Of a DNA stretch of 64,000 nt, positions 1-64,000 are shown piece after piece. Origin of the DNA: Micromonospora siamensis. GTDB lineage: Bacteria; Actinomycetota; Actinomycetes; Mycobacteriales; Micromonosporaceae. Every line of letters starts with the position of its first letter. Position 1 is the stretch's first letter. Position numbers and translations under genes: made by a program. The stretch is from positions 6,014,001-6,078,000 of the forward strand of contig NZ_LT607751.1 of assembly GCF_900090305.1 (NCBI RefSeq). The letters are read 5' to 3'. A model generated the notes under the pieces. It did no database searches and was not told the DNA's origin. It was given only the letters and a program-made list of their open reading frames with translations.

Positions 1-25
1 GCCGGTACGGGGAAAGGGAGCCGGA

Positions 26-1168
26 ATGGTTGAGCAGGGAGCGGCGCCGCGCCGGCGCTGGCACTGGGGCTGGGCGGTGCTCGCCGCCGTGGTGCTGGTC
101 GCGGCGGGCTCGGTGGTGGTCACCCGGCTGGTCGGCCGGTCGACCGTCGAGTCGCCGCCACCGCCGGCCGCCGCGCCTACCAGCGCCACTCCGAGCCCGA
201 GCCCGACCGTCACCGTCGCGCCGCCCACCCCGAGCCCGACCCGGCCCCCGGGCGCGGACATCAAGGGGCCGCTGACCCTGCTGCTGGTCGGCGTGGACAC
301 CCGGGTCAAGATCCCCGGCTGGGAGCCGCACTCCGACGCGGTGCTGGTGCTGCACGTGCCGAAGGGGCTGCGCCGGGCGTACCTCTTCTCCCTCCCCCGC
401 GATCTGCTGGTGGACATTCCGGCTTACCCGAAGGCCGGCTACTCCGGCGGCCGGACCAAGCTCACCCACGCGATGGGCTACGGCAGCCGGGTCGCCGGCC
501 GGCCCGGGCGACACAGCACCGCCCAGGGGTACGAGCTGCTGCGTACCACGGTGAGCCGGTACACCGGGCTGAAGATCGACGCCGGCGCGGTGATCACCTT
601 CAACGGCTTCGACGACCTGGTGGACAGCCTCGGCGGCGTCGACCTCTACGTCGACCAGCGGGTCCCCTCCAAGCACCGGCGACCGGACGGGCAGCACCGG
701 CCGCCGGGCCCGGGCGGCTACGTCGGCCCGCAGATGGTGTACGAGAAGGGCAACCGGCACCTCAACGGCTGGCAGGCGCTGGACTACGCCCGGCAGCGCT
801 ACATCCCCGGCGGCGACTACGCCCGGCAGCGCCACCAGCAGCAGCTGATCCGGGCGCTGGCCCGGGAGATCCTGAGCCAGCGGCTGGCCCGCGACCCGGA
901 GCGGGTGCAGCGGGTCGCCCGGGCCCTCGGCGCCACCGTGCTCTTCGCCGGCGGCGGACTCAAGCTGGTCGACCTGGCGTACGCGCTGGGCGGGCTACCG
1001 CCGACCGCGTTCACCCTGGTCGGCCTGCCTGGCAGCGGGGTCGGTTCGGGCAGCGCCTACCGGGGCGAGCAGCTGTCGCCGCTGGGCCGGGGCTTCCTGC
1101 CGGCGCTGCGGAGCGGTAAAGCCGACGCCTACCTCGCCGCCCACCCGCAGCTCCGCGTCCGCAGCTGA
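26..1168 (+). CDS. LytR-CpsA-Psr (LCP) family cell-wall glycopolymer ligase
   Basis: Membrane-anchored LCP protein, 380 aa. The family transfers undecaprenyl-linked glycopolymers (teichoic acids, capsule, arabinogalactan) onto peptidoglycan outside the membrane. A short basic N-terminus is followed by one transmembrane helix (about residues 15-35) and a Pro/Ser/Thr-rich spacer (about 44-76). The LCP domain starts near residue 82 with LLLVGVDTR, then SDAVLVLH and SLPRD, which hold the conserved Asp and Arg residues that bind pyrophosphate. The ATG at 26 has a purine-rich ribosome site (gggaaaggg) upstream. The gene is alone on its strand and ends in a strong hairpin shared with the convergent peptidase gene. 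The family call is firm; the polymer attached cannot be read from sequence. Confidence 0.93.
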   Translation: MVEQGAAPRRRWHWGWAVLAAVVLVAAGSVVVTRLVGRSTVESPPPPAAAPTSATPSPSPTVTVAPPTPSPTRPPGADIKGPLTLLLVGVDTRVKIPGWEPHSDAVLVLHVPKGLRRAYLFSLPRDLLVDIPAYPKAGYSGGRTKLTHAMGYGSRVAGRPGRHSTAQGYELLRTTVSRYTGLKIDAGAVITFNGFDDLVDSLGGVDLYVDQRVPSKHRRPDGQHRPPGPGGYVGPQMVYEKGNRHLNGWQALDYARQRYIPGGDYARQRHQQQLIRALAREILSQRLARDPERVQRVARALGATVLFAGGGLKLVDLAYALGGLPPTAFTLVGLPGSGVGSGSAYRGEQLSPLGRGFLPALRSGKADAYLAAHPQLRVRS

Positions 1169-1171
1169 GGC

Positions 1172-1210
1172 GGGGCCCTCGTCGACGCTCGGTGTGTCGA
1201 CGAGGGCCCC
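1172..1210. terminator. bidirectional terminator hairpin between convergent genes
   Basis: A perfect 15-bp stem (1172-1186 with 1196-1210, starting ggggccctcg) encloses a 9-nt loop. It lies between the stop of the LCP gene and the stop of the opposite M1 peptidase gene, so it can end both transcripts. There is no clear T-run, as is common for actinobacterial terminators. Confidence 0.85.
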
Positions 1211-1218
1211 GTCCTTCC

Positions 1219-2694
1219 CTACGCCTTCTTCGGCAGCGGGGGACGCTTCTTGCCGTACAGCCAGGCGTCGAAGAGCTTGTCGAGCTGCTTGCCGGAGACC
1301 TTCTCGGCGAGCGCCACGAACTCGGCGGTGGTGGCGTTGCCGTCCTTCTTCTCCGCCGCCCAGGTCTTCATGATCTTGAAGAAGGCGGCGTCGCCGACGG
1401 TCAGCCGCAGCGCGTGCACGGTCATCGCGCCGCGCTCGTAGACCGACTCGCCGAACAGCTCCTTCATGCCCGGCTTGCCCGGCGGCACCTGCCACATCGA
1501 CTGCGGCGCCCGCTGGTAGCGCACGTCGAACGCCCGCTGCGCGGTCCACTCGCCGCTGTGCTCCATCCAGAGCCAGGCGCCGTACGAGGCCAGCCCCTCG
1601 TTGAGCCAGATGTCCTGCCACTTCGCCAGCGCCACGCTGTCGCCGAACCACTGGTGGGCCAGCTCGTGCGCGACCACCTCGGTGTTCTCGCCCCGGCGGA
1701 AGAAGCCACCGGAGTAGACCGGCCGGCTCTGCGTCTCCAGCGCGAAGTGGATCCGGTCGTCGGAGATCACCACCCCGCCGTACGCGTCGAACGGGTACGG
1801 CCCGAAGACCGTCTCCAGGTAGTCGGCCACCTTGACGGTCTGCTTGATCGACGCGTCCGCGGCGCCCTTGGGCAGCGAGGTGGTGACCGCGCTGTAGACC
1901 GGGCGTCCCTTGTGGGTGCCTTCGGTTACCCGGAACTTACCGATCACCACGGTGCTCAGGTAGCTGGCCATCGGCGCCGACTCGGCCCACTTCCAGGTGG
2001 TCCAGCCGGCTTCGGTGGTCTTACCCTTCGGCACGCCGTTGCTGATCGCGACCAGGTTCTTCGGGACGGTGATCTCGAAGTCGTAGGTCGCCTTGTCGGA
2101 GGGGTGGTCGTTGACCGGGTACCAGCTGCTGGCCGACTCCGGCTGGCCGAGGGCGATCGCCCCGTCCGGGGTGTGGAAGAAGCCGCCCGACCCGAGCGTC
2201 TTGTTCTCCAGCGGCTTCGGCTTGCCGCCGTAGCTGATCTCGGCGACGAAACCGTTGCCGTTGGTCAGCCCGCTCTTCGGCGTGACGACCAGCTCGTTGC
2301 CCTGCCGGGCGGCGGTGGCGGGCGCACCGTCCACGGTGACCTTCTGCACCGTCAGCCCGGCCAGGTCGAGGTTGAACGAGGACAGGTCGGCCGTCGCCGT
2401 GGCCTGCACCGTGGTCGTGCCGGTGAGCTGGTCCTTCGCCGGGTCGTAGCGCACCTTCACGGTGTACTTCCCGACGTCGTAGCCCCCGTTGCCGTACTTG
2501 GGGAAGTAGCCGTCCCCGACGCCGGCCGCCCCCGGCTCGAAGTCCCGCGACGGTGTCGGCGACGGCGTCGCCACCGGCGTCCCGCTCGCCGTGGCCGGCG
2601 GCTCGTCGTTGTCGTCGGCCGACGAGCATCCGGTCAACCCGAGCGCTCCGGCCAGCAGCGTCGCGACCGCGCGTCGCGGCTCCCACCAGGTCAT
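1219..2694 (-). CDS. M1 family metallopeptidase lipoprotein (copy A)
   Basis: Secreted zinc aminopeptidase-like protein, 491 aa. The N-terminus is a lipoprotein signal ending in a lipobox (GLTGC, followed by an Asp/Glu-rich and Pro/Thr-rich spacer), so it is probably anchored to the outer face of the membrane. An N-terminal beta domain leads to the substrate-binding motif ALETQ (in place of GAMEN). The zinc site is HELAH with H343, E344 and H347, and the third ligand is E366 in WLNEG. It is the downstream member of a tandem pair with the gene at 2786-4171, with a 91-nt gap. The ATG at 2694 has ggaagg about 8 nt upstream. At 491 aa it lacks the long C-terminal helical domain of classical 850-aa aminopeptidase N. 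Confidence 0.93.
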   Translation of the reverse strand: MTWWEPRRAVATLLAGALGLTGCSSADDNDEPPATASGTPVATPSPTPSRDFEPGAAGVGDGYFPKYGNGGYDVGKYTVKVRYDPAKDQLTGTTTVQATATADLSSFNLDLAGLTVQKVTVDGAPATAARQGNELVVTPKSGLTNGNGFVAEISYGGKPKPLENKTLGSGGFFHTPDGAIALGQPESASSWYPVNDHPSDKATYDFEITVPKNLVAISNGVPKGKTTEAGWTTWKWAESAPMASYLSTVVIGKFRVTEGTHKGRPVYSAVTTSLPKGAADASIKQTVKVADYLETVFGPYPFDAYGGVVISDDRIHFALETQSRPVYSGGFFRRGENTEVVAHELAHQWFGDSVALAKWQDIWLNEGLASYGAWLWMEHSGEWTAQRAFDVRYQRAPQSMWQVPPGKPGMKELFGESVYERGAMTVHALRLTVGDAAFFKIMKTWAAEKKDGNATTAEFVALAEKVSGKQLDKLFDAWLYGKKRPPLPKKA

Positions 2695-2785
2695 GTGCGA
2701 GGTCCTTCCCCCGTATGTCCACGCCGGACCGTCACCGTCGGGTCCGCCGCCCGCGGCAGACTATCGAGGATCGATCACGGTCACG

Positions 2786-4171
2786 TCACGGCAGGCCGGG
2801 CGGGGTCGTCCCGGAGAGCCAGGCGTCCAGCAGCGGCTTCAGGTCGCGGCCGGCGACCTGTCCGGCATACCCGACGAAGTCGGCGGTGGTGGCGTTGCCG
2901 CCGCGCCGCTGCGCGGCCCAGCCGCGCAGGATCCGGAAGAAGGTGTCGTCGCCGACCGCCCGGCGCAGCGCGTGCAGCGCCAGCGCGCCGCGCTGGTAGA
3001 CGCCCTCGCCGAACATCGCCGCCCGGCCCGGGTCCACCGACGGCTTCGACCAGTCGGTCGCCGCGTAGCGCAGCTCCGCGTTGCGCTGCGCGGTCGGCCC
3101 ACCGTCGTGCTCCTCCCACAGCCATTCCGCGTACGTCGCGAAGCCCTCGTTGAGCCAGATGTCGCTCCACCGGGCCACCGACACGCTGTCGCCGAACCAC
3201 TGGTGGGCCAGCTCGTGCGCGACCACCACCGTGTTCGGGCCGGACCGGAAGAAGCCCGGCCCGTAGACCGGCCGGGACTGCGTCTCCAGCGCGTACCGGA
3301 TCCGCTCGTCGGCGATGGCGATCCCCCCGTACGCGTCGAACGGGTACGGCCCGAACCGGCTGGCCAGGAAGTCCACCACCGCCCCGGTACGCGCCACCGA
3401 GGCGGCCGCCGGACCGTCGGCGGGCAGCGCGGCGGCGACGGCCGTCACCATCGGCTTCCCGGCGTGGGTGCCGGTGGAGACCCGGTAGTCGCCGATCACC
3501 AGGGTGGTCAGGTAGCTGGCCATCGGCGCGTCCTCCACCCACCGCCAGGTGGTCCAGCCGCCGCTGGTGCGCTCGCCCCGCGGCACCCCGTTGCTCAACG
3601 CGGCCAGCCCCTCGGGGACGGTCACCTCGATGTCGTACGTGGCCTTGTCCGAGGGGTGGTCGTTGACCGGGAACCAGGTGCTCGCCGAGGTGGGCTGGCC
3701 GAGGGCGACCGCCCCGTCCGGGGTGGCCAGCAGGCCGCCGCTGCCCAGCTCGCCGTCGACCACCGGGGTGGGCACCCCGCCGTACGCCACGTCGACGGTG
3801 AACCGCTTGCCGGGGTCGAGCCGGTGGGCGGGGGTGACGACGAGTTCCGCGCCGTCGTGGCGGTGCCGGGCGTCGGCCCCGTCGACGCGTACCCGGTCGA
3901 CGGTGAGGCCGGCGAGGTCCAGGTTGAACCGGGACAGCTTCGCGGTGGCCGTCGCGGTGACGGTGGCCTGCCCGGTGAGCCGGTCGGTGGCCGGGTCGTA
4001 GCGCACCCGCAGCCGGTAGTCGGCGACGTCGTAGCCGCCGTTGCCGGCCCCCGGGACGTACGGGTCTCCGGCGTCGGCCGCGCCCGCCCGGTACCCGTCG
4101 TCGGGGTGCGTGCAGCCGCTGGCCAGCAGCACCGCCAACAGCGCCGTCGCGTACCACCGCCTGCGGGTCAT
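2786..4171 (-). CDS. M1 family metallopeptidase lipoprotein (copy B)
   Basis: Close paralogue of the following gene, 461 aa. It starts at ATG 4171 with a lipoprotein signal (LLASGC lipobox). Zinc ligands are H319, H323 (HELAH) and E342 in WLNEG; the ALETQ motif is also kept. The central blocks (NDHPSDKATYD, APMASYL) match copy A almost word for word, so the pair arose by tandem duplication. An upstream in-frame ATG (4459) was rejected because it would run into guaB3 and bury the signal peptide. A TACGCT box ends 6 nt before the start, which suggests a leaderless transcript that may continue into copy A. Confidence 0.93.
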   Translation of the reverse strand: MTRRRWYATALLAVLLASGCTHPDDGYRAGAADAGDPYVPGAGNGGYDVADYRLRVRYDPATDRLTGQATVTATATAKLSRFNLDLAGLTVDRVRVDGADARHRHDGAELVVTPAHRLDPGKRFTVDVAYGGVPTPVVDGELGSGGLLATPDGAVALGQPTSASTWFPVNDHPSDKATYDIEVTVPEGLAALSNGVPRGERTSGGWTTWRWVEDAPMASYLTTLVIGDYRVSTGTHAGKPMVTAVAAALPADGPAAASVARTGAVVDFLASRFGPYPFDAYGGIAIADERIRYALETQSRPVYGPGFFRSGPNTVVVAHELAHQWFGDSVSVARWSDIWLNEGFATYAEWLWEEHDGGPTAQRNAELRYAATDWSKPSVDPGRAAMFGEGVYQRGALALHALRRAVGDDTFFRILRGWAAQRRGGNATTADFVGYAGQVAGRDLKPLLDAWLSGTTPPGLP

Positions 4172-4177
4172 CCGCCG

Positions 4178-4183
4178 AGCGTA
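4178..4183 (-). promoter_or_regulatory. -10 box (TACGCT) for M1 peptidase copy B, probably leaderless
   Basis: TACGCT on the minus strand ends 6 nt before ATG 4171, so transcription should start at or within a base or two of the start codon. No good -35 was seen. Confidence 0.5.
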
Positions 4184-4245
4184 GATGCGCGACGGCGCGG
4201 GCGGGACCGGAATCCCCACCCGCGCCGTCGTGGCGTCGTGCCAGG

Positions 4246-5364
4246 TCAGCGGTCCAGGACCAGGCCGACCTTCTGGAACTCCTTGAGGTCGCGGTAGCCG
4301 CACTTGGCCATCGCCCGACGCAGGCCGCCGAAGAGGTTCAGCTGGCCGTCCGGCTCGTCGGCCGGCCCGAACAGCAGCCGCTCCATCGAGCCGATCGGCT
4401 CGCCGGCGGACTCGAACGCGCCGCGCGGCAGCGACGGGTGGCTGGCGGCGGAGTGCCACCAGGCGCCGCCGGCCGGGGCCTCCTCGCAGAGCGACAGCGG
4501 CTCGCCGAGCATCACCGCGTCCGCCCCGCAGCCGAGCGCCTTGGCGATGTCGCCGGAGGTCTGCATGTCACCGTCGGCGATCAGGTGCACGTACCGGCCG
4601 CCGGTCTCGTCCAGGTAGTCCCGGCGGGCCGCGGCGGCGTCGGCGATCGCGGTGGCCATCGGCACCCGGATGCCGAGCACCGACTCGGTGGTCGACCAGT
4701 CGTCGCCGCCGATGCCGACGATCACGCCGGCCGCGCCCGTCCGCATCAGGTGCAGCGCCGTCTTGTAGTCGGTGCAGCCGCCGACGATGACCGGCAGGTC
4801 GAGGTCGGCGATGAACTCCTTGAGGTTCAGCGGCTCGTCGGTGGTCGAGACGTGCTCGGCGGAGACGATGGTGCCCTGGATGACCAGGATGTCGACGCCG
4901 GCGTCGAGGATCACCGGGGCGAGCGCCAGGGTGTGCTGCGGGGAGACCCGCACCGCCACCGTGCCGCCACCGGCGCGCAGCTCACGGACCCGCTCGGCGA
5001 TCAGGTCGGGGCGGATCGGCTCGGCGTACACCTCCTGGAGCCGCTTGGTGGCCCGGGCGTCCTCGCCCAGCCCGGCCAGCTCCTCCAGGATCTTGGTCGG
5101 GTTCTCGTAGCGGGTCCAGAGACCCTCCACGTTGAGCACGCCGAGGCCGCCGAGCTGTCCGAGCCGCACCGCCGAGGCCGGGCTCATGGTGGCGTCCGAC
5201 GGGTGGCCGACGCAGGGGATGCCGAACGGGTACGCGTCGAGCTGCCAGGCGGTGGAGACGTCGTCGACGTCCCGGGTGCGGCGGCTCGGCACGATGGCGA
5301 TGTCGTCCAGGTGGTAGCCGCGCTGCGCGGTCTTGCCCAGCCCGATCTCGACCACGTCACGCAT
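4246..5364 (-). CDS. guaB3: GuaB3 family IMP dehydrogenase-related protein
   Basis: TIM-barrel protein, 372 aa, of the IMPDH/GMPR superfamily with no CBS insert. This matches the actinobacterial GuaB3 subfamily that always sits next to guaB. The opening GYHLDDIAIVPSRRTRD and the phosphate-binding segment GCGADAVMLGEP support the call. The loop that carries the catalytic Cys in true IMPDH (GAICTTR in the neighbour) reads GGDDWSTTE here, so classical IMPDH chemistry is not expected. A GMP reductase-like role has been shown for some GuaB3 proteins, but the role here is inferred. It lies 30 nt downstream of guaB and is surely co-transcribed; GGAG precedes ATG 5364. Confidence 0.93.
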   Translation of the reverse strand: MRDVVEIGLGKTAQRGYHLDDIAIVPSRRTRDVDDVSTAWQLDAYPFGIPCVGHPSDATMSPASAVRLGQLGGLGVLNVEGLWTRYENPTKILEELAGLGEDARATKRLQEVYAEPIRPDLIAERVRELRAGGGTVAVRVSPQHTLALAPVILDAGVDILVIQGTIVSAEHVSTTDEPLNLKEFIADLDLPVIVGGCTDYKTALHLMRTGAAGVIVGIGGDDWSTTESVLGIRVPMATAIADAAAARRDYLDETGGRYVHLIADGDMQTSGDIAKALGCGADAVMLGEPLSLCEEAPAGGAWWHSAASHPSLPRGAFESAGEPIGSMERLLFGPADEPDGQLNLFGGLRRAMAKCGYRDLKEFQKVGLVLDR

Positions 5365-5394
5365 GGGGGACTCCAGGTGGTTGGGGGTGGTGGG

Positions 5395-6987
<1,593 letters not shown>

Positions 6988-7154
6988 TCAGCGAGGCGGC
7001 GCGCGCGGGCACCGGCGTGCGCCGGCGTGCACGGCGCGTGGCTTCATCGTACCCATTGAGCTGGGGAGCCCCCGCCGGTGCCGGGCCGGGCCACGCCGGC
7101 CGCCGACCGGCCCTCCCGGCGGCCCAGGGGCGGACTTGGGCCAGGGGATGGGAC

Positions 7155-7160
7155 TACGGT
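7155..7160 (+). promoter_or_regulatory. -10 box (TACGGT) for the DUF5319 gene, probably leaderless
   Basis: TACGGT ends 6 nt before the GTG start at 7167. No independent ribosome-binding site fits, so a leaderless mRNA is the simplest reading. Confidence 0.5.
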
Positions 7161-7166
7161 GAGGGG

Positions 7167-7577
7167 GTGCACGAGGAGCCCATCGACCCGTTCAACGGTG
7201 ACCCCGCCGACCCGGCGGCGGGCCTGCACGACCCGGGCGACGACGCCGAGCTGGATCCGCTGACCGACGTCGAGCGCCAGGACGTGCTGGAGGACCTGGC
7301 CGACCTGGAGATCTACCAGGCCCTGCTGGCCCCGATCGGGGTGCGCGGGCTGGTGATCGAGTGCGAGGACTGCCGCGAGCCGCACTACTTCGACTGGGAC
7401 CTGCTCCGCGGCAACCTGCGTCACCTGCTCAGCTCCGGCCGCCCCCGGGTGCACGAGCCGGCGTACGACCCGGACCCGGACCACTACGTGACCTGGGACT
7501 ACGCCCGTGGTTACGCCGACGGGGTGCACGACACCCTCACCGAGGGCACCGACGAGGGCACCTCCTCGCCGGGCTGA
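7167..7577 (+). CDS. DUF5319 family acidic protein
   Basis: Cytosolic acidic protein, 136 aa, of the actinobacterial DUF5319 type (Rv3412 occupies the same place beside guaB2 in M. tuberculosis). Visible features are an N-terminal NGDPADPA segment, a helical acidic middle, a CEDC pair flanked by HYFDW, and a conserved WDYARGYADG near the end. The CxxC could bind metal or form a disulfide. The start is GTG 7167; longer frames begin inside the guaB promoter region and lose family similarity. Function unknown. It is convergent with the BldM-like gene, with only 5 nt between the stops. Confidence 0.85.
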   Translation: MHEEPIDPFNGDPADPAAGLHDPGDDAELDPLTDVERQDVLEDLADLEIYQALLAPIGVRGLVIECEDCREPHYFDWDLLRGNLRHLLSSGRPRVHEPAYDPDPDHYVTWDYARGYADGVHDTLTEGTDEGTSSPG

Positions 7578-7582
7578 CCGCC

Positions 7583-8395
7583 TCAGGCCACCAGGCCGGC
7601 CCGGAAGCCGGCGGCCACCGCGTGCGCCCGGTCCCGGGCGCCGAGCTTGCGGAACAGCCGGCGGGCGTGCGTCTTGACGGTGTCCTCCGAGACGAACAGC
7701 TCCCGCCCGATCTCCGCGTTGCTCTTCCCCTCGGCCATGCCGAGCAGCACCTGGAGTTCCCGCTCGGTGAGCCCCACCGAGCTCCGTTCGGCCGGCACCG
7801 TCGAGCGCCGCGCCCCGGCGTCGCCGTCGGCCTCCTCCTCGGCGTCGACCTCGTCGTCGCCGCGCTGCACGGGGACCACGGCCGGCGTGTTGCCGTTCAG
7901 CTCCGGACCACCGGGCCAGGCCGGCGCGGGCGCCCCCGGCGTACGCCCCGGCGTCGCCGGGCGGGCCGGGCCACCGACCGCGGCGGTGTCCCGGGCAGGG
8001 TCGCTCACCCGGGCCCGGTTCGCCCGGCCGGGGGCCGACAGCAGCAGCAGCGCCTTGGCGACCGCGCTGGTCAGGTCGTGGTCGGTGCCCTGGATCAGGC
8101 CCCGGGCCCCGGCGCTGATGGTCGCCGCCGCCGCCTCCGACTCCTCCGCCCCGAGCAGCAGCACCGCGGCCTGCGGCGCCCGGGCGAGCACCCGGCGCAC
8201 GAAGCCGGCGCTGTCCGGCCGGGTGAGCGCCGTGTCGGCGAGCACCACGTCGGTGGGACGTTCGGCCAGCCGCAGCATCACCTCGGGATCGGAGGCCGCG
8301 GTGCGGATGACCGCGGACAGACCGAGCCGGGCCGCCGCGGACGTCAGCTGCTGGGCGGCGACCGGGGTCCGAACGCACACGAGAACCGTACGCAC
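7583..8395 (-). CDS. BldM-like orphan response regulator with atypical receiver
   Basis: LuxR/FixJ-type regulator, 270 aa. The C-terminal helix-turn-helix (about 205-270: LTERELQVLLGMAEG, SEDTVKTHARRLF, DRAHAVA) is almost identical in pattern to BldM of Streptomyces, a developmental regulator, and the gene sits beside whiD as bldM does. The receiver keeps the acceptor Asp at position 54 (LADT). The acidic pair at positions 8-9, DD in BldM, is V-R here, and the conserved Lys region reads QGTDHD. An unusually long Ala/Pro/Glu linker (about 125-200) separates the domains. GTG 8395 was chosen because ggagaggag lies just upstream; the longer frame to 8509 has no such site. No kinase is adjacent. 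Confidence 0.87.
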   Translation of the reverse strand: MRTVLVCVRTPVAAQQLTSAAARLGLSAVIRTAASDPEVMLRLAERPTDVVLADTALTRPDSAGFVRRVLARAPQAAVLLLGAEESEAAAATISAGARGLIQGTDHDLTSAVAKALLLLSAPGRANRARVSDPARDTAAVGGPARPATPGRTPGAPAPAWPGGPELNGNTPAVVPVQRGDDEVDAEEEADGDAGARRSTVPAERSSVGLTERELQVLLGMAEGKSNAEIGRELFVSEDTVKTHARRLFRKLGARDRAHAVAAGFRAGLVA

Positions 8396-8646
8396 AGTTG
8401 CTCTCCTCTCCGCCTCAGAGCAGACCATGAGGGGCTCGCCCCGGGAGGAGGTTCCGGGCAATCCTCCGAACTTTTCCGACAGATGGGGCATATGCCGCAG
8501 GTTGTCCAACCTTTTCGATCACACACGTGTGAGGAGCGGGAGGGCAGGGTACCGACCAGCCAGGCCGGAAACGGTGAGCCTGCGCGGTCCGCCGCCCGGG
8601 TCGATTCACGAGATCTCCGCGGTGCCGCGCGGGAGGAGGGGTGCTG
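8396..8646. promoter_or_regulatory. divergent regulatory region between bldM-like and whiD genes
   Basis: A 251-nt non-coding stretch between two developmental regulator genes. It holds two short perfect palindromes, GGCATATGCC (8487-8496) and CACACGTGTG (8522-8531). It also has two similar A/T-richer tracts, ccgaacttttccga (8466-8479) and ccaaccttttcga (8506-8518). These are plausible operator sites; the factor is unknown. Strong purine ribosome sites flank both ends, so both genes probably have leaders. Confidence 0.45.
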
Positions 8647-9072
8647 ATGTCCAACGTACGCAGACTGCCCGGGCCGATCGTCGACCTCTGGGACTGGCAG
8701 CGGCTCGGCGCTTGCCGGGGCCGGGACAGCGCACAGTTCTTCCACCCCGACGGCGAGCGGGGATCGTCGCGGCTGCGCCGCGAGTCCGGCGCCAAGGCCG
8801 TGTGCAAGGCCTGCCCGGTGCGGGCCGAGTGCGCCGCCCACGCCCTCGCCGTCCGTGAGCCGTACGGAGTGTGGGGCGGCTTCAGCGAGTCCGAGCGGCT
8901 CCGGCTGCTCGCCGTCGGCTGGGAGGACGCCGCCGACCGCCGGCAGAGCCGGGTGGACGTCGCCCGACTGGAGGCCCGTCTCGGCCGGCCGCACAAGTCG
9001 ACCGTCCCGGACCAGCGCGCCACCCTGACCGAGCAGCCCAAGACCGTCCCGGACCAGCGCAAGATCGCCTGA
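8647..9072 (+). CDS. whiD: WhiB family iron-sulfur regulator, WhiD/WhiB3 type
   Basis: 141-aa Wbl protein. The 4Fe-4S ligands are C23, C53, C56 and C62 (C-x29-C-x2-C-x5-C), followed by the GVWGG turn at 74-78. Wbl proteins bind sigma factor region 4 and act as redox/NO-sensing regulators. Phrases LPGP, DLWDWQ, FFHPDGERG and AECAAHALAVREPYGVWGG match Streptomyces WhiD and mycobacterial WhiB3, and the position (bldM on one side, groESL a few genes away) agrees. ATG 8647 has gggaggagg 7 nt upstream and was preferred over GTG 8641. The C-terminus has a short internal repeat (TVPDQR twice) encoded by an exact 19-bp DNA repeat. Confidence 0.93.
   Translation: MSNVRRLPGPIVDLWDWQRLGACRGRDSAQFFHPDGERGSSRLRRESGAKAVCKACPVRAECAAHALAVREPYGVWGGFSESERLRLLAVGWEDAADRRQSRVDVARLEARLGRPHKSTVPDQRATLTEQPKTVPDQRKIA
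9000..9060 (+). repeat. 19-bp direct repeat in the 3' end of whiD
   Basis: gaccgtcccggaccagcgc occurs exactly at 9000-9018 and 9042-9060 (42-bp period). It encodes the repeated TVPDQR in the C-terminal tail of the WhiB protein, after the conserved Wbl core. Confidence 0.9.
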
Positions 9073-9094
9073 CCGGCACCCCCCTGACATTCGT

Positions 9095-9130
9095 CGACGC
9101 CGCGCCCCGGACCACCGGGGCGCGGCGTCG
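9095..9130. terminator. bidirectional terminator between whiD and the DUF998 gene
   Basis: A perfect 16-bp GC-rich stem (9095-9110 with 9115-9130) with loop ACCA, placed between two convergent stop codons. Confidence 0.85.
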
Positions 9131-9144
9131 CGTCGTACCCATAG

Positions 9145-9789
9145 TCACCGGTTCCCGGCGCGGGGCCGGCGCAGGAGCCACAGCCCGAGCTCACCGGTCC
9201 AGGCCAGCAGGGGCAGCACGGCGACCCGTTCCATGCCCCCGACGCCGAAGCCCGGGTCGACCCGGGCCAGGAACAGGGCGCACCCCACCATCCCGGTGAT
9301 CCCCAGAGCGAGGCTGAGCCCACGCACCGCGCCCAGCGTCGTCGCTCGCGGGGCCAGCACCGCCGCGAGCATGCCGACGTTGCCCAGCGCGAAGATCAAC
9401 AACGCCCCCATGACGTGGACGTTCTCGTTGACGTCCGCCGGGTACGCCCCGACCAGCACCCACCCGGCGGCAGCGGCGCCGGTGGCGACCTGGGCGGAGC
9501 GGACCGCGGTTCCCCGGCCGAGGCGCGACCAGGTGAGCAGCACCCCGGCCACCAGCAGCACACCGAGCGCGACGAAGGCGCCGTTCGCCAGCACGTGCCA
9601 CGGTGAGCAGACCTCCCGTGGGCGGGTGGTGTCCCACCGGCCGCAGGTGACGTTTCCCAGATCGCTGACGTTGTGGACGGCCCAGCTGTACGGCGGGTCC
9701 CGCCACGCCAGCCCGGTGATCAGATTTGCGGCGAGGAACAGCGGCAGCCCCAGCAGCCAGCAGCGGGCGCCCCAACGGTCGACGGTCAT
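9145..9789 (-). CDS. DUF998-type integral membrane protein
   Basis: 214-aa polytopic membrane protein with about six hydrophobic helices. The pattern HNVSDLGN after the first helix and the NENVH segment between middle helices are typical of DUF998 proteins. Their biochemical role is unknown. The start is ATG 9789; a longer frame to 9939 would cross the divergent promoter and has an Arg-rich, non-family N-terminus. It is divergent from the two-component system at 9923. Confidence 0.8.
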   Translation of the reverse strand: MTVDRWGARCWLLGLPLFLAANLITGLAWRDPPYSWAVHNVSDLGNVTCGRWDTTRPREVCSPWHVLANGAFVALGVLLVAGVLLTWSRLGRGTAVRSAQVATGAAAAGWVLVGAYPADVNENVHVMGALLIFALGNVGMLAAVLAPRATTLGAVRGLSLALGITGMVGCALFLARVDPGFGVGGMERVAVLPLLAWTGELGLWLLRRPRAGNR

Positions 9790-9856
9790 GCCGCCACTCA
9801 AGCGCCGACGGCACCCGCGGCACACGGGGCGCAGACCCCGGAGTCGGAGTGGGGCT

Positions 9857-9877
9857 GGGTATACCCACGAGGTGGGT
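9857..9877. promoter_or_regulatory. overlapping palindromes upstream of the sensor kinase
   Basis: GGGTATACCC (9857-9866) overlaps ACCCAC-gag-GTGGGT (9863-9877), giving three GGGT/ACCC half-sites in 21 bp. They lie 46 nt before the histidine kinase start and 68 nt before the divergent DUF998 start. This is a candidate operator, possibly for the response regulator encoded downstream. Confidence 0.5.
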
Positions 9878-9909
9878 CCTGTCGGCTGGGTCGCCGCCCG
9901 CGCCGTCAC

Positions 9910-9915
9910 TAGCGT
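9910..9915 (+). promoter_or_regulatory. -10 box (TAGCGT) for the sensor kinase, probably leaderless
   Basis: TAGCGT ends 7 nt before ATG 9923, with no Shine-Dalgarno sequence in between. Confidence 0.5.
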
Positions 9916-9922
9916 CGGCGGC

Positions 9923-11212
9923 ATGACCACCCGAGTCACCCACCTCGCCGACGCGCTCCGCCTCCGCCACTACCTGCTCACCCGCTGGCCGTGGCGTGCC
10001 CTCGCCTACCTGGTGACCACCGTGCCGATCGCCGGCGTGCTCTGCGTCGGACCGCTCGCGGTGGCCGCTCCGCTGCTCGCGGCCGTCAACGGGGTGCGCC
10101 GCGACACCAACCCCGTCTCACTGCCCCTGCTGGCCTTCCTCACCCTCGGCGCCCTGCTGGTGGTCGCGGCGGCCCCGCTGGTCAGCTTCCCGGTGGCCGC
10201 CCTCGAACGGTGGCGACTCGGCATCGTGGACGGCCGCCCGATGCCGGCACGCGGCTGGCCGGGACTCGCCGCCCGCTACACCACCGCGACCGGTTGGCGG
10301 GAGGCCGGACACGCCTTCCTCCTCGCCGGCGTGGTGCCGCTGGTCCACTGGGTCGTCCTGCTCGCCATCCTCGTCGACCTGACGCTCGTCGCGGGGCCCT
10401 GGCTGGCCGACGACGGCAACCAGGTGGTGCTGGGCTGGACGAGCGTCGACACCCCTGCCCAGGCCGTCCCGTACGCGCTCCTCGGCGTCGCGCTGCTCCC
10501 CGCCCTCTGGTACGGCCTCGGGGTGCTCGCCGCGGCCCAGGGCGCCGCGACCCGGTGGCTGCTCGACCCACCGGCCGACTCGGCGCAGCTGCGGGAGGTC
10601 ACCCGGTCCCGGGCCCGGCTGGTCGACGCGTACGAGGCGGAACGCCGGCGGATCGAGCGCGACATGCACGACGCGGCGCAACCCCGACTGACCAGCCTCA
10701 CCCTCCAACTCGGCCTGGCCCGGCTGGACGTCGCCGAGGACTCCCCCGCCGCCCGGCCGCTCGCGGTCGCCCACGACCAGGCCCGGGACCTGATGACCCT
10801 GATCCGGCAGATCGTGCACGGCATCCGGCCGCAGAGCCTGACCGAGCTGGGCCTGGCCGGAGCGGTCCGGGAGATCGCCGAGGAGAGCACTGTGCCGGTC
10901 GACGTCCGCGCCGCCGTCGACGGCCCGCTGCCGGAGATCGTCGAGACGACCGCGTACTACGTCGTGTCCGAATGCCTGAGCAACGTCGCGCGGCACGCCG
11001 GGGCGACCCGGGCCGGCGTCCGGCTGGCCCGCACCGGCGGGCGGCTGACCGTGGAGATCACCGACGACGGTCACGGCGGTGCCGACCCGGCCCGCGGCAC
11101 CGGCCTGACCGGCCTCGCCGACCGGGTCGCCGCGATCGGCGGGCGCATGCTGCTCGCCAGCCCGACCGGCGGCCCTACCCTGGTCCGGGTGGAGCTGCCG
11201 TGCCGCCCGTGA
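9923..11212 (+). CDS. NarL/DesK-type sensor histidine kinase
   Basis: 429-aa membrane histidine kinase. The N-terminal half has about four to five transmembrane helices with no obvious extracellular sensor domain. A HisKA_3 dimerisation box follows with the phospho-accepting H249 in ERDMHDAAQPR. The ATPase domain has an N-box (ECLSNVARHAGAT) and G-box (DDGHGGADP, then GTGLTGLADRV). It phosphorylates the response regulator encoded directly downstream, which overlaps by 4 nt. The start at ATG 9923 removes a long unsupported upstream frame. The signal sensed is not evident. Confidence 0.92.
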   Translation: MTTRVTHLADALRLRHYLLTRWPWRALAYLVTTVPIAGVLCVGPLAVAAPLLAAVNGVRRDTNPVSLPLLAFLTLGALLVVAAAPLVSFPVAALERWRLGIVDGRPMPARGWPGLAARYTTATGWREAGHAFLLAGVVPLVHWVVLLAILVDLTLVAGPWLADDGNQVVLGWTSVDTPAQAVPYALLGVALLPALWYGLGVLAAAQGAATRWLLDPPADSAQLREVTRSRARLVDAYEAERRRIERDMHDAAQPRLTSLTLQLGLARLDVAEDSPAARPLAVAHDQARDLMTLIRQIVHGIRPQSLTELGLAGAVREIAEESTVPVDVRAAVDGPLPEIVETTAYYVVSECLSNVARHAGATRAGVRLARTGGRLTVEITDDGHGGADPARGTGLTGLADRVAAIGGRMLLASPTGGPTLVRVELPCRP

Positions 11213-11859
11213 CGCGCGTCGTGCTCGCCGAGGACGAGATCCTCCTCCGGGCCGGACTGGTCGCCCTGCTGGCCCGGTTCGACTTCGACGTGGTCGCGGC
11301 CGTGGGCACGGCGTCGGACCTGCTCGACGCCGCCCGGCACCACACGCCGGACCTGGTGGTCACCGACATCAGGATGCCGCCGGGTGGGCGCGACGACGGC
11401 CTCCGCACGGCGGTCACCCTCCGCGCCGAACGGCCCGACCTGGCGGTGGTGGTGCTCAGCCAGCACGTCCAGTCCGAGTACGCCGCCGCGCTGCTCGACA
11501 GTGGTGACGGCCGAGGCGTCGGCTACCTGCTCAAGGACCGGGTGGCCGAGGTGGCCGAGTTCGTCGAGCAGCTGCGCGCGGTGGCCGCCGGGGGCACGGT
11601 CATCGACCCCGACGTCGTACGCCGCCTGCTGCACCGGCCGCGCGATCCGCTCGCCGCCCTCTCCACCCGGGAGCGGGAGGTCCTGGGCCTGATCGCCGAG
11701 GGACGGTCCAACGCGTCGATCGCCGGCCGGCTGCACGTCACCGAGGCCGCGGTCGGCAAGCACGTCGGCAACATCATGACCAAACTCGGTCTGCTGCCCA
11801 GCGACGACACCAACCGCCGGGTGCTCGCCGTGCTCGCCTACCTCCGCGCGCAGCCGTGA
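11209..11859 (+). CDS. NarL/LuxR-family response regulator
   Basis: 216-aa partner of the kinase encoded before it. The receiver has the acidic residues at E8-D9-E10 (LAEDE), phospho-acceptor D53 in VTDIRMPP, and the conserved Lys in YLLKDR. The C-terminal LuxR helix-turn-helix has STREREVLGLIAEGRSN and TEAAVGKHVGNIMTKL. Start is GTG 11209, overlapping the kinase stop as GTGA, a translational-coupling arrangement. Unlike the BldM-like protein in this window, all phosphorylation residues are intact. Likely targets are unknown; the palindromes at 9857-9877 are an autoregulatory candidate. Confidence 0.93.
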   Translation: MTRVVLAEDEILLRAGLVALLARFDFDVVAAVGTASDLLDAARHHTPDLVVTDIRMPPGGRDDGLRTAVTLRAERPDLAVVVLSQHVQSEYAAALLDSGDGRGVGYLLKDRVAEVAEFVEQLRAVAAGGTVIDPDVVRRLLHRPRDPLAALSTREREVLGLIAEGRSNASIAGRLHVTEAAVGKHVGNIMTKLGLLPSDDTNRRVLAVLAYLRAQP

Positions 11860-11865
11860 CCGGGG

Positions 11866-13599
11866 TCAGTCCACCCGCACCCGGACGGTGTGCCAGCCGG
11901 TGGCCCCGTCCGGCGCCACCGGCGCCGTCCGTGCGGTCTGCGTCTCCCCCTCGGCGTCGGTGGCCCGCACCTGGAGGCTGTGCTCGCCCGGGGTGGCGTT
12001 CCAGCGCCACGACCACTGCACCCAGGTGTCGTCCGACACCGCCGGGGCCAGGGTCGCCTCCTGCCAGGGCCCCTCGTCGACGCGTACCTCGACCTTGCGG
12101 ACGCCCCGGTGCTGCGCCCAGGCCACCCCGGCCACCGGCACCGGCCCGGCGGTCAGCCGGTTGCGCTGGCGCGGCGTGTCGATCCGGGACTGCGTCTTGA
12201 TCGGACCCTGCGCCGACCAGCCCCGCGGCACCCAGTACGCGTCGAAGTCCGCGAACCGGGTCAGCTCCAGCTCGGTCACCCACTTGCAGGCCGAGACGTA
12301 CCCGTAGAGACCCGGCACCACCATCCGGACCGGGAAGCCGTGCTCGACCGGCAGCGGCTCGCCGTTCATGCCGACCGCCAGCAGGGCGTCCCGGCCGTCG
12401 CGCAGCACCGACGTGGGGGTGCCGCAGGTCCAGCCGTCGACCGAGCGGCCCACCACCTGGTCGGCGTCCTCCTCCGGCCGCGCCTCGTCCAGCAGCTCCT
12501 TGATGGGTACGCCCAGCCAGCGCGCGTTGCCGATCAGATCCCCGCCCACCTCGTTGGAGACGCAGGCCAGCGTCACGTACCGCTCCACCATCGGTCGGGC
12601 GAGCAGGTCGGCGAAGCTCAGCTCGATCGGGTTGCGGACCCTGCCGTGGATGCGCAGCCGCCAGGTCTCCGGATCCACCTGCGGCACCACCAGCGCCGTG
12701 TCGATCCGGTAGAAGGTCCTGTTCGGCGTCGTGTACGGGGCGAGCTGGGTGAGCGCCAGGTCGGCGCCCGCCGGGACCGCCGGGGCCGGGGAGGCCGGGG
12801 CCGGCAGGGTGACCGCCGACCGGGCCGAGGAGACCCCGCGCCGACCGGCCAGCCAGTGCCCACCCAGCCCGACCACGGCGGCGGACCCGGCCAGCCAGCC
12901 CACCCCGGCCAGGAACCGCCGCCGCCCGTCCGGATCGACCTCCCCGATGGGCTCTGCGCGACGGGACGGCGCGACGGGCGCGGGCCGACCGACGGGCTCG
13001 GCCGGACCGACGGGCGGGTGCGCCTCGGACGCGGCCGGACTCGCCGGTGTGGCCGGACCGGCGGGCGTGCCCGGACCGACGGGCTCGGCCGGACCGGCGG
13101 GCTCGGCCGGACCGGCGGGCTCGGCCGGACCGGCGGGCGTGGGTGGGGACCAGGTCCAGATGTCCGGGCGCAGCGGGCCGGCCAGCAACAGCCAGAGCAC
13201 GCCGGCCCCGAGGGCCGCCCCGATCAGCGAGGGCAGCGCGTCGAAGGCGTTCGCTCCCGCCCGGGTCAGCGCGGCGGCCACCCCGAGGGCGGCGAAGGCC
13301 GCGATGCCGGCCAACCCGATCCAGAGCCGGCGTACGGCCAGCATCCCGAGCAGGGCGGCGAACGCGGCGAGCAGCACCCCCGTACCGACCAGCAGGGCGA
13401 TCTTGTCGTAGGTGCCGAAGACGGAGATGGCGAACTGCTTCAGCGGCTCGGGCACGACGTCGACGACGAGCCCGCCGACCGCGATCAGCGGGGCGGAGCG
13501 CGGGCCGGTGAGGACCGCCACCGGCTCGGCCGCGCCGACCGCCACGACGGCGGCGGTGACCCCGGCGAGGGCGGCGTCGCGCCGCGAGAGGGTGGTCAT
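11866..13599 (-). CDS. membrane-anchored molybdopterin-dependent oxidoreductase (sulfite oxidase fold)
   Basis: 577-aa protein. The N-terminus (about 1-165) has four transmembrane helices, then a Pro/Ala/Gly linker of low-complexity repeats (about 165-225) and a further hydrophobic segment. The molybdopterin domain begins near 290. The Mo-ligating Cys is C346 in TLACVSNEVGG, in the pattern shared by sulfite oxidase-like enzymes. The C-terminal ~110 residues look like the Mo-co dimerisation domain. The substrate is unknown; membrane tethering suggests an extracytoplasmic reductase or oxidase. ATG 13599 follows the end of a non-coding stretch; the longer frame to 13659 lacks support. It ends only 6 nt from the convergent response regulator. 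Confidence 0.88.
   Translation of the reverse strand: MTTLSRRDAALAGVTAAVVAVGAAEPVAVLTGPRSAPLIAVGGLVVDVVPEPLKQFAISVFGTYDKIALLVGTGVLLAAFAALLGMLAVRRLWIGLAGIAAFAALGVAAALTRAGANAFDALPSLIGAALGAGVLWLLLAGPLRPDIWTWSPPTPAGPAEPAGPAEPAGPAEPVGPGTPAGPATPASPAASEAHPPVGPAEPVGRPAPVAPSRRAEPIGEVDPDGRRRFLAGVGWLAGSAAVVGLGGHWLAGRRGVSSARSAVTLPAPASPAPAVPAGADLALTQLAPYTTPNRTFYRIDTALVVPQVDPETWRLRIHGRVRNPIELSFADLLARPMVERYVTLACVSNEVGGDLIGNARWLGVPIKELLDEARPEEDADQVVGRSVDGWTCGTPTSVLRDGRDALLAVGMNGEPLPVEHGFPVRMVVPGLYGYVSACKWVTELELTRFADFDAYWVPRGWSAQGPIKTQSRIDTPRQRNRLTAGPVPVAGVAWAQHRGVRKVEVRVDEGPWQEATLAPAVSDDTWVQWSWRWNATPGEHSLQVRATDAEGETQTARTAPVAPDGATGWHTVRVRVD
13081..13134 (-). repeat. three perfect 18-bp tandem repeats in the oxidoreductase linker
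   Basis: gggctcggccggaccggc is repeated three times head to tail (13081-13098, 13099-13116, 13117-13134), with diverged copies from about 13000 to 13080. On the minus strand it encodes repeating AGPAEP units of the flexible linker. Copy number may vary between strains. Confidence 0.9.
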
Positions 13600-13670
13600 G
13601 GCGTCCAGTGTCGCCGCCCGGCAGGAGAAGTCGCCAACCGCGTCAGGGTTCCGTAACACTCTCCGGACGC

Positions 13671-13707
13671 GACAGGGCGCACCGCCGCGGAGGCGGTGCG
13701 CCCTGTC
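13671..13707 (-). terminator. terminator hairpin of the groES-groEL operon
   Basis: A perfect 16-bp stem (13671-13686 with 13692-13707) and a 5-nt loop, 19 nt beyond the groEL stop and upstream of the next minus-strand gene. Confidence 0.85.
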
Positions 13708-13725
13708 CAGGCGTACGACGTCGGG

Positions 13726-15757
<2,032 letters not shown>

Positions 15758-15892
15758 ACCCTCCTGGGGTACTTGGTGTCGTTACCGACGGCGAGCCGCC
15801 GGCGTCAATCTGCCACATGCCACCGGGCGGGGCCGTCGTCGCGGGTGCCGGTCCGCCTGGCGTCGCGCACCGGGTCCAGCAGGACCCGAACG

Positions 15893-15919
15893 CTGGCACC
15901 CTCCATGGGAGAGTGCTAA
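15893..15919 (-). promoter_or_regulatory. CIRCE element 2 (HrcA operator), over the transcription start
   Basis: CTGGCACCC-N9-GAGTGCTAA on the plus strand. The right arm is a perfect CIRCE half-site (9/9) and the left arm matches 6/9. It covers the predicted groES start point downstream of the -10 box, so HrcA bound here would block initiation. Confidence 0.8.
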
Positions 15920-15923
15920 TCGC

Positions 15924-15952
15924 AGGTTATGCCGTGGCTAGCACTCCGTCAA
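15924..15952 (-). promoter_or_regulatory. groES-groEL promoter, TTGACG-17-TAACCT
   Basis: On the minus strand a -35 TTGACG (15952-15947) and -10 TAACCT (15929-15924) are spaced by exactly 17 bp, a near-consensus housekeeping promoter. The -35 lies within the spacer of CIRCE element 1. Confidence 0.8.
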
Positions 15953-15964
15953 GGAGAGTGCCAA
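15938..15964 (-). promoter_or_regulatory. CIRCE element 1 (HrcA operator), over the -35
   Basis: CTAGCACTC-N9-GAGTGCCAA: each arm matches the CIRCE consensus (TTAGCACTC-N9-GAGTGCTAA) at 8/9. It encloses the -35 hexamer of the groES promoter. Confidence 0.92.
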
Positions 15965-16023
15965 CCAACCGTCCGGCGAGTCACCGCCAACGCCAGCGCG
16001 AAGGGCCGGGCCAGGGGCCAAGT

Positions 16024-16090
16024 TGCGGCAAGCCGGGCCGTCCGGAAGCACGGGGGCCGCGACCTGCCGCAAGCCGGGCCACCCGGAAGC
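16024..16090. repeat. imperfect 26-bp direct repeat upstream of the methyltransferase
   Basis: The segments at 16024-16049 and 16065-16090 share 23 of 26 bases (core gcaagccgggcc) with a 41-bp period. They lie in the 181-nt non-coding stretch between the CIRCE elements and the next gene. No function is apparent. Confidence 0.75.
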
Positions 16091-16145
16091 GAGGGCGAGC
16101 GAGGCCGGACCAGGGCCGCCGCGAGCCGACCGGGAGAATGGGGCG

Positions 16146-17333
16146 GTGGATCTCGACCAGTTCGCCGCGCTGCGCACCCCCGAGGGGTCGGCCGCGCTCG
16201 CCGCGGCGACCGAACTGGCCGGCGGCGACCCGCTGACGTCGGCGGCCGCGCTCCGCTCGGCCGGCGTGCCGGCCGGGCTGGCCGCCACCGCGCTCACCCA
16301 GGCCGAGCTGCGCCGCCGGGCGGTCGGCAAGTTCGGGCCGGCCGCGGCCGGGATGTTCCTCACCCGGGCCGGGCTGGAGCAGGCCACCCGCGGCCCGGTC
16401 GCCGCCCGGCGCGCCCGTCGGCTGCGCGACGCCGGGGTGCGCACCCTGGCCGACCTGGGTTGCGGCCTGGGCGCGGACGCGCTCGCCGCCGCCCGCGCCG
16501 GCATCCGGGTGTACGGCGTGGAGGCCGACCCGGTGACCGCCGCGCTGGCCGCCGCCAACGCCGAGGCGGCCGGGCTGGCCGACCTGTTCACGGTGGAGTG
16601 CGGGGACGCCACCGCGTTCGACGTGTCCCGGGTGGACGGCGTCTTCTGCGATCCGGCCCGCCGCCGGGCCGGCACCGGACGGCGGATCTTCGACCCGAAC
16701 GCCTACTCGCCGCCGTGGGACTTCGTCACCGGGCTGGCCGAGCGGGTGGCGTACACCGTGGTGAAGGTGGCCCCCGGGCTGGACCACGCGCTGATCCCGG
16801 CGGGCGCCGAGGCGGAGTGGGTCAGCGTGGACGGCGACCTGGTCGAGGCGGCGCTCTGGTGCGGCGGGCTCGCCGAGGTCCCGCGCCGCGCCACCCTGCT
16901 GCGCGGGGACGACGTCCGCCGGCTGACCGGCGCCGGTGACCGGGAGGCGCCGGTCGGACCGGTCCGGCGGTTCCTGTACGACCCCGACCCGGCGGTGGTC
17001 CGCGCGCACCTGGTCGCCGAGCTGGCGACGGAGTTGGACGCCACCCTCGCCGACCCGGACATCGCCTACCTCTACGCGGACGAGGCGCGGCCCACGCCGT
17101 TCGGCCGCTGCCTGGAGATCACCGACGTGCTGCCGTTCTCGTTGAAGCGGCTGCGCGCCCTGCTGCGGGAGCGCGGGGTCGGCCGGGTGGAGATCCTCAA
17201 GCGCGGCTCGGCGCTGGAGCCGGAGAAGCTCCGCCGGGACCTGCGGCTGTCCGGCGGCGCGGCGGCGAGCCTGGTGCTGACCCGGGTGGCGGACGCGCCG
17301 ACGGTGCTGATCGGCCGTCCGGCCGCGGCCTGA
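16146..17333 (+). CDS. class I SAM-dependent methyltransferase with THUMP-like C-terminus
   Basis: 395-aa cytosolic protein. A helical N-terminal region is followed by a Rossmann methyltransferase core with motif I LADLGCGLGADAL (about 100-112) and the acidic YGVEADP. The catalytic-type motif is CDPARR, like the NPPY/DPPR motifs of nucleic-acid methyltransferases. The C-terminal part (RRFLYDPDPAVVRAHL to the end) matches the THUMP-like domain of actinobacterial members. An RNA substrate is likely by family but unproven. GTG 16146 was chosen; a GAGAAT -10-like box ends 6 nt before it, hinting at a leaderless mRNA. Confidence 0.85.
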   Translation: MDLDQFAALRTPEGSAALAAATELAGGDPLTSAAALRSAGVPAGLAATALTQAELRRRAVGKFGPAAAGMFLTRAGLEQATRGPVAARRARRLRDAGVRTLADLGCGLGADALAAARAGIRVYGVEADPVTAALAAANAEAAGLADLFTVECGDATAFDVSRVDGVFCDPARRRAGTGRRIFDPNAYSPPWDFVTGLAERVAYTVVKVAPGLDHALIPAGAEAEWVSVDGDLVEAALWCGGLAEVPRRATLLRGDDVRRLTGAGDREAPVGPVRRFLYDPDPAVVRAHLVAELATELDATLADPDIAYLYADEARPTPFGRCLEITDVLPFSLKRLRALLRERGVGRVEILKRGSALEPEKLRRDLRLSGGAAASLVLTRVADAPTVLIGRPAAA

Positions 17334-17402
17334 CGGGCGCGGGCCGTGGGGGAGACCGGCCCACCGGTCGGTTTCCGGCTCGCCGGACCGGTCGCGGCGG
17401 GT

Positions 17403-17408
17403 TAGCTT
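17403..17408 (+). promoter_or_regulatory. -10 box (TAGCTT) for ybaK, probably leaderless
   Basis: TAGCTT ends 7 nt before ATG 17416; no ribosome-binding site is placed between them. Confidence 0.5.
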
Positions 17409-17415
17409 GTCGGGC

Positions 17416-17898
17416 ATGGCGGGACAGGGCACTCCGGCGACGGCGCTGCTGGCGAAGCGGAGGATCGGCCACCGCACCCACCCGTACGACGTGTCGCCGG
17501 ACGCCCCGAACTACGGCGCCCTGGTCGCGGCGGCCCTCGGGGTGCCGCCGGAGCGGGTGTTCAAGTCGCTGGTCACCGAGGTGGACGGCGCGCTGACCGT
17601 GGCAGTCGTGCCGGTCACCGGGGAGTTGGACCTCAAGGCCCTCGCCGCCGCCGTGGGCGGCAAGCGGGCCGCCATGGCCGACCGGGCGGTCGCCGAGCGG
17701 GCCACCGGTTACGTGCGCGGCGGGATCAGCCCGCTCGGGCAGCGTCGCCGGCTGCCCACGGTGGTCGACGCGTCGGCTCTGGACCACCCGACGGTGTACG
17801 TCTCCGCCGGCCGCCGGGGTCTCCAGGTCGAACTGGCCCCCACGGACCTGGTGGCCCTCACCGACGCGACCACCGCGCCGATCGCCGGCGGCGGCTGA
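17416..17898 (+). CDS. ybaK: Cys-tRNA(Pro)/aminoacyl-tRNA deacylase, YbaK/EbsC family
   Basis: 160-aa single-domain protein of the YbaK/EbsC group, which hydrolyses Cys-tRNA(Pro) mischarged by ProRS. Landmarks are ATALLAKRRIGHRTHPY at the N-terminus, VFKSLVTEV with the catalytic-type Lys, and GYVRGGISPLGQRRRLPTV, a family signature with the conserved Gly-Gly and Pro. The N-terminal Thr/Tyr/Asp pattern also fits. ATG 17416 replaces a TTG three codons upstream. Monocistronic by context. Confidence 0.92.
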   Translation: MAGQGTPATALLAKRRIGHRTHPYDVSPDAPNYGALVAAALGVPPERVFKSLVTEVDGALTVAVVPVTGELDLKALAAAVGGKRAAMADRAVAERATGYVRGGISPLGQRRRLPTVVDASALDHPTVYVSAGRRGLQVELAPTDLVALTDATTAPIAGGG

Positions 17899-17986
17899 CC
17901 GTCGGGCACCGGCGCGGGTCGCGGTCCGCCGGACCGGAGAGCGGTTTCCGACCCGGTGACCAGGGCATGTCTGCCGCGTTGCGGAA

Positions 17987-18054
17987 TTGTTACCGCTGCC
18001 AACAAACTTCTGACCTCGACACTCTTGCGGCCGGGTTGCTCGCGGGAATACGTT
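17987..18054 (+). promoter_or_regulatory. putative promoter and ROK-type operator of the sugar ABC operon
   Basis: TTGTT-N9-AACAA (17987-18005) is an inverted repeat of the kind bound by XylR/NagC-type ROK repressors. About 20 nt downstream lies a possible promoter, TTGCGG (18025-18030)-18-TACGTT (18049-18054). The ROK gene at the end of this operon is the natural regulator. The operator assignment is inferred. Confidence 0.5.
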
Positions 18055-18110
18055 GCCGGACACAACAAAACACCGACAACACTCCCCCACCCCCGAAAGG
18101 ACCCGTGCAG

Positions 18111-19214
18111 ATGCGCAAGGGCTTCCTCACCTTCGCCGCCGTGGGCCTGCTGGCCGCCGGCAGCATGGCCGCCTGCGGCGACAACTCCTCCGACAGCAAC
18201 CAGGCCGGCGGCTCGAACGACAAGAAGCCGAAGATCGGCGTGATCCTGCCGGACAGCAAGTCCTCCGCCCGCTGGGAGGGCGCGGACCGCAAGTTCCTCA
18301 AGGAGGCGTTCGACGCCGCGGGTGTCGAGTCCGACATCCAGAACGCGCAGGGCGACAAGAGCGCCTTCCAGACCATCGCCGACCAGATGATCACCAGCGG
18401 CGTGACCGCCCTGATGATCGTCAACCTGGACTCCGGCACCGGCAAGGCCGTGCTCGACAAGGCGAAGTCGCAGGGCATCGCCACCATCGACTACGACCGG
18501 CTCACCCTGGGCGGCTCGGCGCAGTACTACGTCAGCTTCGACAACGAGGCCGTCGGCAAGCTCCAGGGCGAGGGCCTGAGCAAGTGCCTGTCCGACAAGG
18601 GCGTCAAGAACCCGGCGATCGCCTACCTCAACGGCTCGCCGACCGACAACAACGCGACCCTGTTCAAGAACGGGTACGACTCGGTCCTCAAGCCGAAGTT
18701 CGACTCGAAGGAATACACCAAGGTCGCCGACGACTCGGTGCCGGACTGGGACAACGCCCAGGCCGCCACGATCTTCGAGCAGCAGCTGACCAAGGCCCGC
18801 GGCAAGATCGACGGTGTGCTCGCCGCCAACGACGGCCTCGGCAACGCGGCCATCTCGGTGCTGAAGAAGAACAAGCTCAACGGCAAGGTTCCGGTGACCG
18901 GCCAGGACGCCACCCCGCAGGGCCTGCAGAACATCCTCGCCGGTGACCAGTGCATGACCGTCTACAAGGCGATCAAGAAGGAGGCCGACGCGGCCTCCGA
19001 GCTGGCCATCGCCGTCGCCAAGGGCGAGAAGAAGGACACCGGCCAGACCGTCAAGGACCCGGAGGGTGGCCGGGACGTCCCCGCCGTCCTGCTGGAGCCG
19101 AAGGCGATCTACAAGGACAACGTCAAGGAGGTCGTCGACGACGGCTTCGTGACCAAGGACGAGCTCTGCACCGGGGCGTACGCGAAGCTCTGCGCCGACG
19201 CCGGCATCAGCTGA
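18111..19214 (+). CDS. xylose-type sugar ABC transporter substrate-binding lipoprotein
   Basis: 367-aa periplasmic-binding-protein type I lipoprotein. The signal peptide ends in a lipobox with Cys after SMAA, followed by a Ser/Asn/Gly spacer. The mature part has the XylF-like order: KIGVILPD, RWEGAD, an AxDY-like TIDYDRL, VSFDNEAVGKLQGE, and a late GKVPVTGQDA. Four Cys residues in the mature part may form disulfides. The call as a xylose/pentose binder rests on resemblance to XylF and on the ROK gene; another sugar is possible. ATG 18111 has gaaagga upstream; the region upstream has no coding support. First gene of the operon. Confidence 0.9.
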   Translation: MRKGFLTFAAVGLLAAGSMAACGDNSSDSNQAGGSNDKKPKIGVILPDSKSSARWEGADRKFLKEAFDAAGVESDIQNAQGDKSAFQTIADQMITSGVTALMIVNLDSGTGKAVLDKAKSQGIATIDYDRLTLGGSAQYYVSFDNEAVGKLQGEGLSKCLSDKGVKNPAIAYLNGSPTDNNATLFKNGYDSVLKPKFDSKEYTKVADDSVPDWDNAQAATIFEQQLTKARGKIDGVLAANDGLGNAAISVLKKNKLNGKVPVTGQDATPQGLQNILAGDQCMTVYKAIKKEADAASELAIAVAKGEKKDTGQTVKDPEGGRDVPAVLLEPKAIYKDNVKEVVDDGFVTKDELCTGAYAKLCADAGIS

Positions 19215-19244
19215 CCCACGCCAACGGTCGTACCCGCTCCACGC

Positions 19245-19283
19245 GGCGCCGCCCGGCACGGATGATCCGTGCCGGGCGGCGCC
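19245..19283 (+). other. perfect 39-nt palindrome (stem-loop) between binding-protein and ATPase genes
   Basis: A 19-bp arm (19245-19263) pairs exactly with 19265-19283 around a single central base; as RNA it folds to a long GC hairpin with a small ATGAT loop. Hairpins at this position in importer operons often stabilise the abundant binding-protein mRNA or partly terminate before the ATPase and permease. Confidence 0.8.
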
Positions 19284-19332
19284 CACGCCGGACGGGACCC
19301 GAGATCTCCCCTCCATCCGAAGGAGACCCCCA

Positions 19333-20157
19333 GTGTCCGCAACCCCCCTGCTGGAGCTGCGCGGGATCGACAAGAGCTTCGGTCCCGTCCAGGTCCTGCG
19401 TGACGTCGCCTTCGCCGCGCACCCCGGCGAGGTGACCGCGCTCGTCGGCGACAACGGCGCCGGCAAGTCGACCCTCGTCAAGTGCATCAGCGGCATCTAC
19501 CCGGCCGACTCCGGCGAGTTCCTCTTCGACGGCCGACCGGTCACCATCAACAGCCCGCGCGACGCCTCCGCGCTGGGCATCGAGGTCGTCTACCAGGACC
19601 TCGCGCTCTGCGACAACCTCGACATCGTGCAGAACATGTTCCTCGGCCGGGAGAAGCGCAGCGGCATCGTGCTCGACGAGCCGACCATGGAGCAGATGGC
19701 CGCCGAGACCCTCGCCGGGCTCAGCGTCCGCACCGTGAAGTCGCTGCGCCAACACGTCTCCAGCCTCTCCGGCGGCCAGCGGCAGACCGTGGCCATCGCC
19801 AAGGCGGTGCTCTGGAATAGCAAGCTGGTCATCCTGGACGAGCCGACCGCCGCCCTCGGCGTCGCGCAGACCGCCCAGGTGCTCGAACTGGTCCGCCGGC
19901 TGGCCGACAACGGCCTCGCCGTGGTGCTGATCTCGCACAACATGAACGACGTCTTCGCCGTCTCCGACCGGATCGCCGCGCTCTACCTCGGCCAGATGGT
20001 CGCCCAGGTGAGGACCACCGACATCACCCACTCGCAGGTGGTGGAGCTGATCACCGCCGGGCGTTCCGGCAACCTCGGCCTGGCCGCCGAGCCCGCACTG
20101 AGCACCACCGGCAGCGGCGCCGAGTCCGCCGACACCAACCCGGGAGCCGTCCGATGA
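19333..20157 (+). CDS. sugar ABC transporter ATP-binding protein, single-domain XylG type
   Basis: 274-aa ATPase powering import with the permease encoded next. Walker A GDNGAGKST (about residues 37-45), Q-loop VVYQD, signature SLSGGQRQ, Walker B VILDEPTAALG and switch His in LISHNM are all intact. It has one nucleotide-binding domain, whereas E. coli XylG/RbsA fuse two, so the working complex needs two copies. GTG 19333 is preceded by gaaggagacc. The stop overlaps the permease start (ATGA). Confidence 0.93.
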   Translation: MSATPLLELRGIDKSFGPVQVLRDVAFAAHPGEVTALVGDNGAGKSTLVKCISGIYPADSGEFLFDGRPVTINSPRDASALGIEVVYQDLALCDNLDIVQNMFLGREKRSGIVLDEPTMEQMAAETLAGLSVRTVKSLRQHVSSLSGGQRQTVAIAKAVLWNSKLVILDEPTAALGVAQTAQVLELVRRLADNGLAVVLISHNMNDVFAVSDRIAALYLGQMVAQVRTTDITHSQVVELITAGRSGNLGLAAEPALSTTGSGAESADTNPGAVR

Positions 20158-21413
20158 CCACCACCGTCGTCAAGAAGGAAGGCACGGCCGCCGTCGCGCC
20201 GGCGCCGAGCGTCGGCAGCCACGTCCGCAACTACGTCAGCCGGGTACGCGGCGGCGACATCGGCGCGCTGCCCGCCGTGCTGGGGCTGATCGTGCTCTGC
20301 ACGGTCTTCTCGATCATGCGGCCGTCGTTCCTGAGCGCCGGCAACTTCGCCAACCTCTTCACCCAGGGCGCCGCGACCACGCTGATCGCGATGGGCCTGG
20401 TCTTCGTGCTGCTGCTCGGCGAGATCGACCTCTCCGCCGGCTTCGCCAGCGGCGTCTGCGCGGCCATCCTGGCCAACGTCGTCACCGTGCTCGGCTACCC
20501 CTGGTACGTGGCGGTGCTCGCCGCCATCGTCACCGGCGTGGTGATCGGCACCGTGCTCGGCCTGCTGGTCGCCAAGGTCGGCATCCCGTCCTTCGTGGTC
20601 ACCCTCGCCGGCTTCCTCGCCTTCCAGGGCATCGTGCTGATGCTCATGAAGTCGGGCACCAACATCTCGGTGCGGGACGACACGCTGGTCGCGATCGCCA
20701 ACCGCAACCTCTCCCCCGCCCTGGGCTGGCTGCTCGCCGCCCTCGCGGTCGGTGGCTACGCCGCCGTGCAGCTGCTGCGGCACCGCAACCGCGTCAAGCG
20801 GGGCCTGGTCACCGACCCGGTCGCCGTGGTCGCCGCCCGGATCGGCGTCCTCGCCGTCCTGCTCGGCCTGGCCGTCGCCCTGCTCAACCAGGAGCGCAGC
20901 CGCAACGTGCTGGTCACCTCGCTCAAGGGCGTGCCGATCGTGGTACCGATCATCGCGGTGCTCCTGGTCGTCTGGACCTTCGTGCTCCAGCGCACCAGCT
21001 ACGGCCGGCACATCTACGCGGTCGGCGGCAACAAGGAAGCCGCCCGCCGGGCCGGCATCAACGTCGACAAGATCCGCATCTCGGTCTTCGTGATCTGCTC
21101 CGCGATGGCCGCCGTCGGCGGCATCGTGGCCGCCAGCCGGGCCAACTCGGTGGACCCGAACACCGGTGGCAGTAACGTGCTCCTCTACGCCGTCGGCGCG
21201 GCCGTGATCGGTGGCACCAGCCTCTTCGGTGGCAAGGGCCGGGTCCTGGACGCGGTGCTCGGCGGCGCCGTGGTCGCGGTCATCGACAACGGCATGGGCC
21301 TGATGGGTTACAGCTCGGGAGTGAAGTACGTGGTCACCGGACTGGTTCTGCTCCTCGCCGCCAGCGTGGACGCGCTGTCGCGACGGCGTTCCGCCGCGGC
21401 CGGCGCCCGCTGA
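20154..21413 (+). CDS. sugar ABC transporter permease, XylH/RbsC family
   Basis: 419-aa integral membrane protein with about 10 helices, BPD_transp_2 type. Typical phrases are FANLFTQGAATTLIAMGLVFVLLLGEIDLS, the coupling segment GRHIYAVGGNKEAARRAGI, and the late GAAVIGGTSLFGGKG. It forms the membrane channel for the ATPase and binding protein encoded upstream, which it overlaps by 4 nt. The 30-residue cytoplasmic N-terminus is Ala/Pro-rich. Confidence 0.95.
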   Translation: MTTTVVKKEGTAAVAPAPSVGSHVRNYVSRVRGGDIGALPAVLGLIVLCTVFSIMRPSFLSAGNFANLFTQGAATTLIAMGLVFVLLLGEIDLSAGFASGVCAAILANVVTVLGYPWYVAVLAAIVTGVVIGTVLGLLVAKVGIPSFVVTLAGFLAFQGIVLMLMKSGTNISVRDDTLVAIANRNLSPALGWLLAALAVGGYAAVQLLRHRNRVKRGLVTDPVAVVAARIGVLAVLLGLAVALLNQERSRNVLVTSLKGVPIVVPIIAVLLVVWTFVLQRTSYGRHIYAVGGNKEAARRAGINVDKIRISVFVICSAMAAVGGIVAASRANSVDPNTGGSNVLLYAVGAAVIGGTSLFGGKGRVLDAVLGGAVVAVIDNGMGLMGYSSGVKYVVTGLVLLLAASVDALSRRRSAAAGAR

Positions 21414-21440
21414 CCCGTACCGAAAAAGGTGGCGGTGGCG

Positions 21441-22622
21441 ATGCGCGCGGGACCGAGCCAGGACGAGATCCGGCGGCAGAACCTGGGCGCGTTGCTGCGG
21501 TACGTGCACGTCCACGGGGCCACCACCCGCGCGGAGCTCACCACCGCGCTGGGGCTCAACCGAAGCACCATCGGCGCGCTGACCGCCGACCTGGCCGGCG
21601 CCGGGCTGGTCAGCGAGGGGACGCCGAAGGAGACCGGCCGGGCCGGACGACCGTCACTGGTCGTCCGGCCCGAGTCCGGGCGGGTCTACGCGTACGCGTA
21701 CTCGGTGGAGGTGGACCGGCTGCGCGCCGCGCGGGTCGGTCTCGGCGGCGCGGTGCTCGACCGCCGCGAACTGGACCGGCCGCGCAACCTGCTGGCCGGG
21801 GAGGCCGCCCCGCTGCTGGCCGGCGCGGTCAAGGAGATGCACCACGCGGTGCCCGCGGACGCGGTCTGCGTCGGCGCCGGCGTGGCGGTCTGCGGCATGG
21901 TCCGGCGCGAGGACGGGCTGGTCCGCCTCAGTCCCACCACCGGCTGGGTGGACGAGCCGATCGGTGCCGCCCTCGCCGCCGAGCTGGGCATCGACGTACC
22001 CATCACGGTCGGGAACGTGGCCGACGTGGCGGCCTTCGCCGAACACGCCCGTGGCGCCGCGGCCGGCTGCGACAACGTCATCTACCTGTACGGCGACGTC
22101 GGCGTCGGCGCCGGCATCATCGCCGGCGGCCGGCGGCTCACCGGCCACGGCGGGTACGGCGGCGAGGTCGGTCACATGGTGGTGGTCCGCGACGGCGCCC
22201 GCTGCGAGTGCGGCTCCCGAGGCTGCTGGGAGACCGAGATCGGCGAACACGGCCTGCTGCGCACCGCCGGCCGGGACGACGCCCGGGGGCGGGACGCGCT
22301 GCTCGGCGTCTTCGACGCCGCCGACCGGGGCGACGCCCGCGCCCAGAAGGCCGTCCGGCAGGCCGGCGACTGGCTCGGCTTCGGCGTGGCCAACCTGGTC
22401 AACATCTTCAACCCGGAGATGGTCATCTTCGGCGGCACCATGCGCGACCTCTACCTGGCCGCCGCGGCCCAGGTGCGCAGCCGGCTCAACTCGATGGCGC
22501 TGCCCGCCTGCCTGGAGCACGTCCGGCTGCGGACGCCGAAACTGGGCGACGACGCGGCCCTGGTCGGCGCCGCCGAACTGGCCTTCGAACGGCTCCTGGC
22601 CGACCCGCTCGACGCCGGCTGA
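21441..22622 (+). CDS. ROK family transcriptional regulator
   Basis: 393-aa regulator. The N-terminal winged helix (about 10-75: RRQNLGALLRYVH, TRAELTTALGLNRSTIGALT) joins a ROK sugar-kinase-like domain with GVAVCGMV, the phosphate loop YGDVGVGAGII, and the zinc motif CECGSRGCWE. Members repress sugar operons until the sugar binds. It follows the permease by 27 nt and probably controls this importer, acting on the TTGTT/AACAA repeat near 17987. The start is uncertain: ATG 21441 was chosen, with in-frame GTGs at 21429 and 21435 as alternatives. There is no xylose isomerase or kinase gene here, so the inducer is not settled. Confidence 0.9.
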   Translation: MRAGPSQDEIRRQNLGALLRYVHVHGATTRAELTTALGLNRSTIGALTADLAGAGLVSEGTPKETGRAGRPSLVVRPESGRVYAYAYSVEVDRLRAARVGLGGAVLDRRELDRPRNLLAGEAAPLLAGAVKEMHHAVPADAVCVGAGVAVCGMVRREDGLVRLSPTTGWVDEPIGAALAAELGIDVPITVGNVADVAAFAEHARGAAAGCDNVIYLYGDVGVGAGIIAGGRRLTGHGGYGGEVGHMVVVRDGARCECGSRGCWETEIGEHGLLRTAGRDDARGRDALLGVFDAADRGDARAQKAVRQAGDWLGFGVANLVNIFNPEMVIFGGTMRDLYLAAAAQVRSRLNSMALPACLEHVRLRTPKLGDDAALVGAAELAFERLLADPLDAG

Positions 22623-22644
22623 CGCGCGCCCACCCCGCCCGGCG

Positions 22645-23970
22645 TCAGCCCGTCCGGGCGACGTCACCAGGAGCGGGCGCCTCGTCGTCGGTCGGCCGGG
22701 GCGCCGCCACCGGCGACGGCGCGCCGGACGCCGGGTGGTCCAGTCGGCGCCAGGTCGGGCTGAGCAGCGGCCAGACGGTCACCGCGAGGTACGCGCCGCC
22801 GAAGACCAGTGCCGCCACCGCCGGGGTGGCCAGGTCGGCGCAGTAGCCGGCGAGCAGCCCGCCGAGCGGGATGCCGCCCCAGGAGATCGCGTGCCCGAGC
22901 CCGAGGACCCGGGCGCGCAGCGCCTCGGGAATCCGCTCGTAGGTGATCGCGCCGAGGATCGGGTTGATCGCGGCGAGGCCCAGCCCGGCCACGAAGGAGA
23001 TCAGGTAGACCGCCCAGAGCCGGTCGACCAGGGCCAGCGCCAGGAACCGGGGCGCACCGCCGACCAGGAAGCCGACCGCGAAGGTGGCGAAGCGCGGCAC
23101 CCGGGGGGCGAGCGCGGTGAAGACGACGTTGCCGAGCACCGCGCCGACCGCGAACGAGGCGGAGAGCGCGCCGAGCGCGGCCGGTGAGCCGGCCACCTCG
23201 CGCGCCCAGACCGGGGCCAGCACCGAGGAGTACGCGGCGTCGGCCAGGTTGGTCACCAGGAGCAGCACGGTCACCGAGCCGACCAGCGGATCCCGGAACA
23301 GGAAGCGCAACCCCTCGCCGAGTTCCCGCAGGTAGCTCGCCCATCGGCCCGGCCGCGCCGGCGCCGGAGCGGGCGCCACCGTCCGGACCGGGTCCGCCGG
23401 GGCCGGGACCAGGGCGGCCACGACCAGGCTGGCGAGCAGGAAGCTCACCGCGTCCAGCGCCAGCACCGCCGGGGCCTCCAGCGCCAGGATGAGTACGCCG
23501 GCCAGCGGCGCGCCGAGCAGGGTGGCCAGCCGGCCCAGCCCGTCGTGCAGGGCGGTGGCCCGGGTCAGCGCCATCCCGGAGGCGGTCACCGCGTCCGGAA
23601 AGAGCACCCGTTTCGCCGTCTCGCCGAAGCCGCGCAGCAGTCCCACCAGGGCGATCAGGGTGACCAGCAGGCCGAAGTCGAGTCGCCCCGCGTGGTGCAG
23701 CACGGGCACGGCCAGCAGCACGGGTGCACTGGCCAGGTCGGCCACCACGCTGACCCGCCGGTGACCGAGCCGGTCCAGCAGTGGACCGCCGAGCCCGCAG
23801 GCCAGCACGTACGGCAGCATCTCGGCGAACGCGACGACGCCGGCGCGGGCGGCGCTGCCGGTGGTGGCCAGGGTGAACCAGGGCAGCGCCACCATGCTCA
23901 TCCGGGTCCCGGTCAGCGAGATCAGCTCGGCGGCGAGCAGGCCGGTCAGCGGGCCGCGTCGCCGGCTCAC
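22645..23970 (-). CDS. MFS transporter
   Basis: 441-aa major facilitator with about 12 helices. It starts SRRRGPLTGLLAAELISLTGTRMS and has the MFS A-like loop GPLLDRLGHRRVS and a central Pro/Ala loop (about 200-215) between the two six-helix halves. It resembles MFS-type drug/metabolite exporters. The start is GTG 23970, overlapping the stop of the upstream ArsR-type regulator by 4 nt, so the two are coupled and the regulator probably controls this exporter. Substrate unknown. Confidence 0.9.
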   Translation of the reverse strand: MSRRRGPLTGLLAAELISLTGTRMSMVALPWFTLATTGSAARAGVVAFAEMLPYVLACGLGGPLLDRLGHRRVSVVADLASAPVLLAVPVLHHAGRLDFGLLVTLIALVGLLRGFGETAKRVLFPDAVTASGMALTRATALHDGLGRLATLLGAPLAGVLILALEAPAVLALDAVSFLLASLVVAALVPAPADPVRTVAPAPAPARPGRWASYLRELGEGLRFLFRDPLVGSVTVLLLVTNLADAAYSSVLAPVWAREVAGSPAALGALSASFAVGAVLGNVVFTALAPRVPRFATFAVGFLVGGAPRFLALALVDRLWAVYLISFVAGLGLAAINPILGAITYERIPEALRARVLGLGHAISWGGIPLGGLLAGYCADLATPAVAALVFGGAYLAVTVWPLLSPTWRRLDHPASGAPSPVAAPRPTDDEAPAPGDVARTG

Positions 23971-24587
23971 CGCTCCCCCTCGGGCCGGCTGTCCGGCGCG
24001 TCGGGCGCGGTGTCCGGCGCGTCGGGCTGGCGCAGGAAGGGCAGGAGCTGCGCCTGGAGCACCACGGACTCGGTGCCGGGCGGGGCGGGGACCTCGGGGT
24101 CGTCCCGTCGGTAGTCGTCGAGCAGCGCGAAGAGCCGTTCGTGCAGCTCGGCGGCCTCGTCCCGGGTGAGCCGCAGTCGCCAGTTGCTCAGCGTGCTGGT
24201 GGCCGCCCACTCGCGCGGCAGCGCCGCCCACTCGCCGAGCCAGCGGTCGACCCGTTCGGCGTACGCGGCGGCGACGGCGCGCAGGTAGGCCTCGGTGTCG
24301 GCGGGTGCCTGGTCGCCGAGGTCGCCGTCGAGCACGGTGTTGCGGTGGGCGGCCCGCCACCAGCGTTCCCGGCCGGCCGACCGCTGCGGGTCGTCGACGA
24401 CGAAGCCGTACTGGGCGAGTTGGCGCAGGTGGTAGCTGGTGGCGCCGGTGGACTGACCGAGCCGCTCGGCGAGCCCGGTGGCGGTGGCGGGGCCCTGCTC
24501 GCGGAGCACGTTGAGGATGCGGACCCGCAGCGGGTGGGCCAGCCCGCGCAGAGAGGTGGCGTCGGGTCGGATCTCCCTGGGTGTCAT
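23967..24587 (-). CDS. ArsR-type winged-helix regulator with C-terminal extension
   Basis: 206-aa regulator. The N-terminal winged helix (about 10-75) has SLRGLAHPLRVRILNVLREQGPAT, GQSTGATSYHLRQLAQYGFV and a wing ending near RAAHR. The rest is a helical, effector-type domain (AELHERLFALLDDY) and an Asp/Pro-rich tail. No Cys metal site is visible in the recognition helix, so a small-molecule signal is more likely than metal. ATG 24587 was chosen: a TAACTT box ends 7 nt upstream and the three TCTTTGCA repeats lie immediately before it. Coupled to the MFS gene. Confidence 0.9.
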   Translation of the reverse strand: MTPREIRPDATSLRGLAHPLRVRILNVLREQGPATATGLAERLGQSTGATSYHLRQLAQYGFVVDDPQRSAGRERWWRAAHRNTVLDGDLGDQAPADTEAYLRAVAAAYAERVDRWLGEWAALPREWAATSTLSNWRLRLTRDEAAELHERLFALLDDYRRDDPEVPAPPGTESVVLQAQLLPFLRQPDAPDTAPDAPDSRPEGER

Positions 24588-24594
24588 GACCGCA

Positions 24595-24636
24595 AAGTTA
24601 TCTTTGCAAAGAAGTCTTTGCAATTCCTTCTTTGCA
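24595..24636 (-). promoter_or_regulatory. arsR-type promoter overlaid by three TCTTTGCA repeats
   Basis: TCTTTGCA occurs exactly three times with a 14-bp period (24601-24608, 24615-24622, 24629-24636). On the minus strand TTGCAA (24623-24618) and TAACTT (24600-24595) are spaced by exactly 17 bp, so the operators cover the core promoter. The start codon is 7 nt after the -10. Autorepression by the ArsR-type protein is the simple reading. Confidence 0.75.
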
Positions 24637-24762
24637 GGAAGGGATCACTTCGCGGCGTCGGTGAACTGTTCCGGCCGCCCGGCCGTACCAGACGACGACG
24701 GGTCGCCGGCCGGTGCCGGCGACCCGAACCGGGTCAGGTCCGCCAGGAGGAGGCACCGCAGC

Positions 24763-25509
24763 ATGGCACCGCTGGAATCCGTACGTCGCCGGTCCGGGCC
24801 CCAGGCCCGCCGGGTGGCCGTCCTGCTCGTCGCGGTGCTGGCCGGCCTGGCGCCGCTGCCCGGCACCGCCTCGGCCGCCCCGGCACCCGGCAACCAGCTC
24901 AACGCCGCCGACATGACGCTGCTCAACGGCGTACGGCTGGCCGGGCTCTGGGAGATGCCGGCCGGCCAGATGGCGGCGCAGAAGGGCCAGTCGAAGCGGG
25001 TCCGGGAGGTCGGGGCGGAGATCTCCCGCCAGCACGGCGTCCTCGACCAGCTGGTGGTGGAGGCCGCCAACCGGCTCGGCACCACCCTGCCGACCGACCC
25101 CACCGCCGAGCAGAAGGGCTGGCTGTCGGAGATGCAGGAGGCCCGCGGCACCCAGTTCGACCAGATCTTCGTCACCCGGCTCCGGGTCGCCCACGGCAAG
25201 ATCTTCCCGGTGATCGGCGCCGTACGGGCCAGCACCCGCGACCCGATCGTCCGCAAGCTCGCCGACGAGGCCAACACGTTCGTCTCCGACCACATGCAGA
25301 TGCTGGAGAGCACCGGGCTGGTCCGCTGGCAGCAGCTGCCGCCGGCCGCCATGCCCCCGGCGCAGAGCGACTCACTGCTGGCCGCCGCCCGGGCCGGCGC
25401 CCCGATCGGCCCCTCCACCGGGGTCAGCACCACCGTGGTCTGGCTGGTCTTCCTCGCCGCCCTGGGCACCGCCGGCCTGGCCACCTACCGGGTGCTGCGC
25501 CGCAGCTGA
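24763..25509 (+). CDS. secreted DUF4142 (ferritin-like helical) protein with C-terminal anchor
   Basis: 248-aa exported protein. A Sec signal peptide (about 14-37, ending SAAPA) precedes a helical DUF4142 domain (NAADMTLLNGVRLAGLWEMPAG to SDHMQMLESTGLV). A second hydrophobic helix near the end (about 222-241) with basic residues after it should tether it to the membrane. DUF4142 resembles a four-helix ferritin fold but the role is unknown. ATG 24763 has an aggagg site upstream. It is divergent from the ArsR-type gene and may respond to the same region. Confidence 0.85.
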   Translation: MAPLESVRRRSGPQARRVAVLLVAVLAGLAPLPGTASAAPAPGNQLNAADMTLLNGVRLAGLWEMPAGQMAAQKGQSKRVREVGAEISRQHGVLDQLVVEAANRLGTTLPTDPTAEQKGWLSEMQEARGTQFDQIFVTRLRVAHGKIFPVIGAVRASTRDPIVRKLADEANTFVSDHMQMLESTGLVRWQQLPPAAMPPAQSDSLLAAARAGAPIGPSTGVSTTVVWLVFLAALGTAGLATYRVLRRS

Positions 25510-25564
25510 CCGGGGCTGACCAGGCCGACCCGACGCACGGCCGGACGACGGGCACCGGACAGAC

Positions 25565-25598
25565 CTGAGCCGGGCGGGAACCCACCCGCCCGGCTCAG
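25565..25598. terminator. bidirectional terminator overlapping the ABC exporter stop codon
   Basis: A perfect 14-bp stem (25565-25578 with 25585-25598) and a 6-nt loop. The right arm includes the stop codon of the minus-strand ABC gene, so both convergent genes can end here. Confidence 0.85.
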
Positions 25599-27340
25599 CC
25601 GTGCCAGGAACGCCAGAGGGCCGCGTACGAGCCGTCCGCCGCGACCAGCTCGTCGTGGCTGCCCAGCTCGGCGATCCGGCCGTCCTCCACCACCGCCACC
25701 CGGTCCGCGTCGTGCGCCGAGAAGAGCCGGTGCGCGATGGCGATCACCGTACGACCGCGCAGCACCGCGGCCAGCGACCGCTCCAGCGCCCGGGCCGCCC
25801 GCGGGTCGATCAGCGAGGTCGCCTCGTCCAGCACCAGCGTGTGCGGGTCGGCGAGCACCAGCCGAGCCAGGGCCAGCTGCTGCGCCTGCGCCGGGGAGAG
25901 CGGATGGCCACCCGCACCCACCACGGTGTCCACCCCGTCGGGCAGGGCCTGAGCCCAGCCGAGGGCGTCCACCGCGGCCAGCGCCGACCGGACGGCCTCG
26001 TCGTCGGCGTCCGGCCGGACCATCGCCACGTTCTCCGCCAGCGTGCCGATGAAGACGTGGTGCTCCTGGCTGACCAGCGCCACGTGCGTACGCAGCTCGG
26101 CCAGGGGCAGCCCGGACAGCGGCCGGCCGGCCACGGTCACCGAACCGGAACGGGGGGCGTGCACCCCGGCCAGCAGCCGGCCCAGCGTGGACTTGCCGGC
26201 GCCGGACGGGCCGACCATCGCCAGCGTCTCCCCCGGCCTCGGCACCAGGGTCACCCCGTGCAGCACGTCGTGACCGTCGCGGTACGCGTACCGGACGTCG
26301 TGCGCGGCGACCCGGCGGTCGCCGTCGGCCGGCGCGACGCCGGCCGACGCCGGAGCCGGCTCGCTGTCCCCGGAGACCCCCAGCAGCCGGGCCATCGAGG
26401 CGCCGCCCACCTGCAACTCGTCCAGCCAGGAGAGCAACCGGTCGATCGGGTCCACCAGCTGCTGCACGTAGAGGGTGGCCGCGGTGACCTGCCCCAGGCT
26501 GACCCAGCCCTTCAGGTGGAACCAGCCGCCGATCAGCAGGGTGGCGGTCACCGGCACCACGTACCCGATCTCGGCGACCGGGAAGAAGACGGTCCGCAGG
26601 TTGAGCGTGTAGCGCTCGGCCGCGTACGACCGGCGGATGTCGGCGTCGCCGCGGGCCCGGCGGCGGGCCTGCTGGCGCAGCGCCTCGGTGGTCCGGGCCC
26701 CCTCCACGGCCTCGCTGATCCCGTCGGTGATGTCCGAGTAGGCGGCGTTCTCCCGCAGGTAGCCGGCGGGAGCGCGGCGCAGGTACCAGCGGGTGCCGGC
26801 CCAGAGGACCGGCACCGCCAGCAGGCAGGGCAGCGCCAGCAGCGGCCCGGTGAGCAGCAGCGCGCCGACGATCAGCACCACGGTCACCGCCGCGATCAGC
26901 GTCTCCGGCATCGCGAACCGGACCGTCTTGGACAGCGCCGCGACGTCCCGCGAGGTCCGGGTCAGCAGGTCACCGGTGCCGGCGCGTTCCACGGTGGACA
27001 GCGGCAGGGCGAGCACCCGGTCGACGAACTCCTCGCGCAGCTCGGCGAGGACCCGCTCGCCGAGCCGGGCCGACGCGAGGTGCGCGAGGCGGACCAGCAC
27101 CGCCTGGGCCACCACGAAACCCGCGATGGCCAGCGCGATCCGGTCCACGGTCACCGTCGCCACGCCCTGGGAGATCCCCTCCACCAGGTCGCCGAGGAGC
27201 CGGGGCGCGACCAGGCCGGCCGCGGCGGCCAGCGCGTGCAGGCCGAGCGCCCCGACCAGGGCGCGCGGGTGCCGGCGCACCAGGGCACGGGCGTACCGGC
27301 GGACCTGGTGGGCGTCGGCGACGGGCAGCGCGCTGCTCAC
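25595..27340 (-). CDS. ABC exporter half-transporter, catalytic ATPase subunit
   Basis: 581-aa fused membrane domain (six helices, about 30-310) and ATPase domain. Walker A GPSGAGKST, Q-loop VSQEHH, Walker B TLVLDEATSLID and switch His AIAHRL are intact. The signature LSGGQ is changed to LSPAQ. It pairs with the upstream gene product, which has the opposite set of defects, so this subunit supplies the ATP-binding half of the single good composite site. Start GTG 27340 overlaps the upstream stop (GTGA). Substrate (drug, lipid or peptide) unknown. Confidence 0.93.
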   Translation of the reverse strand: MSSALPVADAHQVRRYARALVRRHPRALVGALGLHALAAAAGLVAPRLLGDLVEGISQGVATVTVDRIALAIAGFVVAQAVLVRLAHLASARLGERVLAELREEFVDRVLALPLSTVERAGTGDLLTRTSRDVAALSKTVRFAMPETLIAAVTVVLIVGALLLTGPLLALPCLLAVPVLWAGTRWYLRRAPAGYLRENAAYSDITDGISEAVEGARTTEALRQQARRRARGDADIRRSYAAERYTLNLRTVFFPVAEIGYVVPVTATLLIGGWFHLKGWVSLGQVTAATLYVQQLVDPIDRLLSWLDELQVGGASMARLLGVSGDSEPAPASAGVAPADGDRRVAAHDVRYAYRDGHDVLHGVTLVPRPGETLAMVGPSGAGKSTLGRLLAGVHAPRSGSVTVAGRPLSGLPLAELRTHVALVSQEHHVFIGTLAENVAMVRPDADDEAVRSALAAVDALGWAQALPDGVDTVVGAGGHPLSPAQAQQLALARLVLADPHTLVLDEATSLIDPRAARALERSLAAVLRGRTVIAIAHRLFSAHDADRVAVVEDGRIAELGSHDELVAADGSYAALWRSWHG

Positions 27341-29043
27341 GCCTCCTCCTCCCGGCTCACCGCGGCCGCGTAGCGCGGCTCCGCGGCGAGCAGCTCGTCG
27401 TGCCGGCCCTCGGCCACCACCTTGCCGTCCTCCACGAAGATCACGTGCTCGGCCCGCCCCAGCACCAGCGGCGACGTGGTGCAGACCAGGGTGGTCCGGC
27501 CCAGCCGGGCCGCGCCGAGCCGGTCGGCGATGCGGGCCTCGGTGTGCGCGTCCACCGCGCTGGTCGGCTCGACCAGCACCAGCGTCTCCGGATCGGCGAC
27601 CAGCGCCCGGGCCAGCCGCAACCGCTGCCGCTGGCCGCCGGAGAACTCCCGACCCCGCTCGGCCACCCGGCTGTCCAGGCCGTCCGGCAGGCCGGCCACC
27701 ACGTCGGTGGCGCTCGCCGCGACCAGCGCCGCCTCGACGGCGGCCCGGTCGCCGCGGTCGTGCGGGTCCAGCTCCGCGAGCAGCGCGCCGGTGAACAGGT
27801 GCGCGTCGTTGTCGGCCACCAGGATCCGCTCGCGCACCGTCGCCAGCGCCACCTCCCGCAGCGGTACGCCGTGCAGCGTCACGTCGCCGTCGACGTACCG
27901 GCCCAGCCGGTCGGCGATCTCGGTGGCGTCCGCCGGATCGGTGGCGGCCAGCGCGGTGAACGTGCCGGGGCGCAGCACCAGCCCGGAGCGCTCGTCGACC
28001 AGCTCACCCGGCCCGTCGGGCAGCGGCACCGGCCGGGCCGGCTGGGCCAGCTCCGGGGCGAGCCGGAGCAGCCGGACCACCCGGCGGGCGGCCACGTGTC
28101 CCCGGGTCAGCTTGTCGGCCGCCTCGGTCAGGTTCCGCAGCGGGCTGACCAGGAACGCCGTGTAGCCGTAGAAGGCGACGAGCTGACCGGCGCTGAGCTG
28201 ACCGCGCAACGCGAACCGGGCCCCCAACCAGGTCACCAGCACCAGGAACGCGCCGGGCAGCAGGATCTGCGCCGCCTGGAGCAGCGCCTCCACCCGGGCC
28301 ACCCGCAGGCCGTCGACGCGCAACCGCTGGGACTGTTCGCGGTACCGGGCCGACAGCACCGGCTCGCCGCCCACCCCGCGCAGCACCCGCAGCCCGGAGA
28401 CGATGTCCCCGGCCCGGGCGGTGAGCCGCCCCTCGGAGTCCCGGTACGCCTGCTGCTGCCGGTGCAGCGGCCGGATCAGCAGCCCGACCAGCCCCATCAG
28501 CAGCGGTACGCCGAGCACCACGACCAGCCCGAGCGGCACCGACGCGGTGAGCAGGATCGCCGCGACGGTGGCGATGGCGACCACCGAACCGGTGCCCCGG
28601 GCGGTGATGTCCACCGCGTGGCCGATCTGGCCGATGTCGGCCGTACCGATGGCGACCACCTCGCCCGCGGCGACCCGGCGGGGCAGCGCGGCGCCGAGCC
28701 GGTTGGTCGCCTCGACCGTGAGCTGCACCGTCCGGTACGAGGCGGCGAGCCAGTTGTGCACCGCGCAGCGGTGCCGCAGCACCCCGGCGACCGCCTGGAG
28801 CACGCCCAGCCCGAAGAGGGTGGCCGCCCAGGTGAGCAGCGCGTCCGGGTCGCGGTGGGTGAGGCCGGCGTCGATCGCCCGGCCCACGGCCGCGGGCATC
28901 AGCGCCTGCGCCACCATCCAGACGACGCCCAGCGCGATGCCGCTGCCGAAGAGCAGCGGGTGCCGACCGGCCAGCCACACCAGGTAGCGGGTGGCGGACC
29001 GGTCGTCGGGGGTGCCGGGATCACCGGCCGGTGAGAAGCGCAT
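27337..29043 (-). CDS. ABC exporter half-transporter, degenerate ATPase subunit
   Basis: 568-aa fused six-helix membrane domain and ATPase domain. The nucleotide-binding residues are eroded. The Walker A region reads LAATDPADATE, with no GKS/T; the Q-loop position is Asp (VADND). Walker B is TLVLVEPTSAVD, its Asp replaced by Val, and the switch His is lost (VCTTSP). The signature EFSGGQRQR is preserved. The partner lacks only the signature, so the heterodimer has one consensus site and one dead site. ATG 29043 is preceded by TAGCGT ending 9 nt upstream. First gene of the pair. Confidence 0.92.
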   Translation of the reverse strand: MRFSPAGDPGTPDDRSATRYLVWLAGRHPLLFGSGIALGVVWMVAQALMPAAVGRAIDAGLTHRDPDALLTWAATLFGLGVLQAVAGVLRHRCAVHNWLAASYRTVQLTVEATNRLGAALPRRVAAGEVVAIGTADIGQIGHAVDITARGTGSVVAIATVAAILLTASVPLGLVVVLGVPLLMGLVGLLIRPLHRQQQAYRDSEGRLTARAGDIVSGLRVLRGVGGEPVLSARYREQSQRLRVDGLRVARVEALLQAAQILLPGAFLVLVTWLGARFALRGQLSAGQLVAFYGYTAFLVSPLRNLTEAADKLTRGHVAARRVVRLLRLAPELAQPARPVPLPDGPGELVDERSGLVLRPGTFTALAATDPADATEIADRLGRYVDGDVTLHGVPLREVALATVRERILVADNDAHLFTGALLAELDPHDRGDRAAVEAALVAASATDVVAGLPDGLDSRVAERGREFSGGQRQRLRLARALVADPETLVLVEPTSAVDAHTEARIADRLGAARLGRTTLVCTTSPLVLGRAEHVIFVEDGKVVAEGRHDELLAAEPRYAAAVSREEEA

Positions 29044-29112
29044 GGCTTCTCGACGCTAGGTCCCCGACCTGCCCCGACGCGAACGAATTCACGCCCGACG
29101 GGCCGTCGGAGG

Positions 29113-29367
29113 TCAGCGGTCGACCTGGGTGAAGTCCCAGGAGTGCGGCGGGCGGGCCAGCAGCGTCGCCGGTGGGTCGGGCAGCTCGCGCGGGCTGCTC
29201 CGCCACTTGGAGATCACCACCACCCGGTGGTCGGTGGAGGAGAAGACCTCACTGGACAGGTGCAGCGGATCGTGCTCAAATTCGGGCAGCGCCGTGTCGC
29301 AGACCCAGGTGATCAGGTCGGCGAGGCCGTACGACTCGGCCCGCGCCTCCCACATCCGGACGATCAC
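29113..29367 (-). CDS. small conserved-looking protein, ABM-like fold possible
   Basis: 84-aa protein of unknown function. It starts with IVRMWEARAES, has a central HLSSEVFSSTDHRVVVISKW stretch and ends in WDFTQVD. The alternation of beta strands and helices, with VVVISKW as an edge strand, resembles antibiotic-biosynthesis-monooxygenase-like dimeric barrels, but this is a weak guess. GTG 29367 was chosen because ggagggg lies 8 nt upstream; an earlier GTG at 29376 sits directly on that site. It begins 22 nt after tsaD and is probably in its operon. Confidence 0.65.
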   Translation of the reverse strand: MIVRMWEARAESYGLADLITWVCDTALPEFEHDPLHLSSEVFSSTDHRVVVISKWRSSPRELPDPPATLLARPPHSWDFTQVDR

Positions 29368-29389
29368 AGCCGCCACCCCTCCGTCGCCG

Positions 29390-30436
29390 TCACACGCTCA
29401 CCGTGGTCAGTGGCAGCGCCGAGTCGGCCGGCAGGTCCAGCCGGCTCGGCGCGACGCCGGCGGCGACCAGGTGCGAGCCGAGCGCTGCCACCATCGCGCC
29501 GTTGTCGGTGCAGAGCTTCGGCCGGGGCACCCGTACCCGGATGCCGTGCCTGCCGGCCCGCTCCTCGGCCATCGCCCGCAGCCGGGAGTTGGCCGCCACC
29601 CCGCCGCCGATCACCAGCGTGTCGATGCCGTCGGCCCGGCAGGCGGCCAGCGCCTTGGTGACCAGCACGTCGCAGACCGCCTCCTGGAAGGAGGCCGCCA
29701 CGTCGGCCACCGGCACCGTCTCGCCGGCCCGCTGCCGTCCCTCGACCCAGCGGGCGACCGCCGTCTTCAGTCCCGAGAAGGAGAAGTCGTAGCGATGGGC
29801 GGCGAGGTCCTTGGCGGCGGTGAGGCCACGCGGGAAGGCGATCGACACCGGGTCACCGGCCCGGGCCTCCCGGTCGATGTACGGTCCGCCGGGGAACGGC
29901 AGGCCGAGCAGTCGGGCCACCTTGTCGAAGGCCTCCCCGGCGGCGTCGTCGATGGTGGCGCCGAGCGGCGTCACCCCGGTGGCCAGGTCGTCGACCCGCA
30001 GCAGCGAGGAGTGGCCGCCGGAGACCAGCAGGGCGATCGCCGGCTCGGGCAGCGGCCCGTGTTCCAGGGTGTCGACGGCCACGTGCGCGGCGAGGTGGTT
30101 GACCCCGTACACCGGCTTCTCGGCGGCCAGCGCGTAGCCCTTCGCCGCCGCCACGCCGACCAGCAGCGCGCCGGCCAGGCCGGGACCGGAGGTGACGGCG
30201 ATGGCGTCGATGTCGGCGAGGGTCACCCCCGCCTCCTTCAACGCCCGGTCCATGGTCGGCACGATCGCCTCCAGGTGGGCCCGGCTGGCCACCTCGGGCA
30301 CCACGCCGCCGAACCGGGCGTGCTCCTCGACGCTGGAGGCGAGCGCGTCGGCGAGCAGGGTGTGCCCGCGGACGATCCCCACGCCGGTCTCGTCGCAGGA
30401 GGTCTCGATGCCCAGGATCAGCGGTTCGTCAGCCAT
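29390..30436 (-). CDS. tsaD: tRNA t6A37 threonylcarbamoyltransferase TsaD
   Basis: 348-aa Kae1/TsaD protein that transfers threonylcarbamoyl from TC-AMP to A37 of ANN-decoding tRNAs. The ASKHA fold is shown by GIETSCDET at the start, the metal-binding HxxxH in VNHLAAHV, and [21 protein letters not shown] and [11 protein letters not shown]. It works with TsaB and TsaE, both encoded in this window. ATG 30436; it follows rimI by 6 nt in the tsaB-rimI-tsaD operon. Confidence 0.97.
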
Positions 30437-30442
30437 CGCCTC

Positions 30443-30895
30443 TCAGTCCGTCCCGCGCCGCATGACCAGCGCGTCGGTGTTGCTCGGTTGGTAGTAGCCC
30501 CGGCGTACGCCGATCGGTTCGAAGCCGTAGGTCGCGTAGAGCCGCTGGGCCGGCGCGTTGTCGGCGGCCACCTCCAGCAGCACCGAGGGCGCGCGGCGGC
30601 GGGCCGCCTCGGTCAGCAGCGCCTCCAGCAGCGCCCGGCCCAGGCCGTGCCGCTGGGCGTCCCGGCGGACCGCGATGTTCTGCACCCACGCCTCGTCGGC
30701 CTGCACGGTCAGCCCCGCGTAGCCGAGCACGGCACCCTCGGCATCCGTGGCGACCAGGTAGAAGTGCCCGTTGGCCAGTTCGTTCCAGAACATCCCCGGT
30801 GACCACTGCTCGGCGCCGAAGAGGTCCGCCTCGATCGGGAGCACCTGGTCGATGTGCCACCACCGGAACCGCTCCAGCCGGGCGGGACCGGTCAT
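30443..30895 (-). CDS. rimI: ribosomal protein S18-alanine N-acetyltransferase RimI
   Basis: 150-aa GNAT acetyltransferase. The acetyl-CoA loop is RRDAQRHGLGRALLEALL, with strand WVQNIAVRR before it, and the C-terminal FEPIGVRRGYY matches the RimI group. RimI acetylates the N-terminus of ribosomal protein S18 and, in actinobacteria, has broader N-terminal targets. It overlaps tsaB by 4 nt and leads into tsaD, the usual actinobacterial order. Confidence 0.93.
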   Translation of the reverse strand: MTGPARLERFRWWHIDQVLPIEADLFGAEQWSPGMFWNELANGHFYLVATDAEGAVLGYAGLTVQADEAWVQNIAVRRDAQRHGLGRALLEALLTEAARRRAPSVLLEVAADNAPAQRLYATYGFEPIGVRRGYYQPSNTDALVMRRGTD

Positions 30896-31569
30896 GGCAG
30901 GACCGGCTTGTGGCCGGTGGCCGCCACGGCGTCCGGGCGGCGCAGGTAGAGCGGGGTGAGCCGCTCCCCGGGCGCGCCGGCGCGGATCCGCTCGGCGGCC
31001 AGCCCGGCCAGCGCCGACGGGTCCGGGTAGCGCGGCTCGGCCCGCAGCGGCAGCCCGAGGACGTCGGCGTACCGGTGGGCGCCGTCGCCGACCGCGACCG
31101 TGACGGCGAGCTCGCGGGCCCGCTCGGCGGCGACCGCCGGGAGGTCGACGTCCGGGCCGGCGATCCGCTGGCCGGCGCCGTCGTAGACCGCCCAGTAGAT
31201 CTCCCGGCGGCGGGCGTCGCCGGCGGCCAGGACCGGCTCGCCGGCCGCCGCCGGGTAGCCGATCGCGTCCAGCGAGCAGACGCCGTACGTGGGGATGTCG
31301 AGGGCCTGGCCCATGGTGGCGGCGGTGACCAGCCCCACCCGCAGCCCGGTGAACGGGCCCGGGCCGAGCCCGGCGACGATCGCGGTGAGGTCGGCGGGGC
31401 GGGCCCCGGCGTCCGCCAGCACCGCGTCGACCTGCGGGGCGAGCAGCTCACCGTGCGCCCGGGCGTCGACGGTGCACCGCTGGGCGCGGAGCGCGACGCC
31501 GTCGGCGGACACCTCCGCCAGCGCCGCGGTCACCGCGGGAGTCGAGGAATCCACCACGAGTACGAGCAC
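30892..31569 (-). CDS. tsaB: t6A synthesis accessory protein TsaB
   Basis: 225-aa TsaD-like ASKHA protein lacking the metal-binding HxxxH, needed to assemble the TsaBDE complex. Features are LVVDSSTPAVTAAL at the start and the conserved GPGPFTGLRVGL, then CSLDAIGYP. Start is GTG 31569, with a TACGCT box ending 8 nt upstream, so the tsaB-rimI-tsaD transcript is probably leaderless. In other actinobacteria tsaE would be immediately upstream; here a 2.3-kb block intervenes. Confidence 0.95.
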   Translation of the reverse strand: MLVLVVDSSTPAVTAALAEVSADGVALRAQRCTVDARAHGELLAPQVDAVLADAGARPADLTAIVAGLGPGPFTGLRVGLVTAATMGQALDIPTYGVCSLDAIGYPAAAGEPVLAAGDARRREIYWAVYDGAGQRIAGPDVDLPAVAAERARELAVTVAVGDGAHRYADVLGLPLRAEPRYPDPSALAGLAAERIRAGAPGERLTPLYLRRPDAVAATGHKPVLP

Positions 31570-31577
31570 GATATGCC

Positions 31578-31583
31578 AGCGTA
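31578..31583 (-). promoter_or_regulatory. -10 box (TACGCT) for the tsaB operon
   Basis: TACGCT on the minus strand ends 8 nt before GTG 31569. It gives the split-off tsaB-rimI-tsaD genes their own promoter. Confidence 0.45.
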
Positions 31584-31774
31584 GTCGGCCCTTCGGCTAC
31601 CAGCCGTGACGCCCCCGCCCGGCCGCCGCTGTCCTGCCCCCACGCGGCTCGCGGCTGTGCCGCCTCGCCCGGCACCTTGCGCCGCCCCCGCCGGTCCCGG
31701 CTTCGGCCCCTCGCCCGGACCCGACGAGCGGGATCACCCTGCGTCACTAGGCGCCTGAACCGAACAACCGCGAC

Positions 31775-31822
31775 GAGCGCGATACCTCAGAGTCATTTTG
31801 ATGACTCTGAGGTATCGCGCTC
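31775..31822. repeat. perfect 22-bp inverted repeat with TTTG loop
   Basis: The arm 31775-31796 (starts gagcgcgatacctcag) is the exact reverse complement of 31801-31822, with a 4-nt TTTG loop. It is much richer in A/T than its surroundings. It lies between tsaB and the XRE-type gene, just before or over the possible start codons of the latter. It could be a terminator, an operator, a dispersed palindromic element or a recombination scar. Its length and perfection are exceptional in this window. Confidence 0.95.
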
Positions 31823-31848
31823 ACAAATCTCTGCGACACCATCCGGGG

Positions 31849-32547
31849 ATGCCCGGAAACCGGTTGGCCGCCCTGCTGAGTGACGTGATCCGCCGGCAGC
31901 GGCAGCTCCACGACCTGAACCAGCGCCAGCTGGCGGAGCTGGCCGGGGTCAGCCAGGCCACGGTGGCCCGCATCGAACGCGGCGACCGCTCCCCCAGCCT
32001 GCCGGCGCTCGAGCGGCTGCTGGCGGCCATGGACCTGCAACTCACCGTCGGGGTAGAGGAGCTGGACGCGCACCTCGACGCCCGGCTCGCGGAGCAGTCC
32101 GCGCGACCGCTGGCCGAGGTGCTGGACGGTCTCGGGCTGGACCGGATCGTCGAGCGCCTCGGCGACCTGCCGTTTCTGCTGACCGGGAGCACCGCGGCGC
32201 TGCTCCAGGGCGTCCCCGTGCCGGCCGACGCGGTCGAGATCGCGGTGCGGTGGCGGGACTCGGCCCGCTTCACCGCCTGGCTCGACGCCGCGTACGCGCA
32301 GCGGTGGAGCGCCCACTGGGGCCGGTTCGGCGGGGTGCACATCGAACCGGCGGAGCCGGGTGAGCACCGGTGGCTGACCCGGCACGGTGAGCTCAGGGCC
32401 CAGATGTGTGACGAACTGCCGGAGGGCATCGAGGTGCGGCACGGGGACCGGAGCTACGGGGTGGTGCCGCTGGTCCAGGTGGAGCTGACCGACCCCCGGG
32501 CGGCCGACCTGCTCCGCCGCCACCGGCAGCGGCAGCAGGCCGGCTGA
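31849..32547 (+). CDS. XRE-family HTH protein with nucleotidyltransferase-like second half
   Basis: 232-aa protein. The N-terminal lambda-repressor-type HTH (about 8-65) has LNQRQLAELAGVSQATVARIERGDRSPSL. The remainder has LPFLLTGSTAALLQGV, then PADAVEIAVRW and later HIEPAEPG, recalling the G-S-x-A...D-x-E pattern of minimal or AbiEii-like nucleotidyltransferase folds, without clearly intact catalytic residues. It may be a stand-alone repressor or a fused antitoxin-like protein; I do not recognise a named family. The start is uncertain: ATG 31849 is favoured, but ATG 31801 would put the palindrome inside the coding region. Confidence 0.75.
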   Translation: MPGNRLAALLSDVIRRQRQLHDLNQRQLAELAGVSQATVARIERGDRSPSLPALERLLAAMDLQLTVGVEELDAHLDARLAEQSARPLAEVLDGLGLDRIVERLGDLPFLLTGSTAALLQGVPVPADAVEIAVRWRDSARFTAWLDAAYAQRWSAHWGRFGGVHIEPAEPGEHRWLTRHGELRAQMCDELPEGIEVRHGDRSYGVVPLVQVELTDPRAADLLRRHRQRQQAG

Positions 32548-32569
32548 GGGCCGCCCGGAGCCCGGAGGG

Positions 32570-33271
32570 TCAGCCGGCGGAGCGTTCCCAGTCGACGGTG
32601 GGCAGGCCGGCATCGGCGAGGGCCTTGTTGGCCGCGCTGAACGGGCGGCTGCCCAGGAAGCCACGCGGGTTCATCGGGCTGGGGTGGCCAGCCTCCAGCA
32701 CCACGTGCTGCGGGTTGGTGACCAGGGCGGCCTTCTTGCGGGCGTACCCGCCCCAGAGCAGGAAGACCACCCGCTCCGGCCGGGCGTCGAGGGCCCGGAT
32801 GGTGGCGTCGGTGAACTCCTCCCAGCCGGAGTTGGCGTGCGAGCCGGGGGTGGCCTGGCGGACGGTGAGCACCGCGTTGAGCAGCAGCACCCCCTGCGCC
32901 GCCCAGCCGTCCAGGTTGCCGCTGCGCGGCTTGGGCACGCCCAGGTCCTCGCCCAGCTCCTTGAAGACGTTGCGCAGCGACGGCGGGACGGTCACCCCCT
33001 CCCGGACGCTGAAGCTCAGCCCGTGCGCCTGCCCCGCCTTGTGGTAGGGATCCTGCCCGAGGATCAGCACCCGGCACTGCTCCGGCCCGCAGAGCCGGTA
33101 GGCGGAGAAGAGGTCCTCCACCGGCGGGAAGACCGTCTGGGTCTCGTATTCCCGGGCGACGAACTCGGCCAGCGCGGCCGTGCGGGCCGGGTCGAGGTGC
33201 GGGGTGAGCACGGCACGCCACGCCTCCGGCAGCAGCGCCAGCAGGTCGAGGGTGGGGGCGTCGTCGGGCAT
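32570..33271 (-). CDS. ung: uracil-DNA glycosylase, family 1
   Basis: 233-aa UDG that excises uracil from DNA. The water-activating motif is GQDPYH (D74, H77), and the DNA-intercalating motif is GHPSP, with the uracil-binding LLLNAVLTV and LWGGYARKK between. ATG 33271 has ggaaagg 6 nt upstream and is preferred over TTG 33277. It lies convergent to the XRE-type gene and divergent from hicBA. Chromosomal ung is ordinary, but its placement here breaks the tsaB-tsaE neighbourhood. Confidence 0.96.
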   Translation of the reverse strand: MPDDAPTLDLLALLPEAWRAVLTPHLDPARTAALAEFVAREYETQTVFPPVEDLFSAYRLCGPEQCRVLILGQDPYHKAGQAHGLSFSVREGVTVPPSLRNVFKELGEDLGVPKPRSGNLDGWAAQGVLLLNAVLTVRQATPGSHANSGWEEFTDATIRALDARPERVVFLLWGGYARKKAALVTNPQHVVLEAGHPSPMNPRGFLGSRPFSAANKALADAGLPTVDWERSAG

Positions 33272-33366
33272 CGGCAACCTTTCCAGGAGGGCAACTGGGC
33301 TCTCTTCCTATCAGCCCACACCGACAACGAGGGACGACAGCGTCGGTCGGGTGGCCCGGCCCTCTT

Positions 33367-33393
33367 TAGAATGGGAGGTCGGAGCACGACCTC
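33367..33393 (+). promoter_or_regulatory. hicBA promoter and operator
   Basis: A -10 box TAGAAT (33367-33372) is followed at once by a perfect palindrome GAGGTCG-N5-CGACCTC (33375-33393) that covers the expected start point, then a GGAGG ribosome site and hicB. HicB antitoxins bind such palindromes to autoregulate; the match is inferred from position. Confidence 0.65.
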
Positions 33394-33403
33394 TGGAGGC
33401 GGC

Positions 33404-33616
33404 ATGACTCGCACCTTGACCGCGGCGGTCCACCAGGAGGACGACTGGTACGTCGCCCGCTGCCTGGAGCTTGACGTCGCCAGCCAGGGTGAGACGCTCG
33501 ACGAGGCCCTCGGCAACCTGCGAGAGGCAGTCGAGGTCTACCTCGACGAGGTGCAGAACCCGACGATCGAGACCACTCCCCTGGTGACGTCCTTCCAGGT
33601 GGGACGAGCGGCATGA
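33404..33616 (+). CDS. hicB: HicB-family antitoxin
   Basis: 70-aa HicB-type protein with the partial RNase H fold: LTAAVHQEDDWYVARCLELDVASQGETLDEALGNLREAVEVYL matches the family (W/Y strand, then SQG-ET-DEA-NL-EAV-L helix). No clear C-terminal DNA-binding domain is present, so DNA binding may need the HicA complex. ATG 33404 has GGAGG 4 nt upstream. It overlaps hicA by 4 nt and precedes it, the reverse of the classical hicA-hicB order but common for this subtype. Confidence 0.92.
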   Translation: MTRTLTAAVHQEDDWYVARCLELDVASQGETLDEALGNLREAVEVYLDEVQNPTIETTPLVTSFQVGRAA

Positions 33617-33837
33617 GCCCTGCGCTGGCCGATCTCCCGCTGCGCAAGGTGCTGGACGCTCTCAAGAAGGCCGGCTTCGACCATGTCCGGACCAAGGGCA
33701 GCCACGCCGTCTACAGAAATCCGGCAGGGAACGTCGTGGTGGTGCCCCAGCACGACACCGTGAAGCGGGGCACGCTCGCCTCGATCCTCCGACAGGCCGG
33801 GTTGACGCCAGCGGAGTTTCTCGACCTGCTGGGGTGA
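33613..33837 (+). CDS. hicA: HicA mRNA interferase toxin
   Basis: 74-aa double-stranded-RNA-binding-fold toxin: LPLRKVLDALKKAGFDHVRTKGSH with the catalytic H31 in GSHAVYR, then VVVPQHDTVKRGTLASILRQAGL. HicA cleaves mRNA until neutralised by HicB. It starts at ATG 33613 overlapping the hicB stop (ATGA). Its stop is only 9 nt from the convergent tsaE stop, so the module fits tightly into the t6A gene cluster. Confidence 0.95.
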   Translation: MSPALADLPLRKVLDALKKAGFDHVRTKGSHAVYRNPAGNVVVVPQHDTVKRGTLASILRQAGLTPAEFLDLLG

Positions 33838-33846
33838 CCCCTCGCC

Positions 33847-34329
33847 CTAGTCGAGGGCGGCGAGCCGGTCCGCCCAGTCCCCGCCGGCCGGCTCCAGGGC
33901 GATCAGCCGGGTGTCGTCGTCGCGGCGGTCGATGCGGACCCGCAGGTGCGTGTCGGCCAGCTGCTCGACCATGCCCTCGCCCCACTCGACCACGGTCACC
34001 GAGTCGTCCACCGAGGCGTCCAGGTCCAGGTCGTCGATCTCGGCCCGGGGGTCCGCCGCGTCGCCCAGCCGGTACGCGTCGGCGTGCACCAGCGGCACCC
34101 GGCCACCGCGCTGCGGGTCCGGCTGGTGCAGCCGGGCGATGACGAAGGTCGGCGAGGTGATGTCACCCCGCACGTGCAGCCCCGCGCCGATGCCCTGGGT
34201 CAGCGCCGTCTTGCCGGCCCCCAACGGACCGGTGAGCAGCAGCAGGTCACCGGGGCGCAGCAGCCCGGCCAGCCGGCGCCCGAACGCCTGGGTGTCGGCC
34301 GCGGTGCGCAACTCGACGACGTGACTCAC
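33847..34329 (-). CDS. tsaE: tRNA t6A synthesis ATPase TsaE
   Basis: 160-aa P-loop ATPase of the TsaBDE complex. Walker A is GPLGAGKT (residues 34-41), followed by TSPTF, the HADAYRL motif and VVEWGEG, all family hallmarks. GTG 34329 overlaps the hydrolase stop (GTGA). It lies in the alr-hydrolase-tsaE operon and is separated from tsaB by the accessory block at 31570-33846. Confidence 0.95.
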   Translation of the reverse strand: MSHVVELRTAADTQAFGRRLAGLLRPGDLLLLTGPLGAGKTALTQGIGAGLHVRGDITSPTFVIARLHQPDPQRGGRVPLVHADAYRLGDAADPRAEIDDLDLDASVDDSVTVVEWGEGMVEQLADTHLRVRIDRRDDDTRLIALEPAGGDWADRLAALD

Positions 34330-35423
34330 AACCCCTCCAGGAACCTGGTCAGCGCGGCGTTGACCAGCTCCGCGTGCTCCAGCATCACGACGTGCCCGCT
34401 GTCCGGGATCCGGACCGCCTCGGAGTGCGGCAGCCGCCGGACGATCTCGTCGGAGTGGGTGGCCGGGATGATCAGGTCCTTGTCGCCGACCACCACCAGC
34501 ACCGGCGTGCCGGCCAACGCGGCCAGCGCGGGCAGCCGCGAGTGGGTGGCCAGCGTACGCAGGTAGCGGGTCACCGTGTCGGCGGAGGTCCGCGAGTTCA
34601 TCGTCTCGACGTACGACACCAGGGCCGGGCTGGGCTTCGGGGTGCCGAAGCCCAGTCGGCGGGTCAGCAGCCAGGCGACGTTCTGGGTCGAGCGCCGGGC
34701 GTGCTCGATGACGGTGCCGCCGTACCGGGTGGCGTTGTTGACCATGTAGAGCACCGGACCGCCGACCCGGTTGAGCAGGGCGGGCGCCACCAGCTTGCTC
34801 TCCGCCAGCAGGCCCCCGGAGGTGGCCATCAGCACCGTGCCGACCACCCGGTCGCCGAACATCTCCGGGAACAACTCGGCGAACGCCATGATGGTCATGC
34901 CGCCCATCGAGTGCCCGACCAGCACCAGCGGGCCCTCCGGGGTGGTCGCGTCGATCACCCGGCGCAGCGTGCGGCCGAGCCGCTCCAGGTCGTACTCGCC
35001 GGTCTCCAGCCGGCCCGAGCGGCCGTGCCCGGGCTGGTCGTACGCGACGATCCGGTAGTCGCCGCGCTCGGTGAGCAGCTTGCGCTGGAAGTGGAACGTC
35101 CCCATGTCGAGGCAGAAGCCGTGCACGAACACCACGGTCGGGTGCCCCTCGACCGGCCGCTTCGGCTCCACCACCTCGACGTGGATGTCGGTGCCGTCCG
35201 GCATCTCCAGCCGGTACGCCTCGTCGTACGGCAGGTCGCCGAAGACCTCGTGCGCGTACGGGTCGGTCGGGTCGGCCTTGAGCCGGCGGATCAGGGCGCG
35301 TTCGCTGACCACGCCCGCCGCGAGGCCGGCGGCGGCCACCCCGACCGCCGCCCCGACCACGCCGGCGACCCGCCCTGCGGCGGTCCGCGGGCGGGGAATG
35401 CGAAGCCTTCGCGGGCTACTCAT
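34326..35423 (-). CDS. alpha/beta hydrolase with N-terminal membrane helix
   Basis: 365-aa protein. One hydrophobic Ala/Gly/Val-rich segment (about 14-40) may anchor it, followed by an alpha/beta hydrolase domain with oxyanion region FVHGFCLD and nucleophile elbow GHSMGGM. The acid and His come from the VGDKDLIIP and DSGHVVML regions. Substrate unknown; in actinobacteria this gene sits between alr and tsaE in the same order. ATG 35423 overlaps the alr stop (ATGA). Confidence 0.92.
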   Translation of the reverse strand: MSSPRRLRIPRPRTAAGRVAGVVGAAVGVAAAGLAAGVVSERALIRRLKADPTDPYAHEVFGDLPYDEAYRLEMPDGTDIHVEVVEPKRPVEGHPTVVFVHGFCLDMGTFHFQRKLLTERGDYRIVAYDQPGHGRSGRLETGEYDLERLGRTLRRVIDATTPEGPLVLVGHSMGGMTIMAFAELFPEMFGDRVVGTVLMATSGGLLAESKLVAPALLNRVGGPVLYMVNNATRYGGTVIEHARRSTQNVAWLLTRRLGFGTPKPSPALVSYVETMNSRTSADTVTRYLRTLATHSRLPALAALAGTPVLVVVGDKDLIIPATHSDEIVRRLPHSEAVRIPDSGHVVMLEHAELVNAALTRFLEGL

Positions 35424-36538
35424 GCCCGCTCGCCGTCGTAGACCCGGGGCACCCGGCTGCCGCCGAACCGGGTGACGATCTCGTAGTTGATGGTGCCGAC
35501 CACCTCGGCCCAGTCGTCGGCGGTGGGACCGCCGTCGGCGCCGTCGCCGAAGAGGGTCGCCACGTCCCCGGCGGCGACCGGGTCGTCGCCGCAGTCCAGG
35601 ACGAACTGGTCCATGCAGACCCGGCCGGAGATGGTCCGGCGGGCGCCGCCGAGCTGCACCGGGCCGACGTTCGAGGCGTGCCGGGGCACCCCGTCGGCGT
35701 AGCCGAGCGGCACCACGGCCAGGTTCGCGTCCCGCTCGGTGGTGTAGGTGTGGCCGTACGAGACGCCGGTGCCCTCGGGCACCCGCTTGGTGAGCATCAC
35801 CCGGGCCCGCGCGGTCATCGCCGGGCGCAGCCCGAACCGCTCACCGGCGATCGGTGAGAGGCCGTAGGTGGCGATGCCAGGGCGGACCAGGTCGAAGTGG
35901 GTGTCCGGGCGGGTCAGCGTGGCGGCGGAGTTGGCCAGGTGGCGGTAGCGGGGGCGCAGGCCGGCCCGCTCGACCATGGCCAGCCCCTCGTGGAAGACGG
36001 CGAGCTGGCGGTCCGTGGTGGGGTGGCCGGGCAGGTCCGCGTACACGAAGTGGCTCCACACGCCGACCACCTCGACCAGGCCGTCGGCCTGGGCCTTCGC
36101 GGCGGCCTCCAGCAGGGTCGGCCAGTCGGCCACGGTCGCGCCGCCGCGCGACAACCCGGTGTCGATCTTGAGGTGCAGCCGGGCCGGGCGGCCGGCGATC
36201 CGGCTCGCCTCGATCATCTCGTCGAGCTGCGGCAGGCTCGCCGCGCCCAGGTCGACGCCGGCGGTGATCCCCTCGTGCAGCGGGAGGCCCGGGCTGAGCA
36301 GCCAGGCCAGCACCGGCGCGGTGATCCCGGCCCGGCGCAGCCCGAGCGCCTCGTCCAGGGTGCAGACGCCGAGCCAGTCCGCCCCGGCGTCGAGCGCGGC
36401 CTGGGCCGCCGGAACCATGCCGTGGCCGTAGCCGTCCGCCTTGACCACCGCCATCAGCTCGGCGCTGGTGCCCGACCGGAGTCGGGCCACGTTGTCACGG
36501 ATCGCGTCGAGATCGACGCGCACCTCGGCCTGCCACAT
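35420..36538 (-). CDS. alr: alanine racemase
   Basis: 372-aa PLP enzyme making D-alanine for peptidoglycan. PLP Lys is K33 in AVVKADGYGHG; the second catalytic base is the Tyr in GVSYGHTYTT; GRVCMDQFVLD is also conserved. Start ATG 36538 with a TAGGCT box ending 6 nt upstream, so the alr-hydrolase-tsaE transcript is probably leaderless. Follows nnr on the same strand by 36 nt. Confidence 0.97.
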   Translation of the reverse strand: MWQAEVRVDLDAIRDNVARLRSGTSAELMAVVKADGYGHGMVPAAQAALDAGADWLGVCTLDEALGLRRAGITAPVLAWLLSPGLPLHEGITAGVDLGAASLPQLDEMIEASRIAGRPARLHLKIDTGLSRGGATVADWPTLLEAAAKAQADGLVEVVGVWSHFVYADLPGHPTTDRQLAVFHEGLAMVERAGLRPRYRHLANSAATLTRPDTHFDLVRPGIATYGLSPIAGERFGLRPAMTARARVMLTKRVPEGTGVSYGHTYTTERDANLAVVPLGYADGVPRHASNVGPVQLGGARRTISGRVCMDQFVLDCGDDPVAAGDVATLFGDGADGGPTADDWAEVVGTINYEIVTRFGGSRVPRVYDGERA

Positions 36539-36544
36539 GCACCC

Positions 36545-36550
36545 AGCCTA
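36545..36550 (-). promoter_or_regulatory. -10 box (TAGGCT) for alr, probably leaderless
   Basis: TAGGCT on the minus strand ends 6 nt before ATG 36538, within the 36-nt gap after nnr. Confidence 0.5.
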
Positions 36551-36574
36551 CTTCCAGGTAGATCACCTCGACCG

Positions 36575-38056
36575 CTACCCGGTCGTACCGCCCAACCGGC
36601 CCACCACCGGGCGCAGCGCCGCCGCCACGTCCGGCGCGGTCACCGGGCCGCCCCGGGCCGCCTCCCGACCGGCCAGCCCGTGCAGGTACGCCGCCGCGGC
36701 GGCCGCCCGGTCCGCCGGCACCCCACCGGCGAGCAGCGAGCCGAGCAGGCCGGCCAGCACGTCCCCGGTGCCCCCGGTGGCCAGCGCGGCGGTGCCGGTC
36801 GGGTTGACGTACGCCCGGCCGTCCGGGGTGGCGACCACCGTGCGGTCCCCCTTGAGCAGGACCACCGCGTTCATCCAGGCGGCCAGCCGCAGCGCCGAGC
36901 CGACCCGGTCCGCGCCCGGCTCCTCACCGCACAGCCGGGTGAACTCGCGGTCGTGCGGGGTGACCACGATCGGGGCGTCCCGGTCCCGCAGTCGCTCGGC
37001 CATCTTCCCGTCCACCATCAGGGTCAGCGCGTCGGCGTCCAGCACCACCGGCACCGGCGCGGCGAGCACCGCGCGCAGCTCGGCGGCGGCCTCCTCGCCG
37101 GTGCCCAGCCCGGAACCGCACACCCACGCCTGCACCCGGCCGGCGTCGGCGACCCGCCCGGTGGCGATCACCGACGGGTGCCGGTGCACCACCTCCGCCC
37201 GGGCCCCACCGGCGTAGCGGACCAGGCCGGTCGGGCCGGCCAGTGCCCCGCCCACCGAGAGCACCGCCGCGCCCGGGTACGTCGCCGACCCGGTCGCCAC
37301 CCCCACCACGCCCCGGGTGTACTTCTCCGACGCCGGGCCCAGGTCCGGCCACCACCGCTCGACGTCCGACCACTCGACCACCCGCAGCGCCGGCGACCCG
37401 CGCAGCCACGGCCCGAGGCCGATGTCCACCAGCTCGACCTGCCCGGCCAACGCCGCCGCCGGCCCCACCACCAGGGCCGGCTTCAGCGCGCCGAAGGCCA
37501 CCGTCACGTCGGCCCGCACCGCGCTCGGCCGGCCGGAGGCGCTCAGCGGCACGTTGCCGGTGTCCACCGCGACGCCGCTCGGCACGTCCACCGCCACCAC
37601 CGTGGCCCGCTCGCCGTCGCGCCCGCAGTGCTCGACCAGGCTCGCCGCGAGCTGTTCGGCGGTCTCCCGCAGCCCGCCCCGGCCGCCGATGCCCACGATG
37701 CCGTCGAGCACCAGGTCGACGGTGGCCGGCGGCCGGTCCACCAGTCGCCCACCGGCGGCCCGGAACGCGGCCAGCCCCTCGGCGTGCGCCCGGCCGGGGC
37801 TGAGCAGCAGCGCCGACACCGTCGCGCCCCGGTGGGCGAGCCGAGCACCCGCGTACAGGGCGTCACCGCCGTTGTCACCGGAGCCGACCAGCAGCAGCAC
37901 CCGGGCGCCGTAGACGCCGCCCCGCTCGGCGAGCAGCAGCCCGCAGCGCCGGGCCAGCCCGGCCGCGGCCCGCTGCATCAGCGTCCCCGGCGGGAGGGTC
38001 GCCATCAGGCCCGCCTCCGCCGCGCGTACGTCCGCCACCCGCCACACCGGCTTCAT
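36575..38056 (-). CDS. nnr: bifunctional NAD(P)H-hydrate epimerase/dehydratase
   Basis: 493-aa nicotinamide nucleotide repair enzyme. The N-terminal YjeF_N epimerase half (about 1-215) has VGSGDNGGDALYAGARLA. The C-terminal ADP-dependent dehydratase half has the NTP-binding GTGDVLAGLLGSLLAGG, with VVLKGDRTVVA before it. It converts damaged NADHX and NADPHX back to NAD(P)H. It sits between acpS and alr, the usual actinobacterial order, and the start at ATG 38056 gives the family opening PVWRVADVRAAE. Confidence 0.95.
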   Translation of the reverse strand: MKPVWRVADVRAAEAGLMATLPPGTLMQRAAAGLARRCGLLLAERGGVYGARVLLLVGSGDNGGDALYAGARLAHRGATVSALLLSPGRAHAEGLAAFRAAGGRLVDRPPATVDLVLDGIVGIGGRGGLRETAEQLAASLVEHCGRDGERATVVAVDVPSGVAVDTGNVPLSASGRPSAVRADVTVAFGALKPALVVGPAAALAGQVELVDIGLGPWLRGSPALRVVEWSDVERWWPDLGPASEKYTRGVVGVATGSATYPGAAVLSVGGALAGPTGLVRYAGGARAEVVHRHPSVIATGRVADAGRVQAWVCGSGLGTGEEAAAELRAVLAAPVPVVLDADALTLMVDGKMAERLRDRDAPIVVTPHDREFTRLCGEEPGADRVGSALRLAAWMNAVVLLKGDRTVVATPDGRAYVNPTGTAALATGGTGDVLAGLLGSLLAGGVPADRAAAAAAYLHGLAGREAARGGPVTAPDVAAALRPVVGRLGGTTG

Positions 38057-38104
38057 GCCACCCGTCCCCTCTCCCGCCCCGGGCCGGCCGGCCCGCCGGT
38101 CGAC

Positions 38105-38473
38105 TCAGCGTTCCGCCACCACCATCGCCGACGCGATCCCGCCGTCGTGCGACAACGACAGGTGCCACCGGTTCACCCCGCGCTCGGTCGCCGCGGCGGC
38201 CACCGTGCCGGAGACGGTCAGCCAGGGCCGGCCGTCCGGGTCCGGCACGACCTCGCAGTCGTGCCAGCGCAACCCGCCCGGCGCGCCCAACGCCTTGGCC
38301 ACCGCCTCCTTGGCGGCGAACCGGGCGGCCAGCGACTCCGGCGACCGGGGATTGCCGGAGCGGGTGAACCGCTCGGCCTCGGTGAAGAGCCGGTCCGCCA
38401 GCAGCGGCGTCCGTGCCAGGGCCTTGGCGAACCGTTCCACCAGGACCACGTCGATGCCGACCGCCACGATCAC
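38105..38473 (-). CDS. acpS: holo-[acyl-carrier-protein] synthase
   Basis: 122-aa phosphopantetheinyl transferase that activates ACP for fatty-acid synthesis. Mg-binding motifs are GIDVV with D8 and [13 protein letters not shown] with the Glu; the end has [16 protein letters not shown]. The start is GTG 38473, with TAGGGT ending 6 nt upstream. It leads into nnr (48 nt). Confidence 0.96.
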
Positions 38474-38707
38474 GAACTCACCCTACCGGCGGGCGGGGCC
38501 GGAGATTAGCCGCCGGGTCCGCGGTGGGCAACGCCTGTGGACGACCAGGACGTACGCGGGCCGGCCGCCGTCCACAGCCCGTTCCCGGGTACGCGGACGC
38601 CGCCTAGCGTCAGCTCCGTCGATGTCCGCCAACGTCCGTCGGGCGGACGTCCGGTGCGTTCTCCGGCCCCGAGGTCCGGAGGAGCCCGGCGAGGTGAGGA
38701 GCAGGCG
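38474..38707. promoter_or_regulatory. divergent region between acpS and the EspC-like gene
   Basis: A 234-nt non-coding stretch. TAGGGT (38485-38480, minus) is the acpS -10, ending 6 nt before GTG 38473. TAGCGT (38615-38620, plus) is a likely -10 for the small gene at 38708. An inverted pair CTGTGGACG (38535-38543) and CGTCCACAG (38579-38587) resembles DnaA-box cores (GTCCACA), but could be a hairpin or operator. Confidence 0.45.
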
Positions 38708-39004
38708 ATGATCGAGGAGCCGTTGAGCGTCCGCCCCGGCGTGCTGCACGAGGTGGCCGGTGGCCTGGACGGCGTCGCGTACCGGCTGGTCCGGGGGCTG
38801 GCCGGCGGGCTGCCGCCCGGTCCGACGCCGGACGGCTGGCAGGTCGACGCGGCGCTGGCCGACCTGACGGCGGCCGTGCACGCCTGGGCCGGCGCGCGGG
38901 GAGCCCGGCTCGCGGAGTCCGCCGGGGGGCTGCGCTGCGCCGCCGACGGATACCGGGCGGCCGACGAGCGGGCGGCGGGCCGACTCTCGGGCGTCGACCG
39001 GTGA
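38708..39004 (+). CDS. small helical protein, EspC/WXG100-like putative ESX substrate
   Basis: 98-aa helical protein. It has a TPDGW segment, a long amphipathic second helix, and YRAAD near the C-terminus, fitting the YxxxD/E signal of type VII secretion substrates. The layout resembles EspC (DUF2580) proteins. It overlaps the next gene by 4 nt (GTGA), and that product also has a WxG-bearing helical region, so the two probably act as partners. ATG 38708 has gaggtgagg upstream. No ESX core genes are in the window. The assignment is moderate. Confidence 0.65.
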   Translation: MIEEPLSVRPGVLHEVAGGLDGVAYRLVRGLAGGLPPGPTPDGWQVDAALADLTAAVHAWAGARGARLAESAGGLRCAADGYRAADERAAGRLSGVDR

Positions 39005-40914
39005 CCGAGCCGACCGGCGTACGCCCCGGGTCCGCCGTCCCGGCCCGGTGGCGGCCGAACTCCTCCGGGCCGGGCGGCCGGCGTCCCGTACCCTCGACGT
39101 CCCGGCCGCCGTCGACCGCGGGCTCCCGGCCGGCGTCGGGTCCGGTCGACCGGCGGCCTCCGGCCCCCGCCACCCGGCCCTCGCCGGTCCCGCCGGCCGG
39201 GCGGTTCCCGTCCCCGGCCGCTCACCGGCCAGTGACGTCGGGCACCCGACCGGCCGGGCCGGTGTCGCCCACCGCTCGCGGCGGCCTGGGCACCGGGTCA
39301 CCCGGTCGGGCGGCCCCGACCGGCGGACCGGTCTCCGCCTACGAGCGGCTCTGGTCCACCGACCCGGCGGCCTGGGCGGCGACCGGGGCGGCCTGGGCCG
39401 GCTTGACCAGGCAGGTGGACGCGCGGCTGGGCGAGCTGGCCGAGGCGGCGGCGACGCTGCGCGGCGGATGGTCCGGGGCGGCGGCGGGGGCGGCCCGGTC
39501 GCGGCTGGACGGGCTCGGCGGGGAGCTGACCGCGATCCGGCCGGCCCTGATCGAGGTGGACCAGACCCTGGCGGTGCTCGCCGACCGGCTGGGCGCGGCG
39601 AAGGCCCGCCTGGCCGAGGCGGTGACCCTGGCCGGCCGGGCCGGGGTGGCGGTCGACCGGACCGGTCGGGTCGGCGCCGACCCGGCCGTCCCCCGTGCGG
39701 CGGAGCGGCTCGGGCCGACCGTGGCGCAGGTGTCGACGGCGATCCGTGCCGCGCTGGACGTCGCGGCTGCGGCCGACCGGCAGGCGACCGACCGGCTGTC
39801 GGAGTTGGCCGTCGCCGCCGGAGCCGGCTGGGTGACGGCACCGTCGCTCCGGCGCCCGCCCGCCGGGGCGGGGCCGGCGCTGGTGGCCCGCTGGTGGGAC
39901 GGGCTCACCCCGCCCGAACGGCGGTGGCTGGTGCTGCACGAGGCCCGCCTGGTCGGGCGCCTCGACGGGGTGCCGGTCGCCGCCCGCGACCAGGCCAACC
40001 GGCTGCTGCTCGGCGCGCACCGGGCGGTCCTGCTCGCCCGCTGCCGGCGGTCCCGGGCCGGCGTGCCACGCGGGACGGTGGCGGCGGTCGGGCAGCGGCG
40101 GGCCGCGGCGGCCCTGGCGGGGCTGGACGCGCTGGCCGACCGGCTGGCGGCGGGGGCACCGCGGGCGTACCTGCTCGGCCTCGATCCGGCCGGGGACGGG
40201 CGGGCGATCATGGCGCTCGGCGACCCGGACCACGCCGACAACGTGCTGACCTACGTGCCGGGGATGACCTCCGACCTGGCCGGGGCGGCCGGTGAGCTGG
40301 GCCGGGCGGCACGGGTGCTGTCCCGCTGCACGGCGCTCGCCCCGGGCGCCGGCACCGCGGCGGTGCTCTGGCTGGACTACGACGCCCCGGACTTCCTGCC
40401 CGAGGCGACCCGCTCCGGCCAGGCGGGCGACGCCGGCCCGGCGTTGAGCCGGTTCCAGGACGGGCTGCGGGCCAGCCACGACGGCCCACCCGCCCGGCAG
40501 ACCGTGCTCGGGCACAGCTACGGCTCAATGGTGGTGGGCGTCGCGGCCCGCGAGCACGGCCTCGGCGCCGACGCGCTGGTCTTCGTCGGCTCGCCCGGCG
40601 TGGGCGTCTCCGAGGCCCGGGAACTGCGGGTGCCACCCGGCCAGGTCTGGGCGTCCACCGCCCCGGACGACGTGATCCGGCTGGCCCGGCCGCTCGACGA
40701 CCTGGCCCGGCACGCGGTGCTGGACCGGACGCCGGTCGGCCCGGTGGCGCGGCTGCTCGGCGGTGACCGGCACGAGTTGTGGTTCGGGCACGATCCGAGC
40801 GACCCCGGGTTCGGCGCCCGGCGCTTCCCCAGCGGCCGGTACGGCCACACCGGCTACTGGGAGCCGGACAACCCGGCCCTCGACGGCATGGCCCGCATCG
40901 TCGTCGGCCACTGA
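39001..40914 (+). CDS. DUF1023 alpha/beta hydrolase with WxG-type N-terminal region
   Basis: 637-aa protein. Residues 1-110 are Pro/Ser/Arg/Thr-rich and disordered. A helical region (about 115-280) holds TLRGGWSGAAAGAARSRL, a WxG-like turn as in ESX substrates. The C-terminal DUF1023 alpha/beta hydrolase domain (about 370-600) has the nucleophile elbow GHSYGS (about 503-508), GSPGVGV and STAPDDVI. The hydrolase target is unknown; in actinobacteria DUF1023 proteins often accompany WXG100-like partners. GTG 39001 is coupled to the preceding small gene. Confidence 0.85.
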   Translation: MTEPTGVRPGSAVPARWRPNSSGPGGRRPVPSTSRPPSTAGSRPASGPVDRRPPAPATRPSPVPPAGRFPSPAAHRPVTSGTRPAGPVSPTARGGLGTGSPGRAAPTGGPVSAYERLWSTDPAAWAATGAAWAGLTRQVDARLGELAEAAATLRGGWSGAAAGAARSRLDGLGGELTAIRPALIEVDQTLAVLADRLGAAKARLAEAVTLAGRAGVAVDRTGRVGADPAVPRAAERLGPTVAQVSTAIRAALDVAAAADRQATDRLSELAVAAGAGWVTAPSLRRPPAGAGPALVARWWDGLTPPERRWLVLHEARLVGRLDGVPVAARDQANRLLLGAHRAVLLARCRRSRAGVPRGTVAAVGQRRAAAALAGLDALADRLAAGAPRAYLLGLDPAGDGRAIMALGDPDHADNVLTYVPGMTSDLAGAAGELGRAARVLSRCTALAPGAGTAAVLWLDYDAPDFLPEATRSGQAGDAGPALSRFQDGLRASHDGPPARQTVLGHSYGSMVVGVAAREHGLGADALVFVGSPGVGVSEARELRVPPGQVWASTAPDDVIRLARPLDDLARHAVLDRTPVGPVARLLGGDRHELWFGHDPSDPGFGARRFPSGRYGHTGYWEPDNPALDGMARIVVGH

Positions 40915-40936
40915 CCGACCCTCACGCGAAGGCTGG

Positions 40937-42850
40937 CTACTCGACGGTGACCGACTTGGCCAGGTTGCGCGGCTGGTCCACGTCGTGGCCACGAGCGGCG
41001 GCGATCTCGGCGGCCAGCACCTGCAACGGCACGGTGGTGACCAGCGGGGCCAGCAGCGTCGGCGTACGGGGCACGGAGATGAGGTGGTCGGCGTACCGGA
41101 CGACCGACTCGTCGCCCTCCTCGGCGATCACGATGGTACGGGCGCCGCGGGCGCGTACCTCCTGGATGTTGGAGACGACCTTGTCGTGCAGCATGCCCCG
41201 GCCCACCGGCGAGGGCACGATGCAGATGACCGGGGTGCCCTGGTCGATCAGTGCGATCGGGCCGTGCTTCAGCTCGCCGGCCGCGAAGCCCTCGGCGTGC
41301 ATGTACGCCAACTCCTTGAGCTTCAGCGCGCCCTCCAGGGCCACCGGGTAGCCGACGTGCCGGCCGATGAAGAGCACGGTCGGCTCGGCGGCCAGCTCCC
41401 GGGCGAGCTCGCGTACCGGCTCGATCCGGTCCAGCAGCTCCCGCAGCTTGCCCGGCATCTCCTGGAGCTGGGCGACGACCGCACCCACCTCGTCGGCGAA
41501 CTTGATGCCGCGTACCTGGGCCAGGTGCAGGCCGATCAGGTAGCAGGCGACGAGCTGGGTGAGGAACGCCTTGGTGGAGGCGACGGCGATCTCCGGCCCG
41601 CCGTGGGTGTAGAGCACCGCGTCGGACTCGCGCGGGATGGTGGATCCGTTGGTGTTGCAGATGGCCAGCACCCGGGCCTTCTGCTCCTTGGCGTGCCGCA
41701 GCGCCATCAGGGTGTCCATGGTCTCGCCGGACTGCGAGATGACCACGATCAGGGTGGACCGGTCGAGGACCGGGTCGCGGTAGCGGAACTCGCTGGCCAG
41801 CTCCACCTCGCAGGGGATCCGGGTCCAGTGCTCGATGGCGTACTTGGCGACCAGGCCGGAGTGGTAGGCGGTGCCGCAGGCGACGATGAAGATCTTGTCG
41901 ATGTCGCGCAGGTCCTGGTCGCTGAGGCGGACCTCGTCGAGGGCGATCTCGCCGGTCTCGGTGAGCCGGCCGAGCAGCGTGTCGGCGATGGCCTGCGGCT
42001 GCTCCTCGATCTCCTTGAGCATGAACCAGTCGTAGCCGCCCTTCTCGGCGGCCGACGAGTCCCAGTCGATGTGGAAGTCCTTGCCGGTGGCGGGCTGCCC
42101 GGCGAAGTCGGTGATCTCGATGGCGTCCGGGGTGATCAGGACGATCTGGTCCTGGCCCAGCTCGACCGCCTCGCGGGTGTGCTCGATGAACGCCGACACG
42201 TCGCTGGCGAGATAGTTCTCGCCGTCGCCGCGGCCGACCACCAGCGGCGAGTTGCGCCGGGCGCCGACCACCGCGCCGGGGACACCGGCGTCCACGGCGA
42301 GCAGGGTGAAGGCGCCCTCCAGCCGCTGGCAGACCCGCCGCATGGCGGAGACGAGCAGCTGCGGGCCGTCGACCTCGCCGGCGGCCCGGAGGTCGGCCAG
42401 CGCCCGGCCGAGCAGGTGTGCCGCGCACTCGGTGTCGGTGTCGCTGGTGAACTCCACGCCGTCGGCCTCCAGCTCGGCGCGGAGCTTGGCGAAGTTCTCG
42501 ATGATGCCGTTGTGGATCACCGCGACCCGCCCGTCCGGGGCGACGTGCGGGTGGGCGTTGCGGTCGATGGGTCCGCCGTGGGTGGCCCAGCGGGTGTGCC
42601 CGATGCCGGTGGTGCCGTCGCCGATGTTGATCGGACTGGCCGCGCAGGACTCGGGATCGGCTGCGGCCCGCTCGGCGAGCACCTTCTCCAGGTTGGCCAA
42701 CCGGCCGGCCTTCTTCTCGGTCAGCAGCACGTCGTCGCAGACGACCGCCACGCCGGCCGAGTCGTAGCCGCGGTACTCGAGTCGCCGCAGCCCGTCGAGC
42801 ACGATGCCCAGCGCCGGGCGCGCGCCGGCGTAACCCACGATTCCACACAT
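40937..42850 (-). CDS. glmS: glutamine-fructose-6-phosphate aminotransferase (isomerizing)
   Basis: 637-aa enzyme making glucosamine-6-phosphate for cell-wall UDP-GlcNAc. The Ntn glutaminase domain starts at the nucleophile C2 (MCGIVGYAGAR) and has LRRLEYRGYDSAG. Two SIS domains follow (VACGTAYHSGLVAKY; QSGETMDTLMAL) and the C-terminus ends NLAKSVTVE. ATG 42850 is fixed by the need for Cys at position 2; the longer frame was rejected. TACGCT ends 7 nt upstream, consistent with a leaderless mRNA, so a glmS ribozyme is not expected and none was seen. Confidence 0.97.
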   Translation of the reverse strand: MCGIVGYAGARPALGIVLDGLRRLEYRGYDSAGVAVVCDDVLLTEKKAGRLANLEKVLAERAAADPESCAASPINIGDGTTGIGHTRWATHGGPIDRNAHPHVAPDGRVAVIHNGIIENFAKLRAELEADGVEFTSDTDTECAAHLLGRALADLRAAGEVDGPQLLVSAMRRVCQRLEGAFTLLAVDAGVPGAVVGARRNSPLVVGRGDGENYLASDVSAFIEHTREAVELGQDQIVLITPDAIEITDFAGQPATGKDFHIDWDSSAAEKGGYDWFMLKEIEEQPQAIADTLLGRLTETGEIALDEVRLSDQDLRDIDKIFIVACGTAYHSGLVAKYAIEHWTRIPCEVELASEFRYRDPVLDRSTLIVVISQSGETMDTLMALRHAKEQKARVLAICNTNGSTIPRESDAVLYTHGGPEIAVASTKAFLTQLVACYLIGLHLAQVRGIKFADEVGAVVAQLQEMPGKLRELLDRIEPVRELARELAAEPTVLFIGRHVGYPVALEGALKLKELAYMHAEGFAAGELKHGPIALIDQGTPVICIVPSPVGRGMLHDKVVSNIQEVRARGARTIVIAEEGDESVVRYADHLISVPRTPTLLAPLVTTVPLQVLAAEIAAARGHDVDQPRNLAKSVTVE

Positions 42851-42857
42851 GGTAGCC

Positions 42858-42863
42858 AGCGTA
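42858..42863 (-). promoter_or_regulatory. -10 box (TACGCT) for glmS, probably leaderless
   Basis: TACGCT on the minus strand ends 7 nt before the glmS ATG at 42850. Confidence 0.5.
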
Positions 42864-42902
42864 ACCGAGTTTCGCTCACGTGTGGTGCGCAAAAGCCGGG
42901 GT

Positions 42903-42925
42903 ATCGATCACACCATTTGATCGAT
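42903..42925. promoter_or_regulatory. perfect inverted repeat ATCGATCA-N7-TGATCGAT, candidate operator
   Basis: Two exact 8-bp arms (42903-42910 and 42918-42925) with a 7-bp spacer, in an A/T-richer patch 53 nt upstream of glmS and 126 nt upstream of the divergent MmpS-like gene. The layout fits a repressor or activator site for one or both genes; the factor is unknown. Confidence 0.65.
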
Positions 42926-43050
42926 CGGGGCGTCGGCGGGCATCTCCGGGACAAACCGGTCCGGTCGACGACCCGACGACGGGGTGGTCGAGCGAGGTCG
43001 GATGCGGAAGGATGTCCCGGTTCCCCCGTGCACGTCCGGAAGGCCGCTCG

Positions 43051-43647
43051 ATGTCCGACCCCACCCCGTCACCGTCCCGTCGGCCGCCGGCCGAGGGCCC
43101 CCGGGACGACTGGGCCGACCTGCGCGGCTCAGCGACCGAACACCCCTTCACCGGGCCGGCGCGACCCTCCGCGCGCCGGGTCCTGCGCGGCCTGGTCGCC
43201 GGCCTGGCGGCCGCCGTGGCCGCGGTCACCTTCCTGCACCGGCAGGGCGTCTGGACCACCCCTGCGGCGGCGCCGGCCCCGGGTCCGACCATCACCGCCG
43301 GCCCGCGGCCCGACCAGACGGGCGGCGGGCCGGTACTGGGCGGAGGTGGCGCGGCGCCGAGTGGTTCCGCCGCGCACACCGTGGTCTTCGAGCTGACCGG
43401 CGAGGGACCGGCGAGCGTCCTCTACTGGGTCGAGGGCGGGACACCGCAGAACGTCGAGACCCGCCGGTTGCCCTGGCGGGCGGAGCTGAGCGCCGCCGCG
43501 GGCGTCGGCGCCACCATGCTGGCCAGCCGGGAGCGCGGCGGTGGCACGATCCGCTGCCGGCTGCTGGTGGACGGGGTGGAACGGGCCCGGGACACGGCGG
43601 GTGGGGCCGTACCGGTGGCCGACTGCAGCGCCAGGATGACCGGCTGA
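43051..43647 (+). CDS. MmpS-like membrane protein
   Basis: 198-aa protein. A cytosolic Pro/Ser-rich N-terminus (about 45 residues) is followed by a transmembrane helix (LRGLVAGLAAAVAAVTFL) and a Gly/Pro spacer. The beta-rich extracytoplasmic domain has HTVVFELTGEG, the LPW motif and a late CRLLVDG...ADC pair, matching the MmpS fold. MmpS proteins assist MmpL lipid exporters in mycobacteria; no MmpL gene is nearby, so its role here is open. ATG 43051 follows ccggaagg. Confidence 0.75.
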   Translation: MSDPTPSPSRRPPAEGPRDDWADLRGSATEHPFTGPARPSARRVLRGLVAGLAAAVAAVTFLHRQGVWTTPAAAPAPGPTITAGPRPDQTGGGPVLGGGGAAPSGSAAHTVVFELTGEGPASVLYWVEGGTPQNVETRRLPWRAELSAAAGVGATMLASRERGGGTIRCRLLVDGVERARDTAGGAVPVADCSARMTG

Positions 43648-43658
43648 GCCCCGGCCCG

Positions 43659-43664
43659 TAGGCT
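43659..43664 (+). promoter_or_regulatory. -10 box (TAGGCT) for the aminotransferase, probably leaderless
   Basis: TAGGCT ends 7 nt before GTG 43672, just downstream of the MmpS-like stop. Confidence 0.5.
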
Positions 43665-43671
43665 GGCCGGC

Positions 43672-44868
43672 GTGACGACGACCGCGAATGTCGATCCGCT
43701 GGTGGCCCGGATGCGTCCGTTCGGGACGACCGTCTTCGCCGAGATGTCCGCGCTCGCGGTCCGCACCGGCGCGGTCAACCTCGGCCAGGGCTTCCCGGAC
43801 AGCGACGGCCCGCCGGAGATGCTCGCCGCCGCCGCCGAGGCGCTGCGCGGCGGGCAGAACCAGTACCCTCCGGGCCCCGGCGTCCCGGCGCTGCGCGCGG
43901 CGGTCGCCACGCACCAGCGCCGGTTCTGGGGGCTGGAGTACGACCCGGACGGCGAGATCGTGGTCACCGCCGGCGCCACCGAGGCGATCGCCGCCAGCAT
44001 CCTCGCCCTTTGCGAGCCCGGTGACGAGGTGCTCTGCTTCGAGCCGTACTACGACTCGTACGCCGCCTCGATCGCGCTGGCCGGGGCGGTCCGCCGGCCG
44101 GTGACGCTGCGGCCCGGGGCCGACGGCCGGTACGCCTTCGACCCGGCCGAGCTGCGCGCCGCGTTCGGGCCGCGGACCCGGCTGGTGCTGCTGAACTCCC
44201 CGCACAACCCGACCGGCAAGGTCTTCACGCCGCAGGAGCTGGCCCTGGTGGCCGAGCTGTGCCAGGAGCACGGCGCGTACGCGGTCACCGACGAGGTGTA
44301 CGAGCACCTGGTCTTCACCGACGCCGCCACCCCGCACGTGCCGCTGGCCACCCTGCCCGGGATGCGGGAGCGGACGCTGCGCATCTCCTCGGCGGGCAAG
44401 ACGTTCTCCTGCACCGGTTGGAAGGTCGGCTGGGTGAGCGGGCCCGCTTCGCTGGTCTCGGCGGTGCTGCGGGTCAAGCAGTTCCTCACCTTCGTCAACG
44501 CCGCGCCGCTGCAACCGGCCGTGGCGGTGGCGCTCGGGCTGGGCGACGACTACTTCACCGGCTTCCGGGACGACATGCAGGCCCGACGGGACCAGCTCGT
44601 CGCGGGGTTGACCGATGCCGGCTTCGGGGTGCTGGCTCCGGAGGGGACGTACTTCGTCACCGCCGACGTCACGCCGCTGGGCGGCCGGGACGGGATGGAG
44701 TTCTGCCGGTCGCTGCCGGAGCGGTGCGGGGTGGTGGCGGTGCCCAACCAGGTCTTCTACGACGATCCGGCGGCCGGCCGGCGACTGATCCGGTTCGCCT
44801 TCTGCAAGCGGCCCGAGGTGCTGGCCGAGGCGGTGACCCGGCTGCGCACCCTGGCCGGCGGCCGGTGA
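43672..44868 (+). CDS. class I/II PLP-dependent aminotransferase
   Basis: 398-aa fold-type I aminotransferase. VNLGQGFPDSDGPPEML, the VTAGATEAI loop, NSPHNPTGKVF and the PLP-Lys motif SSAGKTFSCTGWKVGW place it with methionine/kynurenine-type aminotransferases such as YbdL. The C-terminal RFAFCK carries the carboxylate-binding Arg. It may act in methionine salvage or amino-acid catabolism. GTG 43672 appears leaderless. It overlaps the next gene by 4 nt (GTGA). Confidence 0.92.
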   Translation: MTTTANVDPLVARMRPFGTTVFAEMSALAVRTGAVNLGQGFPDSDGPPEMLAAAAEALRGGQNQYPPGPGVPALRAAVATHQRRFWGLEYDPDGEIVVTAGATEAIAASILALCEPGDEVLCFEPYYDSYAASIALAGAVRRPVTLRPGADGRYAFDPAELRAAFGPRTRLVLLNSPHNPTGKVFTPQELALVAELCQEHGAYAVTDEVYEHLVFTDAATPHVPLATLPGMRERTLRISSAGKTFSCTGWKVGWVSGPASLVSAVLRVKQFLTFVNAAPLQPAVAVALGLGDDYFTGFRDDMQARRDQLVAGLTDAGFGVLAPEGTYFVTADVTPLGGRDGMEFCRSLPERCGVVAVPNQVFYDDPAAGRRLIRFAFCKRPEVLAEAVTRLRTLAGGR

Positions 44869-45965
44869 ACGCCGAACGGGCCCGCCGGTTGGCGGCGCAA
44901 CGGGGCTGCGACCGGATCCTCTCCGGGGCCCGGCCGGTCCCGCCGGACGAACAGCTGGACCGGATCCGGGCGGCGTTGGGCGACGATCCGGTGGCCGACG
45001 TCTACGGCGAGGGCGGCGCGGTCGAGGCGCTGGAGCGGCGGGTCGCCGGGCTGCTCGGCACCGAGGCGGCGGTGTTCTTCCCGTCCGGGACGATGGCGCA
45101 GCAGGTCGCCCTCCGGTACGGCGCCGAGCTGACCGGCCGCACCGGGGTGGGGCTGCACCCGCTCAGCCATCCGATGGTGCACGAGCGGGACGCTCTCCCG
45201 CTGCTGGCCGGCCTGCGCCCGGTACGCGTCACCGACGCCCCGCGCAACCCGACCGCCGAGGAGGTGGCCGGCCTCGACGAGCCGATCGGCACCCTGCTGC
45301 TGGAGCTGCCGTTGCGGGACGCCGGCTTCGTCCTGCCGACCTGGGACGAGCTGGTGGCGGTGGTCGACGCGGCCCGCGACCGGGGTGCCCGGGTGCACCT
45401 GGACGGCGCCCGGCTCTGGGAGTCCACCCCGCACCTGGGGCGCTCCCTGCCCGAGGTCGCCGCGCTCGCCGACAGCACGTACGTCTCGTTCTACAAGTCC
45501 CTCGGCGGGATCTCCGGCGCCGCGCTGGCCGGCCCCGACGACCTGGCCCGCTACGCCCGCGCCTGGCAGCACCGGTACGGCGGCCGGCTGTTCCAGCAGT
45601 GGCCGGCGGCCGCGGCGGCGCTGGCCGGGCTCGACGACGTGCTCCCCCGGCTCGCCGGGCAGGTGGCGCACGCCCGTACGGTGGCCGACGTCCTGGCCGG
45701 GCTGCCCGGGGGACGGGTGCACCCGGCCCCGCCGCACACCCACCAGTTCCGGTTCTGGCTGCCGCATCCGGCGCGGCTGCTCGACGAGGCGAACCTCGCC
45801 CTGGCCGAGCAGGACCGGGTGTGGTTCGTGGGTGGCTGGCGGGACACCGAACTGCCGGGCACGGCGGTGGCCGAGGTCACCGTCGCCGGGCCGGCGCTGG
45901 AGCTGACCGCCGCCGAGGTGGCGGAGCTGGCCGACCGCTTCCTGCGCCGGGTCGCCGCCGGCTGA
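44865..45965 (+). CDS. threonine aldolase/beta-eliminating lyase family PLP enzyme
   Basis: 366-aa fold-type I PLP enzyme. FFPSGTMAQQVAL, HPMVHERDA, HLDGARLWES and the PLP-Lys motif SFYKSLGGISGAAL match low-specificity L-threonine aldolases (Thr to Gly plus acetaldehyde). The start at GTG 44865 overlaps the aminotransferase stop, so the two are translated together, perhaps in a small amino-acid catabolic unit. It ends 3 nt from the convergent PadR gene. Confidence 0.92.
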   Translation: MNAERARRLAAQRGCDRILSGARPVPPDEQLDRIRAALGDDPVADVYGEGGAVEALERRVAGLLGTEAAVFFPSGTMAQQVALRYGAELTGRTGVGLHPLSHPMVHERDALPLLAGLRPVRVTDAPRNPTAEEVAGLDEPIGTLLLELPLRDAGFVLPTWDELVAVVDAARDRGARVHLDGARLWESTPHLGRSLPEVAALADSTYVSFYKSLGGISGAALAGPDDLARYARAWQHRYGGRLFQQWPAAAAALAGLDDVLPRLAGQVAHARTVADVLAGLPGGRVHPAPPHTHQFRFWLPHPARLLDEANLALAEQDRVWFVGGWRDTELPGTAVAEVTVAGPALELTAAEVAELADRFLRRVAAG

Positions 45966-45968
45966 CGC

Positions 45969-46574
45969 TCAGCCCGCCGCGCGGGCCGGACCGTTGTCTC
46001 GGCCGTCCGCCTGCCCTGCGGGAGCGGCGGCGGCCAGGGTGCGCAGCGTCGCGCCGCCGTCGGCGAGCAGCGCGGCCTCCGCGTCGTCGACGAAGGCGAG
46101 GTCGGCCTCGACGTGCCGGCTCGCGGCGGAGAGCAGCAGCCGGACCACCGGGTCGTCGGAGCGGCGGCGCAGTCCGTCGAGGTTGCGCAGTTCGCGCATC
46201 AGGTGGCCGCGCTGGTTGCCGAGCACCGTGCGGACGGTGGCCGGTTCGCCGGAACGCGCCGCCGCGGTCACCTTGAGGAAGAAGTCGTCCCGGAAGCCGC
46301 CGCTGCGCGGACTGGGCTCGGTGAGCCAGCGGTCCAGTTCCGCCCGGCCGTCGGTGGTGATCTCGTAGACCACCCGGTCGGGCTTGACGGCCTGCGGGTG
46401 CCGCTCGGCGACCACCAGGCCGTCCCGGGAGAGCCGCTCCAGGATCTGGTAGAGGTGCCCGATGTTGAGCGGCCCCCACTGTGGACCGACGGCCGCCTCG
46501 AAGGCGCCCTTGAGCTCGTAGCCGTAGCTGGGGCCGCGGGCGAGCAGGGCCAGGACCGCGTGCTGGATCGCCAC
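45969..46574 (-). CDS. PadR-family transcriptional regulator
   Basis: 201-aa regulator. The PadR winged helix (about 3-85) has AVLALLARGPSYGYELKGAF, GPLNIGHLYQILERLSRDGLV and RVVYEITTDGRAELDRWL. A helical dimerisation domain follows, ending in an Ala/Gly-rich tail. GTG 46574 was chosen because a GGAGGAG ribosome site lies just upstream; frames starting at 46631 run through the operator. It is divergent from the FtsX-type permease and probably represses it, as PadR proteins typically control adjacent exporters. Confidence 0.9.
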   Translation of the reverse strand: MAIQHAVLALLARGPSYGYELKGAFEAAVGPQWGPLNIGHLYQILERLSRDGLVVAERHPQAVKPDRVVYEITTDGRAELDRWLTEPSPRSGGFRDDFFLKVTAAARSGEPATVRTVLGNQRGHLMRELRNLDGLRRRSDDPVVRLLLSAASRHVEADLAFVDDAEAALLADGGATLRTLAAAAPAGQADGRDNGPARAAG

Positions 46575-46620
46575 CGTCTCCTCCAATCCGGTCCGGACGA
46601 CGTCCGCCCGGCGGGTCTTG

Positions 46621-46659
46621 CATTGTGACAATGTATCGCGCAGAGTGTGCTCAGCACAC
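46621..46659. promoter_or_regulatory. two palindromes between padR and the ABC permease
   Basis: CATTGT-g-ACAATG (46621-46633) and GTGTGC-tca-GCACAC (46645-46659) are both perfect inverted repeats in the divergent intergenic region. The first is a typical PadR-type site; the second lies 14 nt before the permease start and could be a second site. Confidence 0.65.
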
Positions 46660-46672
46660 GGGGAGGCGCGAC

Positions 46673-49501
46673 ATGTTCGAGTTCATCTGGCGACAACTAC
46701 GCGGCCGTGCCGGTCGGTCGGTGGCGCTGCTGTCGGGCGTACTGGTGGCCACCACCGGGTTCGTCGTCCTGACCGGCGCCACCACCACCTCCCGGCTCGC
46801 CGTCACCGGCACGGTCGAACGGAACACCCGCGCCGCGTACGACATCCTGGTCCGTCCGGCCGGCGCCCGCAGCCCGCTGGAGGCGCAGCGCCGGCTGGTC
46901 CGCCCCAACTACCTCTCCGGCCTCTTCGGCGGCATCACCACCGCCCAGTACGACCAGGTCAAGGAGCTGGGCGGCGTCGAGGTGGCAGCCCCGATCGCCA
47001 TGCTCGGCTACTCCACCTCGCGGGTGCCGCTGACCTTCGACGTCACCGACGCCGTCGACCCGCGACTGGATCGGCAGCTGATCCGGGTCGAGCCGACGTA
47101 CGTCGCCGAACGCGGCCTCTCCACCACGCGGGCCAAACCCAGCTACGTGTACGTGACCCGGCACCCGGTGCTGCACGCCCGGCTGGACCAGTGGGGCAGC
47201 ACGAAGGACGTGCCCTACTCCGACGGCCGGTCGTACCCGCCGGACGAGGTCTGCGGACCGGCTCCCCGGGAGGTGCTGCCGGACGGCGGCACCCGGCTGA
47301 TCTGCGCCCCGCAGTTCGGGCTGCTCGGCAACACCGCGACGCTCTCCGAACGCGACTTCTGGACCATCGACGCCGTGCGGATGCTGCCGAACGGGACGTT
47401 CGAGACCGTGGAGGCGGTGACCGCCGCCGGCTCCGGTCGGCCCGCCGCCACCGACCGACTCGTCCTGACCCGTGACCTGACCGTGCCGTTCCTGCTCGCC
47501 GCCGTCGACCCGGCCGCCGAGAACCGGCTGGTCGGCCTGGACGCGGCGGTGGTGGGCGGACGCGGCCTGCGGGCCGGCGACGCGGTCACCGAGGAGCGCC
47601 AGCCGAACCTGATCACTCGTACCGCCCCAGTGCTCGCCACCGGCCGGCCCTTCTTCGACGGCACGGTGAAGGCCCGCTACGAACGGCTGCCCGACACCCG
47701 GCCGCTCGCCACCCCCGCCATCGACCTGGAGCGCGCCCTGGCCAGGGCACGCGGGATCCCGGCCGGCACCGGCGAGGTCGACGGGGCCACCGCCTACCGG
47801 GAGCAACTGAACCGTGGCGTCGGCGCCGACGGGTGCTGCTGGGGGCAGCTCGACCGGATCATCCAGGCCGGTCCGGTCGCCTACCAGGAGCTGCCGGACG
47901 GCACCCTGCGGGCCGGCGAGACGCCCCCGGCCGATGCACGCGTCTACGGCACCCAGTCGACCGTCTCCTTCCTGCCCCGGCCGTGGCTGGCCGACGACTC
48001 CGGCTCCCGGTCAGTCAAGGCCATTCCCCGGGCGGAGGGGAGCGCGCTGACCCAGTACCACCAGTGGAAGGCGGTCGGCGTCTTCGACCCGGAGAAGCTG
48101 GCCGGGTTCAGCGACCTCGGCAAGGTGCCGCTGGAGACGTACGAGCCGCCGGCCGTGCCCGGCGCCGACGAGCGCAGCCGCGCCGCGCTGGGCGGCCGGC
48201 CGCTGCAGCCCAGCGGCAACCCGGCCGGCTACCTCTCCGCCCCGCCACTGCTGCTGACCAACCTGGCGAGCGTGCCGAAGCTGCTGGTCGACAGCATGAG
48301 CCCGCAGCGCACCGCGCCGATCAGCGCGATCCGGGTACGGGTGGCCGACGTGGACGGCTACAGCGACCGCTCCGCCGAGCGGGTCCGGCTGGTCGCCGAA
48401 CGGATCAACCAGGCCACCGGCTTGGACGTCGACATCACCCTGGGTTCCTCCCCCGCCCCGCAGACCGTGGCGCTGCCGGCCGGGAAGTTCGGCCGACCGG
48501 AGCTGCGGCTCACCGAGAACTGGTCCGCGCTCGGGGTCGCCTCCACCATCACCAAAGCCGTCGACCGCAAGAGCGCCGTGCTCTTCGTGCTGGTCCTGGT
48601 GGTCTGCGTACTCTTCCTGGCCAATGCGGTCTCCGCCGCCGTCCGCGACCGCCGCCCCGAACTCGCCGTGCTGGCCTGCCTCGGCTGGCCGGCCCGCCGG
48701 ATCGGGGCACTGATCCTCGGCGAGGTCGCCGCCCTCGGCCTGGCCGCCGGGCTGCTCTCGGTCGCACTGGCGGTTCCGCTGGGCGCCGCGCTCGACATCG
48801 ACGTCGACTGGCGGCGGGCGCTGCTCGCCGTACCCGTGGCCCTGGCGCTGGCGCTGGTCGCCGGCCTGGCGCCGGCGCTACGGGCCGCCCGCGCCCACCC
48901 GGCCGCCGCGCTGCGCCCACCGGTCGCCACCGCCCGCTGGGTACGCCGACCCCGCACCCTGGCCGGCCTGGCCCTGGGCAACCTGGTCCGGACCCCCGGC
49001 CGAACCCTCGTCGCCGCCGCCGCCCTGGCCATCGGGGTCGCCGCGCTGACCCTGGTGAGCGCCGCCGCGTACGCCTTCCGGGGCGCCATCGTCGGCACCC
49101 TGCTCGGCGACACGGTGTCGCTCAGCGTGCGCGGCGCGGACACCCTCGCCGCCGCCGCCACCGTGCTGCTCGGCGCCGGGGCCGTGGCCGACGTGCTCTA
49201 CCTCAACATCCGGGACCGGGCCGCCGAGCTGGCCACCCTGCGCGCCATTGGCTGGACCGACAGCGCCCTGGCCCGGCTGATCGGTTGGGAGGGCGCGCTC
49301 CTCGGCCTGCTCGGGGCCGCCCTCGGCGCGGCCCTCGGCCTCGGCGCGGCCGGCTGGCTGATCGGCGAGCTGCCGACGGCGCTGCTGCTGGTCGCCACCG
49401 CCGTGGCCGCGGCCGGCGTGCTGGCCACCTGCCTGGCGGCGCTGGTACCGGCCGCGCTGCTGCACCGCCTGCCCACCGCGCGTCTGCTCGCAGAGGAGTG
49501 A
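46673..49501 (+). CDS. FtsX/MacB-type ABC transporter permease
   Basis: 942-aa membrane protein. The N-terminal helix (about 12-34) is followed by a very large extracytoplasmic region (about 35-620) with several Cys. Three helices with FtsX loops (about 640-760, LACLGWPARRIGALILGE) follow, then a further group ending in a second FtsX domain (AELATLRAIGWTDSALARLIGWE). Such permeases act in lipoprotein, peptide or toxin export, or in cell-wall hydrolase control. ATG 46673 has ggggagg upstream. It is followed directly by its ATPase gene; a PadR gene diverges. Confidence 0.9.
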   Translation: MFEFIWRQLRGRAGRSVALLSGVLVATTGFVVLTGATTTSRLAVTGTVERNTRAAYDILVRPAGARSPLEAQRRLVRPNYLSGLFGGITTAQYDQVKELGGVEVAAPIAMLGYSTSRVPLTFDVTDAVDPRLDRQLIRVEPTYVAERGLSTTRAKPSYVYVTRHPVLHARLDQWGSTKDVPYSDGRSYPPDEVCGPAPREVLPDGGTRLICAPQFGLLGNTATLSERDFWTIDAVRMLPNGTFETVEAVTAAGSGRPAATDRLVLTRDLTVPFLLAAVDPAAENRLVGLDAAVVGGRGLRAGDAVTEERQPNLITRTAPVLATGRPFFDGTVKARYERLPDTRPLATPAIDLERALARARGIPAGTGEVDGATAYREQLNRGVGADGCCWGQLDRIIQAGPVAYQELPDGTLRAGETPPADARVYGTQSTVSFLPRPWLADDSGSRSVKAIPRAEGSALTQYHQWKAVGVFDPEKLAGFSDLGKVPLETYEPPAVPGADERSRAALGGRPLQPSGNPAGYLSAPPLLLTNLASVPKLLVDSMSPQRTAPISAIRVRVADVDGYSDRSAERVRLVAERINQATGLDVDITLGSSPAPQTVALPAGKFGRPELRLTENWSALGVASTITKAVDRKSAVLFVLVLVVCVLFLANAVSAAVRDRRPELAVLACLGWPARRIGALILGEVAALGLAAGLLSVALAVPLGAALDIDVDWRRALLAVPVALALALVAGLAPALRAARAHPAAALRPPVATARWVRRPRTLAGLALGNLVRTPGRTLVAAAALAIGVAALTLVSAAAYAFRGAIVGTLLGDTVSLSVRGADTLAAAATVLLGAGAVADVLYLNIRDRAAELATLRAIGWTDSALARLIGWEGALLGLLGAALGAALGLGAAGWLIGELPTALLLVATAVAAAGVLATCLAALVPAALLHRLPTARLLAEE

Positions 49502-49503
49502 CC

Positions 49504-50250
49504 ATGGATCCGACCACCGGCAGCACCGTCCGCACCGCCGGGCTGGTCCGCCAGTTCCGCACCGGCAGCGAACGGCTGACCGCCGTCGACGACGTGTCCC
49601 TGACGATCGCGCCGGGCTCGGTGGTGGCGCTGACCGGGCCGAGCGGTTCGGGCAAGTCGACGCTGCTGCACCTGATCGGCGCCATCGAACGCGCCGACCA
49701 GGGCACGGTGACGGTGGACGACGTGGAGGTCACCGCGCTGGGTCGAGCGGACCTGGCCCGCTACCGGCAACGGGTCGGCTTCGTCTTCCAGCGCTACCAC
49801 CTGCTGCCCGCGCTGACCGTGCTGGACAACGTCGTCGCGCCGATGCTGCCCCGGCGGGGACGCGCCGACCACGCGGCCCGGGCCCGGGAACTGCTGGACG
49901 CGGTCGGCCTCGCCGACCGGGAACGGGCGCTGCCCGCCCAACTCTCCGGTGGCCAGCAGCAGCGGGTGGCGATCGCCCGGGCGCTGATGGGCGCGCCACG
50001 GCTGTTGCTCGCCGACGAACCCACCGGGAACCTCGACTCCACCACCGGCGCGCAGATCCTCGACCTGCTGCTCGACCTGCGCGACCGGCACGGCATGACC
50101 ATCGTGCTCGCCACCCACGAACGGGCGGTGGCGGCCCGGTGCGACCGGCTGGTCCGGCTGGGCGACGGCCGGATCGTCGAGGACGAGGACCTCACCGCGG
50201 GCGAGGACCCGGCCGACACCTTCGACCGCGCCAGCCGGCTGCGGCTCTGA
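49504..50250 (+). CDS. LolD/MacB-type ABC transporter ATP-binding protein
   Basis: 248-aa ATPase. Walker A is GPSGSGKST (about 46-54), the Q-loop is VFQRYHLLPALTVLDNV, the signature LSGGQQQR, Walker B LLLADEPTGNLD and the switch His ATHER. This is the LolD/FtsE class that works with FtsX-type permeases, here the gene just upstream. ATG 49504 lies 2 nt after the permease stop, with agaggag inside the preceding gene as ribosome site. Confidence 0.94.
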   Translation: MDPTTGSTVRTAGLVRQFRTGSERLTAVDDVSLTIAPGSVVALTGPSGSGKSTLLHLIGAIERADQGTVTVDDVEVTALGRADLARYRQRVGFVFQRYHLLPALTVLDNVVAPMLPRRGRADHAARARELLDAVGLADRERALPAQLSGGQQQRVAIARALMGAPRLLLADEPTGNLDSTTGAQILDLLLDLRDRHGMTIVLATHERAVAARCDRLVRLGDGRIVEDEDLTAGEDPADTFDRASRLRL

Positions 50251-50297
50251 CGGCGGCGGGGCCGGGCCCCGGGCCGGCGGCGTGGTCCCCGCCGCCG
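50251..50297. terminator. GC-rich stem-loop between convergent ATPase and glmM genes
   Basis: An 11-bp outer stem (50251-50261 with 50287-50297, cggcggcgggg) encloses a second palindrome, ccgggccccgg. It begins right after the ATPase stop and is the only strong structure before the convergent glmM stop. Confidence 0.6.
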
Positions 50298-50333
50298 CTC
50301 CCCGAAACCCGGCCCCGTCCGCGCGACGTCCGG

Positions 50334-51689
50334 TCAGGCCGCCGGGCTGGCGGTACGCACGTGCGTGGCGATCCGCTCGGCGACCTCGCGGGCGGTGGCC
50401 TCGGTGCCGGCCTCGACCATCACCCGGACCAGCGGCTCGGTGCCCGACGGGCGCAGCAGCACCCGGCCGGTCTCGCCCAGCTCGGCCTCGGCCCGCTCCA
50501 CCTCGGCGCGGACCGAGGGCGCGTTGGCCCCGACGGTACGGTCGCCGACCGGGACGTTGATCAGCACCTGGGGAAGCTTGGTGATGACGCCGGCCAGGTC
50601 GGTCAGGGACCGGCCGGTGGCGGCCATCCGGGCCATCAGGTGCAGGCCGGTCAGCACCCCGTCGCCGGTGGTGGCGTGCGCGGGCATCACGATGTGGCCG
50701 CTCTGCTCGCCGCCCAGCGCCAGCCCGGCGGCGCGCAGCTCCTCCAGCACGTACCGGTCGCCGACCTTGGTCTCCAGCAGCCGGATGCCCTCCCGGGACA
50801 TGGCCAGGCGCAGGCCGAGGTTGCTCATCACGGTGGCGACCAGGGTGTCGCCGGTGAGCGTGCCGGCCTCCCGCATCGCCAGCGCCAGGATCGCCATCAC
50901 CTGGTCGCCGTCGACCTCCTCGCCGTCGGCGGTCACCGCCACGCACCGGTCGGCGTCGCCGTCGTGGGCGAGCCCCAGGTGCGCGCCGTGCGCGACCACG
51001 GCCTCGCGGAGGTTGTCGATGTGGTTGGAGCCGCAGTCGTCGTTGATGTTCAGGCCGTCGGGCTCCGCGTGGATCGCGATCACCTCGGCGCCGGCCTCCC
51101 GGTACGCGACCGGGGCGACGTCGGCGGCCGCGCCGTTGGCGCAGTCGACCACGACCTTGATCCCGTCCAGCCGGTGCGGGACCGACCCGACGAGGTGCTG
51201 CACGTAGTGGTCGGCGCCGTCGAGCAGGTCGTGCACCCGCCCGACGCCGGCGCCGATCGGCCGGTCCCAGGCGGTGGTGGCGTTCGCCTCGACGGCCGCC
51301 TCGATGCGCATCTCCAGCTCGTCGGGGAGCTTGTGCCCACCGGCGGCGAAGAGCTTGATGCCGTTGTCGGGCATCGGGTTGTGCGACGCGGAGAGCATCA
51401 CGCCCAGGTCCGCCTTGGTCTCGGCGGTGAGGAACGCCACCGCCGGGGTGGGCAGCACGCCGACCCGGACCACGTTCGCCCCGGCGCTGGTGAGACCGGC
51501 CACCACGGCGGCCTCCAGCATCTCGCCGCTGGCCCGGGTGTCCCGGCCGACCACGGCCAGCGGGGGATGACTCTTGTCGGTCTCGGCGAGGGTGTGCGCG
51601 GCGGCCACCGCCACCGCGAGCGCCAACTCCGGAGTGAGATCCGCGTTCGCCCGCCCGCGTACGCCGTCCGTGCCGAACAACCGACCCAT
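50334..51689 (-). CDS. glmM: phosphoglucosamine mutase
   Basis: 451-aa enzyme converting GlcN-6-P to GlcN-1-P, the step after GlmS. The phospho-Ser is S102 in [19 protein letters not shown] at the start, the Mg loop DGDADRC and the sugar loop GEQSGHI are intact. ATG 51689 with ggagg about 8 nt upstream gives the conserved [12 protein letters not shown] 51698 was rejected. It follows rpsI on the same strand after a 116-nt gap with a strong hairpin. Confidence 0.97.
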
Positions 51690-51731
51690 ACCCGCCAACC
51701 TCCGATGAAACCGTTCCAGGGGGGGAAAAGG

Positions 51732-51779
51732 CGGACGGCCGGGCCACCTCCCGCTTGCAGGAGGGGGACCGGCCGTCCG
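51732..51779 (-). terminator. bulged stem-loop between rpsI and glmM
   Basis: An 11-bp outer stem (51732-51742 with 51769-51779, cggacggccgg) and an inner CCTCC/GGAGG stem. It is placed just after the rpsI stop, so it probably ends or attenuates the ribosomal transcript before glmM. Confidence 0.7.
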
Positions 51780-51805
51780 TCAGAAGTACAACGTGCCGCT
51801 GAAGG

Positions 51806-52288
51806 TCAGCGCTTCGAGTACTGAGGAGCCTTACGGGCCTTCTTGAGGCCGTACTTCTTGCTCTCCTTGACCCGGGCGTCCCGGGTGAGGAAGCCGGCCT
51901 TCTTCAGGGCCGGGCGGTCGTCCGGCTCGTTGACGATCAGCGCGCGGGCGATGGCCAGCCGCAGCGCACCGGCCTGGCCGGTGGTGCCGCCGCCACGCAG
52001 GTTGGCGATGACGTCGAACTGCTCGGGCTTCTCGGCGGTGACCAGCGGGTCCTTGATCAGCTGCTGGTGCACCTTGCTCGGGAAGTACGCCTCGAGCTCC
52101 CGGCCGTTGCAGGTGATCTTGCCGCTGCCCGGGACGATACGCACCCGGACGATGGCCTCCTTGCGCCGACCCACGGTCTGGATCGGGCGGTCACCACGCG
52201 GCGCGCGAGCGACAGGCGCCGGCGCCTCGGTGACCTCGGGGGCCTCGGTGGCCTCGGGGGCGACCTCGGTCTCGGTGATGTCGGTCAT
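51806..52288 (-). CDS. rpsI: 30S ribosomal protein S9
   Basis: 160-aa S9 with an actinobacterial acidic N-terminal extension (repeated Glu-Ala-Pro, about residues 1-40), then the conserved [29 protein letters not shown] and a C-terminus ending in the decoding-site tail APQYSKR. ATG 52288 has gaaggaaac upstream; the earlier in-frame codon at 52312 overlaps the rplM end. It follows rplM by 20 nt. Confidence 0.97.
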
Positions 52289-52308
52289 GCTGTTTCCTTC
52301 GCCCGCGC

Positions 52309-52752
52309 TCACTGCGCGATCTGCTTGATCTCGAACGGCACCGGCTGCTGTGCGCCGTGCGGGTGCTCGGCACCGGCGTAGACCTTCAGCTTCTTGATCA
52401 GCTGACGGCCGAGCTTGTTGTGCGGGAGCATCCCCTTCACGGCAAGCTCGATGGCCCGCTCGGGACGCTTGGTCAGCAGCTCTTCGTAGCCGACCTGCTT
52501 CAGACCACCCGGGTAACCGGAGTGGCGGTAGGCGACCTTGGTCTGCCGCTTGTTGCCGGTCAGCGCGACCTTGCCCGCGTTCACGATGACGACGAAGTCG
52601 CCCGTGTCGACGTGCGGCGCGAAAGTCGGCTTGTGCTTGCCGCGCAGCAGCGTGGCGGCGTGGGTGGCCAGGCGGCCCAGCACGACATCAGAGGCGTCGA
52701 TGACGTGCCACTGACGCTCGATCTCACCCGGCTTCGGGCTGTACGTACGCAC
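52309..52752 (-). CDS. rplM: 50S ribosomal protein L13
   Basis: 147-aa L13, the normal length. It starts [19 protein letters not shown] and has [28 protein letters not shown] and [12 protein letters not shown]. The start is GTG 52752 with aagg 7 nt upstream. The 229-nt region upstream (to 52981) is non-coding and should hold the operon promoter and leader; no clear structure was seen. First gene of rplM-rpsI. Confidence 0.97.
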
Positions 52753-52981
52753 AGGTCTACCTTGTCTCGTCGTCGGTCTGGGGTCGCGCGCCGAGGTGAC
52801 CAGGCTTACCGGGTCGAACCAGCGCGCACGAACGACCAAGCGTACCTGATGCGGCACGCCTCTGGATGTCGTACAACAGCAGGCAACGATACCCGCCGCC
52901 CGGTCGGCAGGTCAAAACGGGGGGTCACCCCGCGTGGCCGGGCCTCCGCCGATGACCGGGGTCACACGACGGCGGTGGCGG

Positions 52982-53275
52982 TCAGAGTTCCTGGAGGATG
53001 CGCAGCGCCCGGCCGACCCGGCGCATGGTGTCGGTGTCCGCCACGTCGACACACTCGGTGAACCACTTCTTCATCGGCGCGGAGAGCCGGTCGGGCATCA
53101 CCACCCACCGCCCCATCGGCACCGCGAGCGGCGAGTCGCGCAGCAGCGACTCGTCGACCACCTCGGCGACGATCACGATGGGCACGTCCGTGGAGTTGTA
53201 GACGTCGGAGCTGATCACCAACCCGAGTCGCGCCCGGGCACCCTCGATGCGCCAGACCTCGCCCCTACGCAGCAC
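52982..53275 (-). CDS. MazF/PemK-type endoribonuclease toxin
   Basis: 97-aa protein with the MazF opening LRRGEVWRIEG, the strand LGLVISSDVYN and the later ECVDVADTDTMRRVGR that replaces the usual 'R...K...' core helix. MazF toxins cleave mRNA at short sequences. The fold assignment is clear, but some residues differ from classical MazF, so target and activity are open. It overlaps the upstream antitoxin gene by 11 nt and is translated with it. It lies upstream of rplM-rpsI. Confidence 0.88.
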   Translation of the reverse strand: MLRRGEVWRIEGARARLGLVISSDVYNSTDVPIVIVAEVVDESLLRDSPLAVPMGRWVVMPDRLSAPMKKWFTECVDVADTDTMRRVGRALRILQEL

Positions 53276-53522
53276 GCGGGCGACCGCCGAAGAGGACGTC
53301 GTCGACCATGCCCACCTCGTCGGCGTCGGCGAGGGCGGCGGCCTCCAGGTCGAGGCCGGCCCGGCCGACGGCGGTGGCGTGCGCGGTGAACACCTCGCGC
53401 AGCGCCTTCTCCCGCGCGGCCTGGTCCATCCAGGCGGAGAGCGACAGCCCTTCGCGCCTGGCGAACCGGCGCGCCTCCTCGATCGTCTCGTCGGAGAACG
53501 ACAACGTCACCTTGGCGGTCAT
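53265..53522 (-). CDS. ribbon-helix-helix antitoxin of the MazF-type module
   Basis: 85-aa antitoxin. The N-terminal RHH domain (KVTLSFSDETIEEARRFARREGLSLSAWMDQAAREKAL) is followed by an acidic C-terminus (DADEVGMVDDVLF) that should block the toxin. ATG 53522 was chosen: TAATCT ends 7 nt upstream and no ribosome-binding site serves the earlier ATG at 53540. The RHH dimer probably binds the palindrome at 53545-53559 to repress the operon. Confidence 0.9.
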   Translation of the reverse strand: MTAKVTLSFSDETIEEARRFARREGLSLSAWMDQAAREKALREVFTAHATAVGRAGLDLEAAALADADEVGMVDDVLFGGRPRAA

Positions 53523-53529
53523 GCCGGAA

Positions 53530-53559
53530 AGATTACCCATTGGTATGACCACCGGTCAT
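53530..53559 (-). promoter_or_regulatory. toxin-antitoxin promoter and operator
   Basis: TAATCT (53535-53530, minus) is a -10 ending 7 nt before the antitoxin ATG. The perfect palindrome ATGACC-ACC-GGTCAT (53545-53559) overlaps the expected -35 (ATGACC with an 18-bp spacer), well placed for repression by the RHH antitoxin. Confidence 0.65.
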
Positions 53560-53598
53560 CCTCGCTCGCACGGGTCGGCTAACCGGACATCGGGCCGT

Positions 53599-54294
53599 TC
53601 AGGGGCGACGCCCACCGAACACCGCGAACCGCCACTCCTTGAAGAAGCAGTCAACGTCGACCAACCCCGCCTCGGCCAGCCAGTCGCACTGCGCGGCCAC
53701 CGGCGCCGGCCGGTCGTGCCGCATCCGCGTCCGGGCGGCGGCGATCTCGGCCGCATCGGAGCCCAACGCGGTGATCCGGGCCGTCCAGACCTCGTCGTAG
53801 CGCCGGTCGAGCGCCCGGGTCGGACCGGCGACCTGCTCGGCGTTGACGAAGACCCCGCCGGGGACGAGCGCGGTGGCGGCCCGGCGGTAGAGGGCCCGCT
53901 TCCCGTCGTCGTCCAGGTGGTGGATGGCGAGCGCGGAGACCACGGCGTCGTACCGGCCGGACGGCAGCGGATCCGTCAGGTCGGCGCGCACCGTGCGATG
54001 CGCCACGCCCCGGGCGGTCAGGTGGTCGGCGGCGACCGCGAGCATCCGCGGCGCGCCGTCGACCAGGGTCACCCGGATCTCCGGCAGGACCGCGCCGAGC
54101 AACAGGGAGAGCAGGCCGGTGCCCGCGCCCAGATCCAGCACCTGCGGCGTACGCCCCGCCGCCAGCGCCGCCCGGAGCGGCGGGAGGGCGACGTCCACCG
54201 CCGTGCCGTAGAAGGCGTCGAAGCACGGCACCAGCCGCCGCCGGGCCTCGTCGTAGGAACCGGCCACGGCGTCGAACGCCTCCGTCACGACCAT
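53599..54294 (-). CDS. class I SAM-dependent methyltransferase
   Basis: 231-aa methyltransferase of the UbiE/small-molecule type. SAM motif I is VLDLGAGTGLL, followed by VTLVDGAPRML and the motif DAVVSALAIHHLDD. ATG 54294 has gggag 7 nt upstream; an in-frame ATG at 54330 is an alternative, directly preceded by a TetR-operator-like palindrome. Substrate unknown. It is divergent from the HemD-like regulator at 54445. Confidence 0.87.
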   Translation of the reverse strand: MVVTEAFDAVAGSYDEARRRLVPCFDAFYGTAVDVALPPLRAALAAGRTPQVLDLGAGTGLLSLLLGAVLPEIRVTLVDGAPRMLAVAADHLTARGVAHRTVRADLTDPLPSGRYDAVVSALAIHHLDDDGKRALYRRAATALVPGGVFVNAEQVAGPTRALDRRYDEVWTARITALGSDAAEIAAARTRMRHDRPAPVAAQCDWLAEAGLVDVDCFFKEWRFAVFGGRRP

Positions 54295-54331
54295 CCGGGA
54301 CTCCCAACAGGTAGGAATGTTCTCCCACATA

Positions 54332-54344
54332 CTAGACCGTCCAG
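54332..54344. promoter_or_regulatory. TetR-type operator-like palindrome
   Basis: CTAGAC-c-GTCCAG, one mismatch in each half from perfect, resembling TAGACNGTCTA sites of TetR repressors. It lies just upstream of the methyltransferase gene. No TetR gene is nearby, so any regulator would act in trans. Confidence 0.35.
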
Positions 54345-54444
54345 TCTCGACCCGGCACCCCCGCGCGATGCGGTGGCGGCTCTTGACAGGCACGAAACAG
54401 AAGGGACCCGGACTCGAAACCCCCCGGCGGCACACTTTTCCGAC

Positions 54445-55569
54445 ATGACAGACGGTGTTCGTCCGGCGACGCAACCCGCCACCGGCACCGAACTGGCCGG
54501 CTTCACCATCGGCGTGACCGCCGACCGCCGCCGCGACGAGCTGGCCACCCTGCTGGAACGGCGCGGCGCCCGGGTGGTGCTCGCCCCCGCGCTGCGGATC
54601 GTGCCGCTGGCCGACGACACCGACCTGCGCGAGGCCACCCGGGCCTGCCTCGACCGACCGCCCGACGTGCTGGTGGCGAACACCGGCATCGGCATGCGCG
54701 GCTGGCTGGAGGCCGCCGAGGGCTGGGGGCTGGCCGAACCGCTGCGCGGGGCGCTCGGGCAGGCGTACGTGGTGGCCCGGGGCAGCCGGGCGCGGGCAGC
54801 GATCCGCGCCGCCGGCCTGCGCCACCACTGGTCCCCGGCGACGGAGAGCTCCGCCGAGGTGGTCGAGCACCTGCGCCGGCGTGGGGTCGCCGGGCAGGTC
54901 GTCGCCGTGCAACTGCACGGCGACCGGCAACCCGAGTGGACCGAGGCGCTCCAGGAGGCCGGCGCCACCGTCGTCGAGGTGCCCGTCTACCGCTGGGCGC
55001 CGCCGGCCGACCCCGCCCCGCTGCACCGGCTCGTCGACCTGGTCGCCGGCCGGCTGGTCGACGCGGTCACCTTCACCTCCGCCCCGGCCGCCGAGGCGCT
55101 GCTGCGCGCGGCCGGCGACCGGACCGAGACGGTGCTGGCCGCGTTCCGCGGCGACGTGCTGGCCGGCTGCGTCGGCGCCGTCACCGCCGAGCCCCTGGTC
55201 CGTCGGGGCGTGCCGGTCAGCGCGCCGAGCCGGGCTCGACTCGGCGCGCTGGTCCGCACCATCGTGGACGAGCTACCGCGCCGGACCACCACCGTACGGG
55301 CCGCCGGGCACCTGCTCACCCTGCGCGGACACGCCGCGGTCGTCGACGGTGAACTGCGTCCGCTCGCCCCGGCCCCGATGGCGGTGCTCCGGGCGCTGGC
55401 CCGCGTCCCGGGCAAGGTCCTCTCCCGTACGACGCTGCTGCGCACCCTCCCCCGGGGTGCCGACGAGCACGCCGTGGAGATGGCGGTGGCCCGACTCCGC
55501 GCCGGCCTGCGCGCACCCACGGTGGTGCAGACCGTGGTCAAACGCGGCTACCGGCTCCGGGTGGACTGA
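54445..55569 (+). CDS. uroporphyrinogen-III synthase-like/winged-helix fusion regulator
   Basis: 374-aa protein. The N-terminal part (about 18-260) has the HemD fold: GFTIGVTADRRRDELATLLERRGARVVLAPALRIVPL, PDVLVANTGIGM, AVTFTSAPAAEALL. The C-terminal domain (about 285-374) is an OmpR/PhoB-type winged helix (RTTLLRTLPRGADEHAVEMAVARLRAGL, ending VKRGYRLRVD). This architecture occurs in actinobacteria (Rv0260c-like) and is better read as a regulator sensing a tetrapyrrole than as a biosynthetic enzyme, but that is inferred. ATG 54445 is unsupported by a ribosome site; a weak -10 may lie 7 nt upstream. Confidence 0.85.
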   Translation: MTDGVRPATQPATGTELAGFTIGVTADRRRDELATLLERRGARVVLAPALRIVPLADDTDLREATRACLDRPPDVLVANTGIGMRGWLEAAEGWGLAEPLRGALGQAYVVARGSRARAAIRAAGLRHHWSPATESSAEVVEHLRRRGVAGQVVAVQLHGDRQPEWTEALQEAGATVVEVPVYRWAPPADPAPLHRLVDLVAGRLVDAVTFTSAPAAEALLRAAGDRTETVLAAFRGDVLAGCVGAVTAEPLVRRGVPVSAPSRARLGALVRTIVDELPRRTTTVRAAGHLLTLRGHAAVVDGELRPLAPAPMAVLRALARVPGKVLSRTTLLRTLPRGADEHAVEMAVARLRAGLRAPTVVQTVVKRGYRLRVD

Positions 55570-55574
55570 CCGGC

Positions 55575-56543
55575 TCAGCCGCGCCGGGCGGCGGCCCGGT
55601 CCCCGCCGACCCCGCCCAGCTCCAGGTCGACCAGGGCGAACAGGAACGCCGAGGCGTGACCCGCCTCGTCGTGCGCGATCTCGGCGAACAGGTCCGCCGC
55701 CTCGTCTTCACCCACCGAGGCCGCCTGCCGGGCGAACGACGGGTACATGGTGCTCGCCTCGTACGTCTCGCCGTCGATCGCCTTGCGCAGGTTCTCGGCG
55801 TCGGCGCGGACCAGCCCTGCCAGCGTGGCCGTCTCGGCGAAGTGCTCGCCGAGTTCCTGGCCGGCGGTGTTCTCCCAGAGCCGGGCCAGCCGCAGCCGGC
55901 CACCGCTGCGGGCGTGCTCGGCGTAGAGGGTGTAGCTCGCGTTGGCGAACGCCTCGCCGCGCAACGTCGCCTCCAGGTTGTCCTGCGTCGCCCCGGAGCA
56001 GACCGGGGTACCGGCCACGGTGGGCACCGGCGGGACCGGCGTGCCGACCGGAACCCGTACGCCGGAGCCCGGGTGGGTGATCGCGTACAGGGCGAGGCGG
56101 AACTGGGCTGCGTGGGTCGCCTCGTCGGCCGCCAGCTCCCGGAACAGCCGCACGGCCTGCGGGCAACGGTCCCGGCGGGCCTGTTGGGCGTACCGCGGGT
56201 AGACCACGGTGGCCTCGTGCCACTCGCCCGCGATCGACGTGCGCAGGTTGGCCGCGTCCGCACCGACGAAGCCGATCAGGGCGGCCTCCTCGGTGAAGTG
56301 CTCGCCCAGCTCGGTGCCGCCGGTGGCGACGAAGAGGTCGGCGATGTCGGCGTGGCCGTTGCGGGCCGCCTCCGCTCCGTACGCCAGATAGCTGGCGTGG
56401 GCGAACGCCTCTCCACGCATGGCCGTCAGCGTGTTGGCCCGGGTCGTGTCGTTCGCCACCTCGGCCCACGCGGGCGCCTGGACCAGGCCCACCCCCAGCA
56501 CGGTGCTCGCCACCGCGGCGACGGCCGCTCTGACTGTCCTCAT
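55575..56543 (-). CDS. secreted tandem rubrerythrin-like (ferritin-like diiron) protein
   Basis: 322-aa protein with a Sec signal peptide (about 1-27, ending AWA). Two homologous four-helix domains follow (about 32-155 and 187-305), each with the same diiron pattern: Glu in RGEAFA, E-x-x-H in ELGEHF, Glu in GEWHEA or GETYEA, and E-x-x-H in DEATHA or DEAGHA. There is no rubredoxin CxxC domain. The two mature Cys are in the inter-domain linker. This suggests an exported peroxide- or oxygen-handling or iron-binding protein; function unproven. ATG 56543 has ggaggggg upstream. It is convergent with the HemD-like gene. Confidence 0.87.
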   Translation of the reverse strand: MRTVRAAVAAVASTVLGVGLVQAPAWAEVANDTTRANTLTAMRGEAFAHASYLAYGAEAARNGHADIADLFVATGGTELGEHFTEEAALIGFVGADAANLRTSIAGEWHEATVVYPRYAQQARRDRCPQAVRLFRELAADEATHAAQFRLALYAITHPGSGVRVPVGTPVPPVPTVAGTPVCSGATQDNLEATLRGEAFANASYTLYAEHARSGGRLRLARLWENTAGQELGEHFAETATLAGLVRADAENLRKAIDGETYEASTMYPSFARQAASVGEDEAADLFAEIAHDEAGHASAFLFALVDLELGGVGGDRAAARRG

Positions 56544-56688
56544 GAGTTCCCCCTCCGGTCATGACGCAGAGCGGAGAAACCTTCACTCTGCGTGACAAGG
56601 TCGGGAGCGATTGTACGTTTTCGCAGGTCACGGGGCATAAAACGAAGCCGTGGAACGAACGCGCGCCGTCCCCTCCACTCCGGAGGTT

Positions 56689-56706
56689 GCCGCCCCCGAG
56701 GGCGGC
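56689..56706. terminator. short hairpin after cvnD
   Basis: A 7-bp GC stem (56689-56695 with 56700-56706) with a 4-nt loop, just past the cvnD stop. The 181-nt gap (56544-56724) otherwise holds only the leader of the secreted protein gene. Confidence 0.5.
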
Positions 56707-56724
56707 TGCGGCGCTGGCTCCGGG

Positions 56725-57351
56725 TCAGCCGACCGGCGCCGGAAAGCCGCGGCCCTGCTCGGACTGCAGCCGCATCATGGCGTGCTCGACCACGGTCACC
56801 AGCACCTGCTTCACCGACTCCCGCCGCCGGGCGTCGATCATCACCAGGGGAACGTCGGGGGAGATCGCCAGGGCCTCCCGCACCTCGTCCAGCTCGTACT
56901 GCGGGGCGCCGTCGAAGTGGTTGAGCGCCACCACGTACGGCAGGTTCCGGTTCTCGAAGTAGTCCAGCGCGGCGAACGCGTCGGCGATCCGGCGGGTGTC
57001 GACCAGCACGGCGGCGCCCACCGCGCCTCGGATGATCTCGTCCCACATGAACCAGAAGCGGGTCTGCCCGGGCGTACCGAAGAGGTACAGGATCAGGTCC
57101 TGCGCCATGGTGATCCGGCCGAAGTCCATGGCGACCGTGGTGGTCTCCTTGCCGGGCACCTTCGACGGGTCGTCGATGCCGATGCCGGCGGAGGTCATCA
57201 GGGCCTCGGTGGTCAGCGGGGTGATCTCGGAGATCGCGCCGACCAGGGTCGTCTTGCCCACGCCGAAGCCGCCCGCGATCACGATCTTCGCGGAGACGAT
57301 TCCCCGGTTCCGACCGGCCGCGGGGGCGGGGTCATAGCCTGCGAAGTCCAC
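56725..57351 (-). CDS. cvnD: conservon GTPase CvnD
   Basis: 208-aa small GTPase of the MglA-like conservon family. G1 is GGFGVGKTT (27-35), the switch region has TTTVAMDFGRI and LFGTPGQTRF, and G4 is the variant NHFD. Conservon GTPases work with the roadblock protein and sensor kinase encoded in the same operon in membrane signalling that affects development and antibiotics in Streptomyces. GTG 57351 overlaps cvnC by 20 nt. Last gene of cvnABCD. Confidence 0.93.
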   Translation of the reverse strand: MDFAGYDPAPAAGRNRGIVSAKIVIAGGFGVGKTTLVGAISEITPLTTEALMTSAGIGIDDPSKVPGKETTTVAMDFGRITMAQDLILYLFGTPGQTRFWFMWDEIIRGAVGAAVLVDTRRIADAFAALDYFENRNLPYVVALNHFDGAPQYELDEVREALAISPDVPLVMIDARRRESVKQVLVTVVEHAMMRLQSEQGRGFPAPVG

Positions 57352-57697
57352 TTAGCACCCTTCCAAGGATCTCCATCCGCTCCTCGAACCCCTCGGCCGG
57401 AGCGGCAGTGTGTAACGTCAGCAGGCCCTCGGCCACCATGTCGGCGACCAGCACCCGGGTGACCCCCAACGGCATCCGGGTGTACGCGGCGATCTCCGCC
57501 AGCGACTGCGCCCGGCCCTCGCAGACCGTGGCGATGCGGTGCTTGTCGTGCCCGGCGAAGCGCGACTCGACGACCGAGGTGGGGCTGGCGCTCAGCACCG
57601 CCTCGATCGCGATGTCCATCCGAGCCTCGGTACGGCCCCGGGTGACCGCGTACGGCCGCACCAGCGCGCCCCGCGGGTCTTCACGCCGCTGGTCCAT
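57332..57697 (-). CDS. cvnC: conservon DUF742 protein CvnC
   Basis: 121-aa DUF742 protein. Signature blocks are LVRPYAVTRGRTE at the start and MPLGVTRVLVADMVAEGLL near the end, with a winged-helix-like fold. It is a conserved partner of the conservon GTPase; the exact role is unclear. ATG 57697 has a strong ggaggtgat site. It follows cvnB by 55 nt and overlaps cvnD by 20 nt. Confidence 0.94.
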   Translation of the reverse strand: MDQRREDPRGALVRPYAVTRGRTEARMDIAIEAVLSASPTSVVESRFAGHDKHRIATVCEGRAQSLAEIAAYTRMPLGVTRVLVADMVAEGLLTLHTAAPAEGFEERMEILGRVLSGLRRL

Positions 57698-57752
57698 CTC
57701 GCGATCACCTCCTCCCGACCGGAGCCTGTCGGCGCCGGATCAACCCGTCCCG

Positions 57753-58160
57753 CTACGAGCGCACCGCGTCGCGGGGCAGCGGCACCAGCGCGGCGCCGAC
57801 CCGTTCCACCAGCAACGCCATCTCGTACCCGACCTGACCCACGTCGCAGCTGCGGGCGGCGAGCACCGCCATCGACGAGCCGTCGCTGATCGACATGAGG
57901 AACAGGTAGCCGCTGTCCATCTCGATCACCGTCTGGAGCACGCCGCCGGCGCTGAACATCCGGGCCGCGCCCTCGGTCAGGCTCACCACGCCGGAGGTGA
58001 TGGCGGCGAGCTGGTCGGCACGGTCCTGCGGCAGGTCCCGGGACGAGGCCAGCAGCAGCCCGTCCGCGGAGACCGCCACCACGTGCGCGATACCCGCGAC
58101 GCTGTCGGCGAAGTTGGTGAGCAGCCAACCCATGTCCTGCATCGCTGCGGGCCTGTTCAT
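57753..58160 (-). CDS. cvnB: conservon roadblock/LC7 protein CvnB
   Basis: 135-aa roadblock/LC7 protein, the GTPase-regulating partner class (like MglB for MglA). VAGIAHVVAVSADGLLLASS, then TEGAARMF and GYLFLMSISDGSSMAVLA are typical. ATG 58160 overlaps the cvnA stop (ATGA), coupling sensor and regulator translation. Confidence 0.94.
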   Translation of the reverse strand: MNRPAAMQDMGWLLTNFADSVAGIAHVVAVSADGLLLASSRDLPQDRADQLAAITSGVVSLTEGAARMFSAGGVLQTVIEMDSGYLFLMSISDGSSMAVLAARSCDVGQVGYEMALLVERVGAALVPLPRDAVRS

Positions 58161-61100
58161 CGAGTCGTCTCCTTGGTGGGGGTGCTGTTCAGTTCCGCCC
58201 CGGCCGTCCGACCGCGCTGCACGCCACGGTGGTAGGCCGACAACAGGCCGCGTACCTCGTCGGGGGTGCGCCGGGTGCGGTCCCGGCCACCCTTCTCCTC
58301 GATGCCGCCGGGCACCAGTTGCGCCTGGGGTACCCGCTTGGGCAGCCCCGACCGGGTGGTGCCGGCGGCGGCGGGAGCCGCCGCCTTCGACGCCCGGGTC
58401 CAGCCGTCGTCGGCCGCCGTACGCCAGGCGTCCGGCTCGACCAGCGGCTCGGATGCGGACGCCGCGACCGGTTCCTCGGCGTTCACCGCCGGCTCCGGCG
58501 CCGAGTAGGCGGGCGGAGCGGACACCGACAGGCCCTCGGACACCGACGCTGCCGGCCCGACCGGCGACGGCGCGGGCGTCGACGGCTCGGCCGGGGCCAC
58601 CGGGACGGCGGCGGGCGGGGCCGCGGCGGGCGGGACGTACGGCGGCGGAGGCGGCGCGGGTGCGACCGGCGGCGCGGCGGCCACCGGCGGCGCGGGTACG
58701 ACCGGCGGCGCGGCGGCCACCGGCGGCGCCGGGACCGGTTCCCGCTGCGGCAGGGCCGGCGGCTCCTCGTCGAAGCGCGGCCGGGTGAAGATGGCCGTGG
58801 CGTCGTTGCCGTGGGACCGGAACCAGACCGCCTCCATCTCCCGGAAGATCGGCGAGTCGGCCGGCCGGTCCGGGCGGGCGATCAGCGGTGCGGCGGAGGC
58901 GGCGACCGCCGGCGGCGCCGGCGGGGCGACCGGGAACGGCGGCGGCGCGACGGGCGGCAGTGGGACCGGGGGCGGCGACGTCGCGGCCACCGGCGCCGGA
59001 CCGGCGGTCGGACCGCCGGACAGCAGCGGCTCGGCCGCACCCCGGCGGGGCAGCGCCCCCGACGCCCCCGCGCTCGGGGTGAACAACGACGCGCCGGAGT
59101 CCGGGGCCGCCGGCTGAGCCGAGACCGGAGCAGCGGACATCGACGGCGCGGAGAACGGCGCGGCGGAGACCGGCGCCCCCGACATCGGCGGCCCGGAGAA
59201 CGGCGCGGCGGACATCGGCTGGGCCGAGACCGGGGCACCCGACATGGGCTGCGCCGAGAACGGCGCCGCGGACATCGGCTGCGCCGAGACCGGGGCACCC
59301 GACATCGGCTGCGCCGACACCGGCTGCGCGGAGAAGGGCGCGGCCGACACCGGGCCGGTGCCACCGACCCGCACGTCGGAGGCGAGTTCGCGCGCGTCGG
59401 CCGGGCCCTGCCAGACCGCCGGCGCCGGCACCGAGGTGCGCCAGGCGTCGGAGAGCGTCGCGGTACGGCCGGCGACCGGTGCCTCGCCGAGCCCTGCCGA
59501 GGCGTACGGGCCGGGCTCGGCGGCCAGCGACGGCCGGTTACGGGTCGGCAGCGGCTCCGGACCGGGGTCGGCCGGCAGCACCACCGTGGCGTTCGGCAGG
59601 GTCACCTGTGCCACCGTGCCGCCGTCGGCGTTGCGCCGCAGCTCGACCCGGATGCCGTACCGGCCGGCGAGCCGGCTCACCACGGCGAGACCCATCAGCC
59701 GGAACGCGGAGACGTCGACGGTCGGCGGGGCGGCCAGCCGGCGGTTGAGCGAGTCCAGCTGCTCGTCGCTCAGCCCGAGACCCCGGTCCTCCACCTGGAT
59801 CAGCACGTAGTCCCGGATCCGCCGGGCGTCGGCGAGCACGGTGGTGTTCGGCGGGGAGAACCGGGTCGCGTTGTCGAGCAGCTCGGCCACGAGCCGGACC
59901 ACGTCGTTGACCGCGTTGGCCACGATCGAGATGTCCGTGTCGATGCTGCCGAACTCGATCCGGTTGTACTGCTCCACCTCGGACTGCGCGGCCCGCAGCA
60001 CGTCCACGAGGAGGGCGTCGTCGCGCCGGGGTGAGCCGGTGTCGGCGCCGGCGAGCACCAGCAGGTTCTCGTCGTTGCGGCGCATCCGGGTCGCCAGGTG
60101 GTCGAGTTCGAAGAGCTGCGCGAGCCGCTTCGGGTCCTCCTCGGCGCGCTCGATGGCGTCCAGTTCGCCGATCATCCGGTCGACCAGGGTCTGGCTGCGG
60201 CGGGCCAGGTTGAGGAACATGGTCGAGACGCTGGTACGCAGCGCGGCCTGCTCGGCCGCGACCCGGACCGCCTCCCGGTGCACCACGTTGAAGGCGAGGG
60301 CGACCTGGCCGACCTCGTCCCGGTTGGTGATCTGGATCGGGTCGCGTACCTCGCGGACGATCTCCTCGACCTCACCCTCGCCGACGCTGCCCATGCTCTG
60401 CAGGCGGCTCACCGCCTCGGGCAGGTCGTGGTTCGCCACCGCGAGGGCACCCTCCCGCAGTCGCCGCAGCGAGAAGTTCAGCGACCGGGCGAGCACCACC
60501 GCGAGGGTGATCGCGACGAGGAGGCTGACCAGCACCAGCACCGACTCGACGGCGGCCTGCCGGGTGGCGTCGACCCGGGCGCTCTCGGCGTCGGCCAGCA
60601 GCCGGTCCTGGAGCTCCACCTCGGCCTTGCGCATCAGGGCGTCGACGGCGCCGATCGCGGTGGCGGCGTCGGCCGCCTGGGCCACGGGCCGCTTGCCGAT
60701 CGAGCGGCTGATGTCGGCGGCGACCTGGTCGGCGCGACGGACCGGGTCGCCGGTCACCGTGCGGGAGACGATGTCGCGCTGCGCCTGGTCGGCGGCCTCG
60801 GAGAAGGTGAGCTGAGCGTCGTTGCGCTGGGCCAGGGTCGACACGAAGGCGAAGTAGTCGGCCTCGGTCAGCCGGCCCCGGGACAGTGCGGAGAAGGCGA
60901 CCGCCTCCTGTTCGGCCACCGCGGCCCGGGCCCGCCCGTACGCCGCCACCGCTCGCCGGCTCTCGGCGCCGCTCTCCTCGGGGGCGGCCTGGGCCAGCGC
61001 GTCGCCGTACCGGCTCAGTTCGCCGAGCACGTCGGCGTACCGCTCGGTCGCGTCACCGGCCGCCGACTGCTGCCGGCCGAGCGCCTGCCGCCGGACGTCG

Positions 61101-61543
61101 GGCAGCGTGTCCAACCGCTTGTCGATCTCGGCGAGCAGGTCCCGGACGGCTGCGGGCGGCTCGTCGAGCCCCTCGCGTCCGGTCCGGTACGTGGTGATCC
61201 GCTCGTCGGTCGCCCGGAAGAGCCTGCGGTACTCGTCCGGGCTGCTGCGCTGGTCGGCGAGAAAGGTGACGGCGGCCATCCGCTCGGCGTGCAGGTCCTC
61301 GGCCAGCCGGGAGACGTCGATGGAGATCGCGGTCATCGACCGGATCCGGGTGGCGTCCTCGGCGCCGGCCGCGACGGTCACCAGGCGGACCGTGGCGAGC
61401 GCGATCACCGCGGCGATCGGCACGACGAGGATCAGCGCCAGCTTCGTCCGGATCCGGGCGTCGCGCAGCCGGGGCAGCCCGCGACGACGGCTGAGCTGGC
61501 CGGGGCCACCGCTTTCGGGCAGGGTGGAAGGTCCGGTGCTCAC
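58157..61543 (-). CDS. cvnA: conservon sensor kinase CvnA with long repeat-bearing tail
   Basis: 1128-aa membrane histidine kinase-like protein. It has a TM helix near residues 30-52, an extracytoplasmic NIT-type helical sensor (about 60-320), a second TM (about 330-352), HAMP (to about 430), a dimerisation region and an ATPase domain (about 500-640: ELLDNATRFSPP, VEDRGLGLSD). The C-terminal ~480 residues are Pro/Ala/Ser-rich, with a tandem 20-residue repeat (MSAAPFSAQP units) and several PPVAAAPP blocks. GTG 61543 has ggagg 7 nt upstream. First gene of cvnABCD. Confidence 0.93.
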   Translation of the reverse strand: MSTGPSTLPESGGPGQLSRRRGLPRLRDARIRTKLALILVVPIAAVIALATVRLVTVAAGAEDATRIRSMTAISIDVSRLAEDLHAERMAAVTFLADQRSSPDEYRRLFRATDERITTYRTGREGLDEPPAAVRDLLAEIDKRLDTLPDVRRQALGRQQSAAGDATERYADVLGELSRYGDALAQAAPEESGAESRRAVAAYGRARAAVAEQEAVAFSALSRGRLTEADYFAFVSTLAQRNDAQLTFSEAADQAQRDIVSRTVTGDPVRRADQVAADISRSIGKRPVAQAADAATAIGAVDALMRKAEVELQDRLLADAESARVDATRQAAVESVLVLVSLLVAITLAVVLARSLNFSLRRLREGALAVANHDLPEAVSRLQSMGSVGEGEVEEIVREVRDPIQITNRDEVGQVALAFNVVHREAVRVAAEQAALRTSVSTMFLNLARRSQTLVDRMIGELDAIERAEEDPKRLAQLFELDHLATRMRRNDENLLVLAGADTGSPRRDDALLVDVLRAAQSEVEQYNRIEFGSIDTDISIVANAVNDVVRLVAELLDNATRFSPPNTTVLADARRIRDYVLIQVEDRGLGLSDEQLDSLNRRLAAPPTVDVSAFRLMGLAVVSRLAGRYGIRVELRRNADGGTVAQVTLPNATVVLPADPGPEPLPTRNRPSLAAEPGPYASAGLGEAPVAGRTATLSDAWRTSVPAPAVWQGPADARELASDVRVGGTGPVSAAPFSAQPVSAQPMSGAPVSAQPMSAAPFSAQPMSGAPVSAQPMSAAPFSGPPMSGAPVSAAPFSAPSMSAAPVSAQPAAPDSGASLFTPSAGASGALPRRGAAEPLLSGGPTAGPAPVAATSPPPVPLPPVAPPPFPVAPPAPPAVAASAAPLIARPDRPADSPIFREMEAVWFRSHGNDATAIFTRPRFDEEPPALPQREPVPAPPVAAAPPVVPAPPVAAAPPVAPAPPPPPYVPPAAAPPAAVPVAPAEPSTPAPSPVGPAASVSEGLSVSAPPAYSAPEPAVNAEEPVAASASEPLVEPDAWRTAADDGWTRASKAAAPAAAGTTRSGLPKRVPQAQLVPGGIEEKGGRDRTRRTPDEVRGLLSAYHRGVQRGRTAGAELNSTPTKETTR
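59136..59315 (-). repeat. 60-bp tandem repeats in the cvnA tail
   Basis: Two near-identical 60-bp units at 59196-59255 and 59256-59315, with diverged and shortened copies on both sides (59136-59195 and beyond 59315). They encode 20-residue Ser-Ala-Pro units with regular Met and Phe. Likely to vary in copy number between strains. Confidence 0.88.
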
Positions 61544-62311
61544 GACATCGCCTCCGTCGTTTCATCCGCGCCCGACCCGCTGACCCGTGCCTGGTCCAGC
61601 GGACACCGCCACGCGCGGCACGGCCGCGATTTCATCAGACAAGATCCTGTTTGGGAAGCGGCGGTGAGGCCGAAAACGGTCGGTCGGCATTGAACGCGTG
61701 ATCCGGTCACCGAATACCGCCATCTTCCCGAGTCCCTGAACAGGGCATGTAACTCCAGAGTGGTCACCCGCTTATTCAAGGTGAGCATTTGTTAACAGTG
61801 AGTATCCCCACGATGCGGGACGGCCATCCCGCCATGTGGCGGGGTATTTCGAGGGCCGACCGGCTCCGGCCACACGGTACGCCACCGTTGAGTGATCCTC
61901 CACTCAGGATCTGCGTCGCCGAGCGGGCGCGAGTAGGGGCGCCCGCACGGCGAGCCGCCGGAGGGCCCGACGGGGCGGCGACGCCCTCCGGGCGGACCCC
62001 GGTGCGCCATTCCGCCGAAGGGCGGCGAGTCCGCGAAATAGCGGCCGCCGGGACGCCTCGCATCGATGAATGGCCAATCATCACCGAGTCCGCAAAGGAT
62101 CGGCATTGGTCACTACCCAAGGCATCCGACGGTCGCCGTCGTACCGCTCGGGCCACCGGACGGAGCCGACCCGGTCCCCGACGGCGCAGTGTCGGAGACC
62201 CGACCCGGCGAGCCTCTCCGACGCGGCCGGATAGCCGCAGCTGGAGCCCGGTCGCCGCGCCGCGCGGTGCCAAGGTGGCGATCGGGCGCACCGGCCCGTA
62301 ACGTGCGCGAC
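61544..62311. promoter_or_regulatory. 768-nt intergenic region between cvnA and the last gene
   Basis: The longest gene-free stretch of the window. It should hold the cvnABCD promoter. Long open frames here on both strands are Arg-rich and have no family pattern, so none is called. The hairpin GCGGGA-N6-TCCCGC lies near 61815-61832. Base composition is lower in GC near 61740-61800 and 62040-62120 than elsewhere. The last 13 nt carry the TAACGT promoter of the next gene. Confidence 0.5.
62299..62304 (+). promoter_or_regulatory. -10 box (TAACGT) for the edge membrane gene, probably leaderless
   Basis: TAACGT ends 7 nt before ATG 62312, with no ribosome-binding site between. Confidence 0.5.
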
Positions 62312-64000
62312 ATGGCCAATCGGACGTGGGGCAGACCGCTGCTCACGGCGCTCGGGGCGAGCGTGCTGGCCGGGGCGGGCCAGCTCGGCATCGCGTACGG
62401 TTTCGGCATCGTCCGGCTGACCGGCGCGTTCACGGACGGCTCGGTCAACCGGTGGCCGGCGCAGCTGGTCTGGGTGGGCTGGTTCGCGGCGATCGCGGCG
62501 GTGACCGGGGCGGTCGTCACCGAGCGCCTCGCCCGCCGGGACGGCCCACCCGCCGAGACCGCCCAGCAGCTCGCCGTCGCCGGTGCCGCGGCACTCGGCT
62601 CGACCGTCGTCGCCCCGCTGTGCATGCAGCCCGCCCGGGCCGCCGACCTGCTCACCGTGGACCCGGTCTGGGCCGTCGGCATCTGCGCGGTGCTCGGCGC
62701 GGTGGCCGGCGCGGCCGCGGCCCTGGCCGTGCTCGTCCGTCCGCCACTGGGCTGGAACGTGGCGCTGGTCGCCGCCGCCGTCTGGTTGCTCGCCGTGGTC
62801 TCCGTCGCGCCGTCGCTGGCCGGCAGCGGCCCGCTGCCCACCGTACGCCTCGGCGTGCTCGAACCGTCCTGGCTCGCGCCCGACGCGGCCGAGCGGCTGG
62901 CCATGCTGATCCTGCCGGCGGTGGCGCTGCTCGGCGGCGCGGCCACCGGCGCGCTGGCCCGCTGGCGGGGAGAGCCACCGCTGGTCAGTGGCGGCAGCGG
63001 AGCGGCCGGGCCGGTGCTGGTGGCGTTCGCCTACCTGTCGGCCGGCCCCGGTGAGACCGTCGACCGCTACCAGCTCGCCCCCTACTACGGAGCCCTCATC
63101 GCGGTCGCCGCCGGGGTGCTCGGTTCGACCGCCGCCACCCTCCTGCGCTGGCCGCTCCTCTCCACCGCCGGTACGCGTCAGGACACCCTGGAACCGACCG
63201 ACATCCTCCGCCCGTTGCCCACCGGGGCGGGGCTCCCGGCCGCCGAGACCGTGGCCACCCGGGCTCCGGCATCCGGCCCGGCCGCCACCGACCTGTTCGA
63301 GTCCGCCCGGCCGGTCCCCGGGGCCACACCGCCGCACTGGGACTGGCCGGCGACGGACACGCAGACCGCTACGCCGGGCGCACGTCCGGTCACCACCGCC
63401 GCCGGTCCGACCGCCGCCCACCTGGCCCTCGACGCGCCGGCCACCCCCGGCCCGACCGCGGTCGAGGGCTCCACCGCCCCGGCCGACGGACAGCGGAACG
63501 CCCCGGGCGGCGCGCACCCACCGGCGGCGGACACGACCGACCCGTCCTCGACACCGACCGCCCCGGCTACCGGCCTGCCCGGTGACGCCGACGAACCGGC
63601 CGGTGCGCGGGCGGAGGCACTGACCCCGGCCGTGACCGGCGTTGGCGGCACCGAGCCCGACGCGACGACCGACGGGCAGCCGACCAGCCCGCAGACCTCT
63701 GCCGCCGGGACGGCGGCCGCACCCGCGAGCACCCGGCGTTCCAGCCCCGCCCGCCGCCGGTCCGACCGCACGACGCGGGCCACCGGGGCGCGTACCGAGG
63801 TGGCCGACGGCACGACGACCCCGGCGGCAACGGCCGCCGAACCGGCCCTCGCCGGCCCGTCGGGACGTACCGGCCCCCCGAGCGACCCGACGGCGGACGT
63901 CACCACCGCGGGTGACTCCGGCGGGGACGCCGCGGGCCCGGACGACGTGCCGGGGGCGGCTCCCACCACTGCTGCTCCGCGCAAGGAGCTTCCCAAGGCG
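62312..64000 (+). CDS. polytopic membrane protein with long disordered C-terminal tail (partial, runs off the end)
   Basis: An open frame from ATG 62312 to the window end, at least 563 residues, with no stop seen. About seven transmembrane helices occupy residues 8-285 (LLTALGASVLAGAGQLGIAYG at the start), followed by an Ala/Pro/Thr/Asp/Gly tail of more than 270 residues with no recognisable domain. The membrane half does not match a family I can name. Candidates are an actinobacterial cell-envelope protein or a channel-like protein with a disordered cytosolic tail. Confidence 0.8.
   Translation, partial: MANRTWGRPLLTALGASVLAGAGQLGIAYGFGIVRLTGAFTDGSVNRWPAQLVWVGWFAAIAAVTGAVVTERLARRDGPPAETAQQLAVAGAAALGSTVVAPLCMQPARAADLLTVDPVWAVGICAVLGAVAGAAAALAVLVRPPLGWNVALVAAAVWLLAVVSVAPSLAGSGPLPTVRLGVLEPSWLAPDAAERLAMLILPAVALLGGAATGALARWRGEPPLVSGGSGAAGPVLVAFAYLSAGPGETVDRYQLAPYYGALIAVAAGVLGSTAATLLRWPLLSTAGTRQDTLEPTDILRPLPTGAGLPAAETVATRAPASGPAATDLFESARPVPGATPPHWDWPATDTQTATPGARPVTTAAGPTAAHLALDAPATPGPTAVEGSTAPADGQRNAPGGAHPPAADTTDPSSTPTAPATGLPGDADEPAGARAEALTPAVTGVGGTEPDATTDGQPTSPQTSAAGTAAAPASTRRSSPARRRSDRTTRATGARTEVADGTTTPAATAAEPALAGPSGRTGPPSDPTADVTTAGDSGGDAAGPDDVPGAAPTTAAPRKELPKA

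Follow-up and report, generated by a model that had tools for sequence, protein, structure and literature searches.

The 48-bp palindrome upstream of a gene for an XRE-type protein belongs to that gene and to a genome-wide family of sites. The account that we derive from the sequences is that XRE binds these dispersed palindromes, regulates its own gene and perhaps has a chromosome-wide role; taken as a whole, this account is probable.

An operator-like palindrome at the XRE gene

The locus lies between tsaB and tsaE in the window, which is the whole stretch of DNA analysed (64,000 nucleotides). Its features are as follows:

30892-31569, minus strand: tsaB, start 205 bp from the palindrome, divergent neighbour of the XRE gene
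31775-31822, no strand: palindromic site of 48 bp with 22-nt arms and centre TTTG, presumed XRE operator
31782-31788, plus strand: outer half-site ATACCTC, the fourth base of which covaries with XRE residues 41 and 35
31790-31796, minus strand: inner half-site ATGACTC
31801-31807, plus strand: inner half-site ATGACTC
31809-31815, minus strand: outer half-site ATACCTC
31849-32547, plus strand: XRE gene, 232 aa, HTH_3 at the N-terminus
32570-33277, minus strand: ung (NCBIfam equivalogs)
33404-33616, plus strand: hicB-like antitoxin gene (PF24113, DUF7387; weak PHROG HicB-like match)
33613-33837, plus strand: hicA toxin gene (PF07927)
33847-34329, minus strand: tsaE

Profile matches confirm ung, hicBA, tsaB and tsaE as named in the earlier note, and also the tight fit of hicA, with 9 nt between its stop codon and the tsaE end. 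The hicB-like and hicA reading frames overlap by 4 nt. The separate -10 boxes claimed there were not recovered, and a promoter consensus scan of 31540-31900 gave no promoter-like site.

The inverted repeat ends 26 bp before the XRE ATG. Its 34-bp core consists of four half-sites (ATnnCtc), arranged as two 15-bp inverted pairs that are 4 bp apart, and two such adjacent pairs upstream of the gene look like an operator. Since the four half-sites form two inverted pairs, two XRE dimers would probably sit side by side on the core. XRE is predicted to be a sequence-specific binder with the 48-bp palindromes as its cognate sites, and direct binding is very probable. A site so close to the start would let XRE regulate its own gene, and repression is the likely mode.

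The best start of XRE is ATG 31849. An alternative TTG at 31798, at which the Pfam query began, falls inside the palindrome. The protein has an N-terminal HTH_3, a helical linker and a C-terminal alpha/beta domain; AlphaFold2 models it with confidence (mean pLDDT 88.3). The predicted recognition helix comprises residues 36-44 and thus contains residue 41. C.BclI, C.AhdI and entry 3clc are among the PDB sequences that match the HTH part; Pfam matches are of the HTH_3 type only, with no TetR, ParB or MatP family membership. The gene had been described as an XRE-NTase-like fusion. The HTH_3/XRE part of this description holds, but the C-terminal 143 residues, presumably an NTase-like domain, matched nothing in Pfam at a threshold as loose as E 5.

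An AT-frame palindrome of at least 8/15 was found within 400 bp upstream of XRE at 92 of 108 loci (a redundant set, from which 6 short matches had been dropped beforehand), as compared with 1 of 5400 Markov-resampled upstream regions and 0 of 108 reversed controls. The 16 loci that lack it are 11 relatives of less than 40% identity together with L115, L125, L217, L050 and L056. The palindromes of L049, L060-L062, L067 and L071 stand upstream of XRE.

Sites across the genome

An 18-nt stretch of the arm has 38 matches in the genome (G000) at up to 2 mismatches and none for its reversed control, and the palindrome is therefore not singular. It had been called an exceptional perfect 22-bp palindrome; what stands of this is two perfect 22-nt arms around a 4-nt centre. 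Within the window, a 16-nt arm stretch has no other occurrence (up to 2 mismatches). A covariance model returned 47 sites, 44 used to build it and 3 new, the weakest at E 3.9e-10. Scoring covered 150 of 4081 first-look candidates with rough E-values; no candidate fell between E 3.9e-10 and E 1, and there were no decaying copies among those scored.

All 44 sites checked for location are intergenic according to our own gene caller. Convergent gaps hold 14 of the 44, with 4.1 expected, and divergent gaps hold 6, with 12.6 expected. Sites in tandem gaps lean toward the 3' end (P 0.004). We placed the origin by a DnaA-like Walker motif (about 615 kb) and assumed the terminus to be opposite. The quartiles from ori to ter then contain 9, 19, 12 and 7 of the 47 sites (KS P 0.09), and site spacing is random (CV 0.92). 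Regular spacing was thus rejected, and a Ter-biased distribution of the nucleoid-occlusion kind did not reach significance. With random spacing and no significant ori-ter skew, nothing points positively to a macrodomain function.

Eleven sites are common to G000 and a second species (G134). They are identical at 478 of 528 positions (91%), and their flanks at 2250 of 3245 (69%). Judging from these alignments, the sites comparable between the two species are kept by selection. Two G000-only sites are absent from G134, where the intergenic DNA is too diverged for boundaries to be placed.

A classical global regulon, in which XRE would repress or activate the genes beside its sites in the ordinary way through about 47 operators, is unlikely. 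It would fit the site directly upstream of the XRE gene, the XRE/HTH_3 family and the strong conservation of the shared sites, and promoter control is conceivable for a minority of the sites (6 in divergent gaps and some in tandem gaps). The excess in convergent gaps and the deficit in divergent gaps speak against it, however, and the twenty genes beside ten shared sites have no common function by Pfam. Nor are the targets widely conserved, because among 30 sites from other species, one per genome, only 9 correspond to a site region of G000, one of them by a single flank, and the tsaB-XRE gap accounts for 6 of the 9. We favour, tentatively, an architectural or insulating role for the dispersed sites over such a regulon. 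The other 46 sites would then anchor or bridge DNA, or insulate neighbouring genes, across the chromosome and not within one pathway.

Joint change of protein and sites

XRE and its sites occur together. Among 160 genomes of the genus, 84 have both, 6 sites only, 6 XRE only and 64 neither, which gives an odds ratio of 149 (without correction for phylogeny). In 134 genomes outside the genus the corresponding counts are 12, 3, 15 and 104, so that 15 of the 27 XRE-positive genomes lack the tested pattern. Several of the exceptions agree with this pairing. XRE remnants are present in four site-bearing genomes (G065, G082, G266, G292), and G147 retains sites with no XRE at the locus. No XRE was found in G202 or in G031, which is outside the genus; each has 9 sites. 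Two XRE-only genomes, G236 and G173, carry a palindrome of another sequence upstream of XRE. In 1.2 Mb of G236 there are 4 frame palindromes of at least 10/15, all of the new type, one at XRE and three elsewhere; palindromes of the G000 type number 0, as does the reversed control.

The spelling of the site follows the protein. The fourth base of the outer half-site is T (C-to-T) in 24 of 24 cases from R41N, R41H and S35D proteins and in 0 of 100 from proteins without these changes. In DNA readout, Arg prefers guanine and Asn prefers adenine. By parsimony the matched changes of protein and site arose three times, on a tree in which some deeper nodes are poorly supported.

The palindromes could also be a REPIN-like population, i.e. 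mobile repeats that are not autonomous but depend on an enzyme for copying, with XRE a mere nearby regulator or a domesticated helper. They are extragenic and would form hairpins (RNA fold -43.5 kcal/mol, z -9.07), and their arms covary in a hairpin-like manner at some positions, a feature beyond what DNA binding by itself calls for. Cruciform formation is a further idea for palindromes. Weak conservation of the flanks suggests copying in units of about 90 bp, and at one site confined to G000 the region exceeds its G134 counterpart by about 96 bp, with unclear boundaries. The partner gene is single-copy and vertically inherited, as described for RAYT (PMC8049555). Even so, we regard this explanation as improbable. 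It is opposed by the dependence of spelling on the recognition helix, by the lack of decaying copies among the scored candidates and by the lack of a transposase among the ten Pfam-scanned genes of the locus. The arm foot is GAGC and differs from the GTAG/CGTC tags at REPIN hairpin feet (PMC3733652). Of the 88 arms, 84-87 carry each letter of GAGC, a motif that was itself part of the search pattern (3 mismatches allowed in total). As a new kind of chromosome-wide system in Micromonosporaceae, XRE, with a putatively pseudo-nucleotidyltransferase-like C-terminal domain, might build and maintain its own population of hairpin-forming sites, copied as units of about 90 bp, a REPIN-like population with SlmA-like chromosome marking that is re-spelled as a whole when the recognition helix changes. 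We offer this as a speculation and consider it doubtful.

A role as RNA, in which the sites at gene 3' ends would terminate transcription in both directions or form hairpins that stabilise the RNA, seems quite improbable. The 3'-end and convergent bias, the strong hairpin with covariation at some arm positions and the T content close to the site (22% over the first 10 flank bases, roughly double the 10% at greater distance) are in its favour, but it leaves the fixed AT positions, the co-occurrence with XRE and the recognition-helix covariation unexplained. A terminator scan at the window site found no terminator. A simple intrinsic terminator is rejected because a T run is missing, despite some enrichment of T in the adjoining flank bases.

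History of the block and known systems

The gene order in M. tuberculosis is, we assume, a contiguous gcp(tsaD)-rimI-tsaB-tsaE-alr. The interval between tsaB and tsaE had been read as a single acquired defence or addiction block. The block is real, yet it was not acquired as one piece. Both tsaB and ung lie within 1.5 kb of XRE at 43 of 58 XRE loci, in its own and five other genera, and ung directly adjoins tsaB in 5 of 12 congeners without XRE (gaps 69-185 bp). It follows that both the presence of ung and the parting of tsaE and tsaB go far back, and that XRE was added or lost separately; ung shows no sign of belonging to the XRE system. In contrast, hicBA occurs at 2 of the 58 XRE loci (46 of which reach both tsaE and ung) and in the XRE-less G147, three genomes in all. 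Because of this rarity and its low GC, hicBA alone looks like a recent insert, separate from the XRE system. GC is 0.65-0.67 in hicB, hicA and the gap before them and 0.52 in the palindrome, below the 0.743 of the window, and is near it in xre (0.747) and ung (0.734). Within the family, then, we find much of the shared order and ordinary composition that the earlier note had named, for Micromonosporales, as the mark of an old rearrangement.

One acquired block is thus highly improbable: hicBA is present, patchy and lower in GC and XRE itself is patchy (90 of 160 genomes), but the position of ung and XRE is common to several genera, congeners exist without XRE, G147 has hicBA without XRE, and the PADLOC matches of XRE extend little beyond the HTH and are to generic HTH or HTH-bearing regulator models, with no system-specific effector model for XRE and no match for ung or hicBA. 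When 81 bases around the palindrome were searched against plasmids, there was no match.

Among the papers listed in searches of the open PMC library, none describes these palindromes in its title or the beginning of its abstract. Sites that follow protein specificity across a genus of antibiotic producers offer a natural experiment in the joint change of a protein and its genome of sites, and the recognition code is testable (residues 35 and 41 against half-site bases). XRE would be a candidate factor for organising the chromosome, or for insulation, in actinobacteria. This reading would also explain a palindrome that resembled the mark of a mobile insertion.

Several known systems can be compared. 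The pair next to tsaE is like HicBA in that hicA follows a short hicB-like gene; the hicB part here matches DUF7387 and the pair is unrelated to the palindrome system. REP/REPIN-RAYT systems likewise link extragenic palindromes, dispersed in the genome, to one single-copy gene with an adjoining repeat copy. Here, however, the partner is XRE and not a tyrosine transposase, the 47 copies are discrete and well kept, and foot and spelling differ, the latter following an HTH recognition helix. None of five actinobacterial names sought occurs in the text of PMC3733652. At its own promoter, C.Esp1396I binds a 35-bp operator as two adjacent dimers (PMC4041747). Such controllers share with XRE the HTH type and two adjacent half-site pairs upstream of the gene; XRE differs in an operator dispersed 47 times, an extra C-terminal domain and the absence of restriction-modification genes among the neighbours seen (the window, and tsaB and ung at 43 of 58 XRE loci).

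SlmA, which binds as a dimer of dimers, has about 24-52 SBS, and Noc has around 70 dispersed NBS, according to PMC4726725. XRE has an HTH_3 and an uncharacterised C-terminal domain where these are TetR or ParB proteins; its sites have a 3'-end bias and no significant Ter depletion, and its sequence gives no evidence of FtsZ or membrane action. The likeness to SlmA/SBS and Noc/NBS is that one DNA-binding protein is paired with tens of dispersed palindromic sites, 47 in the present case.

The tsaB-tsaE interval and the history of its genes

The gap between tsaB and tsaE holds the following features, in window coordinates.

30892 to 31569, minus strand: tsaB, one border of the gap
31775 to 31822: inverted repeat of 48 bp with perfect 22-nt arms, between tsaB and xre
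31849 to 32547: XRE/HTH_3 gene (xre), after the palindrome
minus strand: ung, between xre and hicB-hicA
hicB-hicA, between ung and tsaE
33404 to 33616: hicB-like gene (Pfam DUF7387; weak match to a HicB-like PHROG)
33847 to 34329, minus strand: tsaE, other border of the gap

The C-terminal domain of XRE had no family match. The earlier note read the palindrome, xre, ung and hicBA as a single acquired defence or addiction block, which is contradicted by a comparison of 58 XRE loci, each taken with 1.5 kb on either side (30 and 28 from two collections). Both tsaB and ung adjoin xre in 43 of these, spanning Micromonospora and five other genera, and ung alone does so in six, some being contig ends. 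The nine loci with neither gene are eight relatives below 40% identity, out of nine such relatives, and L058 at 54%. hicBA was found at the locus only in the source genome (G000) and in the close species G134 (in 46 of the 58, the sequence extends to both tsaE and ung). It also occurs in G147, whose locus has no xre; that copy is 90–94% identical to the one in the window. The GC content of hicBA is low, at 0.66–0.67, while xre and ung are near the window average of 0.743. Of the -10 boxes proposed in the earlier note, none was recovered on the tsaB side, where a consensus scan of 31540–31900 gave neither a promoter-like nor a terminator-like match.

From the 70 genomes of the genus in which XRE had no match, twelve were sampled for the tsaB-ung gap. 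ung lies 69–185 bp from tsaB in five, and a gap of about 1 kb in six others (L248, L250–L253 and L257) carries another open frame, roughly 300 aa long and apparently from a single family. No ung was found within 1.5 kb of tsaB in the last. These gaps and the order shared by 43 of 58 loci argue that ung is an old neighbour of tsaB and that the gap between them is a variable slot, with xre present, absent or replaced. A scan with the XRE alignment, using two short peptide patterns as seeds, recovered 54 loci, of which nearly all belong to Micromonospora. The few elsewhere are in Plantactinospora, Dactylosporangium, Catellatospora and one further Micromonosporaceae bacterium; two weak MAG matches covered the HTH part only.

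A dispersed family of 48-bp palindromes

The palindrome, previously described as exceptional, is not singular. An 18-nt part of its arm occurs 38 times in G000 at up to two mismatches and the 48-bp frame 44 times at up to three (reversed controls: 0). A covariance model was built from these 44 sites, each extended by 22 bp on either side. Its 94 matches correspond to 47 sites, each hit on both strands; three are new, and the other 44, having built the model, match by construction. The weakest site has an E-value of 3.9e-10 and none falls between this and 1; these values are rough, 150 of 4081 first-look candidates having been scored. No tail of decaying copies was seen among those 150. All 44 sites are intergenic according to our home-made codon-usage gene caller, while about 85% of 400 kb of sampled DNA is coding.

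The core reads AT-n11-AT, 4 bp, AT-n11-AT, which gives four ATnnCts half-sites arranged as two inverted pairs; some of these letters were fixed by the search pattern. The arms covary between sides in G000 at positions 6, 10, 11 and 15 (permutation P ≤0.006). The between-arm excess was not significant at positions 14, 16, 17 and 19, and symmetry falls below the chance level at positions 20 (P 0.006) and 24 (P 0.0004). In the A2 alignment, where kinship among copies inflates the counts, cells altered on both sides number 33 versus 20.9 shuffled and the covariation score is 0.130 versus 0.085, neither reached in 500 shuffles. The both-side-altered pairs (9 versus 7.7; 126 of 500 shuffles) and the pair-type count (31 of 500) were unremarkable there. 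For 15 listed of 23 sites in another genome, G001, the arms agree at position 10 in 13 and at position 13 in all 15.

The central 4 bp (positions 23–26) are palindromic less often than chance in G000, which perhaps limits cruciform extrusion. Flanks are weakly conserved to about 20 bp outward. A weaker ATGTCCG-like word, possibly a further half-site, recurs about 7 bp outside the element in the flanks of the 44 sites (for example L159, L181 and L185).

Pairing of XRE with the sites

We scanned 160 Micromonospora genomes, G000 included, with one site pattern and the XRE protein. Both were found in 84, sites only in six, XRE only in six and neither in 64 (Fisher P 3e-30, treating genomes as independent and ignoring phylogeny). 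Among 134 genomes outside the genus the counts were 12, 3, 15 and 104, with just one site each in two genomes of the first group and two of the second. The surroundings of tsaB were inspected in 13 genomes, mostly exceptions. Three genomes with sites only (G082, G266 and G292) carry XRE remnants at the tsaB locus; in G147 ung directly adjoins tsaB, and in G247 the locus stops at a contig edge. G065, scored as XRE-positive, has a C-terminal remnant only. No XRE relative was found in G202 (sites only, own genus) or G031 (another genus), with nine palindromes each; their partner may have diverged or relocated. As for genomes with XRE only, G236 and G173 have a palindrome with different letters upstream of xre, G182 a weak one (10/15) and G188 one at 11/15. 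The match in G183 is a fragment, and G226 stays an exception.

After removal of six short matches, 108 XRE loci were available, a set redundant between collections. An AT-frame palindrome scoring at least 8/15 lies within 400 bp upstream in 92 and is absent in 16, against a chance level of 1 in 5400 resampled and 0 in 108 reversed upstreams. When AT was not required, a 15-4-15 palindrome of at least 12/15 was found within 330 bp at 53 of 81 distinct loci versus 36 of 2280 shuffles; some GC-rich ones are probably chance. Some distant relatives show this geometry with other half-sites.

Of 66 distinct XRE proteins (at least 45% identity), 62 have an AT-frame palindrome within 400 bp upstream. 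In proteins with Asn41, His41 or Asp35, all 24 outer half-sites carry T at base 4; in those that combine Arg41 with a different residue 35, none of 100 does (99 have C and 1 has A). Inner half-sites have T with Asn41 (10/10) and A with Asp35 (12/12), the latter not following the outer T. Parsimony gives this T three origins, matching R41N (5 proteins), R41H (1) and S35D (6), on a tree with some weak deep nodes. No AT-frame palindrome was found upstream of L056, another Asp35 protein. Residue 41 is within the recognition helix (36–44) of the AlphaFold2 model. Arginine prefers G and asparagine prefers A.

From the putative XRE operator of G236, a genome with 0 sites by the genus pattern, we predicted dispersed ATGTCAC palindromes in that genome. 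A frame search (at least 10/15) over 60 stretches of 20 kb, 1.2 Mb in total, gave four palindromes, all ATGTCAC and scoring 13 to 15 of 15; one of the four is at xre, and the other three lie elsewhere. The same 1.2 Mb held 0 palindromes of the G000 type, and the reversed control gave 0. Applied to 400 kb of G000, this search yielded a single match at 10/15, which is GC-rich and due to chance. XRE probably regulates its own gene through the putative operator 26 bp from its ATG.

Placement of the sites and nearest systems

Fifteen of 22 G134 sites had loci for comparison, and 11 of these occupy a gap that also holds a site in G000. The 11 shared elements agree at 478 of 528 positions, and the 160-bp flanks on either side at 2250 of 3245 ungapped positions; the outlier pair is L148/L186 (29/48). 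Among other species, with one site taken per genome, nine of 30 sites match a G000 site region (one on one flank only), and six of the nine are the site at xre itself. The sites are thus kept between close species and mostly differently placed between distant ones.

Convergent gaps hold 14 sites (4.1 expected) and divergent gaps six (12.6 expected, P 0.016), against a background of 167 gaps, 16 convergent, called by the same gene caller. In tandem gaps the sites are shifted toward the 3' side. Site spacing is random, ori-ter skew is not significant, and Pfam gave no common theme among the 20 genes beside ten shared sites. For these reasons we consider a regulon less likely than an architectural or insulating role, which is itself a tentative reading. 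One G000 site (C1:511329–511376) has a parS-like 16-mer (511696–511711, one mismatch) some 320 bp away; another parS-like pair, at 604.5–604.9 kb, is close to a DnaA-like motif located around 615 kb.

The closest parallels are SlmA and Noc (PMC4726725), the two-dimer operators of C proteins (PMC4041747) and REPIN/RAYT (PMC8049555), each of them a partial match in its defining features.
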